DNA of 64,000 nt, taken from contig UZAN01039454.1 in assembly GCA_900618425.1 (NCBI GenBank), positions 111,517 to 175,516 of the forward strand, written 5' to 3'. How positions within the stretch are numbered: the first letter of the stretch is position 1; each line of letters starts with the position of its first letter. The notes beneath the pieces were generated by a model. It made no database searches, was not told the origin of the DNA, and worked only from the letters and a program-made list of their open reading frames with translations. Source of the DNA: Echinostoma caproni. Its lineage: Eukaryota; Platyhelminthes; Trematoda; Plagiorchiida; Echinostomatidae. This document shows positions 1 to 64,000 of this stretch, in pieces. Position numbers and translations under genes: made by a program.

Positions 1-33
1 AAGTTCAATTATAAAAGCTACTGAAATTTTTGA

Positions 34-976
34 TACAAACATTTGACTGTCGTTGGTCACATAAAGCAGCACAGCAGTGACAATACTGAAGTAGAGCATA
101 TTTTGAACTGGTTCAAAGATATTTTCGGAGATCAATCGGAAATGCCAATGTACTCATCCCCTTGGGAGAATGACATTAATTATTTTTCTATGTGAATCAT
201 TCAAACTTAACACAACTGTCATTCCCTGGTCTCAGGAACCAACCTGCGATTTTCAAGAATTTATTAATAACCTTATGGGTGCTGTAGACAGAATTGACGT
301 TGAATAGGTTGAGGTCATCATGCATGCTCTAAACAAAACCACAAGCGATATTAGTTTACTGAAACAAATTCAAGTTAACAATGACAAACAATCAGGGTTA
401 GTCTTAACATATATCTACTGTCCCGTAGCGGTTTGAATGCATCGCTGATTTGGTCACTGTTGACTGGATGAAACTGCATCCCAACGCATTTATTCCCTTC
501 AAAGACACGACATCATCCAAGAACTTGTCAGAAATATGCTCCAATGTTATTCTCGTTTAACTCTTAATATGTCTCTCCAAGACCTATTGATTTCAGTAAG
601 TTTCTGAAAATTCGTTTGAGTGAACTCGTTCCCAAAGAAATTGCACACTCTTCGTGCCTCATTCTCCGTCCATACCATACAAAGCTTAGTAAAATAATTT
701 TGATTACCGATGCTTCCCTTTTTGTGACTCGTTTGAAAGCGAGATAGTAAACTGGTCATTCGCTTGTTATGCCTTTCTAATAAGGCTAAAGATTTTTCAA
801 AAAAGCATTGAGAAGCTTGGATTGTCTTAATGACACTCACCAAGATTTGCACAGATATTATCTAAGTACACTGCCAAACGGCTTCTGAATATGAAGCTTT
901 GAAGTTGCTACTTGATCAAATCAAGACCCTGCACCATGCGTCTGCTGTAGTGGTTCAGAGATGGAGTATACGTTGA
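34..976 (+). pseudogene. HAUS1-like (augmin subunit 1) gene remnant or exon cluster
   Basis: Three to four short coding-like blocks lie in the order expected for HAUS1, a coiled-coil subunit of the augmin complex that recruits gamma-tubulin to spindle microtubules. Block A (34-192) reads WFKDIFGDQSEMPMY, close to the WLKKIFGD start I recall for vertebrate HAUS1. Block B (308-396) reads VEVIMHALNKTTSDISLLKQ, helical and placed like the VIEDL segment. Block C (429-557) reads DLVTVDWMKLHPNAFIPFKD, where HAUS1 has a segment with SFIPAVNDLTS. Block D (866-973) is a leucine-rich helix (YEALKLLLDQIKTL). B and C are separated by 397-428, a 32-nt stretch beginning GTTAGT and ending CCCGTAG, typical of tiny flatworm introns. 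A TAG lies just before B (305-307), the B/C reading frames differ by one base after splicing, and block D ends at a TGA (974-976). It is therefore either a pseudogene or a gene with sequence errors. The match rests on pattern and order, not on an alignment. Confidence 0.42.
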
Positions 977-2780
977 TGCATACAACTACAGAATTATACA
1001 GAGATCAGCACAAAACCACCTACTCCTCATTCGACGACCCCAGATAACCATCATGATCATTCCTTTTCATTAAACCCACGCAAATATATGCGAAGCGCTC
1101 AAAGATATTTGGCAATTATCCTGTATGCCATTCAGAATGGTTGGGTTTACACGGCAGAAGTGAATTTCTTGAGTTTATAGACACAAAGACAGACTGGAAG
1201 TGACTCCTGGAGACATTCTTTTGCCTGAGTAACTGCACTGGAATTGCTCCCATACATATCTGATCATTTATAATGTTAACATACTGAATTTTTTCACTTT
1301 GCTAAGTTATTACATGGTTTTATCGTTTGTGAATGACTCTCCCGTGATTCAAGTATCCACATCATCTTGCTCACTCATAGTCTCAACCAATCCTGAGTTC
1401 TCACCACGAGAATAACCCTTTGCTACCTCCATCTGGTTCACAAAAATGGAGCGGTCACACAAAAGATGGAAATGGACTTCGTCAATCCAAACGGGCATGG
1501 GACTTTCAGATTCACTGGACAGCAGTTTTTCTGCATTTAGTTCACGTACCGTTTTGGTGATATCTGTTGTGATACCAACTGACATGAGACTTGGTAATTC
1601 ATCTAGCCATAACTTGCCTTTTAAACATAGTCTGCTAGTTGATAAAATAATTACCTTTTCATGCAGTGTTTATATTTGGATTTAAGCCGCTTTCAGAGTA
1701 ATTGTTCAACCTTCGGGTATCCATTTCCACCTTTTCATACAAATCGTGTTCAGTGTGAGTTCTATTGTTCAATGGTATCTTCCGGAATATGCCAAGACCT
1801 GAAATCGTATTCATAAATGCACCGTTTCTATTTTACACTCTAACATTTGGCTACCTATCTCCAACCTCCATCATCATTGTGTGCACTGACAGCCTCATAT
1901 TAAAAAATAGCGTAAATACCAAGCAAAAGCGCATTATTAACTAGAGCTCGTTCCGTTAACCATAATTATTCGAGAACCAGGATTCAAAATCAGTTGAAAA
2001 TACTGGCTGTCCGTACGGCTTAGAATGACTAATTGAATCAGATCTGTTTTCTTTAGAATGACAGGGTTAAGAAAGTCAGATGGAAATCGTTCTAGTGATG
2101 CGTAGGTATTGTGAAGATCTCTGAGGAAAAATATTGACAACTCGAAAACCTTTGCACGTAACTTGGAGATAGTTGCTGAAGTCATTTGCGGTTCCTTTGA
2201 TTGCATAAGACTAGAAGATCTCAGGCTGTTGATGCTGGCGATGAAAATCGTTCCAGATTCCAAACACCAGAATAGTCTAGACCACCATGAAGCCACTGTT
2301 TGAATGCTTATATCCGAAATAAATGAAATAATTGACAAACGTAAAGCTAATTTTAATTTACATGGATTCCGAATGTAAATCGTTGATTGAAACGTTGAAA
2401 TGTTCCGCCCGTTTTTATCTATATCGTTTACTTACCTGACTACAATGTGCGGCGAAACCGGGAGCTAATTGATTTGTTTCCCAGCCAAAGTCAATTTTCT
2501 ATTTTTGTGTATATGAGTGACGATCTCAGTTCATTTATCATTTCTGTAACTATACTGTTTGCAACTCCAGTTGTCCAGGAAACATTTCAAGATGTCCGAG
2601 TATCATTTCAATTTGTCTGAGCAACATATCTAGTTCACCGAAATGATATTCGACCAACCTGAGTTGCAAAAGATGTAGTTTAACAATTGTTGAACGCAAC
2701 CCACATTTCCGGTTTCGCAAACTACTAATCATGCATTCATTTGTCGCTTTACGGTGTATCCTTTGTGCCATAGACCCAAT
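977..2780. other. No recognisable gene
   Basis: Open frames here (for example 1349-1585 and 1937-2338 on the minus strand, 78 and 133 residues) have no motif I recognise and no partner nearby. After the TGA at 974 the plus-strand frame stays open to about 1168, so more of the 5' gene remnant may continue here. Confidence 0.4.
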
Positions 2781-3110
2781 TTGTTGGAACGTACTCCGGG
2801 CTCTCTCACCTCAGTGGAGTGGTTAGAGATGCGCGACAAGATATCGCTCAACTCGCATTATCAAAGCTGGAGAGGCTTAGCTGACGAAAAACGGCGGCGG
2901 GGATCAGCGGTAGACAGGCGAGACACGGGGTGACGAGAAGACACTGGGAGACAGGTCTTATTGGGTCGAGGTTAAAGTTAAACCTGAAAGGTAAAGCAAA
3001 CAAAACGCCACGAACCAAAACTGTCCAGTGAGATACAAGCACTCACGATAAAATCTAACCGACGCAGTTGCCGAGCCTTATAGTGTGTTATACCATCAAT
3101 CTGACACAAA
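2781..3110 (-). repeat. GC-rich block resembling a solo LTR
   Basis: This block is clearly richer in G+C than its surroundings. Read on the minus strand it begins TGTCAG-like at about 3108 and ends TTCCAACA at 2781, giving the TG...CA termini of an LTR. A TATA-like CTATAAGG lies early in it (plus strand 3077-3090). A broken Ty3/gypsy integrase lies just upstream on the same strand. No second copy or target-site duplication was confirmed, so the call is tentative. On the plus strand a short imperfect TGAAT-type repeat (3121-3158) abuts it. Confidence 0.33.
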
Positions 3111-3389
3111 TACGACTATTGAGTGAATGAATTGAACTGATTGAATTGAATGAATTGCTCTTGTTTATACAAAACCGAATGGTGCTGACTAGATACATCT
3201 TTACCGAAATTCTGTCTGTTTCATGCAGCAAAATAGTACTCGAATGCACCAGCTTTTCTTTCAGTATTATAGAACGATATCAGAAACACAGAAGCTCAAC
3301 GCATGTGGGAGCGTAGAATGAGTTTGACCTTTCCTTTCTCGGCCATAGATCAGTTGGATCAGTCAGAGGCTCACGCCAATTCAGAATCA

Positions 3390-3732
3390 TTCTGACTCCG
3401 TACTGAAGACCTTCATAGTCCTGAAAAATTGAAATCGTCTGGCCATAAAATGTATTGATATCTGCCAGCTTAAATCAGTTAACAGGGAGTGAGGAAGATC
3501 CAGATTAGCAGCTGGCATATTTAGACCTGTGAACAAGCAAGCAAAGTGGTTGTCTAGTTTTCCCCAAAGCTTTACAAAAACGACCTATGTAATCCACGCC
3601 CATCTGGGCTAAATTATAGCCTTTCCTGCAGGTGCGCTGTATAAATATAGAATCCGCATGATTCGTGCTAGCCTGACTATATGCCATCCATAAACATTGG
3701 TGGATAAAGGAGGACAATAAGCTGCGAGTCAT
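3390..3732 (-). pseudogene. Ty3/gypsy integrase catalytic core, broken
   Basis: The minus-strand frame reads MGVDYIGRF, then CLLVHRSKYA about 15 residues later, then after two in-frame stops YGQTISIFQDYEGLQYG. These fit three landmarks of a retroelement integrase core: the first catalytic Asp in a (V/M)D-x-x-G block, the LLVDxxSKYA strand (Asp here replaced by His), and the F-G-x-P...(S)D-x-G-x-Q-F block holding the second catalytic Asp. The spacing is slightly short, and the region between contains TAA and TGA stops, so no protein is made. The integrase would insert the cDNA of an LTR retrotransposon. Neighbouring LTR-like sequence at 2781-3110 lies downstream in the same orientation. No reverse transcriptase was found next to it. 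Confidence 0.5.
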
Positions 3733-5592
3733 TCCACCCCATCATCATCATCATCTTCATCATAAATAATGCGTTAAATAACGTTCTTCTCGGTACAATA
3801 ATAAGATATAAACATGGCAGACTACAAATCAACCAAACCTTTCAGACTGGTTTTGCCTTGCACACTTGATCAGTCTTGATCAGCTCAATGAGCAATAAGG
3901 TACCAATACCTAACCACTTTAGTCCTTGACTAAAGCATTCTAATGCAATCCGATTGATTACGTTTTACAACTATCTTCTCCCTCAAATGAAAAGTCAATC
4001 GTACAGGAAGATCGGTCAGTGTGGTCCTAAAAGGAGTCAGATAACATCCACAGCTGATGATCCATGTTATGCATTTCAACAATTGAAGCAAAAAATCTTG
4101 AAATAAATAAGGTGACGGAGCGCACTATTGATACCGCTTGGCTTTACCTCTGGAATAAACGAATGCTGTTGCATGATATCGTAATGTTCTCGCAAAATAT
4201 GTGTATCTTGAAACTAAGTTCATCCATGATTAGTCAAAATGTCATGCGGTCAGTATGTGACCATTGCTCTGGGATCGTTTGGGACCGAAATCTTGGAAAT
4301 CCACTTTCCTCGTTTTTAAAATAATCTTAAATTATAAATTAGTGGATATAGTATATCGTGTTCCTGATTAAATTAATCTGAACATAGCGGAATCTGTGTA
4401 AAACTTCAAGTGGTTTGTATTTAGCGATCTGAGATTTTTCAGTGATAATTGCACATAAATCACAATATCCGAAGGCGATACTAACCCGTATCTAAACTTA
4501 AAAGCATCACAAAACGTGTGCAACCCGTTTCCTCTGCAAGCCCCTTCTGACTCGGGATCTCACCATACCGGTTTTGGAATGTGACGTTTCGCTTCTAGAA
4601 CTGCCTGCATTGGTGTTGTCATCTAATGAACTCAGAAGCCATTATTTTCTCATCATCTGAAACCTTTCCATCTAAACCCTTTTTTTTCATGTGGAAATGA
4701 AAGATTTCGACACTTGGCAGTGATATTCAAATTGAGGCTGCTGTACACCTTACAGTCAGCCTGAAGTTTACCACGCTGATAAACCATAGATTTTGTGTTG
4801 TAAACAGATCCACTTTGGAGTCAACGGTTAGATTGGCTACACGATTATTCGGTTTGTTAAATAGAAACCACCAAAGTTGGTGAGCTGCGTAATTCCCCAA
4901 CCACAGAGAAGGACCGATGTCTTATTCACGACGTTTTTCAAAAACAGTATCCAAATCAAAGCTGTTTTAAGGGGCATGTTAAACGTTCTGAGTTTATGCG
5001 AATCCGGAACGGTTCACTTAAATTTTAAGCGCAAAGTTTTCTCAGCGTGAATCTAAACAGCTCTAATTCGTAATTGTTCAGAGCCTTTCTATAACGCTAA
5101 ACTAGGTTACCGCAAGATGCAAAGCGCATACTGTTGCAAAATGTATAAAGTTGATGCCTGCGGTGTGGTCTCCGGTGCTTTTCTAAAAAAACAGCAAACA
5201 AGGGAGAAACCGGATGTAGGCCTTGTAGAAACTAAGCACTCAGTAGTTCATCAGTGAATCTCGCCGTACATTAAGATGCACGCTGAATTTCATCCAACTT
5301 TTATAGATTAGGACAAGCCAGTTGAGAGGATGGGCATACAAGACTTTTATCCCCCACTGAACTACTTGAAATAAGTTTTGAACAACCTTTTTCTATATAA
5401 CGACTAACCGCGGCTGACTACTTTTGTTGCAATTCATTTGTATTGATGAATTATTGTACAAAATCATTAGGCAATTGCAGGCATTATCCCAGTAAAATTG
5501 GTCGTTAGGAAGATTGATAGTATACGATAAAACTACACACACCTCAAAGTTATACGTAGTTCAGCATAAAACATATTACTGCTAATGAAATG
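3733..5592. other. No recognisable gene; short CAT-rich microsatellite
   Basis: A small (CAT)n-like run lies at 3741-3768. The open frames present are short, carry no motif I know, and look like chance. Confidence 0.4.
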
Positions 5593-6690
5593 AATTTGGG
5601 GATAACCACAGAAGCGCTACAAAAACTTTTATTTCGGTGTACGTATGACGTTCAATTTCTTTTCCACGAAACGGTCTACCGACAAAAGGACGGATCACCA
5701 CTTGAACCCCTTTTGGCGGATTTTCTCATGGCGATGCTGGAGAATAACTAATCGAACGGCACAGTCACTAACCTTCATAAATATTGTCGGTTTGGGGACG
5801 ACATGTTTTGTATAGCTGATTGAAATCGCAAACTAGTAGAAAAGTTCAAATCTGAACAAAAGAGGTAGAAGCAGATGATCGAATGCCGTTTCTAGATGTA
5901 ATCCTCATTAAAAGACGTGACGGATCAATGCAATGCCGTATGTAGCATAAGAAAACATGAAGTGGCCAATATATGAATATTTGCAGTGATGTCCCGATCA
6001 AACTGAAGAGAAACCTGATTAAATGTTTGGTATCTAGAGCTAGGAGAATATGCTCACAAGAAGTATTGAAGGATGAACTTGAATTTAATCGCAAAGTGCT
6101 CAGAAGCACTAGCTACCCTGACCGTTTCATTCAACGAAATATGATGGATCAGGTACCAACAGTACACAGTAATAGAGTGAAAAAGAAGGACCTGTTCTTT
6201 AGTCTTTCTTTTATGGTTGAAATTGCCGCTGAAACCCATACAAGACGACCGAATGGAGCGGTAAAAGCCACACGTAACGTCGCTCACCTATGCTGCTCTT
6301 TCAAAAGTTCGCCACTGATAACCATACAGAATAAAGATAAACTACCAATATTGACCGCTTCAATGGTTGTTTACTCATTCAGATGCGTCTGTGGCTCACT
6401 CTGCGTCGATCGTACGGCAGTCATCTATCCGCATAAAAGAACACCACCCCCGCTGGCTGACTCGAGGTGGTTCCGGATCTATCACAAGCGCGATTCTTGC
6501 TCAATTGTTAGACACTGGTCATCGAGTTATCCCAGTGGAGCATTCCGCATCATTTATCAGGTCCCCCTCCGAACAGGTCCAAATGTGTAAGAATGCGTAC
6601 GTTGGCCATAGCAGAGGCCGTCTTTAATAACCATTTGACCCCCGAACTATGCCCCCAGAAACGTGTTTTCCAAGCTCTCTATCTACCCTT
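5593..6690 (+). pseudogene. Penelope-like element: RT fingers/palm to GIY-YIG endonuclease, decayed
   Basis: The most continuous Penelope-like copy in the window. In order: ALQKLLFRCTYDVQFLF and VYRQKDGSPLEPLLADF (5593-5745, the LL..CT..VQF and YRQ.DG...G.LLAD blocks before the active site); FGDDMFC (5791-5811), the YVDD box with Tyr changed to Phe; RMPFLDVILIKRRDGS (5880-5927) and GQYMNI; KRNLIKCLVSRARRICSQ (from about 6000); then VYSFRCVCGSLCVDRT (6369-6416), the start of the GIY-YIG domain with its Cys pair; IKEHHPRWLTRGGSGS and LLDTGHRV in the next frame; and TPELCPQKR near 6640, the usual C-terminal tail. Such proteins reverse-transcribe at a nick made by the GIY-YIG nuclease. At least three frameshifts and several stops, some at Trp positions (TGG to TGA), prevent expression. 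The N-terminal part of the RT is missing. Confidence 0.87.
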
Positions 6691-6960
6691 GGTCCGCGAA
6701 CCCACCCCTCTTCCCTACCCACACATACACAAATTTTCATACAACACCGATCCCTCAGAACTGGTTCACACGACCAACGTGGCGCAACTGCAAACCTCGG
6801 AAGCACAGATTTGAGAATGCGTTGTGCGGCACAAACACAAGCACGCATACACGAAGTGAACGATTCTTCACATTATATTGTTCTCCTCCAACCCGTTTTT
6901 CCCCTCATATAAACTGTAACGACATGATTATATAACAACTTGAATTTCTATAAACCGGGT
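6691..6960 (+). repeat. C/A-rich tail following the Penelope-like ORF
   Basis: Pyrimidine-rich sequence with many CAC and CCC runs follows directly on the C-terminal end of the Penelope-like frame and probably represents its 3' untranslated region. The apparent open frames in this stretch are products of the biased composition. The true end of the element was not found. Confidence 0.35.
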
Positions 6961-9201
6961 ATTTGGATTCTTGTCGTCGACGACTGCCAACTTTTCCGGG
7001 TTCCTTTAGTTGTAATTTTAGAAAGTAACGTTTATGAATAATCTGTATGATTATTTTGTAGTTCATTTAAAAATATCAAAATTAACAAAACATTTAGCAG
7101 TAATGTTCAGTGTCATCTTTGTAGTGTTGNTAGTGTTGTGAGATATTACTCACATTTGCGAGTATTTTGCGCGCACCTTTTAGTGATCGTTGGATACCAA
7201 CGGCATCCACAAATAGCTTACAGGATTCAACATTGCATCTACAACAGAGGAAAACAGACTATCAGGCTAACAATCACAGATGATAAGACAAGCGATTGAT
7301 GCAAATTTGATATTTCGTTTTATGTGATCTTATTTACCCCTATTCGATGCTGTTATTTGATCAGAGTAAGATCTCCTCCTTTTGGTAGTGGTCTTCGTGA
7401 AATTATAACAGTGGTATTGAGACAGCTTTATTTCCATTTCTATTTCCACTTCATGTATTTAACAGTTGTAATAACTCTTCCCGAACGAGAGAGATGTTTC
7501 AGTCGCAGTTTGGAGGTACGCTGAAAGGTACTGAACCCCTTGATGCTTTTACAAACACCGATAATAAACTCGAGCTCAATTGAAGGGCTTTGACTAGCTG
7601 AAAATAAGTATAATCAAACGTTTGGTTTTTGTAACATGGACAAGATTTTCCGAGAAAACCCTTTTCTCGTGATTTGAGCCGCATACCGATTTACCGCACC
7701 TGATGCCGTAATGTACCTATTCCGATTCAGAGGGGACTTGGATTCGACAATTTCGCATAACTGTCGAAATCTTTATCCCCTTTTGGATTGATCAATATCT
7801 TCCTTTTGTTTCACCCAGTCTTCTAGTATTTCACTTTTTAGCTTGTTTAACATCTCCAAAATGCCTCTCGAATTCAAGTCGACTAGCAATACCAAGCGCT
7901 CTGACGTAACGATGCAACTCTGTTGAGTTATTCAGTTAGAAAAGTAAAACAAGTTCAATATAGACAATAATTTAAATATTACCGTCCAAACAATTACTTT
8001 GACAGCCGTTTTGTTCGGGCACATTTTGGAGGCAGGGTATACCAAACTTCCATGTGTGGTATACAGAGCTTTAACACAACGATAACAACAAAAGTATTTA
8101 AGATTCTGTCCATCGCCTTGAGTTTTATTTTTACCTTTAACGTCAAACTGATGGAAGAAACTAATAAACGGCCTTCAAGATCAACCGAAAGAAAATCGTT
8201 CACATCTACGTAAATGAAAACGAATCAGAAACTCATCAATTTCACAAGTATCACTAATAAAAGCATTTCTTTATCTAAGGATTCTAGATTCGCAGAACTC
8301 ATGAAGGATCAGTCACGACACATTTATATTATCCTCCGGTAATGGAAAGTTTACTGTTGAACAATATTCAATTTTTCCGCGGTCTCATCTATTTTCCCAT
8401 CTCGAAAAGATGCCGCTGAAATTCGTTTTGATTTATCTGTTTTTATTACTACTTCGTGGATTCTAAACCAAATTTGACACTTTCTAGCGCTTTTGAATTA
8501 ACCTCAAAATAAACATGTGGATGCAAATTAGCCAGGAGGACGAACTGGACAGAAATTACGGACCTGCACCATCGATTCCTATTTCAGGCGACCCTTTTAC
8601 ATAATCTATCAAGAGTGGATGAAAGTGAGATAGAGCGTGACAATTAAGTTTCAGGAAAACAGAAAGGTTCCCGTCTGACTGAAATGAACACTGAAACAGA
8701 TTGATTATATTTCTTGAGGTAAGTGGTACAGAGTCACCCGATACCCCAGCTGTATTTGCGTTTGACAAAGCTCCGATTCATCGACCAACGTAATACTAAT
8801 AAGCGTACACTATCTCAAGTCCGGATATAAAAGCTTTCGCTGCGAAGGGTATGAAGAATCTTATGGGTAACTAGACCGTGGATTCTGACTCTAGGGCGTT
8901 CCCAGGGCGTGACGCTTACTGTCCTGTTCAACCGGTTTCCTGATAGCGGAGCAGCAACTTTTAATTGTTTAGTTGCAATTAGATGCACTTGGACACTCAC
9001 CGACTAAGGAAACATGCAATAGCGTTCTTACTCGATGCATTTTTCCAGAATTTTCGTAATCTGAGTCTGTTTTTCAGTAAAAGGTTTTAACAATGCTTGT
9101 TGACACACACTGAAAGCATCCTCACTGAGGTAAATTAATGCGCTTTATTGTTCAATGTATCTGATAGCATGCTCAGTTATCAGCAAAGCTTAACTTGCTT
9201 T
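6961..9201. other. No recognisable gene; one single-N join
   Basis: An N at 7130 is flanked by the 8-bp duplicate TAGTGTTG on both sides. The remaining sequence is AT-rich, with only short open frames that I cannot assign. Confidence 0.4.
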
Positions 9202-9459
9202 TCAGTGGCCCGCAATAATATCGCGAAGAAAATATAATGCAGCGGTTTGTTGCCACTTTTGATGAAACCCATTAAAAATTTCATGATTCATTTCATCATG
9301 GCACGACGGAATTAACCTCTTAAACCTCCTAAGTAAGCTTGGTGCGATGACTAGATAAATACACTTTTGCATTCTTTGATCAATGGAAAAAATATTCAAA
9401 TCTATAGGCGTGCATTCTTGAATGCCGACGGGATGCATCTCGATAAAACATGTCACCAT
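9202..9459 (-). pseudogene. Possible Ty3/gypsy integrase zinc-binding (HHCC) fragment
   Basis: The minus-strand frame contains YLVIAPSLLRR, then CHDEMNHEIFNGFHQK, then YFLRDI. This resembles the integrase N-terminal layout of (L)V(I)P-x-x-L-R, HDE....GH.G...T, and Y(F/Y)WPGM. The paired Cys that should follow was not found, and no catalytic core lies downstream. The similarity is suggestive only; chance resemblance in an 85-residue frame cannot be excluded. Confidence 0.25.
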
Positions 9460-11481
9460 CCTGCTACGTATTCGAGGAAGTTATCCAGTGATTCAAACTG
9501 AACTACCAAAACAAGTAGGTGGATCACACATTCAGAGGTAAGGTGACCTGTGATTTGGCAGCGATGTTTATTCTTCCGCAGTTCGTAAGTGCTCAAGTGG
9601 ACCCGTTTGATACGATATGATTGCCAGAGGTCACTAACCGTTGACAGGCGGCTACCCAAAGAGGTAGAAGCCTCTAGCATAAGCTGATCTGTCACCAATA
9701 AGCATCTCATTCTGTTTCAGAAAATATCGATCGATTTGAATTAAAAGCATCTAACGATAGCACAAAGTAGATTCCATTTCAATAGGATAAAGAGAAGATT
9801 TGACGTTCCTCATAGTGTTACTGAATTTGTTAAAGCAACGTTATTTATCCCTTGATTTTGATTGTTTATGAAGACCCATTGGAAACAGCTGTCTCACTTG
9901 AGTATCTCTAACGTAGATTTCCTAAAAGAAAGTGAATTTCATCTCATTCTACCACTTACAAAATCTATGACATATTAAAGATCGGGAATAACGTAGACGA
10001 CTGGAAAGATGTGTTAGTAAACCTAGTTAGGATACTTAAAAATGCAAAGCTAGTTTCTACACTAAAATTGTGTTATCTGCACACAACATGCAGACTTACC
10101 AGAAAAGTTTCGCAAATACTCGGACAATATGACAAAACGCCTGTTAAGTTAATGGATAGAAATCGCTATGAAAATAGATCCACCACCAAAGATTGCTTTG
10201 GAAAGCACCAGCTTCATGTTCAATCGGCAAGAGGCCAAACTCTCCACCGGTGCGCAATCACATGGATGCCGTTTGAACGAAAATTGATTAGATCACACGG
10301 AATATTTTAAAAGCATTTATTTTCAGTCATCGGATAAATGGTTGAGTAAGTGAAAGGTATTAAAATACGTGCGTTCTAAACTGCTTCAGAAGGAATCAGT
10401 TTGAGAGTGAACGCTGCCAGAAAAAACGTTTGAGTTTCTTCTACGGATGTCTAGATACCAAAGAAGCCGACAACTTAACCGTCATCCCTATAAAAAAGCC
10501 ATTTGTTCGTGCTGAATTAAAAATAAATACAATTGAATATATCAGAAATTTGGAGAAGCACTTTACCGTTTTTAAGAACCCTGCAGTTTTCTGATAGATT
10601 GGAGTAATCCGTGAATGATCTGCCGGTGTGTACCCGAGGTAAATGATGTATATACATTTACTTCTTCCAGTCGAAATAGATAAGTTAAAATAAATCGGGG
10701 ACTCAGCTTATTTAATCAACCAGTTTCTAAATCTGTAGAAATGTTGTTCTCGTGCACAATTGAGCAAGTAAAACCAGACTCATGTCATGCCTAGGTACGA
10801 ATTACTGAAACTGTGCACGAGATACGCCTTGAAGAATAAAATACATTTTCAAAGTTCTTTTTGCAATAAATGACGAGTGTCTGAGAATATTTCGGAAATG
10901 CGTTCCACATGTTTCTTCTTCACCGAGACGTTTTTCAATGATAGTGATAAAAATATTTCTCTGAATGTGCCAGTGCATTTGACGTACGCTTTTACAACAG
11001 ACAGGGGAAATTACTAAAGCGCCGCACACACGCCGATGGGTGTGTATTGCGTAAGTATTGATCAATTTGACAATCGACTTGTGGGGAACAGAAATTGGGA
11101 GTATTGAACGAATTTGTGCCAAGTGACCCTCAATTAAGAAGTGAATTCCAATTTTGATTATCACACTTGAGTCTCGTTAGCGATGGATAAAGAGCAATTG
11201 AATAAGCGTGACCTTGACTGTTAGGATGAAAGTTGTAGTCGTTTAAAAGTAACAACTCAGAATTAGAAACTATTTGATGTATGACCGTCTGGACGTCCGA
11301 TCTTTCTAAAAAAATGGGTACTGCTTAATGAGGGTGCTTATTTTGGTCCATTACGTATTCTAAATAAATCAACTGATAATCAATTCTTTTTATCTTAAAT
11401 AAATTAGTAAATTATATGAACATGACCTAAGCATGTAAAATCCCTTGTCATGAACTGAATTTAAACATGGTTAAAAAACAT
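9460..11481. other. No recognisable gene
   Basis: The longest frame (10802-11164, minus, 120 residues) has no assignable domain. The rest is AT-rich with scattered short frames. Confidence 0.4.
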
Positions 11482-11763
11482 GGAAATTGACCTTCAAAAG
11501 TCGACCTTGAGGAATGCGGCTGGCTGAATCAGCGTTTTGTGATGTCACTATGAAAAACCGGGAAATGGTGGAGCCGAGATGCAGAGTATTTATAAAGCTC
11601 ACAAATCCGACATCTTAGTTCGTGACTTAAGCAAGTACTTTGATGTAAACGTAAGCTTAATGTATGGTATAGTCAAGGGAATTTATCCACAAAAAAGCGG
11701 AAAAGGATAACCGACTACGTCATCGCAAGACAATGATTATATTCGTTTACAGCTAGGAAAACC
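11482..11763 (+). pseudogene. Tc1/mariner-type transposase, N-terminal (DNA-binding) end, copy A
   Basis: This segment matches the start of the transposase relic at 41641-42624. The untranslated leader is shared (GACCTTGAGG, then TGCGGC, then TTTTGTG and a GTCAC-TATG start context), and so is the helix-turn-helix region. Here it reads YKAHKSDILVRDLSKYFDV and, after a stop, SSQDNDYIRLQL, against YKSGITVADLCECFSV and SKQDNDYIKLQL in the other copy. The domain would bind the transposon ends. A frameshift follows the start codon and a stop lies near 11709. No catalytic domain follows before the N gap at 12303, so only the 5' part remains or is assembled. Confidence 0.65.
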
Positions 11764-14440
11764 TATAAGCTACTAATACCAATCATATTCTGGATCCAAA
11801 TGTAATCAGAAACTTTTTCCCTACATTGCTTCAATTTGAGATAAATTCTTTTGGTGTTCTTCTTATGAGGTTTCGTTATCTTTCAACTGACATATCATCA
11901 TTTGTGAAGCTGAGGGGCAGTACATTTGGGAGGCGTCAGACGAACAGAAGCAAAACAATGTAAAAGTATACTAGTACAGATATGCTGTGTTTGGTGCCAG
12001 GTGAGAAAACGTTATATTCCCGTGAAGGCCCAAAACACTGAAGGTTGGTATGAGAGACATAACCGAGGCCATTTTGTCACGTGAGTTTGATCTATGCGTC
12101 ACTCGTGAACGAAGTGTTAATTACGGTAGCTTGATTAAATCACAGAATATCACTCAAACGTGTCAAACCCTCATGAAGGCCGGCATTCAGTTGATAAGCT
12201 TTATTCCACTGGGAAGAAATTAAAACCTGATTCACCGGATAGCTATCACGGCACGGGGAATCTACACAGATGTTAAGCCCGGTAGTGAACCAAGATTTGT
12301 TANNNNNNNNNNNNNNNNNNNNNNNNNNNNNNNNNNNNNNNNNNNNNNNNNNNNNNNNNNNNNNNNNNNNNNNNNNNNNNNNNNNNNNNNNNNNNNNNNN
12401 NNNNNNNNNNNNNNNNNNNNNNNNNNNNNNNNNNNNNNNNNNNNNNNNNNNNNNNNNNNNNNNNNNNNNNNNNNNNNNNNNNNNNNNNNNNNNNNNNNNN
12501 NNNNNNNNNNNNNNNNNNNNNNNNNNNNNNNNNNNNNNNNNNNNNNNNNNNNNNNNNNNNNNNNNNNNNNNNNNNNNNNNNNNNNNNNNNNNNNNNNNNN
12601 NNNNNNNNNNNNNNNNNNNNNNNNNNNNNNNNNNNNNNNNNNNNNNNNNNNNNNNNNNNNNNNNNNNNNNNNNNNNNNNNNNNNNNNNNNNNNNNNNNNN
12701 NNNNNNNNNNNNNNNNNNNNNNNNNNNNNNNNNNNNNNNNNNNNAGTGAACCAAGATTTGTTAGCAAAGGTCTTTTTAAAAATGCGCAACCCAGAGAGAA
12801 AACAGACAAAAATTAAAGACTTTACCGGTTGACAAAAACGTTGGTTATCGATCAGAAAGAACGGTATATAAAATCTTTTTAGGGTAATAGAACTGTCAAA
12901 GTCATAACACAGCATTGATTAAAAGGTTGCTGAAAATCAAAGATCAACTCCCTGCTTTTTCAGTCAATTTCTATGTACTTATTTACCGGTTTCAGCGAAA
13001 TTTCACACAGGCGTGTGCGTTAACCGCATTCCGTTTGGCTTAATACCAAGGTAACTGGTTTAATCAATAGTTCGATCGTACCGTACCGTATGCAATCACA
13101 TCAACTATTTTGTTTGACCTATATATTTAGAATTNNNCCCTTTCTCTTGTTATCTCTCAATAGAGGTCGCATCTTGTCCAAAAGAGGCGCGATCGGAATC
13201 CGCCTATATCCTTCTATTTTTGTTCCTCTACAATATTGGTCACGGAATTTGGTTTTCTATGACCATTATCACATTCTGCGCAGTCATTGTCCATCCATCG
13301 TTATCAGGTAAACAATGATGGAGCCTATGGCCAAAACTCGAACAATATCTAGTCAAGGAACTCAAACTCCAATTCAGATTATGAATAAATTACATACCTG
13401 AATCCTATCGAATCCCCTGGAAGCCTAAATGGATTCGGAGGGTAGTGCAGCTAAAACAATGAAACAATCAATAATCAAGTTAACACAAGAGTGGTGAAAA
13501 GTCAGGGGTTTGAATCCGTCATTGACTATAGGAGTTTACACAACTGGTGATGGAGGAGAGAGCACCAAGTAATGCTTATTCTGACGCCAAAATAGTAACG
13601 CTACATTCTAGCCAAATCTTTGGGAGCACCAATTAAAACGGATATCTTTTGAAATGATCATTCACGGATAGGTTCAAATGAGCATCTCATGGGTGGTTAG
13701 GCTGAAGCAGTATTTTATATCCGAGTAAGATAAGTCCCGTAATTCTATGATATTGAGATGAGTAGGCATATTGTATAGACACAATTTTACCAATTTGGTT
13801 ATTTTACACACCTGAAACCATTTTGATTGCTATTCTCTACGTAGGTTACAGCGTATTTTGTTTTAACTTAGTCATGAATTCCAAGCTTGGATGGCATACT
13901 CGGTATTCGGTCATATATATGTTGACAGAAAGGGAGAAAGCAGGTTTGATTCGAGCAAGCAGAAAACACGTCTGAGTAATCCAGCTTGATTTAAGGCCAT
14001 CAATGGCGTGCTTACACAATGTGTGGAACAATTGAGGTAGTACTGACAAATAAATACTAATTCTCCCTTGGTTGAAGCCCGTTTTGATGGCTGATTTCCA
14101 GGTACGAACTCAAGAATCTAAATACCTAAGATTTCATGGCCGGGAATTCAATGTAAATAATGATGGTTCATGGATGAGCTGTGATTTTAGTAGTGCTGTA
14201 TTATAATCAGAGTATTTTACTGCTATCCAGTTTTTTGTTTCGTTGATGAACAGCAAAACCTTTACTTCAAAAAGATTTATTAGGAAAAGTTGGTGAAAGT
14301 CAAAGTTTTATTATGAGCGATTAAACAAAGCTAAATGTTATCATGCCCCATAGGATTCTTACAGAGTATTTTGAATAACTTCACAAGGAGAAACTAATAA
14401 AAATAACAAAATGCATGATCACTCAAGGATGTCAAAATTT
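11764..14440. other. No recognisable gene; 442-base N gap
   Basis: The N run is 12303-12744. The 19 bases before it (12284-12302) are repeated exactly after it (12745-12763), so the true gap may be zero or a tandem repeat. Three Ns lie at 13135-13137. Open frames drawn through the gap are meaningless. Confidence 0.6.
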
Positions 14441-16898
14441 TCAGTGTTCCAATGCTTTATCAAGTTTTGATTGCAATAGTCCAACTTTAAGAGCACACAA
14501 TACATCAGATGGCCGAGTATTCCATACGCCGCGCAATCCGACTGCAAACGAGTGATGCGGGCAAGCAAGGTGGCTGTTCGGGGTCTTCACCTTTAGTGGA
14601 TGTCCCTTAAGGTGATAGTTATGAGATAAAGTCAGCATAAAAAGGCAAGGGTGGTTGGGTAGATGCAGTAGGTGATATGCCAATATTAGGTCTCCCCGAA
14701 GTCAGCGGCATTCAGATGAGTAGAGTCCAAATATTTGCAGTCTTTCGGAGTATGTCTTGTTTCACAGACCTTTTACCAATTTCGTTGTCAGCCTTTGCGG
14801 ACGTTCTAGAACAAATAGCAGTGAATCAGGACCAAGGATATGTGGCAGGTCATTTATAAATACAAGAGAGAGACGAGGCCCCAGTACCGATCCTTGATAA
14901 ATCCCTCTGGCTGCGGTGATAGGCTCTGATAATGAATCACCAACACGAACTAACATGGCTTTTTGTCGGAGAAACTCCTTGATCCAATCCAGAACCAAAC
15001 CTCTTACTCCTTAGTTGTAGAGTTTTCGCAGTAGAATTTGGTGGTTTACTCGATCAAATGCCTTGGAGAAGTTCAAATAAACTATATCCAATGGCTGGCC
15101 TGCATCGACGGATTTTGTTCACTCATCCCGTGCATGAAGTAGATTTTTTGTGCACGAACCCTTGTTCCGAAATTTGTGCTGAGTTGAAGAAGAAAGCACA
15201 TGCTTGTTCGGATATTACATCAACAGATCTGCCACAATAGCTTCCATGACTTTCGATAACATAGGAAGAAGTGTAACAGGGAGATAGTTGGCGGGATCAC
15301 TGCGAGATCCCCCTTTGTAAATGGGGGAATCACCCCTTCCTTCCGTATCTGAGGAATTACTGCCTTGTTGAACATCCTTTGGCAAAGAACAGCCAGAGGT
15401 TCGGAAATGTTATTGGCTAGCGACATCAGAGTCCGGAGATGCATGTTGTTTGCGCCTGGGGATGAATTCTTATGCAAAGTTAGTAACTTTGTTCTAAACT
15501 TCTCACTGTCAAAATCCATGTTATCCAGTGACGGAAACGACATACAGGGTAGTTTTGCTTGGAATCTGTAATGCTTCGTGTGTCATTGCAGTAAATACCG
15601 ATCGAACGGCTTTTTGAGGAATCCTGTTGATTCTAGATTAGTGGTTGAAGCATGTCCAGACGATCTCAATGTTGGTTTTCCGCTTTTCACTTTCCTTTTA
15701 GAGTTGATGTGTTTATAAAGCAATTTTCAATCAGAAATGAACTTCTGAGCCAGGGTTTCATAGTACATCAATTTGTCCTCTCGTACAAACTTGGTACACT
15801 GATTTTACAGTAAGGAATAAATATTCCAAGTTTCGATGGATGGACGTCTTCTGTCCTCCCACCAGGAAAATTTTCTTTGCTCTATCCATTTCTTTGTTCG
15901 GCTGCGAAAGAATGACTGTCGAGCTTTAGATTTAGCACATGTTTTGATATCTTTTGCAGCCGTTAAAGGTTTGCTACGATGATCAGTAACGCTCTTCCAT
16001 GCCACCAAAGTATCGTGATCGTCTTCTGGCAGGATCCATTGCTACTAAATGTTGCCAGGTTGTGCAGCATTTTGTAGTCTATGATGACACTGGTACTGCT
16101 CTTTTGGTTTTCTTTGGTAGAGGCACAGCCTATATAATCAAACTTCAATGCGGCGTGATCACTACGTCCTAGTGGAGACTTGAAATTGATGGATTCCACC
16201 ACCAGCTCCTCATTAGTCAGCACTAATTCATGTTGATGGTACTTGACCTAGTCCAAATGTGGTGGTTGCTGTTACCGGGTTGTGCAGTGGGTGCAATCCA
16301 ATGAACTGAGATAATTTTCTCTAGAATGGCTGGCGGGAAGTCCTCGTTTTCATGAGATTGAGGCAGTTAAAGTCACCCATTATGAGAGCATGGGTGAACT
16401 TTAGTGATGGCGCAATCTTCATGCAACAAAACCTCGTTGGCTGAGTCAGAAGATGCGGGAGGTCGGTACACAACACCGATTAGCTTTGGAGAGTCTTACT
16501 GAACACCATAACGAATCGGGGGCTACGTCGGGAATATCAAGATGTTCAAACTGTAAATTGTTTCGATGGTTAAGCAGCAATCCACCTCCTCGTGTAGGAC
16601 GATCACGTCTGAGCAGCGACATTCCGGATAGAAGCAATTCCGAGTCGAGAATGTCGGTGGTCAGCCAGGTTTTGGTAACGTCAAAAATGTCAAATCGACT
16701 AGTTTTCCAACGAAGTTCCATCTCGAAGTATTTACTAAGATAACCTCGTGCATTGGTATAAAAACATGAAAGATATCTTCGGCAAAGAAATCTATCTGGG
16801 TATGTGGTGTTGTTTCTGTCGACCAACTTGGAATCGGCTAACAATGTGTTTGTAAACTTGATTTCGTCAATGCTGATTGATGAATTCGGAGTGATCAA
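14441..16898 (-). pseudogene. CR1-like non-LTR retrotransposon ORF2: AP endonuclease + reverse transcriptase
   Basis: Reading on the minus strand from 16898: YTNARGYLSK opens the apurinic endonuclease, followed by VTKTWL (usual TETWL, catalytic Glu now Lys), RPTRGGGLLL, an intact GDFN (16366-16377) and SPLGRSDHAALKF (intact Ser-Asp-His). The RT follows with NSSPGANNMHLRTLMSLA, EPLAVLCQRMFNKAVIP and YLNFSKAFDRV (about 15050-15085; the catalytic Asp of LDFSKAFD is Asn), then YQGSVLGP and VFINDLP. No FADD box can be read. The C-terminal end (14441-14683) has NYHLKGHPLK and GVWNTRPSDVL, the CR1-type R-G-H...WN-x-(L)P tail. The element would nick DNA and prime reverse transcription from its own 3' end. 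Roughly 2.5 kb is colinear, with frameshifts and stops but no large deletion. Confidence 0.9.
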
Positions 16899-18982
16899 AC
16901 CGCACTAAGTGACCAAGTACACATTTCTTTGCTACCTCACGGACTTCATCAATCAGATATGATAGTGACCAAATAGCTCAAATGGACGTGGCAAGTTTCA
17001 AAAACACTCCTTGGTTCAATCAAGTTAAATGTGATTTTCTCTCTAATTCTAAATTAGTTTTTTATTTTTTCATTTTACTTCCCTTTAGTGAATATACAGA
17101 GATACACTTTTCAGGAAGGGGGAAGCGGCCAATCGAAGAGCTGCTGTTCAATACACAATAGTGAAATTAATTTTTTCGTAAGAAACATTTTTCCCATAAA
17201 TTTTGATGCACTAGTCTTTAGCGGGAATCAGTCAAAACCAACCACTTCACTACTATTTGATAGTGATTCATTTGACCAATAACGTTGTGCAACGTGGAGA
17301 CATTTTAAAACATTTGCTTTTTTGCTGCCAAATTGAAGCACAAACGTTGGAGTGAAGCGTATTATTGGGCTATATATTGTCGGTCGACCACGTGTGTAAA
17401 ACGCGGGATCCTGATATTGAGAAAGAATCAACGTCTGAGTCACACCAGCATTTCCCAGGATAGGAACTTTCAAAACCCCATTGGGATTCAGTACCTTTTG
17501 TCCTAAAACAACGTCATAGGCGCATTCGCATCTAAATGGTGTGAAAGACATAGTCGTTTGTTTTGTTAAAACTTTAAAGCAAAACGGTAGACTAGAAAAC
17601 GTCTTCGGTTAAAGCGCATGAAATGCCCGATAGCTATGCAGTTTTCACAACTTGGAAACGTTTAAATCGACACTATTCTGGGTGATTATATTACACTAAA
17701 CTGCACTATCTAGACTGTGAAAAGCACGCTGTAGCCCAAATACACCAATCGTATGATAAATACCTCCCTGTACTTTGTCAAACAACAGATGGTCAAAACA
17801 AAACTGTATCATGATAAAACTAAAATACTGAATGCCAAAAACAAGGTACACATTACAGTTATTTGTCTCTCAGTCCAACAAAGCGTTCAGAGAGATCTTG
17901 CATTTCAAACTACATTTGGTGTCGTATCGATTCGGTCAGCTTGTGTGATGTTCCCAAAATGCTTATCAGATAGAACAAAATGAGGGCAAACTGTTTTCGT
18001 CTCGGCATTACGGGCTTTGTTGTTCACAATCCATAGTGTTGTTTTGGCCCCAAAGCCCATTTATTTCTTGATTTAAGCGCTTGTTGCAAGGAAATAGTGG
18101 GTTTGACAACCAATAGCGGTGTATGGCTATTACAAACCAGCAGACGTGCACAATGGGATAGCCTGCCGAAGTAATACTATATCCGAGTTATCTCTGAGAC
18201 GTTCCATAGCTCTCTAGATGCTACAAAATCTGAATTTTCCAAGTCATGTATTCGTATTCGAAGCTATTGACTCTAAAATTTGATGAATAAATGTTCACCT
18301 CCAATAGAGAAATATGCGCTCATCTTTTGGTATCCCTCTCATTTGGTGAGCTATCCATTTTAACCACTCTGTTAGTGGTCGTGTTTTTTACCCTTCTCAG
18401 TGAATGATAGCATGGTTGGAATTCGTTGATACATGAAGGTTATAAACCAGAACCATTGAATCATTCAAAGGTACTTCCGTTGAGGGAAGTAAATATAATT
18501 TACTAACAAAATACTGCCTCGGAAAAGAATGAAAGAAGCTTTAAATAGAGGTGATAGTGAGAGGTTTTGTCATGTGCTTAATCTGTTCTCGACCATATCC
18601 GGAATAGGCCCCTTTTTAAAAATTTAATAGCATTTAAAACGGATATACGATTCATTTATCACTAACAATTGATATGAAATGGAATCTGTGACAGATATTT
18701 CATTGTGTATTTCTCAATGGAGTCTGACTCGTTTTTGAATGCATAAAGATAAATCACATCAAGCTTGTGCTCCCATACAAATTTCATAGGTTGCAAAGTC
18801 CCTTGAAATCTGACCGAAAACCCCCAAGTATTCTTATCATGATAGTAAAATCCTCGAATACTTTTGAATCGACGGGTTATCACGCAAGTAAATTTTTTTA
18901 TGTAACCAAACTATTTTTCCGGTTAGTTTCTCGAGTATTTGATACGCCAAAAGTTATTCATTTTTTATGAAAACAGAATAAC
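16899..18982. other. No recognised gene apart from the unassigned frame at 17228-17551
   Basis: AT-rich sequence with short frames only. Nothing matches a family I know. Confidence 0.4.
17228..17551 (-). CDS. Unassigned open frame upstream of the CR1-like ORF2
   Basis: A 107-residue frame starts MSFTPFRCECAYD. It lies 330 bases upstream of the LINE endonuclease, in the same orientation. The position would suit an ORF1 remnant or 5' leader of that LINE, but no RNA-binding or zinc-knuckle motif is visible. The length is near what chance gives in 64 kb. Confidence 0.2.
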   Translation of the reverse strand: MSFTPFRCECAYDVVLGQKVLNPNGVLKVPILGNAGVTQTLILSQYQDPAFYTRGRPTIYSPIIRFTPTFVLQFGSKKANVLKCLHVAQRYWSNESLSNSSEVVGFD

Positions 18983-19467
18983 CTTACTCAATCTGTTCAT
19001 TTCATACATGCTCGTTTGACAAACCTTTTCACAGCAAAAGCTGGTAAAGTTGATCAGTGGTATCACGGTTAGATGGTCCATAGCTCGGGAAGCATTATGT
19101 AACACAGATAGAAGTTGTAAAAGTTCGACTCTACATTCCTCGATGTGACATTTGGCTAACCGCTTCAGGTTATTCGGTATTGGCCGAAGTGTTTTCACGC
19201 CGTAGACGTTTGAAATAAGTGATTGAATATTGGCTACGTTCAATACATCCAGATAGAAAATCCATCCGTACTCGTTGCACAGCAATCTTGCACGTCAATC
19301 TTACAAGTCCGCTCAACTGACGAATCATTGATGGTGGGAGACGACGTTTGAGAAACTGAAAACACTGTTTTCCCGTCTAACCGTGATACCACTGATCAGA
19401 TTTACCAGTTTTTGCTGTGGAAAAGGTTCGTCAAACGCGCATGTATGAAATGAACAGATTGAGTAAG
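18983..19467. repeat. 485-bp inverted-repeat (foldback or MITE-like) element
   Basis: Left arm 18983-19073 and right arm 19376-19467 are reverse complements of each other. By eye they differ by about five substitutions and one indel over 92 bases. Outer ends are CTTACTCAATCTG and its complement; the inner ends are TCTAACCGTGATACC. The 302-base centre is not repeated and has no coding motif. No target-site duplication is obvious outside the arms. The structure fits a non-autonomous DNA transposon or a snap-back duplication. Confidence 0.8.
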
Positions 19468-22331
19468 TCACTGAATCATAAATTGATGAACTCATCCTTT
19501 CCTGAACACCCTGAAAAAGACCATAACTTTCAGTTGTATGCAATACACTACTTGCTGCAATTTCATTTTATAACTTTTATTTGGATCAGAGGAGCTCAAA
19601 ACGCAAGCATAGCAATGGTCATTCAACGCGTTACTTTATAGTTTTCAACGGCGCAGTACAGGTGTTTCGCAAGTTTTGACATGTGTGCGTGGTGGATCAA
19701 AGAAATCTAAAAATGACTTCACCTCCCTCGCCCATGCTACTTTTTGATCCATGTACCCCTTTTCCTTCGTAATCACATTCAATTTGTGATATGTTTGTAA
19801 CGTTTTGTCTGATATTTGGCTGGATTTCTGAGAGACAAGAATCTTCGTGTGTGCAAAATTAAAATTCTTTTCAAACCATTGACATATGTATTGAAATTTA
19901 ATTCATAAAACTTTTATGGTTTTATTTCAAGATTAGAAAACACTTTGGTGTAACGGATGTTCAAACAACGATTTGACCATCTCACAAATCAGCGCTCATC
20001 TCCATTTATAGCTACCTAAATATCCGTACCATGGGCATATGATGACCTTTTCTTGTGAAGTGTAACATTTGAAATACTGATCGCTTTCAGACGCATTGAT
20101 AGTCGTAATGCGCAACGTGTCCAAACGTGTACCAGTTTCTTAGTGTAGTGATTTCTCTACGGAAATATAAGTTAACTAGAGCATATCCTCTGGGAATAGA
20201 AGGGATTCTCTATATGAAACAGAATATCCTGAGCGCGTTGGCTGATATTCAGAAAGGGGACACGACTGCCCTCATGAAAATGGCGCCAGGTATCCAATGG
20301 GGCACGCTGCAGTACTTTCACACCACTTCCTGAAGTCCTGCGTCGGTTGAAAGACAATCAACAGTGTAGATCCGTATCAATGGCAAAATGCCTAGCTGTC
20401 ACCTGGTCTAACCCAATGGTGCACGTTAGGGGTCATCTATTTTGAAATGCACCGATATTCTGAGATGTGACATTTTGTGTACTAATTTCAGGAAAATGTC
20501 AACCGAGATAGAATCAGAGAAAAATGAAGTGTGACAAATCTGCATTTCTAGAAAGAACGACATTTTGGGGACTTGATGGAACTTTTGCACAAATCTTATT
20601 GTACGGGAAACGCAATGCATCATTTGATTTACGAGTTTCTTCATTGTTTCCAGAATAGAGAAATAACGCCCAAAACATACTGAAGTCGAGGTTAAAATAA
20701 AGAAAATCATTGCCTGCGGCCATAGATTCATTCCTTCTTTGGGAAGTAAGCCACATCTTGTTCTCTTGGAAAAACCTGAATCTGAAGTTTCTCGTCTACG
20801 ACCAAAGTTAAATGATCAATCTTTGCTCTCTCAGACCATGTAGACATACTGGAAATTGGATCTGAACACGGTCAGTGCGTCTAACCAAGTCGTTTCTAAT
20901 TCCACGCAGGCTTCTAATCTTTTCACAGTTCAAAAATGAGACGATTGTCTTCCGGCATGTACCAAAGAAAATCACACGAACAGGTATGTGCAAAGAAAAC
21001 ATTCGGTGGGAGTGCAGTGACAAGCATTTGATGATTATCCGTTTGTTATCCTAAATGGAAGACGCCATTTCTTTAGGGTGTTACCTGCGCGCAAGAAATT
21101 GAACAAAAGGCGGTAACTGTACCCTCAGAATTATTGTAACCATCAGCTTGTTTTCTCGCGTGTCACTGACGCATCTGTCCTCACACAAATTTCGGTTGGG
21201 TTGAATAACATTTAGAACGTGCTGGTGTTGTACTCAATCGCTCACCGAGCATCAGGATTTAAGTCACCAACAATGTGTTTTTCCTGTCTATGAAAAGTAT
21301 TCAACTGTTTAGATATTTTTTCGCAAAGATGGATTGATGTGTTAGATGTGGGTGCAATACACATGGTTAATTGGAATAAAAATTTCCGATTTTCATCAGT
21401 GTCTGCATATCTTTATATACATGACATTCTTCTCGTCAATGAATGAATGTGCTCATCAAAGTGTTTCAGCATGTACTTTATATTAATGTCAATTTGCATC
21501 CGTATGGTATACATATTAGTGATAATTTATTTAATTTTCATGTTAGAGTGACCTTCTTGTTAAGGAAATGAAACCTATTCATGCGTTTGTATTGTTCGAA
21601 TGAATTGTATTCCTGCTCTTCTTCCGTTGCTGAAAAAGTCGTCCGTCCGACGTGGTCGCACACTCTACTTTCCAAAGGAGTTAGTGAAATCAGGGAACCT
21701 ACTAAATTATCACTGTTTCACTGATATCTTGTTCTATTTTTTACATAAAAAAGAAAAACATGGGGGTACTCATTCCAATGAATACTATAACATATTTGGT
21801 TTGCGATCCCTGTAAATGTAGAGCTGTTTGGCCCTCAGCTCGGCTCCAAACATGTTTCGAGTCCTATCAGAGATACACATTTATTTCGCGCTGTTTATGA
21901 AATCAAACTAATAGGAAATTATAGCATTATAAATGCAACGCAGGGAAGTAAACCAAACAATATATTCCGTTCTGTTTATGCCTTTTATGACGCGTTTTGT
22001 TTCAGGTGAATTTTATGCAACTTGGTGATTAATAAAAAGCTTTTAGGCGTTCACTTTCTTGTTTCAGCATGTTTGAGAATATCAGTATTCAGCTTGACTA
22101 TATGATTAATTTTGTCCAATAAGGAACAAAATATAATTGGCCGAAATCTCCATGGAATTGTGCAACAATTCGACTCTCTCTTTGGTCTCATTAAGTGAAC
22201 AGTTAAATTGATATGAACGAAATTCCGAAAGCACGTCTCTTGTAGTCAAGTCAAGAAAAGTCAACATTTGTTTGAACATCTCCTAGTATGATTGAGGATT
22301 TACTTCATCCTTTCTTTTCTATACGAGTTTA
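19468..22331. other. No recognisable gene
   Basis: Only short, unassigned frames. Confidence 0.4.
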
Positions 22332-22392
22332 CAGTCCATTTTAAGAGAGAAGAAGAATAACNCAGTCCATTTTAAGAGAGAAGAAGAATAAC
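22332..22392. repeat. 30-bp direct duplication across a single N (assembly join)
   Basis: CAGTCCATTTTAAGAGAGAA plus ten more bases (22332-22361) is repeated identically at 22363-22392, with one N between. This is best explained as two contig ends that were not merged. Confidence 0.85.
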
Positions 22393-23579
22393 CTAAGGCT
22401 ACGTGGTCGAATGCAGTACAGGAGGAAGACGTGTGGTGGCAGCGTCGTTTGAAATGAAATCATCTGAATAGATATTTTGAAAACCTAAAGCATCTGATCA
22501 GGTGTGTTACTACCACAGTAAAGCACGGAGCGGGAAACGTGACAAGAATAGTCGATTAGTTTTCATACAGTGATTTATAACTAAATTATGAAGGTCTGAG
22601 TAAAAAATCGGATATAATTTCAACATTCTTGGGATAGTTCGTCACCAAACACTCAAAATGAAGTAAATCGGGAAATGTGAAAGAATTTCACGTTTCGGAA
22701 CTCAACCATTAAAAACACGAGGATTTCAACATTTGTAGGTTAATAAATTGATTTTCGGCAAAAGCACACCAATGATAGAAATCATGTTTTATGAACTAGA
22801 ATAAGTGAATTGTTATATTCAAAATACCGCAGAAAAGAGCCTTCACCCGGGTGTTTCAAAGTGAGGGTACTGAAATGAATATAATACGAGAGCTTATCCA
22901 GTGTGTGCATATTTTCTCTGTAAACAAACTGGTTCTCCTCGTAAAAAATACCGCATCGTCTGTTAGGGGAATCAAATCAACCTCTAAAAAATTGTAAGTA
23001 CTGTGAAAATGTAAGCAAGTGAAGTAAGAAAGTGAACAAATTAGTTTTGTCCATTCGTTGTGGCGTAAACTAGCGTCCGATTATTGGCAAGTTTCCTACA
23101 AAACGCAAAGAATGACCCAACTCTGTGTATGGCACCTCAATAACCGCCAGACAAACCCGAGGTCGAAAACAGTTTGAACCAGAGCGGAAAGACAGCTCAG
23201 TAGAGGACAAAGGGTATATGCATTCTTGGTCGTGAATAAGCTAGTTTTCAGGTTTGGTAAACAAAGATCGGTAAAATTTCCATTTGTTAATTGCATCCAT
23301 AGGGTTCTTTTGAAATGTTTTAACCAAGTCAAGTCAAGCGTGCATTTTGTTCATCCTATGTGGACAGAATTTTCAGTGAAAAGAATGTTATCACTTTTGC
23401 TTTGGCATACGCGCTATGATAAAATGAGTTTAAAGTTATGAAAAATACTTACTTAGATGATAACGAATAGGAAACCGAGAACGTGTAACAACTGAGGAAA
23501 CATTTCAGCGTGAAAATCTAAATTAGACTGTGCATAAGTTCGTTTGTTATTCGCTCGATTAATACCAAAAAAAGTCAAA
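22393..23579. other. No recognisable gene
   Basis: AT-rich, short frames without motif. Confidence 0.4.
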
Positions 23580-24007
23580 GGTACAAAAGAGATGTGGAAA
23601 GCAATGGTACGAGTTTATAAGGGTTTAAATTTATTGCGGGTTACAGAATTTGAAATGGAGCTAGAACACGAGTTCTGTGTGAGGGATGCAATGCATCGGA
23701 CGAGATGGAGCCACACGGACGATCACACGCTCTCCGGTATTGGTTGACAACGGAATCAACCAGCTTCTCATAAGATACACCTGCATATCTAGAGATGCTT
23801 TTCAGGGAGCGTCTAATTAATACGAAATCCTTGGAAGTTAGACCGCGAACGATAACGGGATAGCAGTAGGTCCAATGCCATAAAACGCATGAGAAAATAA
23901 ATTTGGAGACGACGTACAAAAGCACCTTGTGATCCCGAAGACGTGACATATAAAAGGTCAATTTTCTGACTTCAAAAAATGTTTTTTTTACGTGATAGGT
24001 CCATTTC

Positions 24008-24284
24008 AGGTCAGCAGACACGAAACATCCAAGATATTTGAGGTGTTGTGACCTTTAAACTTCTAAGTTATTGATTAAGATAGTGAGAACAGATTATCCA
24101 GAAAGAGTTTATGACCCACAGTCAAAGGAAAACAAAAATTCAATGNAGGTTAGCAGACACGAAACATCCAAGATATTTGAAGTGTTGTGACCTTTAAACT
24201 TTTAAGTTATTGATTAAGATAGTGAGAACAGATTATCCAGAAAGAGTTTATGACCCACAGTCAAAGGAAAACAAAAATTCAATG
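24008..24284. repeat. 138-bp direct duplication across a single N (assembly join) inside the LINE
   Basis: 24008-24145 and 24147-24284 differ at only three positions and are separated by one N at 24146. The pattern matches two alleles or unmerged contig ends rather than a biological tandem repeat. Confidence 0.85.
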
Positions 24285-24823
24285 CATTTATTTGGGTTGA
24301 AAGACAGGTTAACACCATCGGACCATTCAGAAATGCAACTTAGGGTTGATTAAAGCGAGTGAGTTGAAGGGTTGCTGCTGTCATCAACATATTTGAAAGT
24401 GAAAACATTTGGGGTGACTGGCATGATTTGGATATAAAAGGAGAACAGAAAACGGATCAAATTGAAACCTGTATTAAACCCTGGTTTACAGTAACAGTGG
24501 AAAACCTAATACCATTGAGACAAGTGAATTGGCGTGGATTGGTGAAATAGTCGTGCATCCAATTCAAAAGATGTGACGGGAGTTTATGTTGCGGTAACAG
24601 TGTCGATAGGATGTTTCTGAAGACAGAGTTAAACGCGTTTGTGTAGTCCAAGAAACAAATGTGGACAATTTTGTGTTTTTGGTTTATAGTAAATAAAACC
24701 AAATGTATAAGACAAGCAACCACATCTAAAGTAGAGCGACACTCGCGATAAGCAAACTGGCTGGAATAACGAAAATCAAGATAAGAGGGTAGGTGCTTAA
24801 TAGTAATACGCTCAAAAGTCTTA

Positions 24824-25794
24824 NNNNNNNNNNNNNNNNNNNNNNNNNNNNNNNNNNNNNNNNNNNNNNNNNNNNNNNNNNNNNNNNNNNNNNNNNNNNN
24901 NNNNNNNNNNNNNNNNNNNNNNNNNNNNNNNNNNNNNNNNNNNNNNNNNNNNNNNNNNNNNNNNNNNNNNNNNNNNNNNNNNNNNNNNNNNNNNNNNNNN
25001 NNNNNNNNNNNNNNNNNNNNNNNNNNNNNNNNNNNNNNNNNNNNNNNNNNNNNNNNNNNNNNNNNNNNNNNNNNNNNNNNNNNNNNNNNNNNNNNNNNNN
25101 NNNNNNNNNNNNNNNNNNNNNNNNNNNNNNNNNNNNNNNNNNNNNNNNNNNNNNNNNNNNNNNNNNNNNNNNNNNNNNNNNNNNNNNNNNNNNNNNNNNN
25201 NNNNNNNNNNNNNNNNNNNNNNNNNNNNNNNNNNNNNNNNNNNNNNNNNNNNNNNNNNNNNNNNNNNNNNNNNNNNNNNNNNNNNNNNNNNNNNNNNNNN
25301 NNNNNNNNNNNNNNNNNNNNNNNNNNNNNNNNNNNNNNNNNNNNNNNNNNNNNNNNNNNNNNNNNNNNNNNNNNNNNNNNNNNNNNNNNNNNNNNNNNNN
25401 NNNNNNNNNNNNNNNNNNNNNNNNNNNNNNNNNNNNNNNNNNNNNNNNNNNNNNNNNNNNNNNNNNNNNNNNNNNNNNNNNNNNNNNNNNNNNNNNNNNN
25501 NNNNNNNNNNNNNNNNNNNNNNNNNNNNNNNNNNNNNNNNNNNNNNNNNNNNNNNNNNNNNNNNNNNNNNNNNNNNNNNNNNNNNNNNNNNNNNNNNNNN
25601 NNNNNNNNNNNNNNNNNNNNNNNNNNNNNNNNNNNNNNNNNNNNNNNNNNNNNNNNNNNNNNNNNNNNNNNNNNNNNNNNNNNNNNNNNNNNNNNNNNNN
25701 NNNNNNNNNNNNNNNNNNNNNNNNNNNNNNNNNNNNNNNNNNNNNNNNNNNNNNNNNNNNNNNNNNNNNNNNNNNNNNNNNNNNNNNNNNNNNN
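24824..25794. other. Sequence gap (971 Ns)
   Basis: Unknown sequence. It removes the RT N-terminal half of the flanking LINE. Confidence 0.99.
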
Positions 25795-25929
25795 CCGGTT
25801 GGGCTGTAGGTGAATCCTTTCTTTAGGCCAGCACACATCACAACAATAGTTGAGATAATTGGTAAGGTTCTCACAGAAGACTGATATGTCAGGATCGACC
25901 AGTTGTTACAAGTCCGTACCGGCAACCAT

Positions 25930-26060
25930 GGATTTTAATTCCATTCAATTGGCCAGGTGATTTTGCCGTAGACGTATCTTGCGTGCATCGTTCTTCATCA
26001 GGATTTGTTCCTTGCATTAATATTTATATATATATATTATTTATATATCTATAGTTATAT
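25930..26060 (-). repeat. Insertion-like patch with degenerate hammerhead-like core and TA-rich tract
   Basis: Between the LINE endonuclease and its linker lies a foreign-looking stretch. On the minus strand it carries CCTGATGAAGAACGATGCAC, then CGCAAGATACGTC and CGGCAAAATCAC. The same order (CCTGATGA, ACGAAATA, CCGGATGCAAA) occurs in the inverted arms at 40.7 and 41.1 kb, so this is probably a third, older copy of that module. A TA-rich tract (26018-26056) adjoins it. Confidence 0.42.
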
Positions 26061-27287
26061 TGTAGGTGAAACGTTAATCAGCCAATCATCGGTATTGCCT
26101 ACCAGTGCATGTTTGTAGGTACGGAAAAAAGATGATTGGTTAGGGAAAAGGTGGCCCAAAGTAGCATAATTTTGCTTGGAAAAGTAGCAGTGTTTTGAAA
26201 GGAAATAAGTGTGAAAAAACTCACATCCAATCTGTTGGAATCGCCAGCAGTGATGAGTACATATGAGGCAGATCTCTTCAACAGGGTTGGATAGAATGTA
26301 TCCGTGAAAGTAGACAATTCACAGTCGGGTGTGATTTATACATTTGAAATGATGACCAAAGAGTGACGCAGGAGAAAACGTGGTTTACATTCTACAGAAA
26401 TGCAATAAATTTTAAGTGTGCAGTGAGTAAATATGCATTTGGCGGAGGTATCCCGCGACCGGCGCACACAAGTAACGACGCCTTCACCTTTAGTTTTCCT
26501 CGTTGGAGATTTATCTGCAGGAAATAATTGTAAGTCTTTAATCTGAACCAATTTGTCCTCGACAGATTCGTGTAACCAAGATTCTTGGAAAGTATCACAT
26601 AACGTTTGGGTACTCACCGTAGTGAATCAGAAGACCGATGTCCGATAGCTCGGTAAGATTTGAGCAGACACTTCACGAGAAAATTATCGGAAAAACAATG
26701 CTCTTCAGATTTCGGCGCTCAAGTGCAACTTTCCAGCCAGCGTGATCATTTTTCCTTTTGCCATGTGAACTTTTGGAGATTTTCTCACAAAACGAGAAAA
26801 AGCACGTACAGACGTATTTTTGATATCTTCCACGGACACTGGCACGGAAATTAAACTGAGCGCGTTGCAGGTTATCATTGAGGTCATCGTAATTGATAGG
26901 AAAGTATATCCAGAGGTTGTGTGATGAAAACCCAAAGCTCCAGCGATGACAGTAAATGACAAGGCCAATTTCAAAGGCCCCGCTATTTATTGCAATCATG
27001 TGACTGCATACAATCTTTAGAATGATGGGGTTTACACACATTCATCCGATGACATTTCGGGAATGGTTTGATAAGAGTGTTCGTTTCGGTCATGTGAGAT
27101 GAGCCAAAACGATGACAACAAAATCCGATTCCAGTTTTAAATCCCAAATGAGAAGAATTACCGCTTTTGCAATGACATTCAATGGAGACACAGATACCAA
27201 TTGCATGACCCAGCAAAACATTAAACCTAAGAGCCTCATGGGCAGGAGCTTAATAACTCACGATAAGCTTAAAATGGCAGCTTTGAA

Positions 27288-27326
27288 TTGCATAAACGCA
27301 ATATGTGTCATATTGCGTTTATGCAA
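27288..27326. repeat. Perfect 18-bp hairpin, 3-base loop
   Basis: TTGCATAAACGCAATATG, loop TGT, then its exact reverse complement. It has no U-tract and no gene beside it, so I do not call it a terminator. Confidence 0.9.
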
Positions 27327-28708
27327 CCAAATCCGGCAAATTCACTCGATTCCATTTTTGCCAATACAACTGGGTTTTCGAAACACAAGATCAAAACTGT
27401 AAAGTTCATTAAGTTATCCGCCTGACTATCGTCCCTTGTTATTCTCCTCGACACGTGCTTTACTGCTCTAGGTAACAAAAGCAGGTATGTATTATCCATC
27501 CGTTGAGTTCTGAACAATATATTACATTCGTTTCAAAATACTAGGCGTTGATGTTCTGTGAACTTTGCATAGCTGTATGTAAAATAAATAGTAATGTTAT
27601 NCTGTCTTGTGACGCTCTATCTGATTTGACAATCCCATTAAGTGTGTTTTAAGTATAAATATTTCACTTTTTGAGTTACACTCTGACAAATAGAATCTGC
27701 GGAATTGCATTTTGCACGTTACGTACTTGGTCCCTCAGTGGATTGGATAAAACTAGAGTAAATACCATTTTGTTTTATAAAACTTGTATTCACAAGCAAA
27801 ATAGCACGAGTTAGAGGAATGATTGCTTTCATTTGATCCGCGCAAAATCAAGAATAGTACGCAGGCTTATAAGTGTGCATCGCACACCTCGAATAAATGA
27901 CAACTCGGGAAAAAAAGAGGATTTCGGGGAGCCCACATCATTTAAACATGGGAAAATTCAAATGTTGGAATTCTCGAGTAGCGCTTCAGTGATGTCGTTA
28001 TCGATTTTCCCGGCCAAACTGGCCGAAAACGGCGAAGCTCATACATGTCGTTGGTATTAATAATGTGGTTAAGTTAGGCGAAAATGTTCCATCCACTTTG
28101 CAAAGACTTTCATCACATTATTTACAAAATGGTCTCACCTGTATTATTATCAATCTTCTGTTTATGCCATTTTTCTAGGGAGATGATTTTATAAATAAGG
28201 GAGAGGCAGATAATCACCCGTAACCAAAATGACAATGAATAAAATAACGTACACTCCTAATTACTTGGTGGTTTTCAAACAGTTCAAGTCTGCTGGATTT
28301 TCACCGTGCAAAGCGGAGCGAAGAGTACTAAGTAAGGCGATGAGTAGGGAAGGTGTCAGATTATTTTATTCGCTTGAAGTGTATTCATTTATTGATTACT
28401 TTCAACGAACGTTTGAATACCACGAATATCACGTGTATATAGCAAGTGAAGCATGAAGTGAAAATCTTGGAGGGACTGGACAACATTTTTGACCTGGTTG
28501 TGTCTCATTAGTAGTGCAAATCGATTGATCCGAGTGGGGGTTTCGACTGAGTGCTTCTTGGTTCAGGTAAATGACATAACTTTCAATTATTTCTTTGTCA
28601 ATGCAGTGATGAGATGCAGCGTTCTCCTGTAAGATATATTTCATCCATTCAGCCGTGAAGTGCAGCACGTTTCTCTTGTGTTCACATGATTTTCGACCGC
28701 CGATATTA

Positions 28709-28730
28709 TTGAATGACCGCGGTCATTCAA
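28709..28730. repeat. Perfect 22-bp palindrome
   Basis: TTGAATGACCG followed directly by CGGTCATTCAA. It could be a dimeric protein-binding site or the remains of abutting inverted ends. Function unknown. Confidence 0.9.
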
Positions 28731-31700
28731 CTTTATCTTGTAATTTCAGAGGATATATCCTCATGGAGTCCGGGTAAAAAAGTTTTGTAACAACGGAAAG
28801 TTGTCATTAGTCGCTTCTTGGATAGTGGAACTGAGTGGCTAATAACTGTTTATGAATGTTGCTTCCATTCCACCCAGGTTAATATGTTCATTGACGTTTG
28901 ACTATGCCTATTGATTTATCTTCTGTGGGATCAAACACTATTAACTTGTTTTACTCAATATTGAAATATAAAAAAATATTCCATTCTGATGCCACAATAA
29001 TCACATTCGTATGCTCAAGTGACATCGGTTTCTGCATTTTTAATTTCCAGCACACGAAGGAAATATATAACAGTAGAATCGTGCTGCATTCGTGCTTCTA
29101 CTTTAGTTAGAGAACGTTTTCACTTTCATTTCGAAAATTATGAATCGTAAAAAAGAATAAATAACTTTTTGAAGAGAACAGCACTATAGAGGCATTATTT
29201 AACAGTGTTTTATGACTTCCTCTGGTTAATGCTTGGTGAAATAAATTTTAAGGGCGCTTTCTTTATTAGCTCATGTATTCTCGGACAATGCTTGAAATGT
29301 CTGTAATGAAACCATAACCGGATCGGAACCTCGATTGAATAAACCTCATATGTTTCTATCGCTAAATCGGTTTGAAACGGAATTTCCCGTCATTGGTGAA
29401 ACGACTGTGCCTCCTGAATGAACACCGCTTGGGAATAACATGTACTCATTGTCGGTTAGTCGTAATTACGTGAGAAACTTGGTAGACGACGAACATACTA
29501 CAAGTAATACTGGGTTCTGCAGACTCCGGATGTGGCCAGTGGATTGTTCTTCAATTTCAGTGGTATTCCGCATATCTGCAAAAAACAACAAGGTAATTGC
29601 ATAAATCTATGACAGAACAAGTCATGTGATGCCACTTCATTCACAATAAAACCGTCTATCCATCAACGTAGAACCTAAAAATTAATTTTTTTGAGTTGAA
29701 GGACCAAACCTCTGGTGTAAATGACTTTACGCATTTCTTCTTGTTTTTTCAGAATGCTATTATATGTGCATACAGAAGAAACTCATAACACTCATAACTG
29801 TTAACGTTCAACTTTCTCCCTTCATATTTTCTTATGTGTCCACCGGAGGAGCCAGAGAGAAGTTTTGAGACTCGGATGAGAAACGTGTTTACATCGAGGA
29901 AAATGATTAAAGCTATTCACGGTTGAACCAGAGTTCCAAGTTGCTGAACAACACATGATTTATCCATACTGGACGTGTACCACAAGTTTAGTACAATACT
30001 CTCATGAATACAGTTTCACCTTCTTGCGTTGCAACCGGAAGAATTTGTTCAGTTTCTGACGTTGAACGGTGTTCGTTAACAGCATCGTACAGATGAACTT
30101 TCGTAGATGTAGATTTGTTCTCGCTTTTGCAATCGTTTTGTTGACAATAAATTGATACAATTTTAAAATACTTTATTAAATTGATTTCAACTTAAACAAA
30201 AATAACCATACTTTACATGGAGTATTCTGTATGAAAGGCAATTTAATACCTAATAAAATAATACAAATAGTACTATTCAAAATAATTTTTCCTAAATGGG
30301 GATTATGTATTCCTGGTTAAACTGGTCTTCGACTAAAACTTAAAATTGTTTTCTGCGAGAAAAGTTGGTGTATTCATGTAAAAGCAAACCCTTACCGACA
30401 CTGAGATATTTTGTATAACCATGAGTGTATTTGCATTTTTTTCAAATGATGCAATTTAATGACATTTTTGAATCTTGACCATGAAAACAAAAAATAGTTG
30501 AAATCCATCTCAAGAAGATAGACATATATTCATTAGATAGTCGGTTTCTGACTGTTTATCTAAGATAAAACTAACTTGTGACGTTTAAATTAGTCATGTC
30601 AATGGAATAGTTAAGGTGAAAGCTAAATGTTCAAGTTTTCTATCATATGGAGCAATTTTCGTTTGTGACCAGGTTTCTTTCCAAAACAACCGAGAGTTGA
30701 TGAAATATGCAGTCTGTTGAAAGACGAATATACCTCCATGACCGAAAATGATTTATACTGATTCATGAACTGATATTACTGGAGTAAGCATGTAAAACAA
30801 TTTTGCAAGAATAAATAAATATAGCTGCATACCGATCGTGCTGGCACGGTTACTAGCAACATCATATTATGTATGCACGTTCCGGTCATATTCCCGTAGT
30901 TCCATCAACCTTCAAGCATCATGCTTACTTTTCTGCCTTAAAACGAGGCAACGGTTTTCTTTCACAATTTACTGCTTCCAATAAGTTGTGTTGATTTTCG
31001 TCTCAACTTTCAATGGTACACCCAGATTTATACGTGTTTTGCTTAAGCATCGCTGAACTCAAGTGACAAAATAGTGAGAAGTTTGCAACAAAGATGCGCA
31101 TCAACTTACAGTTCAAAAAGCCTCTACCAGAATCACTCGATACTTCACTGGTTTTATGCAGATGCTTCCATACAAAACTGGCTAGAATATCGGAGCAAGC
31201 CATTTCAAATATATTTTCCACATTTGTTCTTTTTTGTCGTTTGCGACCCAATTGAAAAATATTGATTAGCAAACATTGATGAATACAGAATTACCCAAAC
31301 ATTGGAATCCGAATGACATTTCTGGAAACCTTTCTCCATGTGCTAAAATATGTTTTAGTAAATGTTTTGATTCGCTACAAAACACACATTAAAAATCGGA
31401 ATGTACTCCAACGCATTATTGTTTGTTTGATGCAATGGATGGAATGGGGCAGAAATGTTGTAAAACTGTACAGTTGAAGGTTTTGACTACAATCCTGGGA
31501 ATGGTTTGAATAGCTTTTATGATATTTGATTCCAGATTTATTTCGGTCCCATCATATCACACAAACAATGAAATACACATTTGATAACTATGATATCAGT
31601 TGATGCATTTACTCCATCATACTGATCCCCGAAGCTATGAACCTAGATTAGCAATAGCACAAAACGATCAAATTCATATAATGTAACCATTCACAACGAT

Positions 31701-34700
31701 AACCGCAAAAATCACTGAGTGGAAGTAGTACCCGACCCCACTCCCATCCCCGCTCCGAGTGGATAGATAACGGTTCTCGATAGCCATTTGAGCAGAGGCA
31801 GAGTCAGATAATGCATTTGTTTGATTTCACCATAACAATAATTTTTCTAAGAAAAAGTATTCAAAGTTAAAGGGTCTTTTGGAGACGTTCAATGTGCTTT
31901 ACGCTTTATAAACAATACAGCCATTTGCGTTTAGTAAATTATACAGGTATTTTGATGTGCGTAACCGGAAAAGATTTATTTCAAGGTATATAGTAAATAA
32001 GTGACACTTTGGTATTCTCATAAGCCTAGTAACTTTTGGGAAATGCATGAATTTACACTCCCATTTATATTTCGACAAACGTGTTATGTAATAAACGATT
32101 GCATCAAAAGTTTACTACAGTTGACACCAAAAAGCATTAAACAGCACGTTCAATATTGGCGGAGCGGAATTCTTTACCGATGACATAATGACCATGAATG
32201 AATCAACGGAAAAATAATGCACTGATTGTAAAGGCGTCGTTTTGGTAGTCATTAAGTGCCATCCTTCAGTTTTGTGGGATTTTTTCTCCGGATCATGAAT
32301 AGTACGAAACTCGTTTGTATTAACCATTTCTGGCATGCCCATTATTGCATTCCATATCCACCCAAACTGGCAATAAAACAGAGCATAAATATAACGCTCC
32401 ATTTCTCCACTTATGTCAACTCAAAACAATCATTTCATCCACGAAACGTTTCGTTCTGTTTACCTGGAAAAGAAAATGTTTTGGATTGACATCTTATTGC
32501 GTACTATCTCAAACAGTTTAACGCAAATAAGTCGAGAAAAACATCTCATGAAAATCCCTTAGTTGTATATGGCAGCCGCATAAGCATTTACTCACAGGGT
32601 TTCATCGAGATAAGAAAACGTAATCTCAACGTTTGAAATATAAACCTTCCAAAATGGAAGATAACAAAACGTCAACTTCTATTTTGACCTGGAAGACTGT
32701 AGATTGAAGGTGTCGAAGTTTGACGATATGTATTATGAACATGGTAGTAGATCGTAAATACGGAGGTTGTCCGGTTTGTTTTTGTATGTGACAGTATAGT
32801 GAAATTGAGAATGCCTGGAAATTATCAAATGTAATCGTATCTTCCCCGGACTGAGAATATGCTAATAGAGTTTGTTGAACAGAAAAATGAAATATCAACA
32901 CAAGGCGGAAAAGAGGTCGGCGTTTGTGCTGCGCTTTGGTTCCCTGCAACCTCATGTCAATATTACTGTATTGACAAACTTGTGTTACAACTTTTTCAAA
33001 CCCGATGGATAACAGAAAATAGAGAAACAAGATTGCACGATAGTTGTTAACCAAACCTGAAGGTTTCCGGTAGACCAACTAGATGTATTCCCGTCTATTT
33101 GAGAGCCATTACACATTTACTGTGCTCATTTATTCCCATCTCAATTGAGTGTTTTTATGACCGGTTGATACGTTGTTATTATGATTATTATTATTTTTCA
33201 GTTTATCTGGCTATCCTCCACAAAATATCGTACTACATAGCTGTCAGCTATTTGACCCAAACATCGAAATTCTTAGTGGTACATATTAGCCAAATTTCAA
33301 CCCCTTCAGTTGTAGCTTCAATTGACTTAATTTCGCTGGCAACCACAAGGTGACACCTTCAAGCAGCAGTACAATCTGGTGATTGTTGGAGTTCAATGGA
33401 TAAGTGTAACAATAAACGTGCTTTCACTGATTCATATACATAATTCATGAATTCTTACCAGCACAAAACTCAAGTCCAGCGTTTCATCAGTGTATGATTA
33501 TTTGATTGAATTTCGCAAACATGCGGACCCATACAAAATGTTTAATTTTAATCAATATTCTGTGCTTTGTTAGGAAAAAGAACTCAATTTTTTAAACAAC
33601 GGTAAATATCGGATCTACGGGAAATCATTCAATAAAGGTATTGCTTGCTAACGGATTCCTTACATATCAAGGGTGGTTTTCAGTAAGCCTATCCACACCA
33701 TCTCCTTCCACATTATCGGTTAGGTTTATTTATGTTCACATTCAGTTCTAAGCATGATAGTGAAATGCAAACCCACACTGAGAATCCAGGAGCCAGATGC
33801 GAAGAATGTCTAACTATGTGCAGTTTTATACGTGAAATGTTTATGTTGGTTATAAATGAGCAAGTCCAGTGCGCACGGTTTAGCAATGATGATAACCACA
33901 TCTGAAATATCCGTACCGCCCTAAAATGAAAAATAAATTTTATTTGAGGAAATTCACCTTTGAAAACCGAGTGACTTTCTTTCGGTAATCACGTGAATAT
34001 TAATTCTTATGACCTAGCTCATTAGGGTATGAGACCACTTGTATAAAGACAACACTGGTCTCAACGCTATGCTGCAAAAGATTCCAACATCTGTCATTTA
34101 TAATACTAAATCCCACAAACACTTCAAGCCTGACAGAATTAAATCACATTCAGTTAGAGGCGAAATGTCACATGACTGATTGACCTTCAACTTGACCTCA
34201 AGAAAATTAGACTGCGATTTCTAATGTAAACAGCTAATGGGATTTTGAACACCTTGTGTACCCTGTGTTCGAGTGCATTAACATCGAAATTTTTTTTAAC
34301 CAGAAACTGATTCGGTTTCTCCTCACACTCACATTCTCCTGGAACCGGATCAGTGTAGAACGTTCATCACAAATAATCTCTAGGGTACTATCTATTCCTC
34401 AGCCGCTATGTTGCTCATGAGCACTAAGCACATTTTCTCTATTCCAAGTTATTTCCGAAAATCCTTTGGAGTAATATCAACGGCCGACCCAGATAAACTG
34501 CATTCGACACCCGGAGGTTTATGTACTGCCGTGATCTTCCGTAAAAGCATAATACAACGAGAGACAAGAATCAAATCGACATTACAACACGGGTATACGT
34601 AACCTTCGAGTTGTGCAATTTTCTTTAACGATAACTAACTAACTAACTTATTTTGCAAATTTTGTAATTTAAATCACGTATAATTTTATAGAAATAAGAA

Positions 34701-37219
34701 TTGGAATCTAATCAGTATAATTCGTATTTAACTCTCCACCTACAACTGTGATGTATGAGTCCATCGCAAGTCACATGTAGATTTTTCGCTTCGTATAGCA
34801 TGCAAGTACATAAATATAATTCGATCATTTTGGTTACGGTAAGCTGAGCCACAGAAATCTTAAAATCTCTAAGTTTAATACAGCGAATTTCATGAGATAG
34901 TATACAAAACGCAGTGCCTCTTTTTTGAAAATATTTCTCGGACCCCAGCTGTTTGCTTCACACAAGTGTTCGATATCGAGCCTCGCTGAAAGAAATTCAA
35001 GCAGGTTAAGTGGTTTATGACAAAATATGTGAATCAGCCACGTGTATTAATGTTTTATGGATGATTTATGCATGTGACATGGATCTGGCCGTTCATGTTG
35101 GGCATATGAGTGTTTCATGATGGGCTAGTGAAGGCATTACCGCGGCAGTATTAAATCAACAATCGCAAAGGCTGTTTGGCAAGCTAGGCGTGAGCAAGAC
35201 TGTTTTACCGGTTAGAACGAATGGCAGTAATTTGGAGGATTGAAATCGGTAATCTGACAGAGAACAGTTTTTGAGAGATTAACATCTTACTGAAAAAGTA
35301 CACCGAGAAAAAATTGTGATTACCAATAAAGAGTACTAGACGAGTGTTTTCTTAGAGGTAAGGCTAATCAATCATGCGTATCATGTGAATATTCCCGCCG
35401 ACATTTGCCTTTGGAGCCAAATATGCACCTCATTGGTCATTTATGATTTTCCTTGAAGCTTCTGTTAGGGGATTTAAAAGCGCCAGCAAAGGCCTATTGT
35501 GTCCCCGAAGATTCACTGTTGGAGTTGTAATGTGCAGCTGCATATGTTATGGTTTCTAGTAGATACTCAATACAGAACAGTACTTAATCAATTATTTACC
35601 ATGGCTATCACTCACCTCTGCTCCAATCGCACTTAAACACACAGTGAATGCTGACCAGAAGTAAATCGATGAATAAAATAATACCTAGTTTAAGAGAAAG
35701 ACATTATGTTCCAGCAATTATCCTATGCAGTGCTGTTTAATCAATACGTGAATCCGTCACAATATGTTGAACCTGGTGTAATCCGATTTTCCCACAAAGA
35801 AGATCGAATGTCTTACTTCATTGGACATTATGGTAGTTTCCGATTTTTGCAAAACAGTTAAGCAGCCATGAGTAACTTGTTAGTCTCAGTTTCATGGTCA
35901 TTATTTTGGATTACTTTTTTAATGTACTGAAGCATGTTACCTAATGCTCGGCGAGGGTAGCCCATAACTCGGTTATTATTAAGTTTGTGGTGATGGGTTA
36001 AAGCACTTCTTTTATCTTTAAGCTCCCATTTGAATGAATCATCCAGCATGCGTAATTGATCCATCGCTTCCAGACTTTATACCTCCCCAAGTTATTCTTT
36101 AAGGGGATCGAAAATTGGCCGTTTACTGATGGCGATTCACAGAGAAAACATTGAAAGTGACCAATAGTTATAGAGGGCTGCAAAAACCGAGAACAGGGTG
36201 TTGATTGGCCTCTTTTATTCATACAGAACCCCAACACGCGCAGGTTTTCGAGATAGTTTTGTGTAAAAATTATAATGAGTTATAGAAATCGGTTATGGGA
36301 TACGTTAAACCAAAGATTTCAAATGATCGACGATCAATTACAAGCGGATGTGATTCCCGTTTTGTATTCCACCATCTGTCAATGTTTGGAATTGTATTCT
36401 TGACAGGAAATAACTGAGGGCTTTTTCTGCTAGGCGTGCACATATGTAAATCATTTTCACCCTTGCTGATTTTATTCAAAAGTTATGCATTGCGCATTCC
36501 TATCATCCACTTGTTCTGAATCCAGTGAATGGGAAAACTTTTACTGAATCTGAAAGTTATTTGTATGAAAACATCATTTGTGACACCTAGGATTTGATCT
36601 TTATAAAAGCGAGTAGAAAAGGAATTTTTTGAACAAACTAGTTTATATTCGAAATATTCGAAACCATTATTTATTCTCGTACCACTAGAGCATTCCGTGA
36701 CCGACATTTGGAGATTGTACTGCTTACAGGCAAGCACGAACTGTGAAAAAATTGAGTTTACTTTCCGTACTCCAAATTATTTCCAGATTGTAGCTGAGAA
36801 GTCGATTGTGTTCGTTACTGTTATTTGATCAAATAATGAAAAATTGCTGTAATGGTATTTTGTAATCGATCAATATTTATTCGCTTACCTATGAAAATCG
36901 ATATTATGACATACACACAAGCACATGGTGTGGAAATAACCTGCCCTTTTACTCATTCCGCTCACAGGTTTAAGTTAACTTAAGATTCCGCTGATCGATG
37001 GCAGTGAACTAGAACGTGACTTTCTTATTTGCTGGTCCTACGTTTTTAGAGTTATATGGTCTTTTAGTTGATCTGAGTTGCAATCCACAAAACGTATTTT
37101 CTTTCATGTGATTCCATTTGCTACCAACTCATCAAATATGAACATTATTAGTGTCACACGCCGTCAAATGAATTGTTGCGGTTTAAACCGGAGTAAATAC
37201 TCCACTTACACATTGAATC

Positions 37220-37251
37220 GATATATGTATATATATATATATATATATATA
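37220..37251. repeat. (TA)n microsatellite
   Basis: Nearly pure alternating TA with one interruption (ATGT). Confidence 0.95.
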
Positions 37252-37659
37252 ACACGTTGGATTGATGGTTGGACTGAACGATTCCGTGCACGTTCATTTG
37301 ATTTCACAATAGAAAAATATGGACGTTTTACGAATGAACTTTTCTTTGCGATTCTGCTCCACGCGTTTTTGAGCGCTTAAAACCTGGATCTTGTGATAAC
37401 ATAACCCCATTATTTTTCTGTTTTAATGCCTGTCTGTGTTCTGATATTTTAACTTAAAACTGTTGTAATGTCATACCTAAAGAAGTTCACTTCGTTATGT
37501 TCTCCGGATCAGAAACGGAATTGAGCTTTGTGAACTGAAAAATGGAAGAAAACTTAGCTCTCGGTAATAATTTGTAAAAAAAGAACAAAACAATCCCAAG
37601 ATGACCGTGGTGTAGCCAAAAATAAAGAATTGTATGTATTTACATTCAGGATTTATTTT

Positions 37660-37808
37660 ATTGTTAATACCACTATTAGGACCCTTACTACTAATACTAC
37701 TGCTATTATTATCACGACTGGTGTTACTTTTACCACCATTATTACTACTTATTGTACTAGTTCTGCTACTATTACTACCAGTACTACTGCTAATACCATT
37801 ACTACTTT
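37660..37808. repeat. Imperfect (ACT/ATT)n trinucleotide repeat
   Basis: About 150 bases of TACTACTAATACTACTGCTA-type repeats with frequent substitutions. The threonine-rich frame over it is a by-product of the repeat. Confidence 0.9.
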
Positions 37809-40688
37809 AACTGTTGTTGCACAAATCACACGACTATGAAACATCTTCAAGTAACAATTCGGTGCATTCATTTCTCTTCGAGATCTTCTCCTGTTGGTGA
37901 TTTATACACTCCCGCTAATCAGATCGACGGTATGTGTTCGTTGCATTTAAATATCTCTCATGCAAATAATAATTGACATGATCAGATGTACCGCATCTCT
38001 GCTTGCATTCAAGACGTTTCTTTTCGCATGCGATTTCACTCTGTGAGACAGATAATGCAATGAGAAATTGTGTGTAATGAGATGTGCAAATGTGCACCTG
38101 CGCTCTTCTCACAGTCGTACTGCAACCCCGGTTGCTTGCATTATCACTAGTTCAACATCAATGCGTACAGCTTGACGGGATGTCTGACAGAGTGAAACCA
38201 TTTGACATTTGGCTTATCAAAAACAACAAAACGACAAACTCGATTGCGGTGGCAACAACGATAGTAACAGCCCCAAACGAATATAAGTGCAATAAATAAA
38301 TCACTGTTCGAAAGAAGCAAAACCAATTCGTATGCCATCCATAATAAAGAAAGGCGAGATTGAGTAATCATTTCCAAAGGGATTGATAAATCTTGAAATG
38401 ACTTGCACTGCAGCGAGAGCGCAAAATGCTTATTTTGGGATGGTTTAAAGCAGATGGGTATCGTTTTATTGCGGCACGAATGACATATATAATCTTAACA
38501 AATGCTGTACTAGAGATCGTTGGCGTTTCCCATGTTTGTTGTACTATTCTTGACTGTGACGTGCTCTGACGGATAAATGCTATGTGCTGCAAAAACGTAT
38601 TCACATGGAGAAAAGAGTGCGAAGTTGTGTAATGTAGACAAGAGACTTCACTCAGTCATTTAATTTTCGAGCAATCAATCAGTAGATATTTATTGTTTCG
38701 AAACGAAAGGCACAACGCAGTATGGAAAAATAAATACGTTTTTTCACAAATCGTAAAACATCAATACCACTGTATCGAACACTTCACGTCGCCGCTGGTG
38801 GTCTTTCACAAAGAATTTTGTAAAACGAAATGCATCTGAGTGAACGGTCATCAGTCTTAACATCTTGGGTGTTTGTTTATTTCCGTAAAGACCTGGTTTG
38901 GGTCAATAGTTTGTTGTTTTGTTTATTGTTGTCCAGTTATTTTTAAACCTTGATAATGAGGTCAAGTTTAAGAATAACAATAGTGGGTGAGGTAGTGTAT
39001 GTGTTTGCAGCGTCTAATAAACACAACCAAAAAGATGATAGTGTTTGACTGGCTCAATAGGAAACCCAGGTGTATTATATTTTAAGTGCCGACGCATCGA
39101 TTATCGATCATTAGTTTTATAGTTGATGCTTGGAAAAGAATCGATTGAAGAAAGACACTGAACATTTTGTTTCAAATATACTCATTCTATCGAATACCGT
39201 TACTGCACTGTGTGAAAATAACGTTATCTCCTCGCTGTTTAGTGGAACTGAAAAACTCCGTGGGGTTGAGTATAACCACAATACACTAAGAAACCCTGAA
39301 GAAACATTCTGTTAGAATAATACTATATATTATGAAATAAGTGAAACTATCGGATCATTAACAAATGAGGGTTTGGAACAGCCAAAAATGTTAAAGATTA
39401 ATGAGGTAGGAATTTCCTACAAATCAGGCACTTAAAAAAGGTCGCACTGTCTCCAAAACCTTAGCGGTCGCATCATTTTCCAGTTCAAGATAGGGGAAAC
39501 GCTGTCTCCTGATGATCGAAGATAAAGTTGGTTAAGGGAAGTGAATGGTAATATCAAGGAATTTAATTTGAAATCTTTTGGGTGAACTCGGGAAGAACTG
39601 ATTACGATAATGCCAGGTAGAATGAGAACAGAAAAGCAAGCCTTCGGATAAAGCAAAATTAGCACGATACTTTGCCATCACTCTTCACGCCATGGATAGA
39701 TAAGATAACATACACTCCATAAACACCAAAATAATTACAAACACTCAAATGGTAAGTTTATGAAAACGCTGGTCGTGAGTTCAAGTTCCATTACCACCAC
39801 CCATTTTCGTATTATCCCTTCAACATTACCCCAGGTTCCGTTTTCAAATTCGATTACACAATTGTACATTTGACTGAGGAATTCGATGGTCTGTCATTGA
39901 TATTGTGGTAGGTACACTGATAACCATACCTTGTAACTTTTTGTTATCTTTTGGTAGCCTATGAGAAAAATGTTATTGATCGAACAATCAAAAGAGCATA
40001 GGTTAGATTGTTGTTCACACCTCCATCAATGGCTTGTTTTGACAGCCGTGAAGCACGGGTTAAGAGCCGTAATGTATAGGAGAAACTCTGGCTTTGTGTG
40101 ATTTATGCGTCAGGACTGTGACAAATGTTATGCGTGGAACGTGTATTTGCAAGTGTTTTTGTGTACATGACTGACGATAATTGACGTGGGGTTATACCAA
40201 TGTACCGTTTTTTGATAGTCATAGTAGCCCTGCAGTTCCCTCTGATCGCTTACCGAAGTTCATGCAGGTTGGTAAAAACCGCCATTATAGTCAGTCCAAC
40301 CTACACCTTGATCTCAAGTCAAGCCAAATCAGACCTCTGCCAAAGACTGGCCCTCAAAAAGTGTAGAAGCAAAACACCTTGCACAATGAGTATGAGTCTT
40401 CGTGTAATCGACAATCGCAACTGCGCTAGCCCTTATTCGTAATAATATAGTAATCAGCATGAGTGGTGATTTGTTATGAAATCAGGTGCACACGGAGCTT
40501 ACTTCATAGACGGAGGTACATTCGTACACACAACTAGATTCATACCTAATGGGTAATCTTTGTGTTTCCGAAAAGAGAATAACCGAATGAGAGTTCAAGC
40601 AGTACAGTGGAGCGCAGTTACACGGTGAGTAAATTCGTTTAGGCAGTGGTTCAGCGCTCATGTTCCTCCGCAATCATACCATATCATG

Positions 40689-41145
40689 AATAGAGAATAC
40701 ATTAGGTTTATGTTGCATAATCTGTATCCGGAAATATTTCGTTGTATCTCATCAGGTGGAGGCCAAAGGTACAGGCCAAATGTCACCAATCAGACAGACA
40801 CCAGCTTCCTCCATCGCACGCCATTTGCATGAGACAATGCATCGGTTTGACTGAACTACAACTGCGTTCTCGTGATCCTGTTCAACACCAATTCACGTTC
40901 ACTGCAGTTTGCTGAAGCAATTGCGATTCAAAGATGGAAGCCTATTTTGTGCATGCAAAAATAGTTATTTTTTACCTTGGCGTTACCTTGGTAGAAACCA
41001 TGATATTTATAAACTTATTAACGGTGGTTTTTATCAATTTATTGTGATCATGAATATTATATAAACTGTAGTATGCACCTGATGAGGTACAACGAAATAT
41101 ATCCGGATGCAAATTGTGCAACGTAAAAATACTGTATTCTCTATT
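40689..41145. repeat. Inverted repeat with hammerhead-like cores in both arms
   Basis: Arms 40689-40758 and 41076-41145 are reverse complements, each 70 bases with about nine mismatches, around a 317-base non-repeated centre. Reading inward to outward, each arm has CACCTGATGAG, a short variable part, ACAACGAAATAT and TCCGGAT. CTGATGAG...CGAAA is the conserved core of a hammerhead ribozyme. In the right arm, GCAC just before the core can pair with GTGC just after it (stem I). Stem II is reduced, so cleavage activity is doubtful. Penelope-like elements are known to carry such motifs in their terminal repeats; whether this is such an end is an inference. Confidence 0.75.
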
Positions 41146-41640
41146 CAATTTCATTACGGAAAAAATTGTTTCATACCATATCAGTCATATATCATATGTA
41201 CATACAGGTATTAAACAAAATCGTTCAATATCATAACTGCTCTCGGATCTATTTATCTCATTGCCAAACGTTTTGATCCTCATGCACGGGAATGTGCATG
41301 TTATTAGCCGAGGTCACCCGCAAAATTTGTATGATAGTATTAACTTATATGGTTACCTTTTTTGACCAAGTGCGTTGGAAAAGTACAATTTCTCGATTTC
41401 GACTATGGTTGCTATGGTTGCACCGACTGTAAGATAACCAAACATCTGTAGAGGAAAACAGTAAAAAATATTCATGAAAAGAACTTATATCAATGACACA
41501 GATAGAGGAGTTTCATATTTTTAATAATCTGTTTCCTCCTTTATTTTGGAGCACTGGAGTCCATCAACTTGGAAATTAGATCACTTTTTCAGTTTACTCC
41601 AGTATATGGTATACTCTGGCCTCCAACGACCACTCTCAAG
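41146..41640. other. No recognisable gene
   Basis: AT-rich, with a two-copy CTATGGTTG repeat near 41404. The 3' end of the adjoining transposon relic may lie here, but no terminal inverted repeat was found. Confidence 0.4.
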
Positions 41641-42624
41641 GAAAGTGACTCAGCTCTGTTTTCAACACAGAGAAAACGTTTTCGATCGTATTCAAAGCCG
41701 GGCTGTTAGGTGGAAACTGATGAATTCCAGTTTTGAAGTAGCCATTTCATATCGTGTCTAAATATGAAAAAAACGGTATTTGCTTAAGTCTAAATGATTT
41801 TATGACATACCTTACGTGGAAAATGACAGGGAGCATTGTTCTGTAAAAGTATGGCTTTACCGATTACATTCCGAGAGTGATAGTCACTGAAAACCTCCTT
41901 GAACCGTGAGAAAAATTTTGCACTATCCAGTGTACTATGTACAGGAGCCCAACGACAACATACTCCGTATTTAATTCCCCACCCAGATCATCAGGCGAGA
42001 AGGATATTTGCATTTTAGTAAGCGAAGGAATGGATTTCTTTGGAAAACTAGGTCCACATATTAACTTTTTCCACCTGGTGTCTTGCTCATCAACCACCAG
42101 ACATTCGTCAGTGAAATAAACTGAACGCCAACAGGACAGGCGACCATTTGAATTCGTTGGCAAAATTAATACGCGCCTTTTTTGGCGTTCATTGGTGGCT
42201 TCACAGCAGCTGATCTCAGCTGTAGATCGAATTTAGCCATCGTTTTCCTAACGACGGCATAGGAAAATCCCAGTAAACCTGTCCGTACTATATTGGATAT
42301 CCGTTTCTTTCATTTTTTGAGCTGCAACTTTATGTAGTCGTTGTCCTGCTTCGATTCGGTCGGTTTTCTTCCTCCACACAGACGTCTCAATGGAGAAATT
42401 CCGTGATTTATACGAAAAATTGTGCTTCTGGTCACACTGAAGCATTCGCACAGATCAGCAACTGTAATGCCGGATTTATACGCTGTTTGTGTGCGTTTCC
42501 TCTCTTCTTCACTTCTGTATCGGAAACTCTTGAATATATCATCCGGCTTGGACATGGTGACAACACAAAATAAATATTCGACGTGCCGCACACCTCAAGG
42601 TCATTGCTCAAAGGTTAAATTTCA
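41641..42624 (-). pseudogene. Tc1/mariner-type transposase relic, copy B
   Basis: The start codon is at 42555 (MSKPDDIFKSF). A helix-turn-helix follows (YKSGITVADLCECFSVTRST), then GGRKPTESKQDNDYIKLQL. The first catalytic Asp is kept in VYFTDECL (42105-42116). The second block reads LLQNNAPCH (41829-41843), where the family has QDNAPCH: Asp became Asn. The third block reads PPNSPALNTIENVFSVLK (41641-41713), for SPDLNPIEN: Asp became Ala. Tc1/mariner transposases cut and paste their own DNA with a DD(D/E) active site, so this copy is dead twice over and also frameshifted. The leader upstream of the start matches the copy at 11.5 kb. Terminal inverted repeats were not located. Confidence 0.9.
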
Positions 42625-43275
42625 CCTTTCATGCAATATGTTTTTACTTCCGTCTTGAAGCAAGATTTTGCGGGTGCAGTTTATAGCCACATATATTTTC
42701 GACTAAATTATGGAGATACATCCTAATTTACCAGCATAATTATTTCGCATTGTGTAGAAAAAGATATGCTATTTAAAGTACTGGGATGCAGCAGAACAAA
42801 CATCCTCATGGAACAATATTCATTGGTTAGAAAGAACAGACATTCTTGCTTCTCTGCACCAAATGGTTTATAATTTTAAACAGTGACTTTCAAACTACTG
42901 CAAATTTTATCGTGACAACCAAGGTCGTGCCAATTCAAATCGTGAAACAAGAGAACTGAAAACACTAAAATAGAAAATGGAGTTCGAAAAAAATGTTTTA
43001 TAAGAGTAGCTATGGAGGTATGGGTGTGATATTTGAAGCTGAAAAATATTTCTCTTTTCAGAGTCGTGTTCCACGAGTTCGATCAATACCTGTATAGCAA
43101 ATATCAATCATACCATATCTGTCCTTGCCCAGGGAGCCTTTTTATGGCCACAGTTCCCTTCCTGAACGTTGATTGTCAATTAGCGTATTCAACGAATAAG
43201 AAAGAAAGTAAAATATATTTATCTATTACATTATTATTTTATTACTTCCAAAATAAAGCAACATATCAGCGGTAA
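42625..43275. other. No recognisable gene
   Basis: AT-rich, with short unassigned frames. Confidence 0.4.
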
Positions 43276-43482
43276 TCCTAGCCTACGGGATGACGCAGAC
43301 CACGGGACAAGGCGTTACAGATTACGCCATCAAAGCTCCTACGCTTTGCAGCTCCTAGACGATGAACCACAGGCCGATTTTGCCGACCAATCGAAAGCCT
43401 TGCGGCTCAGACACAAGCTGTACGGCATCAAGAATACGGATGCGCGATTAGCAAATACCTGGATAACCAATAAACTTCTTTG
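43276..43482 (+). pseudogene. Gag-like capsid fragment of an LTR retrotransposon (tentative)
   Basis: This patch is richer in G+C than its flanks and reads like a gypsy-type capsid. MTQTTGQGVTDYAIKA corresponds to the common (R)-Q-x-x-G-E-S-V-x-(D/E)-Y motif. After a stop and frame change it continues FADQSKALRLRHKLYGIK, placed like the (L)R-x-(K/R)-L-x-x-G-I segment. No zinc knuckle or protease follows. The flanking GC-rich stretch to about 43790 is unassigned. Confidence 0.35.
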
Positions 43483-45589
43483 AACATGCTATTCAACCCC
43501 CTCAATTTCTTCCAATAAACGGACTGCTACTTCTGCGGCCTTTTTCTTACATCTCGGTTACGTGGGATACCAGTAGAGGATACCACTAGAAAATAATTGA
43601 TCTAACCATTCTGAGCATAGCCAGTAAGAACTGATTAGGGCCGGGGTAACACCGGAGTAATCCATGTGAGTGCTTTAATCTCAGACGAGTTGATGGACAT
43701 GAACTACTGATTAAGTCTAAAAGGGACGAAACCCGAGAATAGGTTCGGCTGGATGGCCCGAGAGTTGGGCATGAAGTTGACACTTCAAGGTTGGATGGTT
43801 AAATCAACAACATTTATGTTGCACATTTGCCTACAGGTCATTCTGACTAATAGTTGAACTATGCAGTATCAACCGAGACGAATCAAGTCCGCATATTTGT
43901 TTTGCGTATACACCACGGTACATATCTGACGCACCTTTAGTTTCAACGGCGCCGTCAAATATCATAAACCAATCTTTTGATCGTGTGATTGTTGTAGCTG
44001 GACCCCGCTTCGGAACACTGATTGATCTCGCTCAAAAAACAGTAAAATAACAAAGGTTTTGACAGTGGAAAGTGATACAGTTTGAGCATTCTAAAATGGG
44101 GGTGGACAAATGACGGCTATTCAAGCTTGATTATGGGAAAAAATCCAATTACCATATAGAAGAAGCAAGCAGAATCGCGAGACCTTTAAGTACCTAGTCA
44201 AATACCTCGGTTGATAGATTGCTGGAAATTTTCACACTTTTATTCCGATGTCTTGTAGGTAGACAGTTGAACTCACCTTGATCGTAACCGCTGGACAATT
44301 TGGGTTAATGTGTCATTTTTGTTGACTAACAGCTCTCTTGTGTCAACACCACATACATTTGTAAGAAATAGAGGGTTTTCTCAATGATGTGTATTGATAC
44401 ACTTTTTCCCTGCACTAGTCACAATGTACTTAAATTCAAACTAGATAATTGCTTATGTAGCACTAACGTAACTAACGCAACCAGCTCACCTCCCACCAAG
44501 CTGTTCACCGCTTGTTTGTCCCACACAGTTACTTACTCCGAAAGTTTTACACGGTCAGCTGATTTCTTTACAATAGCACTGATTTTCCGCGGTTGTTTTT
44601 CCAAAGCTCAATCGATATCTGGTTTCATCACCGTTAACGGATACGTTTGGAAATTACACAACACTGAAAGAGACATATTGTTTCACACCTGTTAATCAGA
44701 AACGGAACAGAATTTTGCCTGGGAATCCTGCGTTCGGCTCAAACTGTTCATACCGGGAATTAAACGCATTCAACGAAGTTTTACTCTGTTTTGTCAACCG
44801 TCACTGAGTCCGTTTGCATATAATATCTTTCAATGAAACCTAGCTTGTTTATCGATTATTCTTGTCGAATTTCTCGCACTAGTTGATTATTTTATCGGAG
44901 AAACATTTATTTGTTTAATGAAACGGACTGTTTTCTAAAACATGCTTAAACGGTATAAAGCAAACATACCCCAAATCAAGTACACAGTAAACAAAATCTG
45001 TCAACAATTTTTGATCAACATGTACATGGCAAACTTTAAAAATCGGAATTTCTCGAACACATGATTCACAACGCCACGGAATCATTAAAAGCTTACCTAT
45101 CGTTGTTGTGAATTGTGTGGCTGATAGACTTGTTGTTCGAAGTAATTAAGTCAAATGTTGCAGTGTTTGTCATCGTCAGCCAGTGAATGTGCCGAGATCT
45201 CAAGAAAGTAGTTCACATTAAGTTAACATCTGGAAAGGTTGGCATTTACTTTTGTGTGTAATCATTTATTTATTTATTTCAGAGCATGTGAATGCAAAAC
45301 AATGTACCGTTTGTGTTACACATGAGATTTTTACTCACAGGAACAGCACATTATAGACTTCATCTGTCGTACCATTCATGCCACATTCAATACGTCAGTA
45401 AAAGAATGATAAAATCGCACCACGACGGGTGTAAGTGATATTTCTTATACCTTACCTGCCGTTACGCGCATCTGCAATGTCGACAACGTTGAATCGGATG
45501 GATAGAAGAGGCTCTAACACAAGATGCGTTATTGCAGCTACGGATCAGGAAATAACACAAAAGTGAATCCTATAAAGCAAAATTCAACG
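43483..45589. other. No recognised gene
   Basis: 43560-43790 is GC-richer and may be repeat-derived. A frame without ATG is open at about 43850-44047 (plus, about 65 codons) and could be an exon or chance. (ATTT)n occurs near 45265-45282. Confidence 0.35.
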
Positions 45590-46271
45590 ACCAGTTCACC
45601 AAACATTTGTTCAATGTTGTCAATGAGAACCTGACAACCATGCTGAGGCAGTTGAAGGAAATCTGGAGAAGGACTTCGCGAGCACATCTAATAGCAGTAC
45701 TTCGATTAATTGATTGCTGGATCAATGTCACTATTTAATTAAGAAACTAATGAACCAGCCCGTAGAACGGAATTCGGAAACAGTCAAATTAAAGCGAGCG
45801 GAATACTTTGACTTGTTACAGAGATAGGATAATGCAACACCAAGGCTGTATATTGATGAGAATAACTATAACAGATGGTTCTGTCGTAGGTATGAACGCT
45901 CCACATTGGGCTGGAAAGCAATTCGAAACCTCCCATCTAGTAATGCGTTCAAATTGAATGAAGTACCATAATCATCTCTCACCGGCATCTTTGAATTTGA
46001 ATGTCGGATAATGATTACTTGGCTTGTTTTTAATAGGTTTCTATCGAGCTGCTTGACTTTGAACGCTACTGATAAACCTTGTGTTTCAGTTATTTTTGTC
46101 TTTCATAATTGGCCCCTTCATCGAAGAGCTCTGAATGCACCGTTACATGCCAACCCACAAAATCGAATCTTTCCACCATACAGTCCTTTTTCACACTCGC
46201 TGGAAGAGATCGTCAGTAAAGTCAACCAAGTAAGCGTTCTTAATTCTTTAATTCGCTCATTATTCAACGCA
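45590..46271 (+). pseudogene. IS630-Tc1-mariner family transposase relic, second family
   Basis: The N-terminal part reads NVVNENLTTMLRQLKEI, then after a frameshift LIKKLMNQPVERNSETVKLK and RAEYFDLLQ. The catalytic half starts with LYIDENNYNRWFCRR (Asp at 45855-45857, kept) and ERSTLGWKAIRNLPSS. After an in-frame TAA near 45970 come GIFEFE and ITWLVFNRFL. The second acidic residue is lost: FVFHNWP (46104-46106) stands where FVMDN(C/A)P is usual. The third block, PPYSPFSHSLEEIVSK, keeps Glu, 32-33 residues on, consistent with a D34E arrangement after a one-residue deletion. It differs clearly from the transposase at 41.6-42.6 kb. At least two stops and one frameshift; no terminal inverted repeats recognised. 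Confidence 0.9.
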
Positions 46272-48663
46272 TAGTTCATTTAAAACGACGGTCAGCAGCT
46301 CAAAATAAGGTCACCACAACCTCTCATTTCTTAATCAAGCTTTGCAACATCATTATTTGCGGAAAACAAAATGTTTCAACATCCGTTGACCTAAAAAACA
46401 TTGCGATTCTTTTTACTCTGATTCATCTACAGCAGTATGACCAGAGATGGTTCGTCGAGGATTAATGACCGCGGATGGTGGCTAGAGCATTGCGGTTTTT
46501 GGTTAACGCTTGATGGGAACAGGTGTATTCCAGTGCTCTGATGTTATTACATAGCCTGGAAACGAAGCATCTACAGACAACACTTCCAGCTCGGAGAACA
46601 CAGCAGCATCAATTTTGACCATCAATAATACTGAGTATACCAAGGCTAAACGTGTACCTAATCATTCACTTTTGAAAAAAATCAATTCTTTTGCTATAAA
46701 AATATTCCATTTCAAATGTAAATAACGCCAAAGAAATAATCTCCAGTGCAATCTTCCAGGTATTTAAATACCCGTTTAGTAAAACAATATGTTTTACCAA
46801 TGCATATATAACAAAATATTATTAAAATGCTGAACTTCTACGGCAGTTTCATCCAATAAAACGATTTATGCATTAGTTAGATACCCTAATTACTTTGCCA
46901 ATGATCGAAAAAGTATAGTCGCAGTACCTTGTTTCCAACTGTTTGTAAACTGTCCCACTGTCCATTTGCATATTGGTAAAGATCATACTCCAGTATGGGA
47001 CAGTTTTTGATTTCTCTCCTATTATTACTTTTCAAAATAAAACAGATGTTTCATCTACCAGTGTATTTGTTTGATTTCGCACACCTCTCTTTGTTCGTGT
47101 GTGGTATAACGTAGAATAGATGAAATCCGTAGTTACCAAGACGCGTTCCTGGCTAAAATAGAAAATCAGAAAACTCAACCCAAACAAAGGGACTGATTAA
47201 TCAAATGAGGTCTCAGTGGTACTCTTGGGATACTTTCGGCAGGATAGAAATGAAACAAACAGCGGTTACGCCCACGAAAGCGTTAATCGATCATTGTGCA
47301 CTCTGGCTCCTTTGACCAGACGGAAAACAATTGTATTGAACTTGATCTCGTCAAAACCAAATAGAAAATGGCACATTGTCCCAGGTAATGTTTTTGCATC
47401 ATGCGTATAGGCTACATTTTTGTGCAGTTCTAACTACGGGGATTAAGTCTCGGGATTGAAAAAACATTTGCTTGAGCTGTTTAAATCCCAAACAAATGAG
47501 CCATGCGGTGTATTTTTGCTGAAAACGCGCGCGCGCACGCACATAGAGAACTAGAAATCCTCAGTAGACATCGTTAAGTGGTAACCAAATCATCTTTATC
47601 AGCTCAGTGATTATAGGAATGAAATAATAGTAGACGGTACATGCACAATATTACCATATATCCTCGGCCAATCCAATAGCCAAGGAGATTAACTATGCAC
47701 CGCTGATCGGCTGAATACATATGTTTACAAAGCGGCAAACGAGAATAAGTGAGCGTTTGAAACTGCTCAGTGCTGAGGATCAATCCGGAGCCCAAATCTT
47801 TTAACTGCCAGTGCATATCCCCGAATTATTTGGAATAAAGCATCGCTCAATCTAATAACTACCGTGGGTAATGCAATGAATAACATCTGCCTGTTTTTTT
47901 TTGCTATGAAAGGAAAAGCGCATCTTTTGTCTATCAATCTGCACGTTATTCGCCCCTGAATGATTTGTGAAAATGATTAGCAAACCAGATAAATGGTTAA
48001 TTAACTCATTGGAGTAATTCACACGTTAGATAATTTTATATTGCAGTGTTTGATGAGATCAAAGGAAACGTCTTGTAGTAATTTTCCCCCAAACAGGATT
48101 AATCGAAACGACTGATCTAATATTCACAACTCATTCTAATCTGCAGGGTAAAAGGGAAGTAAGTGAATGTCTGTCACGAACAGATACTTGTTGCTCATAA
48201 CGCCGCTTGAATGAATCTACATTTTGTTCTCCTGGAGCTATGAATAGCAAAACGCCCTGAGTGCTTTCCGATCGGCTCCTCAAAGCTAGCGAAGGATACT
48301 ATTAGGCTTGTGTTTTCACTTTCTAAAGGTATATTTCTCACTAACAGTGAGCTATGAGTTACTTACAAATCGGAGTAGTATAACCTTGGGTAGCGTAAAC
48401 TGACCAGCGATCGCCGCTACGGGGAGCCATTCTTGTCCCTGAATCGAGCACTGAGCCTCCTGAAACCTCAAGCCTAGTTTACAAACATACCATAGTAGTA
48501 CNTTTCTACGTTAACAGTCTTGTAATAAAGGTCCCATCACACGGAAGCATATGGATGAGCTTAAAGTACTGCACAGAGACCCACAGCTTCTCCTGAGGAG
48601 CTACTGACATCTTTCTGACCGATAGCCAGGTACACATTTCCCAAAGAGTATTCTCTTCGTAGA
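46272..48663. other. No recognisable gene; small inverted repeat and GC microsatellite
   Basis: Perfect 11-bp arms AAACTGTCCCA (46947-46957) and complement (46996-47006) enclose 38 bases. A short GC/AC alternating run lies at 47527-47541. An N is at 48502. Confidence 0.5.
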
Positions 48664-49600
48664 ATGAATCACAATTCAGCCGAGATGCATCACAGTGAAA
48701 CCGCAGTGGAAAATGCGGAGAAGAAAAAGCATGGTATCGCTAAAAAGGCTCAAATTCCAAGAGATATAACAACAAATTTGCCCGAAAGACTAAAGCCCGT
48801 GAGTTCTAAATTAACTCGACAATTCGGTTCAACAAACGTTCACAAACCCAAATGACCTCTTCGTCCCATCATGTTCATGGCACTGAACCTACCACACTAC
48901 CGATCAATGAATATTAGGCGTCCTCAAATCAGTAACCAGAAAACTTGTAGAACGCACACCACGAGACACTTTCTCGTGTGTGGATGCAAAACAAATCTTT
49001 TACTTAGCAAGAAAACAAAATTTCTGTCAGCGAATCGCTTTATGCAACACGAGAAGTGGAAATTCAGCAACCTTTCTTCACGATGGGTCCCTGTTCCCCA
49101 ACGCACCTCTGTGGGAGACTGTGAACATCGTCTATGAATTCATTGTGAAGGAGAAAATACCCGTGGATAAACCAGTTGACGACCTCAAAGAATTGATTCT
49201 CAGATGCACTTTCGGCGTTCAATTCTTGATTGGCAACACCTAATACATCCAAAATGATAAAGTTTCCATGAGGTCATCATCAAGCCTTGCGGATAACTTC
49301 CCGATAAAACTAGCTCTCAGTCCACTTTATACAATCCGGTAATTTCCATCACTATTACAAATATGTGAACGGCAGTTTCTGTGTTTCCGAGTAACGTTTG
49401 CACCAAAATGATACTTTCATTAAAGTTAATGTGAAACACCCTAGAATGCGCATTAGAGTTAGGAAGAAAAAAACAAATTTGAATTCCTTGATGTTAATTT
49501 AACGAGATCCTCTGACGGATCCATACACCAAAACTGCGACGAAAGGCCCCAACAACATTTGCAAATGTCTATATGGGCGAAACTCGGTGCGCGGTGTTTT
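48664..49600 (+). pseudogene. Penelope-like reverse transcriptase, N-terminal to palm, decayed
   Basis: LKPVSSKLTRQFGSTNVHKP (48793-48852) matches the P.GS...R.YGLPK.HKP block; after a stop comes PLRPIMFMALNLPHY. Then, in shifted frames: SLFPNAPLWETVNI (the FDV.SLFTN.PL.ET block, its Asp position altered), PVDDLKELILRCTFGVQF, YIQNDKVSM (YRQ.DGV.MGS), LADNFPIKL, YVNGSFCV at 49362-49385 (YVDD turned into YVNG, so both active-site Asp are lost), and FEFLDVNLTRSSDGSIHQN near 49500. This is the N-terminal half that the copy at 5.6 kb lacks. The GIY-YIG part is absent. Confidence 0.87.
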
Positions 49601-50339
49601 TATCATAGCAAAAAGACGCAGTAGAAACATAATTACCAGTGGAAAGAAAGACGCTATCAGAAAATGGCTACCAAAGCGTTCATAGTCCGTAACTGGTTTA
49701 AACGACCAGAACTAGTGCCTGCAGCTAGAGCTGAGAAAAGATTTAAGATAAATCCAGTAGTCGAAGGGGATACTACAGACCTGAGTTAAGACATTAAATG
49801 CTACTGGACTCAGACACGTGTTCTCTGAATCACCTGTCATCTGGTGTCAAAAGAAGGATAAGTTGCTTTTGTTGACCCCGTTAATGTTCATCTATCAATT
49901 CAAGTCACCTGTGGTATCACTTACGTATCTAATATGATTAGACAGTTACCTTAACGCATCGAACAGTATCAACCCACGTTGCTAAAACACGAATTAAACG
50001 GGGTTATCTCCAGTTAGATTGTCATCCACTTCACCGAGATTTGGCATTGTTTGTGTACTTATTCAACGTTCACGATAGCCATAGTCAAGGCAATTATCTT
50101 CTACTTGGTAAAGCCAGGATTATCCGCACAATAAAACTTTTTTTCGGGCAATAAAACTTCCCTGGCACAAAGGAATAAATATTAGGCCTGAGCATTCTGA
50201 CGACACAAATTGATTCCCAACGCATACGTCACCCGTTCTTATCCGAAAAAGAGGAATAGCGATAAAGGATTTTTTTTAATCTACCTCTTTACGATCAGTA
50301 TTTGACCTCAACTTTTTATTCCCTTCACAACATCCTTCC
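49601..50339. other. No recognisable gene
   Basis: Continues from the Penelope-like relic without further recognisable motif. Confidence 0.4.
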
Positions 50340-51263
50340 TTTATTTTCTTAAATAAATGCGATTGTAATGACTTGAGAAGGAACTTGCCGAACTGTGTGC
50401 AAATTTTTATTTCCAAAATCTTATTGTGATTATCCAATTTGATATGAAGATTTGTATTTGTGCAACTCGTGTTGGTTTATATGACTAAATTTCAGTTATA
50501 AATGTACGCTGGTCGTCACGCGAAATGGAATATACAGTTTCATGTAAAAAGCAACGTCAAGAATTTCGCCGAAGTCATGCACAAACTTTTGAACGTAATT
50601 CACTTACGACCTGTTCCCCTTTGCCTAAGAGTCGGGTCAGGTAGGGTGTATAGGAATTCCAAGAAATGTTAATACGAGAGGACAGATACTGAAAAGAAGA
50701 ATGTTGGCGAGGATGGGAACGACAAAATGATAGATCGGGATGGCCTGGATGATGACTGCCGTCTAGAATCTGATTAGCAAATTTAACACAAGAGTTCATG
50801 TGACCATTATTCAGTTCTGTGATTATTGAATCCATTAGAATTAATGATGCACGACTGATTATCATTGAACTACGAAGAGTGGTCACGATGTCTTGTTTTA
50901 AAAGCCCAGAAAACACTACCGGGGAGCAATAAATAGAGTCGGATGAGCAAACCGAGTTGGTGAACAAAAGAAGTCACTGAAAACAGAGACCTCTCGGTGT
51001 TGCCATACAAACGTAGATATGTCTGGACCACCGAGGATTGCCGTCGATTGATGAAACCCAGATAATTGATTGAAGTCAGTCTGGACACATGTTTGCGGTT
51101 TACAGTGGCAGTGTCCATTGGAAATTCCAGGGCGGGAAGAACAGAAGATGCATTCTAGGCACTTGGATGTGTTAGGTCTAAAACCAGGTTGGTTGGATGT
51201 GGGATAGATTTTCAGTGAAAGATTTGAATTCCGGAAAATAGAAAATTTTCTGCCACAAAACAA
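50340..51263 (-). pseudogene. Third CR1-like LINE: RT C-terminal end plus 3' UTR
   Basis: Minus-strand landmarks: RPNTSKCLECIF (the N-x-(S/D)KC....F block), then in the next frame INYLGF, then SIYCSPVVFSGLLKQDIV and MNSCVKFANQILDGSHHPGH, ending YTPYLTRLLGKGEQVVSEL before a stop at 50575. The tail 50340-50574 is the 3' untranslated region, ending near ATAAATGCGATTGTAATGAC on the plus strand. The same 3' coding end recurs at 60.0-60.3 kb, and the tail may recur at 61.14 kb. This is only the 5'-truncated end of an element, as usual for LINE copies. Confidence 0.87.
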
Positions 51264-51499
51264 TTTTGTTAGGATACTTTTGGGTGTGTGCAGGAGGTGC
51301 GACTAGGAGATCTCTTATGAAAGCAGCTTTCGGTGCATGCTGGGCTGAATTCTGTTGAGTCGACGGTGGCCTGGTGTTAACGTTCACCAAATAACCGATC
51401 CGGAGGACGTGTATTGGAATCTCACCACCATCGATGACTTCAACCATTATGTGTTGGTTGAAAGCCCTTTTACTGACCTCTGTCGTCTTCCTAAAACTG

Positions 51500-51870
51500 G
51501 TGTCATTGTATATTCAATAAAAGAAAAAGAAAATGAATCAAACACAAATGCATGGAATTCTCCGTTATTATAGATTTTGGTTATGACGAAGAGGTCATCA
51601 ATATATGGACGGTGTGCACTTAGTTTTCAGGCATTCTCTTCAAGCCTTCCTTCTATGTTGGCAAGAAAAATATCGGTAGGACCCGTTTCCAGCCAACTGC
51701 TCATGACAATCCCTCCTATGCACTGATATCCTTGTCGAAGTCTGGGGATCACGGTCAAAAATAATTTTGGTAGTAATTAGGTTTTGGTTTATCAAAAATT
51801 CGGGTATTTTTTTCATTTGTATTCCCGTGCAAATGTTAAGCTCTTTGTTAAATGCATCATTCAGATCCAG
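51500..51870 (-). pseudogene. Penelope-like RT palm fragment with intact YxDD
   Basis: The minus-strand frame reads GGIVMSSWLETGPTDIFLAN, where the family has DGVAMGSPLGP.LADIFLA. After one TGA it reads RPYIDDLFVITKIYNNG. YIDD (51594-51605) is the RT catalytic box with both Asp kept, unlike the copies at 5.8 and 49.4 kb. Upstream residues LNICTGIQMKKIPEF may be the LL..CT block. It lies directly upstream of the CR1-like 3' end on the same strand, but they are different elements. Confidence 0.72.
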
Positions 51871-54800
51871 AGCTGATGTAATAGACTTCGAGAAAACCAC
51901 CACCTGAGTGACATTTCGCTCACTAAATCGTTCAAGAAACTGGCCAATCCCAACTACTTAGAAGTTTACATTCGCGTCTATGCACCAAAACCATCGGATC
52001 ATGCGTCCATTTTATCGGGGCTCGCTTCTCTTGCCCAGATGATCCAGATCAGTCACAGATGCGTTCGCTCAGTTTTGTCTTAGGCTTACTCCCATGGAAA
52101 ACAGTGAGTACCGACCAAAACTCACTCAAAAATACTTTTGCTCGTTCGTCGAAAAATCCATTTATTCGGAATGTACCGGTGTTGTGACATTTTTAACTAT
52201 AGGAACAGCTCACACTGTCCACATTGTTACATATTTTTAATGTCCACCTGGTTCAATCTGCGCGTGAACGCAAATTTTCCCGCGTTTTCTTCACAGACAA
52301 ATTTTTATGGCAGTCGTTCTGATTAAAAGTTCGTCCAAATAACACTGGTTATTTGAGCTTACACGCTGGACACGTTGGGAGCTGAGTGCAGGTTTTTAAT
52401 CCAATCAATGCACCACTGTTCGATCTGCTTCAAAGGCTTACTTTATGGCTCTGTCGACTAGCTCAAACCGTTTGAGCGGTTAGTTAAAATATCAGTTGGG
52501 AACCTGTGCTTGATGAAGTCATCGTATTTGAAGAAAAACAACTGCTTGGTGTCGCATGGTGACGTTCATTTTGTCGGCCATTCTGCAAGTGCGTCCATGA
52601 GTGCCGGTTTATGTACCGTGGTAACAACCCTCGGTTACAAAATAGACAGCTGTGGTTTCTGCCCTCGACCCAATGGCAATCAGTGTGTTGTTCTGTAACG
52701 GTTCTCCCCGCTCAGTATAGTTCACCTGTGTCAACAGAGCCCACTCACTTCTCACAAGAATAACTCATTGCTGACCGTGTCGCAATCACTTGGCCGATGC
52801 ACACACATGTATACTGATCAGAGTGAGAAACTGTGTGCATGTGTGCTTGCGCACTACAGTTGGGTTCAAACTAGACAGCAATCTACGATAAGCATCAATA
52901 AGTTCTAACCAGTGGCTGCATATGCAGAAGTGAAACTGAAATTTCGATTGGGGTATTTTGCGAAGATGACTGAGTTGAGGGTCCAGAGAGACTGATTCAC
53001 CGGTATACTCTAAGAAAGAGTAGACAATTCGCCAAACCCTTAACTGCTATTTCAATTTTTGTCGGTAGAGAGTTTGGGAGAATGAAGTAGGTTTCAAGTT
53101 CCATCCTCAATTTGGTTGATCGAATCGCATTGCTGAATAAACCCAACCTGGCTGAAACCTCTAAGCAGTGATCTCTAGGTTTTCAATTTTTCCTGCACAA
53201 GGCGCAGTTTCCAATCGAATGTTGAACGTTGTGCTTTTCACTCGTTCTCACGCGCCCCCAGAGTACTAGTGCCAGATGTTCCAACGATTCAGTTTATCAA
53301 GTCGGTATAAATGAGCGTTTCTTACCATTAAAATAAGTCTCTCTGTATTCTTTGGGATTCCCTGTTTGTTGTGCCCGTTTCACAGAATATATAATACGGT
53401 GGCAATGTACACATGGCTTTAGTATTTTGGCCTTTGTGATCCGAGTTACCCATAGATTCATGGACTTGGTCGAATTCGATTAAAAGTCGATGTATTTTTT
53501 GGAAGTTTGATCATATAACCGATGAGGCTCTTCTTTAAATAAAACAACTGCAACCTCTTCATCCAAAGCAAACTACACGCAGTTACTGAATTACACCACT
53601 GACAAAGAGACAGTGTGAAACTTTCAGAAATGTGTTCATGCTGAAAAAGGACGTTTACAGCGAAAAGGTGTCTTCTTATTTCGTCTATGGATTGTGCAAC
53701 GACAGTTTGGTGCTCAATGAATCGGTGCTCAGTTTACGTTATTGTAAGCATATGGTAAATACACAACGCATTACAGAAAGAGTTTCAGACAGAATACAGA
53801 TTGTTATAACGAGAGAGCAAAACATGTTATATTCCTTTTGTTTCCGTCACCTGTGATTGGGAGGAAATGGATTAGATAATTTCAGGGCTCCCTGAATATT
53901 CCGTGATGCTTACATTCCCCGAATACCTACATACAGGCATATACATGTGCTGGCCCATTATGGCACAACCCATGTATGCAGTCACATGCCAACGTTGTTT
54001 CGATACTTGCTTCGTCCAAATCAAATAAAAGAGAGCTAGAAATTGCAGCTGAACGGAAAGTGCATCAAAAAGATCGACGATTAGATGATAACAGATAAGA
54101 AGACTGATGGAAATTAGGCGACACGTTCGCCCATTTATTTACCTGAACACGGTACCTGTGGAAGTTCAGTAAACTAATCAGCTTCACCTAATGGGATACC
54201 ATTCGGAAATCACGAGGTAACCCTCTTACCACAATATTCCATAACTGAACAAACACATTTGACAGTAGTTTCACTCACGAGTAACATCTTGAAAAAATAA
54301 ATACATTTTACATAACCTCATGGAAGAAGGTGATAAATATTAGAGAAATTAGGGAAGTTTAACAAAAATCAAGCTTCATTTCACAGTGCACTGTTCTACA
54401 CTGGCCGATTTTCCAATGTAGATATGATAGCAGTCGATAACAACAAGAGAAAGATTCTAAATCAGGTCGAACCCTTGTGTACCCGAGGTAACACAAATCG
54501 AAATGACAATAGCGGCAGTGGAGAAGGAACCACTAGGATACAGGATGACGTGAACTATGGAACAAGCAAAAGATCATCAACAGACGAAACCGGTAGAATA
54601 AACGAGACTTCGTGAAAGGGAAAATCAACTGAAAGGTAAACACACTGATTTTATTTGCGCGTGTTGCCCAGCCCTGTACTTAAATATTTCACCTGTTGCA
54701 TTTTCAAACTACTTGATTTGCGTAGTTATAAATGTTTACCAAAAATAAAACATCAGTGTTTGAAACACTGGATTTCATTTATCAGTCGTATGAAGACTGA

Positions 54801-54952
54801 AAGAAAACATACGTCGTGAGGTATTAACATTTCGTTTAATCTTCTCAATCGCTGGTGTCAAACAAACAAGCACATTTATAGCACATTGGGTTCATAAATC
54901 CCAGTGAACGGACATGTACAATTAGACAGGGGCTATTAGAATTAAAAACAGG
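51871..54952. other. No recognisable gene
   Basis: Mixed composition. Short frames only, none assigned. Confidence 0.4.
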
Positions 54953-55258
54953 TCAACTCCACGGCTGATTATTGGGCGTGGGTTGCGTCGTCGACTTCAC
55001 CAACCAGTTTGGGATTTGTTCGGCCATCCGTTGTGATAATTGACCGTTGGTTCCGCCTGTGTATGCGTCACCACAATTGCAGGTGAACTTGTATACAGTG
55101 TGTGAGAGAGAACTGGAAGAATTCCATCTGCAGTTGGGATGACGCATACATAGGTAGAACCAGCCGTCCAATATCACAACGAATGGCCGACATATGTTTT
55201 TTTTCGGTCTTGATACAACTGAGTGTTGTTTCCTTGATGATCTCTCATTGAGTGCCAA
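54953..55258 (-). pseudogene. Penelope-like GIY-YIG endonuclease fragment
   Basis: The minus-strand frame contains VYKFTCNCGDAYTGGT, then LSQRMAEQIPNWLVK and PTPNNQP. This is the Penelope-type GIY-YIG signature: (I/V)Y.F.C.CG..YIG.T followed by a basic/aromatic helix L..R..EH.P.WL. The YIG tripeptide is here YTG, and the His of EHIP is Gln. The upstream part (DGWFYLCMRHPNCRW) fits the linker only loosely. The nuclease would nick the target for reverse transcription. The fragment opens at an ATG by chance and is not a separate gene. Confidence 0.82.
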
Positions 55259-56329
55259 TCCCTTGTGAATTTTTCAGTGATGTGAACAACTCCATCATTC
55301 ATCAGTCTTTTTTCCTTGTTCGTCTGCTGTAAATTCACCCACGCGGTTCAGTGAAGTGGCCAATGGCACAAAACATGTGAGGACACAAAAGTGCATAATC
55401 GATGACGGTGCCAGTTGTTCTTGCAGATGTTTTCACCTGTGCAACCATTTACCCTATCCATGGGAAACTTTCTCCGGATAAAATGGGCTAGAAACGGCAA
55501 AGTTTTAATGCCCTATGCAGTGTGTGGATGATGTTGATACGGATTCTAAAATCTGAAATACGGAGAACGATAAAGTCAAAAGACCTACCTTGAGGATTCA
55601 AACACCATTCTTACTCAGCCAGAACACGCAGCTAGCAGATGTATACGCATAAAAACCACATAAGTCTCGGTTTTGGTGCACATTGATTATTATCCAGATA
55701 ACCTTGTTTAATAACATCCGATTCCAACAGATGTGCAAAAAATCAATTTTGCATATACTATACTGTTTCAGTCTGTGACCCGAATCCGACAGGATAACTG
55801 ATTGCTGAAATGTATGCATATGGATGAGCAGGAAAATCCCTCCCAAGCTTCATTTCTTCTTGACCTTTGACCTCGACAATACAATCGTAAACTGGCAACA
55901 GAACTCACTCCAATCCTGCGATAATCCTAATCACAATTTGTCACTTTTGAGGTTTTAGGTGCATCCCACTTTGGTCCGACTGGATTCTAAATTTCGTCTG
56001 ATCATCACGCCAAGGTTTCTGCACGCACGATTCGCAGGTCATGCATTCAAGCATCCTGATTATGCCTATCTATGGTGTATGGTTCATTGAGTGACCTGAG
56101 AATTCCGCGTGTGGGTCCCGTCCGAAAGATTGACCAATCAAAACCAATAATACCTATCTCACATTACGACTACTCAGAAGTGATTTTGCGTTCTATATGA
56201 ACTAGGTAGGCTCGACTATCGGCGAACTAATCCCTATTGTCGGCTTATCGTTTGACATCGATCAGCCTCGACGAAATTTCAATCATTTCTTTCTCCACGG
56301 GCATAGTAAGTTGGTCAACTAGTCTGTTC
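55259..56329. other. No recognisable gene
   Basis: Lies between a GIY-YIG fragment and a possible RT linker of the same orientation; about 1 kb is longer than the usual spacing, so an insertion may be present. Confidence 0.35.
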
Positions 56330-56673
56330 CAAATCTGCCCCCCGCAGCCTTCACTTTCGCACTTACCCTCTTACTCACGCCAATTTTCAGAACTAAGATG
56401 GTTTGGGGTTGGGGTGGGTAACAAAGAGTAATCACCTCTCGAATGACCATAATCCGTCCATTTCGCCGTACAGCACAGACATTTATTGATGGCTCTATCA
56501 ATAGGATCTGCATATCTTGAACAAAGCACAATCTGGTTTATCAACGTTCGCGGTAAACCATTCTCAAAGTTGTTTTCATTCGTAAACCGTCCTCGTTTGT
56601 CCGCATAACACACTAAATTTTGCTCCCAATTTGAACAAAATTTTGCTTTTACTTTGCAAGTGTTTTGACGCAT
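56330..56673 (-). pseudogene. Possible Penelope-like RT-to-endonuclease linker
   Basis: NLVCYADKRGRFTNEN and FENGLPRTLINQ resemble the stretch after the RT palm (RNL...L..R...IC...L..NGYP..FI). Orientation and order suit the GIY-YIG fragment at 54953-55258. Individual residues are poorly kept, so this is tentative. Confidence 0.35.
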
Positions 56674-57665
56674 ATGATAAGCGTAATCAAGGGCACCGCA
56701 ATCCGAAATCTTGAAGTCCTTGTCAAATGTCCGAACTTGCTACAAATATCATCTCTTTCCTACACGTGCTTTTGTCTATCCACAGTATGAATTCATTGGA
56801 CATAACAAACTCATCACAGAGTCACATATAAATAATAAGCATACAACCACTTGATTTGTTGTATACACGCCCATTTACGTCTCCGGCTCAAATGAGCAAG
56901 GCAGGAACAGTCAGCGTTAGGATCACGGAAAAAATCATGAGACCGATGGCGCAGCAGAATTCAGCAGCAGAGCGATCGGTATGGGGGAAGTTGAACCGTT
57001 TAACATGTTTCACCGTCACAGGAAAGCGATTTTGTTACGTAACATACAGAATCGACACTTCGAGATAGACAACGCGTGAGGTAATGTAAAAGCATTATTC
57101 TATCACGTCGCAAATAGCTACATAATGAAACCGTAAACCAGAGTACATCAGAAAGCCACGGTGCTTTTAGTAGATAGTTTGCTTCGTTTTTCTTTATTTG
57201 TCAGAATGATGTCTATACAAACCAGGACTCTTCACATAACTTTAATCTATGGAAACGCATCACCATATCACATTCAAAGATAATTTTATAATCACTGAGA
57301 AGAAGAAAATGGCCCATTCACGATTTTATACATGCGTACAATAAGATGTTCAGACGGATCCATTCGGGGACAAGTTCACTAGAAAACCTCACAAAGCGGG
57401 CGGAACACCTAACACACTTTTGTCGCTTGGGTGAACCGCTATTTGGTATACTGAGCAAGACAGAGCTGCGCCAAAGGTATACTGAAGACAGAATTCGGAG
57501 ATATGTCGGATGCTGTTACAAAAGTAGATAGACAGAAACGTGTATTGATGTAGTACTTAAACTGTACTCAATCTGTACTCCAACATACTACTCGAAATTG
57601 GAACCAGTAATTACAAGTGGAACACATCCTGACGTGAATACGTGGGATTATTGATACATGGATTC
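56674..57665. other. No recognisable gene
   Basis: Short unassigned frames at 56856-57068 and 57346-57531. Confidence 0.4.
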
Positions 57666-57710
57666 GCACTGCTGATGAGACCCATCCAGGTCGAAACAGC
57701 TTTCTAGTGC
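57666..57710 (+). ncRNA. Hammerhead ribozyme (type I-like)
   Basis: All conserved parts are present in order. Stem I 5' strand GCACTG (57666-57671). Core CTGATGA (57672-57678). Stem II GACC (57679-57682) and GGTC (57689-57692) around the loop CATCCA. Core GAAA (57693-57696). Then a short CAGCTTTC and stem I 3' strand TAGTGC (57705-57710), which pairs fully with GCACTG allowing one G-U. The predicted cleavage site is after C57704, with U at 57703 facing the last A of GAAA. Stem III is minimal and its second pair (C97/T102) is mismatched, which may weaken it. Short stem III is typical of hammerheads in retroelements such as schistosome repeats and Penelope-like elements. No host element boundary was identified. 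Confidence 0.75.
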
Positions 57711-60039
57711 TTCATAGCTTTTCAGTTCACGCTTCATTTGCAATATACATGACGAATTCACTTTTCGAGTAGACGCAAATCCTCCATTACTCACATGGGT
57801 AGTTAACTCTTGTTGAATCGGGAATTGACAAGAACCGGGGCGAAGGTAATTACGAAACATTTTACTAAGTCTGATCACATCATTAACTTACTTCAGGCTT
57901 TCCGTCCCCTCTATACGGTCAAGTGTAGGTTATCCNCCCCCCCCCCCCCCCATCCAACCCTTTGCGCCCAGAAACAGTGTGTAACAACACTGGACTTAAG
58001 ATGGGCGTTCGCTAACAATCTGGTGACCTAGCCTCTGTTCATGGAATCGCACTCATTTACCTACCCATCCATTCACCCTTTCTCTTCCACTTTCCACGCA
58101 TACACACTCACAAACATCAATTATCACAAGCCCATCATCTCATTTTAAACGCTGATTCCCTTCACAGATATATGTCAACTATGAAATTGCTAAAGTTCGC
58201 CATTAGACCCAGATGAGTACATGGTGAGCGAAAATCGCCAATATGGCTGCTAGGAAAACCGATGAACGAGGAATCGTCAGAAGTAAGATATCCTAGGTGG
58301 AGGACATCTGCCTGATAATCCCACTGGGTATACCGATGCCAACAGTAAGATCTGTGAATGGATGGTGCACGACACAATGAAAGCGACAATAACCCTTATC
58401 CCACTCGCCGCTGATATTCGTGCATCTCATACAGGAACGTCGAACACCCCCAGGCATCCCGTTCCTAGCGAGTAGCCTGCTGGCGATGGTCAGCACAGCG
58501 GGATGCCACACAATTGGAACATCTTGGGGGTTAGTTAAATAACGACGCTAGGAGAGTTGTCAAGCCCAGCCACTGACAACTCCGAATCCCGCCACTGCAC
58601 GTCACCTCTATAGATGAAACAACAATTTAGGAGACTTTAGTGGTATTTTTTGACACCGAACAAATTATTGTCTCCAGGAAAACGACCTTGGGTGGTTAAC
58701 ATATGGTTAAGCATCTGCCAATGTTCTCGATCAGCATTCCTAACGACGTGCCTCCGAAACATTGATCACACCTAGCTGACGTGAAGCTTCATCATTGTGA
58801 TTACGATTCGATCGCGCTCTCTGTTGACACCAGCTGCCTGGAAGCCAGTTGGATCAAAGCTCGATAAGGGCAACATCCTAAGTTTCCGTAATGTCCAATT
58901 TATTGATCATATTAGTGACCGGAAAGGCTTTATCAGAAGAAGCCAGTCAGGTCTTGGGTTGTACAACTCGTTCGGTTGAAAATGGTCTATGGGCATTGCT
59001 TAGCTCCAAATCCGTGGAGGAAGCATTAGGCCGAAATGCCTAATAGCCAAATAACACTTCAGAGACACCTTTATCCTCGTGTGCACCTAAAACAGGATAC
59101 TATCGTGACAATTACTACTACCACGCAAAATGTGACAGTCTCATTGTTTTGTTATCTCTCCTCATACCACAACCAGTACTTAAAGGAGTGGGTTGTAGAG
59201 TATGCCTGCTGAAAGAAGTAAAACAATTGCCACAACCGTGCATTCTTAGTCTACGATCGTGGTTGCATTCGCATATCTGTATGTAGGGATAAATGCATCA
59301 GTTTAGAGAAACCATAGTGGCTTGGGGGTCGATGTTGAATCCATTGAGTCCCGCATTATCCCGTCGGCCATTTATTGTGAACACCGTTTACATACACGCA
59401 TTCCGCATCACTGTCCCGTTGTTTATCTTCCTGTATTAACCGTGTGTTGTCCATTTCATTCCCCGCCTGATCCGTACCTATCTAATCTCGATGCCGTTTG
59501 CACGTACGCACGCACCGCTAGCACGTCTACGTCCCCAAGATGACCTCTAGGTCGCCGTTCTCATTTGTTTCATCGATCCGTGACCACGATTGACTGACCT
59601 TGATACCTGTCTACACAAACACACGCAGGTCTACCGCATAGTTATTTCACGACAGACCCAAATGACTAACGTTCACACCCACCGCACTTCAGTTGGTCTG
59701 CCTCCCTCTCAATTCAGTTCCAACTGTTGATTATCGCAGATCCATGTGTTACTGTTTGACATCGTTTGGTTTATTCGTTCCAAGGTCACCGTGTTACCCG
59801 CCTGCTTGCCCACAGTCCTTATTTTTTGAATTAGTGGCTTCGCAGATTCCCGAGTCCGTTACACCCGAAGGTGCCACAGATTTTGCACTATTGCCATCTC
59901 GAGTTCGGCTTTGTAAAAACAACTGTTTATTGAAAGATACCGTATTCTGTTTTTTACCCCTCATTACGCGAATCGTTGTGGCCTGTATTTGAAGTTGTAT
60001 TCGTATCCGTATAGCTCGTGTGAGCGTACTGGCTTAAAT
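57711..60039. other. No assigned gene; poly-C run and GC-richer stretches
   Basis: N at 57936, then 15 C at 57937-57951, likely a polymerase or assembly stall. 58020-58150 is pyrimidine-rich. 58160-59060 is GC-richer than average and may be an unrecognised repeat. 59320-59990 is pyrimidine-rich and similar in texture to the tail of the Penelope-like copy at 6.7 kb, but no coding motif is visible. Confidence 0.4.
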
Positions 60040-60330
60040 TTCACTTAAAAACGTGCAATGGTCGTAATACGGAGTGAAATGCACAGTTTCATATAACATA
60101 CAGCATAAAGAATGTGGCTGAAGTTTGTTACATGCACAAAAATTCTGACTTAATTCACCTACTACTTTTTGGTTAGGAGTCGAGTCAGATTGGGCACAGG
60201 GAAATTTTTATAAATTGTACTACAAAAGGGAAGATGGAGAAAAGAGCAGAGTGTAGAGGGATGGGATGCAAATGGCACTATCAATCACTGGGTTTATTCC
60301 AGTTTAGCCAAAATGATTACCAATAGTTGG
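60040..60330 (-). pseudogene. Second copy of the CR1-like 3' coding end
   Basis: Plus-strand blocks match 50500-50700 in the same order: TGGTCGT, AATG...ACAGTTTCAT, AAGAAT..., CATGCACAAA, AATTCAC, and GAGTCG(G/A)GTCAG. Translation on the minus strand gives NFPVPNLTRLLTKK against SYTPYLTRLLGKG. It is more decayed than the 50-kb copy. Confidence 0.6.
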
Positions 60331-60639
60331 ATTTATTTTCATTGTGGACGAAGGAGTCACCTTTTATCTGCGTGACGAGTGATCTTAAAGGAGAAGCTAA
60401 CTGCTATAGTCGTACCCATCACCTTATGCAGTCTAAATATCTCGTCAAGTGTGCATCTCAACGGCAGGAATACGTAGGCAATCGCACTTGATTCAAAGAA
60501 ATCGGTTTTATTTGAGGAAATGGCGACCTCAAAGGAATTTACTCACTAGGAATTAAAGGCTTAAACTGAATCCACTCATGCAATGATTCATCCCAACAAT
60601 CACGTCTGGGGATGGTGACCGATTTATCGATCCATCTTG
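60331..60639. other. No recognisable gene
   Basis: Nothing identified. Confidence 0.4.
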
Positions 60640-60975
60640 ATGTGATTCTCTTCCTTACCCGACTGACAGAGGTCAATTACCGCGGGTTCGTTCATTTGAG
60701 TCCATAACGCACATCCGATAAACGGTCACGGATATAACATTCCCGTATGGGGCGTCAGGAGTGGGACGAACAGCCCGCCGCAGCGAACCTTTCATCATCT
60801 CTCGTTCCCCTTCTTTGTGTTGATGTGTTTTGTTGTCCGTTGCGATCAGCGATCTTGTCTTCTTCGCGCTCGGTATCTCATCCAAAAAGGACTTTTGTTT
60901 GTTTTCGGAGAAGTGAGTTCATTCGGACTGAGTGGGGTATAGATAGACCCGGTCCAATCGGTGACGCTTGACGGC
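60640..60975 (+). repeat. Possible LTR end and tRNA-Trp-like primer-binding site
   Basis: GC-richer stretch ending AGACCCGGTCCAAT and followed by CGGTGACGCTTGACG (60959-60973). Ty3/gypsy elements primed by tRNA-Trp have TGGTGACCCCGACG here; the match needs one gap and two substitutions. Nearby GACTGAGTGGGG...AGACCCGG resembles the minus-strand end of the LTR-like block at 2.8 kb. No gag frame follows clearly. Confidence 0.25.
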
Positions 60976-61137
60976 AGAAACACCAATCATTTTGTGGGGT
61001 TCCATGAAAATCGACTGGTTGGATTCACTTGAAGTTACATCAGATTCACTTGAAGTTCAAAAGGTATAGACCGTTCTCCTGTGTTTCGTGTTCATCTTCC
61101 GATCAATTGTGCATTTAATTTATATTGAAATTGTTTC

Positions 61138-61185
61138 ATATAAATGTGATTGTAAGGGCTTGAAAAGGTATTCACCGAAAACATG
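61138..61185 (-). repeat. Possible CR1-like 3' tail fragment
   Basis: ATAAATGTGATTGTAAGGGC then CTTGAAAAGG resembles the 3' tail at 50356-50400 (ATAAATGCGATTGTAATGAC then TTGAGAAGG). Short and imperfect. Confidence 0.35.
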
Positions 61186-63570
61186 CTCTCCTACATTATG
61201 TTCTTAATTATGCACCAACTGAAACCTAAAATTTATGAATCAAATTTCATATTCTCTTGGTGAATTCTTCTTTTTCTACGGAATCATTGACTACTCTTCC
61301 TACAACCTTATTTTCTCATGTGCCAATAATCCATATAGAATTTTCATTTCGGTCATTCAGCAAGCACCTCAAAAAGCGGAGAAAATTATCTGAATGTAAA
61401 CTGTGTATTTCTTCTAGCGTGTCCCCTCGTTGTATGTAGTAATTTTTGTATGTTCTACGGTCAACTTTCCCCCTCAGTTTACAGTGTGACCACAGGCACT
61501 TTCAAAATGCATGCCAGGTTTGCATACACAATAACAGTAGTTGGACCAATTTCACCATAAAGTACCTACCGAATAACTTCCTGATTCAGAAATCGTTCTG
61601 ATAGTATCCATGTGTCCTTCCCAGGTTTACAGTTTAAACAGGATGTGAACAATTGATACCTGCATAACGGAAAAAGCCTCAGGAAATGCATCACTTTGTG
61701 GTCTTATTTCTATCATATTTTTGGGAAAAAAATTTCTAATTCTGGTTTGTCACTAGGGAATTGTACCTTATGGATTCAGGACCAATATGGCCTGTGACTA
61801 TCAGTGAATCATAACTAGCCATTTTATTGATTTGTTGTTTGAGATCGCAGGATAGCATCTAATTCCAAAACATCTTTCTGTCTTCCCCTCTGCAACAGAA
61901 CATAAGCCTCCTGGTGAGACCGACTTATCCAAATTTGGGTTCAGATTAGGAACGCACAAGTACACCCACTTTATCCGCCATTGTTCGTATTGACAAGCTC
62001 TCTACTAAACAGGGGTCAGCATCGCCCCGGTCGGACGAAGCGGATTTCTTTAGCGAAATACAAACGCGGGAAATCAAATTGAATTCAATCTTCATCTGGG
62101 ACGTGTGGGCAGATTCAGCAAAACCTGTTTACCGAAGTAATGGGTCGATCAGTTCGGTGCTACACACCAATACAGACGGTTGACCTATTCGGAATGAATA
62201 ACCCCTATCAAATATCTCCCGTATGTGTCGCACGCGACTATATTTCATTTGGGTCTCTGTGAATTCCTTGAGTACCCCTCGGGGTTTATCGAGAAATGCC
62301 AGAAATGTTTGTGTTTGTATTCACGTATCTGGCCATTGTGGTGGCGATTATATTAGGGGATAGTTTATAACTATTCACTCAAAATGCATCTGTTCTAAAC
62401 TTAGTGAACGCATTGTGAAACTGGGAATAAACCATCAAATTTCCTCTTGGCATCTCCGATATTTTGTTGATCAGCTCACCAGTATTATCCGATTTCTTTT
62501 ATCATACGTGATGTGTCATCAGAGCAAAGAACGGAATGCTATTTAGAAATGGAACTGCTCGCCAGCAATCATAAACCTTTATTCTCCTAAGCAGACCAGT
62601 CTCACAGACTATTACCCGATAACGGAAGTTGAAACAGTCACCGAATTGCCTAAACAGTCCGACAGGGCACATTCCAAATAGAACAAAGAGTAATGCAAAA
62701 TAACTTTCCAAATGTTTCGTAGTCATGAAATAAATCACACTGAACATCATGATGTTTATGCAGCAGTACTCAACTATTTTAACCGAACAATTCTTTTGGG
62801 AAAGTGAAAATTACGTGGGCTGAGCACAAGTTTCCGGATACGCAGTGAACGTTAAAGGGGCAGGTGACCGGACAACAAGAAAGGGCATTGTAATCTATTG
62901 TGAATATTTTACAATGATTGCAACTCAAAGAACCAAATATTAACAGCCGAGCACAGCTCAAAACTCTAAGATTAACTATACTCGGAGTGTATAGATGGAA
63001 CTCAGTAGATGTCACTAGAGGACGATGATTTTCTACGACCATAAAACCACTATTTGGTTTTCAAAGTTGAGTTGATTCATATGTGCCCTTTTTGTTCAGA
63101 ATAGGAATCGGAATCGAATAGTGCGAATCGGGATTGGGTTGATTGTTCGATTCTTCGCTGTTCAATCGACAACGATACTGCTCCATTTTTGCCTTCTTGC
63201 TCTGAAATGATCCGATTGATGCCACTTGAGACTACAGAATTGGTCAAGAAATCCGTTTCCTGGTTGACTCCATGGAAGCTGTACGGTGGTTTGTGCGTAC
63301 TCGTTACATGATCACCACTACTTTCCTCCTTCGAGTGTCTGATCTATTGGATTTACTTAGTGTTGCACTGTTTGAGGCTTCCGATTCTGCCTTTTATACT
63401 CTATTATCTTATTCAACATAATGACATTTGGGAACAGTTGCATTAAATCCAGGTGGTTCCTGATTGCTAGCGTTATCCATCTCGTCATGGGATTCTGATG
63501 GAGCGAAAGTGGATTCATCTCAGAAATGTATCTGATCCACATGTCACACGGACGGGGCGCAGACTGTTAC
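61186..63570. other. No recognisable gene
   Basis: A 15-base direct duplication (GATTCACTTGAAGTT, period 21) lies just upstream at 61022-61057. In this stretch only unassigned short frames are present. Confidence 0.4.
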
Positions 63571-64000
63571 CCATGAAATACCTCTATTTTGGAAAATCCA
63601 CATAACTCACAAATTACCTTAAGCACCGTGACTGAAGCCTGAGCCACGAATGATGTTGCTGACATGCTTGTCAGAAATACCTCGGGTCACTTTGAGAACA
63701 AATCAGTGAGAACAAAGGCATGGTAGCAAATTATAAATTGGTCACAGAAGTCCGCATGTGCCCGTTGTCATGTTGTTTAATTTTCTGGCAACGGAGTTCA
63801 GGATTTTGGCCCCAGTTTTACTTTGTACAGGCACTTCTCGCGATCCTTCACAGATGTGAAAATGTCTGCATCCAAATCAGGCTACCAGAAAATTTGCAGA
63901 GCCAAGAATTCATCGTCCCCATTAATAAATGGCCGTTGTGTAGGCCACCTAGGACAGCTTTTCGGAGAGGTGGGGTACAACCAGTCGGTTGCCGAGACGA
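63571..64000 (-). pseudogene. Ty3/gypsy (CsRn1-like) integrase, broken, runs off the window
   Basis: From the window end on the minus strand: RLVVPHLSEK, then LHNGHLLMGTMNS (His pair of the zinc domain), then PDLDADIFTSVKDREKCLYK (second half, first Cys changed to Arg), then HADFCDQF (first catalytic Asp block), HAFVLTDLFSK and PEVFLTSMSATSFV, ending GFSKIEVFHG where the second Asp block (VSDNG) is expected but altered. From the zinc domain on, most lies in one frame with several stops, some at Trp codons. The protein would insert LTR-retrotransposon cDNA. The reverse transcriptase, if present, lies beyond position 64000. Confidence 0.77.

Follow-up and report, generated by a model that had tools for sequence, protein, structure and literature searches.

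A hammerhead relic in the Echinostoma caproni genome and a family of short retroposons probably moved by Penelope-like enzymes

The hammerhead motif and its surroundings

The stretch of Echinostoma caproni DNA analysed here (64,000 nucleotides of contig UZAN01039454.1, hereafter the window) carries on its plus strand a type I hammerhead ribozyme motif, the parts of which are listed in Table 1 together with the repeat copies described below. The motif is matched by the entire Rfam model RF00163 (Hammerhead_1, model positions 1-45) with 38.5 bits and an E value of 3.6e-6 (cmscan, Rfam 15), the gathering cut-off of this model being 34 bits; it is the sole Rfam family above gathering within the window, and the match was reproduced with identical placement when a 401-bp stretch was scanned alone. 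An earlier note, made from the letters only, had placed a hammerhead here, had drawn its anatomy base by base, including the mismatch in stem III, and had named a covariance search with the Rfam hammerhead model as a check; the score and the Rfam alignment bear out both the placement and the anatomy. The window hammerhead is a true motif.

Compared with the form that prevails in its repeat family (family E, see below), the window hammerhead is changed at 57685 in loop II, at 57702 in stem III and at 57705 in stem I; the change from G to T at 57702 turns a C-G pair of stem III into C-U, that at 57705 turns a G-C pair of stem I into G-U, while CUGAUGA, GAAA and the cleavage base are unchanged. 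The family form of stem III, ACAGCTGT, is self-complementary, as is its strand ACAGCUGU, and the window copy differs from it. Minimal type I hammerheads with a self-complementary stem III have been reported to act as dimers (PMC7761336, PMC6155905); a dimer of the window copy would hold two stem III mismatches. In the lowest-energy fold of 57658-57720 taken alone (z -1.8), the core pairs with the stem III strand and the hammerhead is not formed. To judge from these sequences, self-cleavage of intact family members is likely, and that of the window copy doubtful. The description "well-formed", given in the earlier note, goes somewhat too far for this copy: stem III is damaged at 57702, the fold of the monomer is not that of a hammerhead, and the copy as a whole is 5'-truncated and 12% diverged.

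No Pfam domain was found in the three window ORFs scanned. A frame of about 30 codons, read by eye from the ATG within CTGATGA, was set aside because frames this short often arise by chance. Elsewhere in the window, two 139-bp copies, 97% matching, form a tandem repeat at 24008-24284, which is followed by a run of N at 24824-25794.

Table 1. Positions of the hammerhead parts and family E copies in the window, and subdivision of the family E reference unit (positions prefixed with e)
Feature	Position	Strand	Basis
Type I hammerhead ribozyme motif	57666..57710	+	RF00163, 38.5 bits against a cut-off of 34
Stem I, 6 pairs including one G-U (57671-57705)	57666-57671/57705-57710	+	Rfam alignment, pair table
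Core CTGATGA	57672..57678	+	Sequence, Rfam alignment
Stem II GACC/GGTC	57679-57682/57689-57692	+	Rfam alignment
Loop II CATCCA	inside stem II span 57679..57692	+	Rfam alignment
Core GAAA	57693..57696	+	Sequence, Rfam alignment
Stem III ACAG/CTTT, one C-U mismatch	57696-57699/57700-57703	+	Rfam alignment, family comparison
Predicted cleavage site, after C57704	57704..57705	+	Inferred from motif
Window family E copy, 5'-truncated (e219-358)	57658..57797	+	Genome copies, placement on unit
Tail of window copy, AT-rich (e272-358)	57711..57797	+	Placement on unit
Older family E copy, 81-82% identity, hammerhead decayed (8 of 45 bases differ)	28432..28539	-	
Strongly decayed family E copy, 71-72% identity (13 of 45 hammerhead bases differ)	53098..53188	+	
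Family E leader	e1-143		Reference copy
Family E tRNA-like head	e144-219		Reference copy, weak support
Family E hammerhead	e227-271		Reference copy
Family E AT-rich tail, 36% GC	e272-364		Reference copy

Family E, an interspersed repeat

The genome searched comprises 426.5 Mb in 12,689 contigs, and an HSP70-like ORF of 605 aa from it is 100% identical over its whole length to an Echinostoma caproni protein, the best match listed from another fluke being that of Fasciola hepatica with 54%; a bacterial or viral setting was rejected on these grounds. A COX1 search of the genome gave no match. A search with positions 57540-57880 returned, besides the window itself, relatives spanning about 57658-57797 (at least 55 matches, the best 40 of 1,324 candidates being scored), with 85-90% identity over the full length and 80-97% in shorter pieces, often adjacent to one another and in opposite orientation. 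The set L049-L078, comprising 29 loci inspected from this search as well as that of the window, and the ten larger stretches L079-L088, all but one of which lie over places of that set, define family E as a unit of 363-364 bp that is interspersed and also forms partial tandems with that period; the suggestion of the earlier note that the motif might mark an undescribed small repeat is thereby confirmed. The reference unit measures 364 bp with 49.2% GC. A coding role of the repeat was rejected, the longest open frame in a tandem dimer being of 106 amino acids. The likeness of the head to a tRNA is weak: one of four heads examined was called as a tRNA by ARAGORN at default settings and all four under relaxed settings, with differing anticodons and overlapping calls on the opposite strand; the Rfam tRNA model found none in 20 loci at gathering, nor in six loci at E 0.1. 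The head also contains stretches that resemble pol III boxes.

A 39-nt pattern of the family E hammerhead, with up to three mismatches, occurs genome-wide at 1,084 forward and 1,131 reverse sites, 2,215 in all, against none on either strand for the reversed control; this figure counts hammerheads and not inserts, because many inserts contain two or more. Rfam hammerheads were found in 20 of 20 loci of the set L050-L069 (26 matches). Within the window, the core-plus-stem-II pattern CTGATGAGNCNNNNNNNGNNCGAAAC with up to two mismatches has a single match, against 0.02 expected from shuffles. A chance assembly without history, in favour of which the mismatch in stem III and the unfavourable fold of the monomer might be adduced, is accordingly a reading with practically no probability left, being ruled out by the Rfam score above cut-off, by the shuffle expectation and by the genome matches set against an empty control, in agreement with the estimate of the earlier note, which had also foreseen the genome-wide search for copies.

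The window copy lacks head and leader and differs from the 29-copy majority in 17 columns (12%), the other 29 copies differing by 1.4-10.6%; it is not a recent insert, because it is too diverged. To judge from its sequence, 57658-57797 is a relic, a single truncated arm with a damaged stem III. The window holds two further copies (Table 1), both under the Rfam gathering score; detection of the one at 53098-53188 depends on the scoring, since it was missed by one of the similarity searches.

Arms, outer ends and target-site duplications

Besides the window, 22 of the 29 loci hold two arms placed head to head, with the minus arm on the left and the plus arm on the right, and the other seven are of single orientation; tail-to-tail inserts were not found among the 29 loci. 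A plus fragment of 73% identity lies about 350 bp to the left of the minus arm of L077, and L088, which is outside the 29, is a minus-plus-minus-plus array that includes one plus-to-minus junction. In double-arm inserts one outer end is usually about 30 bp shorter than the other: in 17 of the 22, one arm ends at e354-367 and the other at e308-334. A similar pattern is seen in L072, but its short end abuts an N; both outer ends are long in L051, L055 and L068, and an outer end of L054 coincides with a run of N. Because the 29 loci were chosen by similarity reaching e358, the choice itself largely accounts for each locus having a long arm.

A second sample was therefore of a different kind: ten loci picked by hammerhead match alone, blind to the tail, and taken in list order from an exact-match list (about 100 of the 2,215 sites listed), C429, at the edge of a contig, being passed over and two C451 sites being treated as one. 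Head-to-head inserts are found in seven of the ten and tail-to-tail inserts in none; in five of the seven double-arm inserts one end lies no earlier than e360 and the other within e301-342 (319/360, 362/301, 362/336, 363/342 and 334/beyond 364), the remaining two having outer ends at 353/365 and 360/143, and the single arms of the other three loci stop at e318, e334 and e335. Downstream of 59 family E hammerheads, similarity ends, in an ungapped measure, at 45-49 nt in 7, at 55-64 nt in 11, at 80-104 nt in 34 and elsewhere in 7. Pairs lying within 400 bp among the matches listed (C451, C520 and C2048) are minus then plus in three of three cases. The arms of L054, L072 and L073 continue through e364 into e1, which requires a tandem or circular RNA template, or tandem DNA; if the head is the promoter, copies bearing the leader cannot stem from a monomer started there. 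Such arms fit processing of the retrozyme type, circles and tandem transcripts not being separated by them.

Duplications of the target site were sought in all 22 two-armed inserts of the first sample except L054 and L068, hence in 20. Strings of 11-12 bp are common to both flanks in 11 of the 20, the other nine sharing 4-8 bp, and the longest string shared in 380 mismatched flank pairs used as control is of 9 bp; the flank comparison takes in up to six bases within the called ends, so that the real duplications may be shorter. In all 11 inserts with duplications of this length, the outer ends fall at e359-367 in one arm and at e308-334 in the other. The 11 shared strings contain 80% A+T, against 61% in the window, a figure to which letters of the element may contribute in part. 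Among the ten loci of the second sample, the flanks have 14 bp in common in L103, 10 bp in L107 and 4-7 bp in the others; overall, no duplication above chance accompanies nine of the 20 inserts of the first sample and eight of the ten of the second. Since duplications surround double-arm inserts, many head-to-head pairs are the product of one insertion event.

A second hammerhead family and covariation

A genome search with the RF00163 profile gave 74 places, all above cut-off, as the best 74 of 66,429 candidates scored. The 43 of these that were inspected (L001-L048, five having been fetched twice) all belong to another family, family A, with a head and a tail unlike those of family E and with GUCC/GGAC in stem II; family A fits the Rfam model better than family E, with up to 60.6 bits. 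The order minus then plus is found in 20 of the 43 distinct places and plus then minus in none, in cuts that are mostly of 1 kb and may miss an arm; tail lengths are less clear than in family E. One of these places, L022, contains at 791-894 a hairpin-like stretch of 104 bp with a weak likeness to a miRNA family on both strands, below cut-off; it may be a small element with inverted repeats.

When 41 distinct family E hammerheads, 37 distinct family A hammerheads and that of the window are aligned, 92.1% of cells are paired, against 88.2% in shuffles and 15-39% when the pairing is slid. At pair 15-26 of stem II, all 41 family E hammerheads have A-U and all 37 of family A have U-A. Cells changed on both sides number 40, against 19.9 in shuffles, and 37 of the 40 come from this pair; there is no excess either of pairs showing double-sided change (4 against 3.3; 208 of 500 shuffles) or of further pair types (16 against 15.4; 212 of 500 shuffles). 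The covariation consists of one compensatory difference separating the two families, and changes within each family mostly break pairs, as expected of decay after insertion.

Penelope-like elements in the genome

Genes for the reverse transcriptase and the GIY-YIG endonuclease of Penelope-like elements (PLEs) are present in the E. caproni genome. A GIY-YIG profile search gave at least 31 matches, the best 150 of 188 candidates being scored; six of the 31 listed places were examined, with the 3' flanks of four, and the domain scan covered L089, L090 and L094. RVT_1 (50 bits) and GIY-YIG (30.3) occur in two open pieces in L090; in L094, GIY-YIG scores 24.1, above cut-off, and a partial RVT_1 20.8, below it; GIY-YIG is also present in L089. 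Most relatives of L094 have PF00078 and PF26215; among those with a name, the closest, at 39%, is from Trichobilharzia regenti.

In the six PLE places and the four 3' flanks the family E tail was not found, and the units of families E and A have short weak matches at most (best E 0.63 for family E and 0.007 for family A, the latter within an AT repeat); no Rfam hammerhead was found near the examined places at E 1, and no PLE gene was seen accompanying the family E repeat. Downstream of three PLE ORFs, a similar stretch, ACTTGAHAAAGRCMTTCCAAGARGGTCGAAA, recurs at about 255-290 of L095, 250-286 of L096 and 155-190 of L098 (reverse complement); by eye it resembles a decayed hammerhead, Rfam being silent at E 1. 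L096 also holds two tRNA-like sequences, at 634-715 (-) and 763-844 (+), with Rfam tRNA scores of 46.1 and 48.8 bits, arranged head to head as a near-palindrome and perhaps representing another short two-armed retroposon.

Published PLE inserts are described as adjacent inverted pLTRs, mostly head to head, and as partial tandems, with a 31-bp tail that is optional on one of two inverted pLTRs; duplications measure 8-10 bp in the examples quoted and are lacking in some inserts, and the inversions have been attributed to self-priming on an antisense template (PMC3846280). The purified PLE protein has been reported to cut and extend both strands, to prefer AT-rich DNA and to begin reverse transcription inside the RNA, hammerhead cleavage being dispensable for insertion in vitro and RNA-seq reads being absent at the cleavage site (PMC11167929). 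The inserts of family E display, with exceptions, the anatomy of PLE inserts, namely head-to-head arms, partial tandems, a short tail on one arm and target-site duplications. By analogy, this footprint shows most of the published features of PLE insertion and suggests the action of Penelope enzymes. The idea, advanced in the earlier note, that the motif might belong to a Penelope terminal region is thus sustained as regards the anatomy of the inserts; it finds no counterpart in gene content or in sequence common to the PLE places examined.

Origin of the inserts

Read from its sequence, the window copy is probably the relic of a member of family E, a non-autonomous short retroposon of E. caproni with a hammerhead and a tRNA-like head, moved by PLE enzymes; family E itself is probably best regarded as a retroposon of the Smα or retrozyme kind mobilised in the same way. 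A tandem or circular family E RNA would be made and cut by the hammerhead into units of 364 nt, cleavage being probably most efficient in a dimer held by the self-complementary stem III. The PLE enzyme would then cut both strands of an AT-rich target, and reverse transcription would be primed from both target strands, starting within the tail at a few preferred sites; the two cDNAs, 5'-truncated at varying points, would finally be joined head to head.

Other origins of the same inserts can be envisaged. PLE enzymes might move family E, with both arms of an insert made by self-priming on a single antisense template, the explanation proposed for PLE head-to-head inserts with palindromic junctions in Adineta (PMC3846280). 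The overlap of a few bases seen at several inverted junctions of family E agrees with this; at many others the overlap is missing or replaced by a few extra bases, and the two arms of an insert are often unlike in sequence detail and in outer end, which is better accommodated by two priming events; self-priming is considered rather unlikely. Less credit still is given to the possibility that family E is a SINE of the usual type, mobilised by a LINE, its inversions being products of twin priming. The tRNA-like head, the truncations on the 5' side and the LINE-like reverse transcriptase frames recognised by eye in the fetched stretches speak for such an origin. LINE twin priming leaves an internal point of the element at the outside of the inverted arm; in family E the outside of this arm, too, lies close to the element's 3' end, and twin priming is for this reason disfavoured.

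It may also be supposed that recombination is the main means by which family E spreads, in the manner of satellite-like tandem DNA, its inverted copies being rearranged arrays or products of assembly, a view compatible with the partial tandems, with their period of 363-364 bp and with the N letters found where the inverted arms of L072 and L073 meet. The inverted junctions of most listed loci are free of N, and duplications of 10-14 bp flank whole double-arm inserts; this origin therefore seems very improbable.

Returning to mobilisation by PLE enzymes with priming from both target strands, a more general proposition can be formulated, to which we incline with only slightly more belief than disbelief: that flatworm hammerhead retroposons, comprising Smα-like SINEs and metazoan retrozymes, owe their mobility to Penelope-like enzymes. 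These would act by two-sided target-primed reverse transcription, cutting both strands of the target and priming from each on RNA of the same kind, so that 3' ends offset by about 30 bp in the element lie outermost in two arms joined head to head between duplications of 10-14 bp. Two outermost 3' ends with this offset, and duplications, are what the published anatomy and biochemistry of PLEs predict (PMC3846280, PMC11167929). The footprint of family E makes the identity of the enzyme that moves animal hammerhead retroposons testable by sequence and in vitro; if the proposition is true, the proposed partnership between PLEs and retrozymes would gain a genomic footprint readable in any assembly.

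Comparison with known hammerhead elements

Literature on family E, including hammerheads of Echinostoma, was not found among titles and the openings of abstracts, nor was a two-ended insertion footprint found described for hammerhead retroposons, few subscription papers being covered in either case. The closest described relatives are Smα and Sjα of schistosomes, SINE-like elements bearing a hammerhead (PMC2770079), the activity of which has been reported for Smα (PMC8490949). Family E resembles them in being short, non-autonomous and present in high copy number, in its type I hammerhead and, weakly, in its tRNA-like part, and in its trematode host; it differs in that the host is an echinostomatid and, as far as published descriptions allow a judgement, in head and tail. 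Head-to-head inserts, seen in family E, are not mentioned for Smα and Sjα in the accessible parts of the two papers (PMC2770079, PMC8490949).

Animal retrozymes, known also from platyhelminths, are described as small tandem repeats with type I hammerheads and circular RNA, for which PLEs have been named a strong candidate helper (PMC7229834), the argument being drawn from shared hammerheads, the habit of forming tandems and co-occurrence (PMC7229834, PMC7761336). With metazoan retrozymes family E shares the type I hammerhead and a tandem unit that is a few hundred bp in length and has no long ORF; unlike them, it occurs mostly as dispersed double-arm inserts and not as long arrays, and its unit has 49% GC, against the value below 45% given for retrozymes (PMC7229834).

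From PLEs, family E is distinguished by having no reverse transcriptase or GIY-YIG ORF in the unit; a sequence match was not found in the six PLE places examined of the 31 listed. Its hammerhead is similar to those of PLE pLTRs in the short stem III, in the action as a dimer that can be inferred for it and in its occurrence in partial tandems and inverted arms, and its inserts share with the pLTRs an optional segment of about 30 bp at one end and AT-rich targets (PMC7761336, PMC11167929, PMC6155905). Family E is new as a family, the kind of element being known already, and with it the range of Smα-type hammerhead retroposons would widen from schistosomes to include an echinostomatid fluke.
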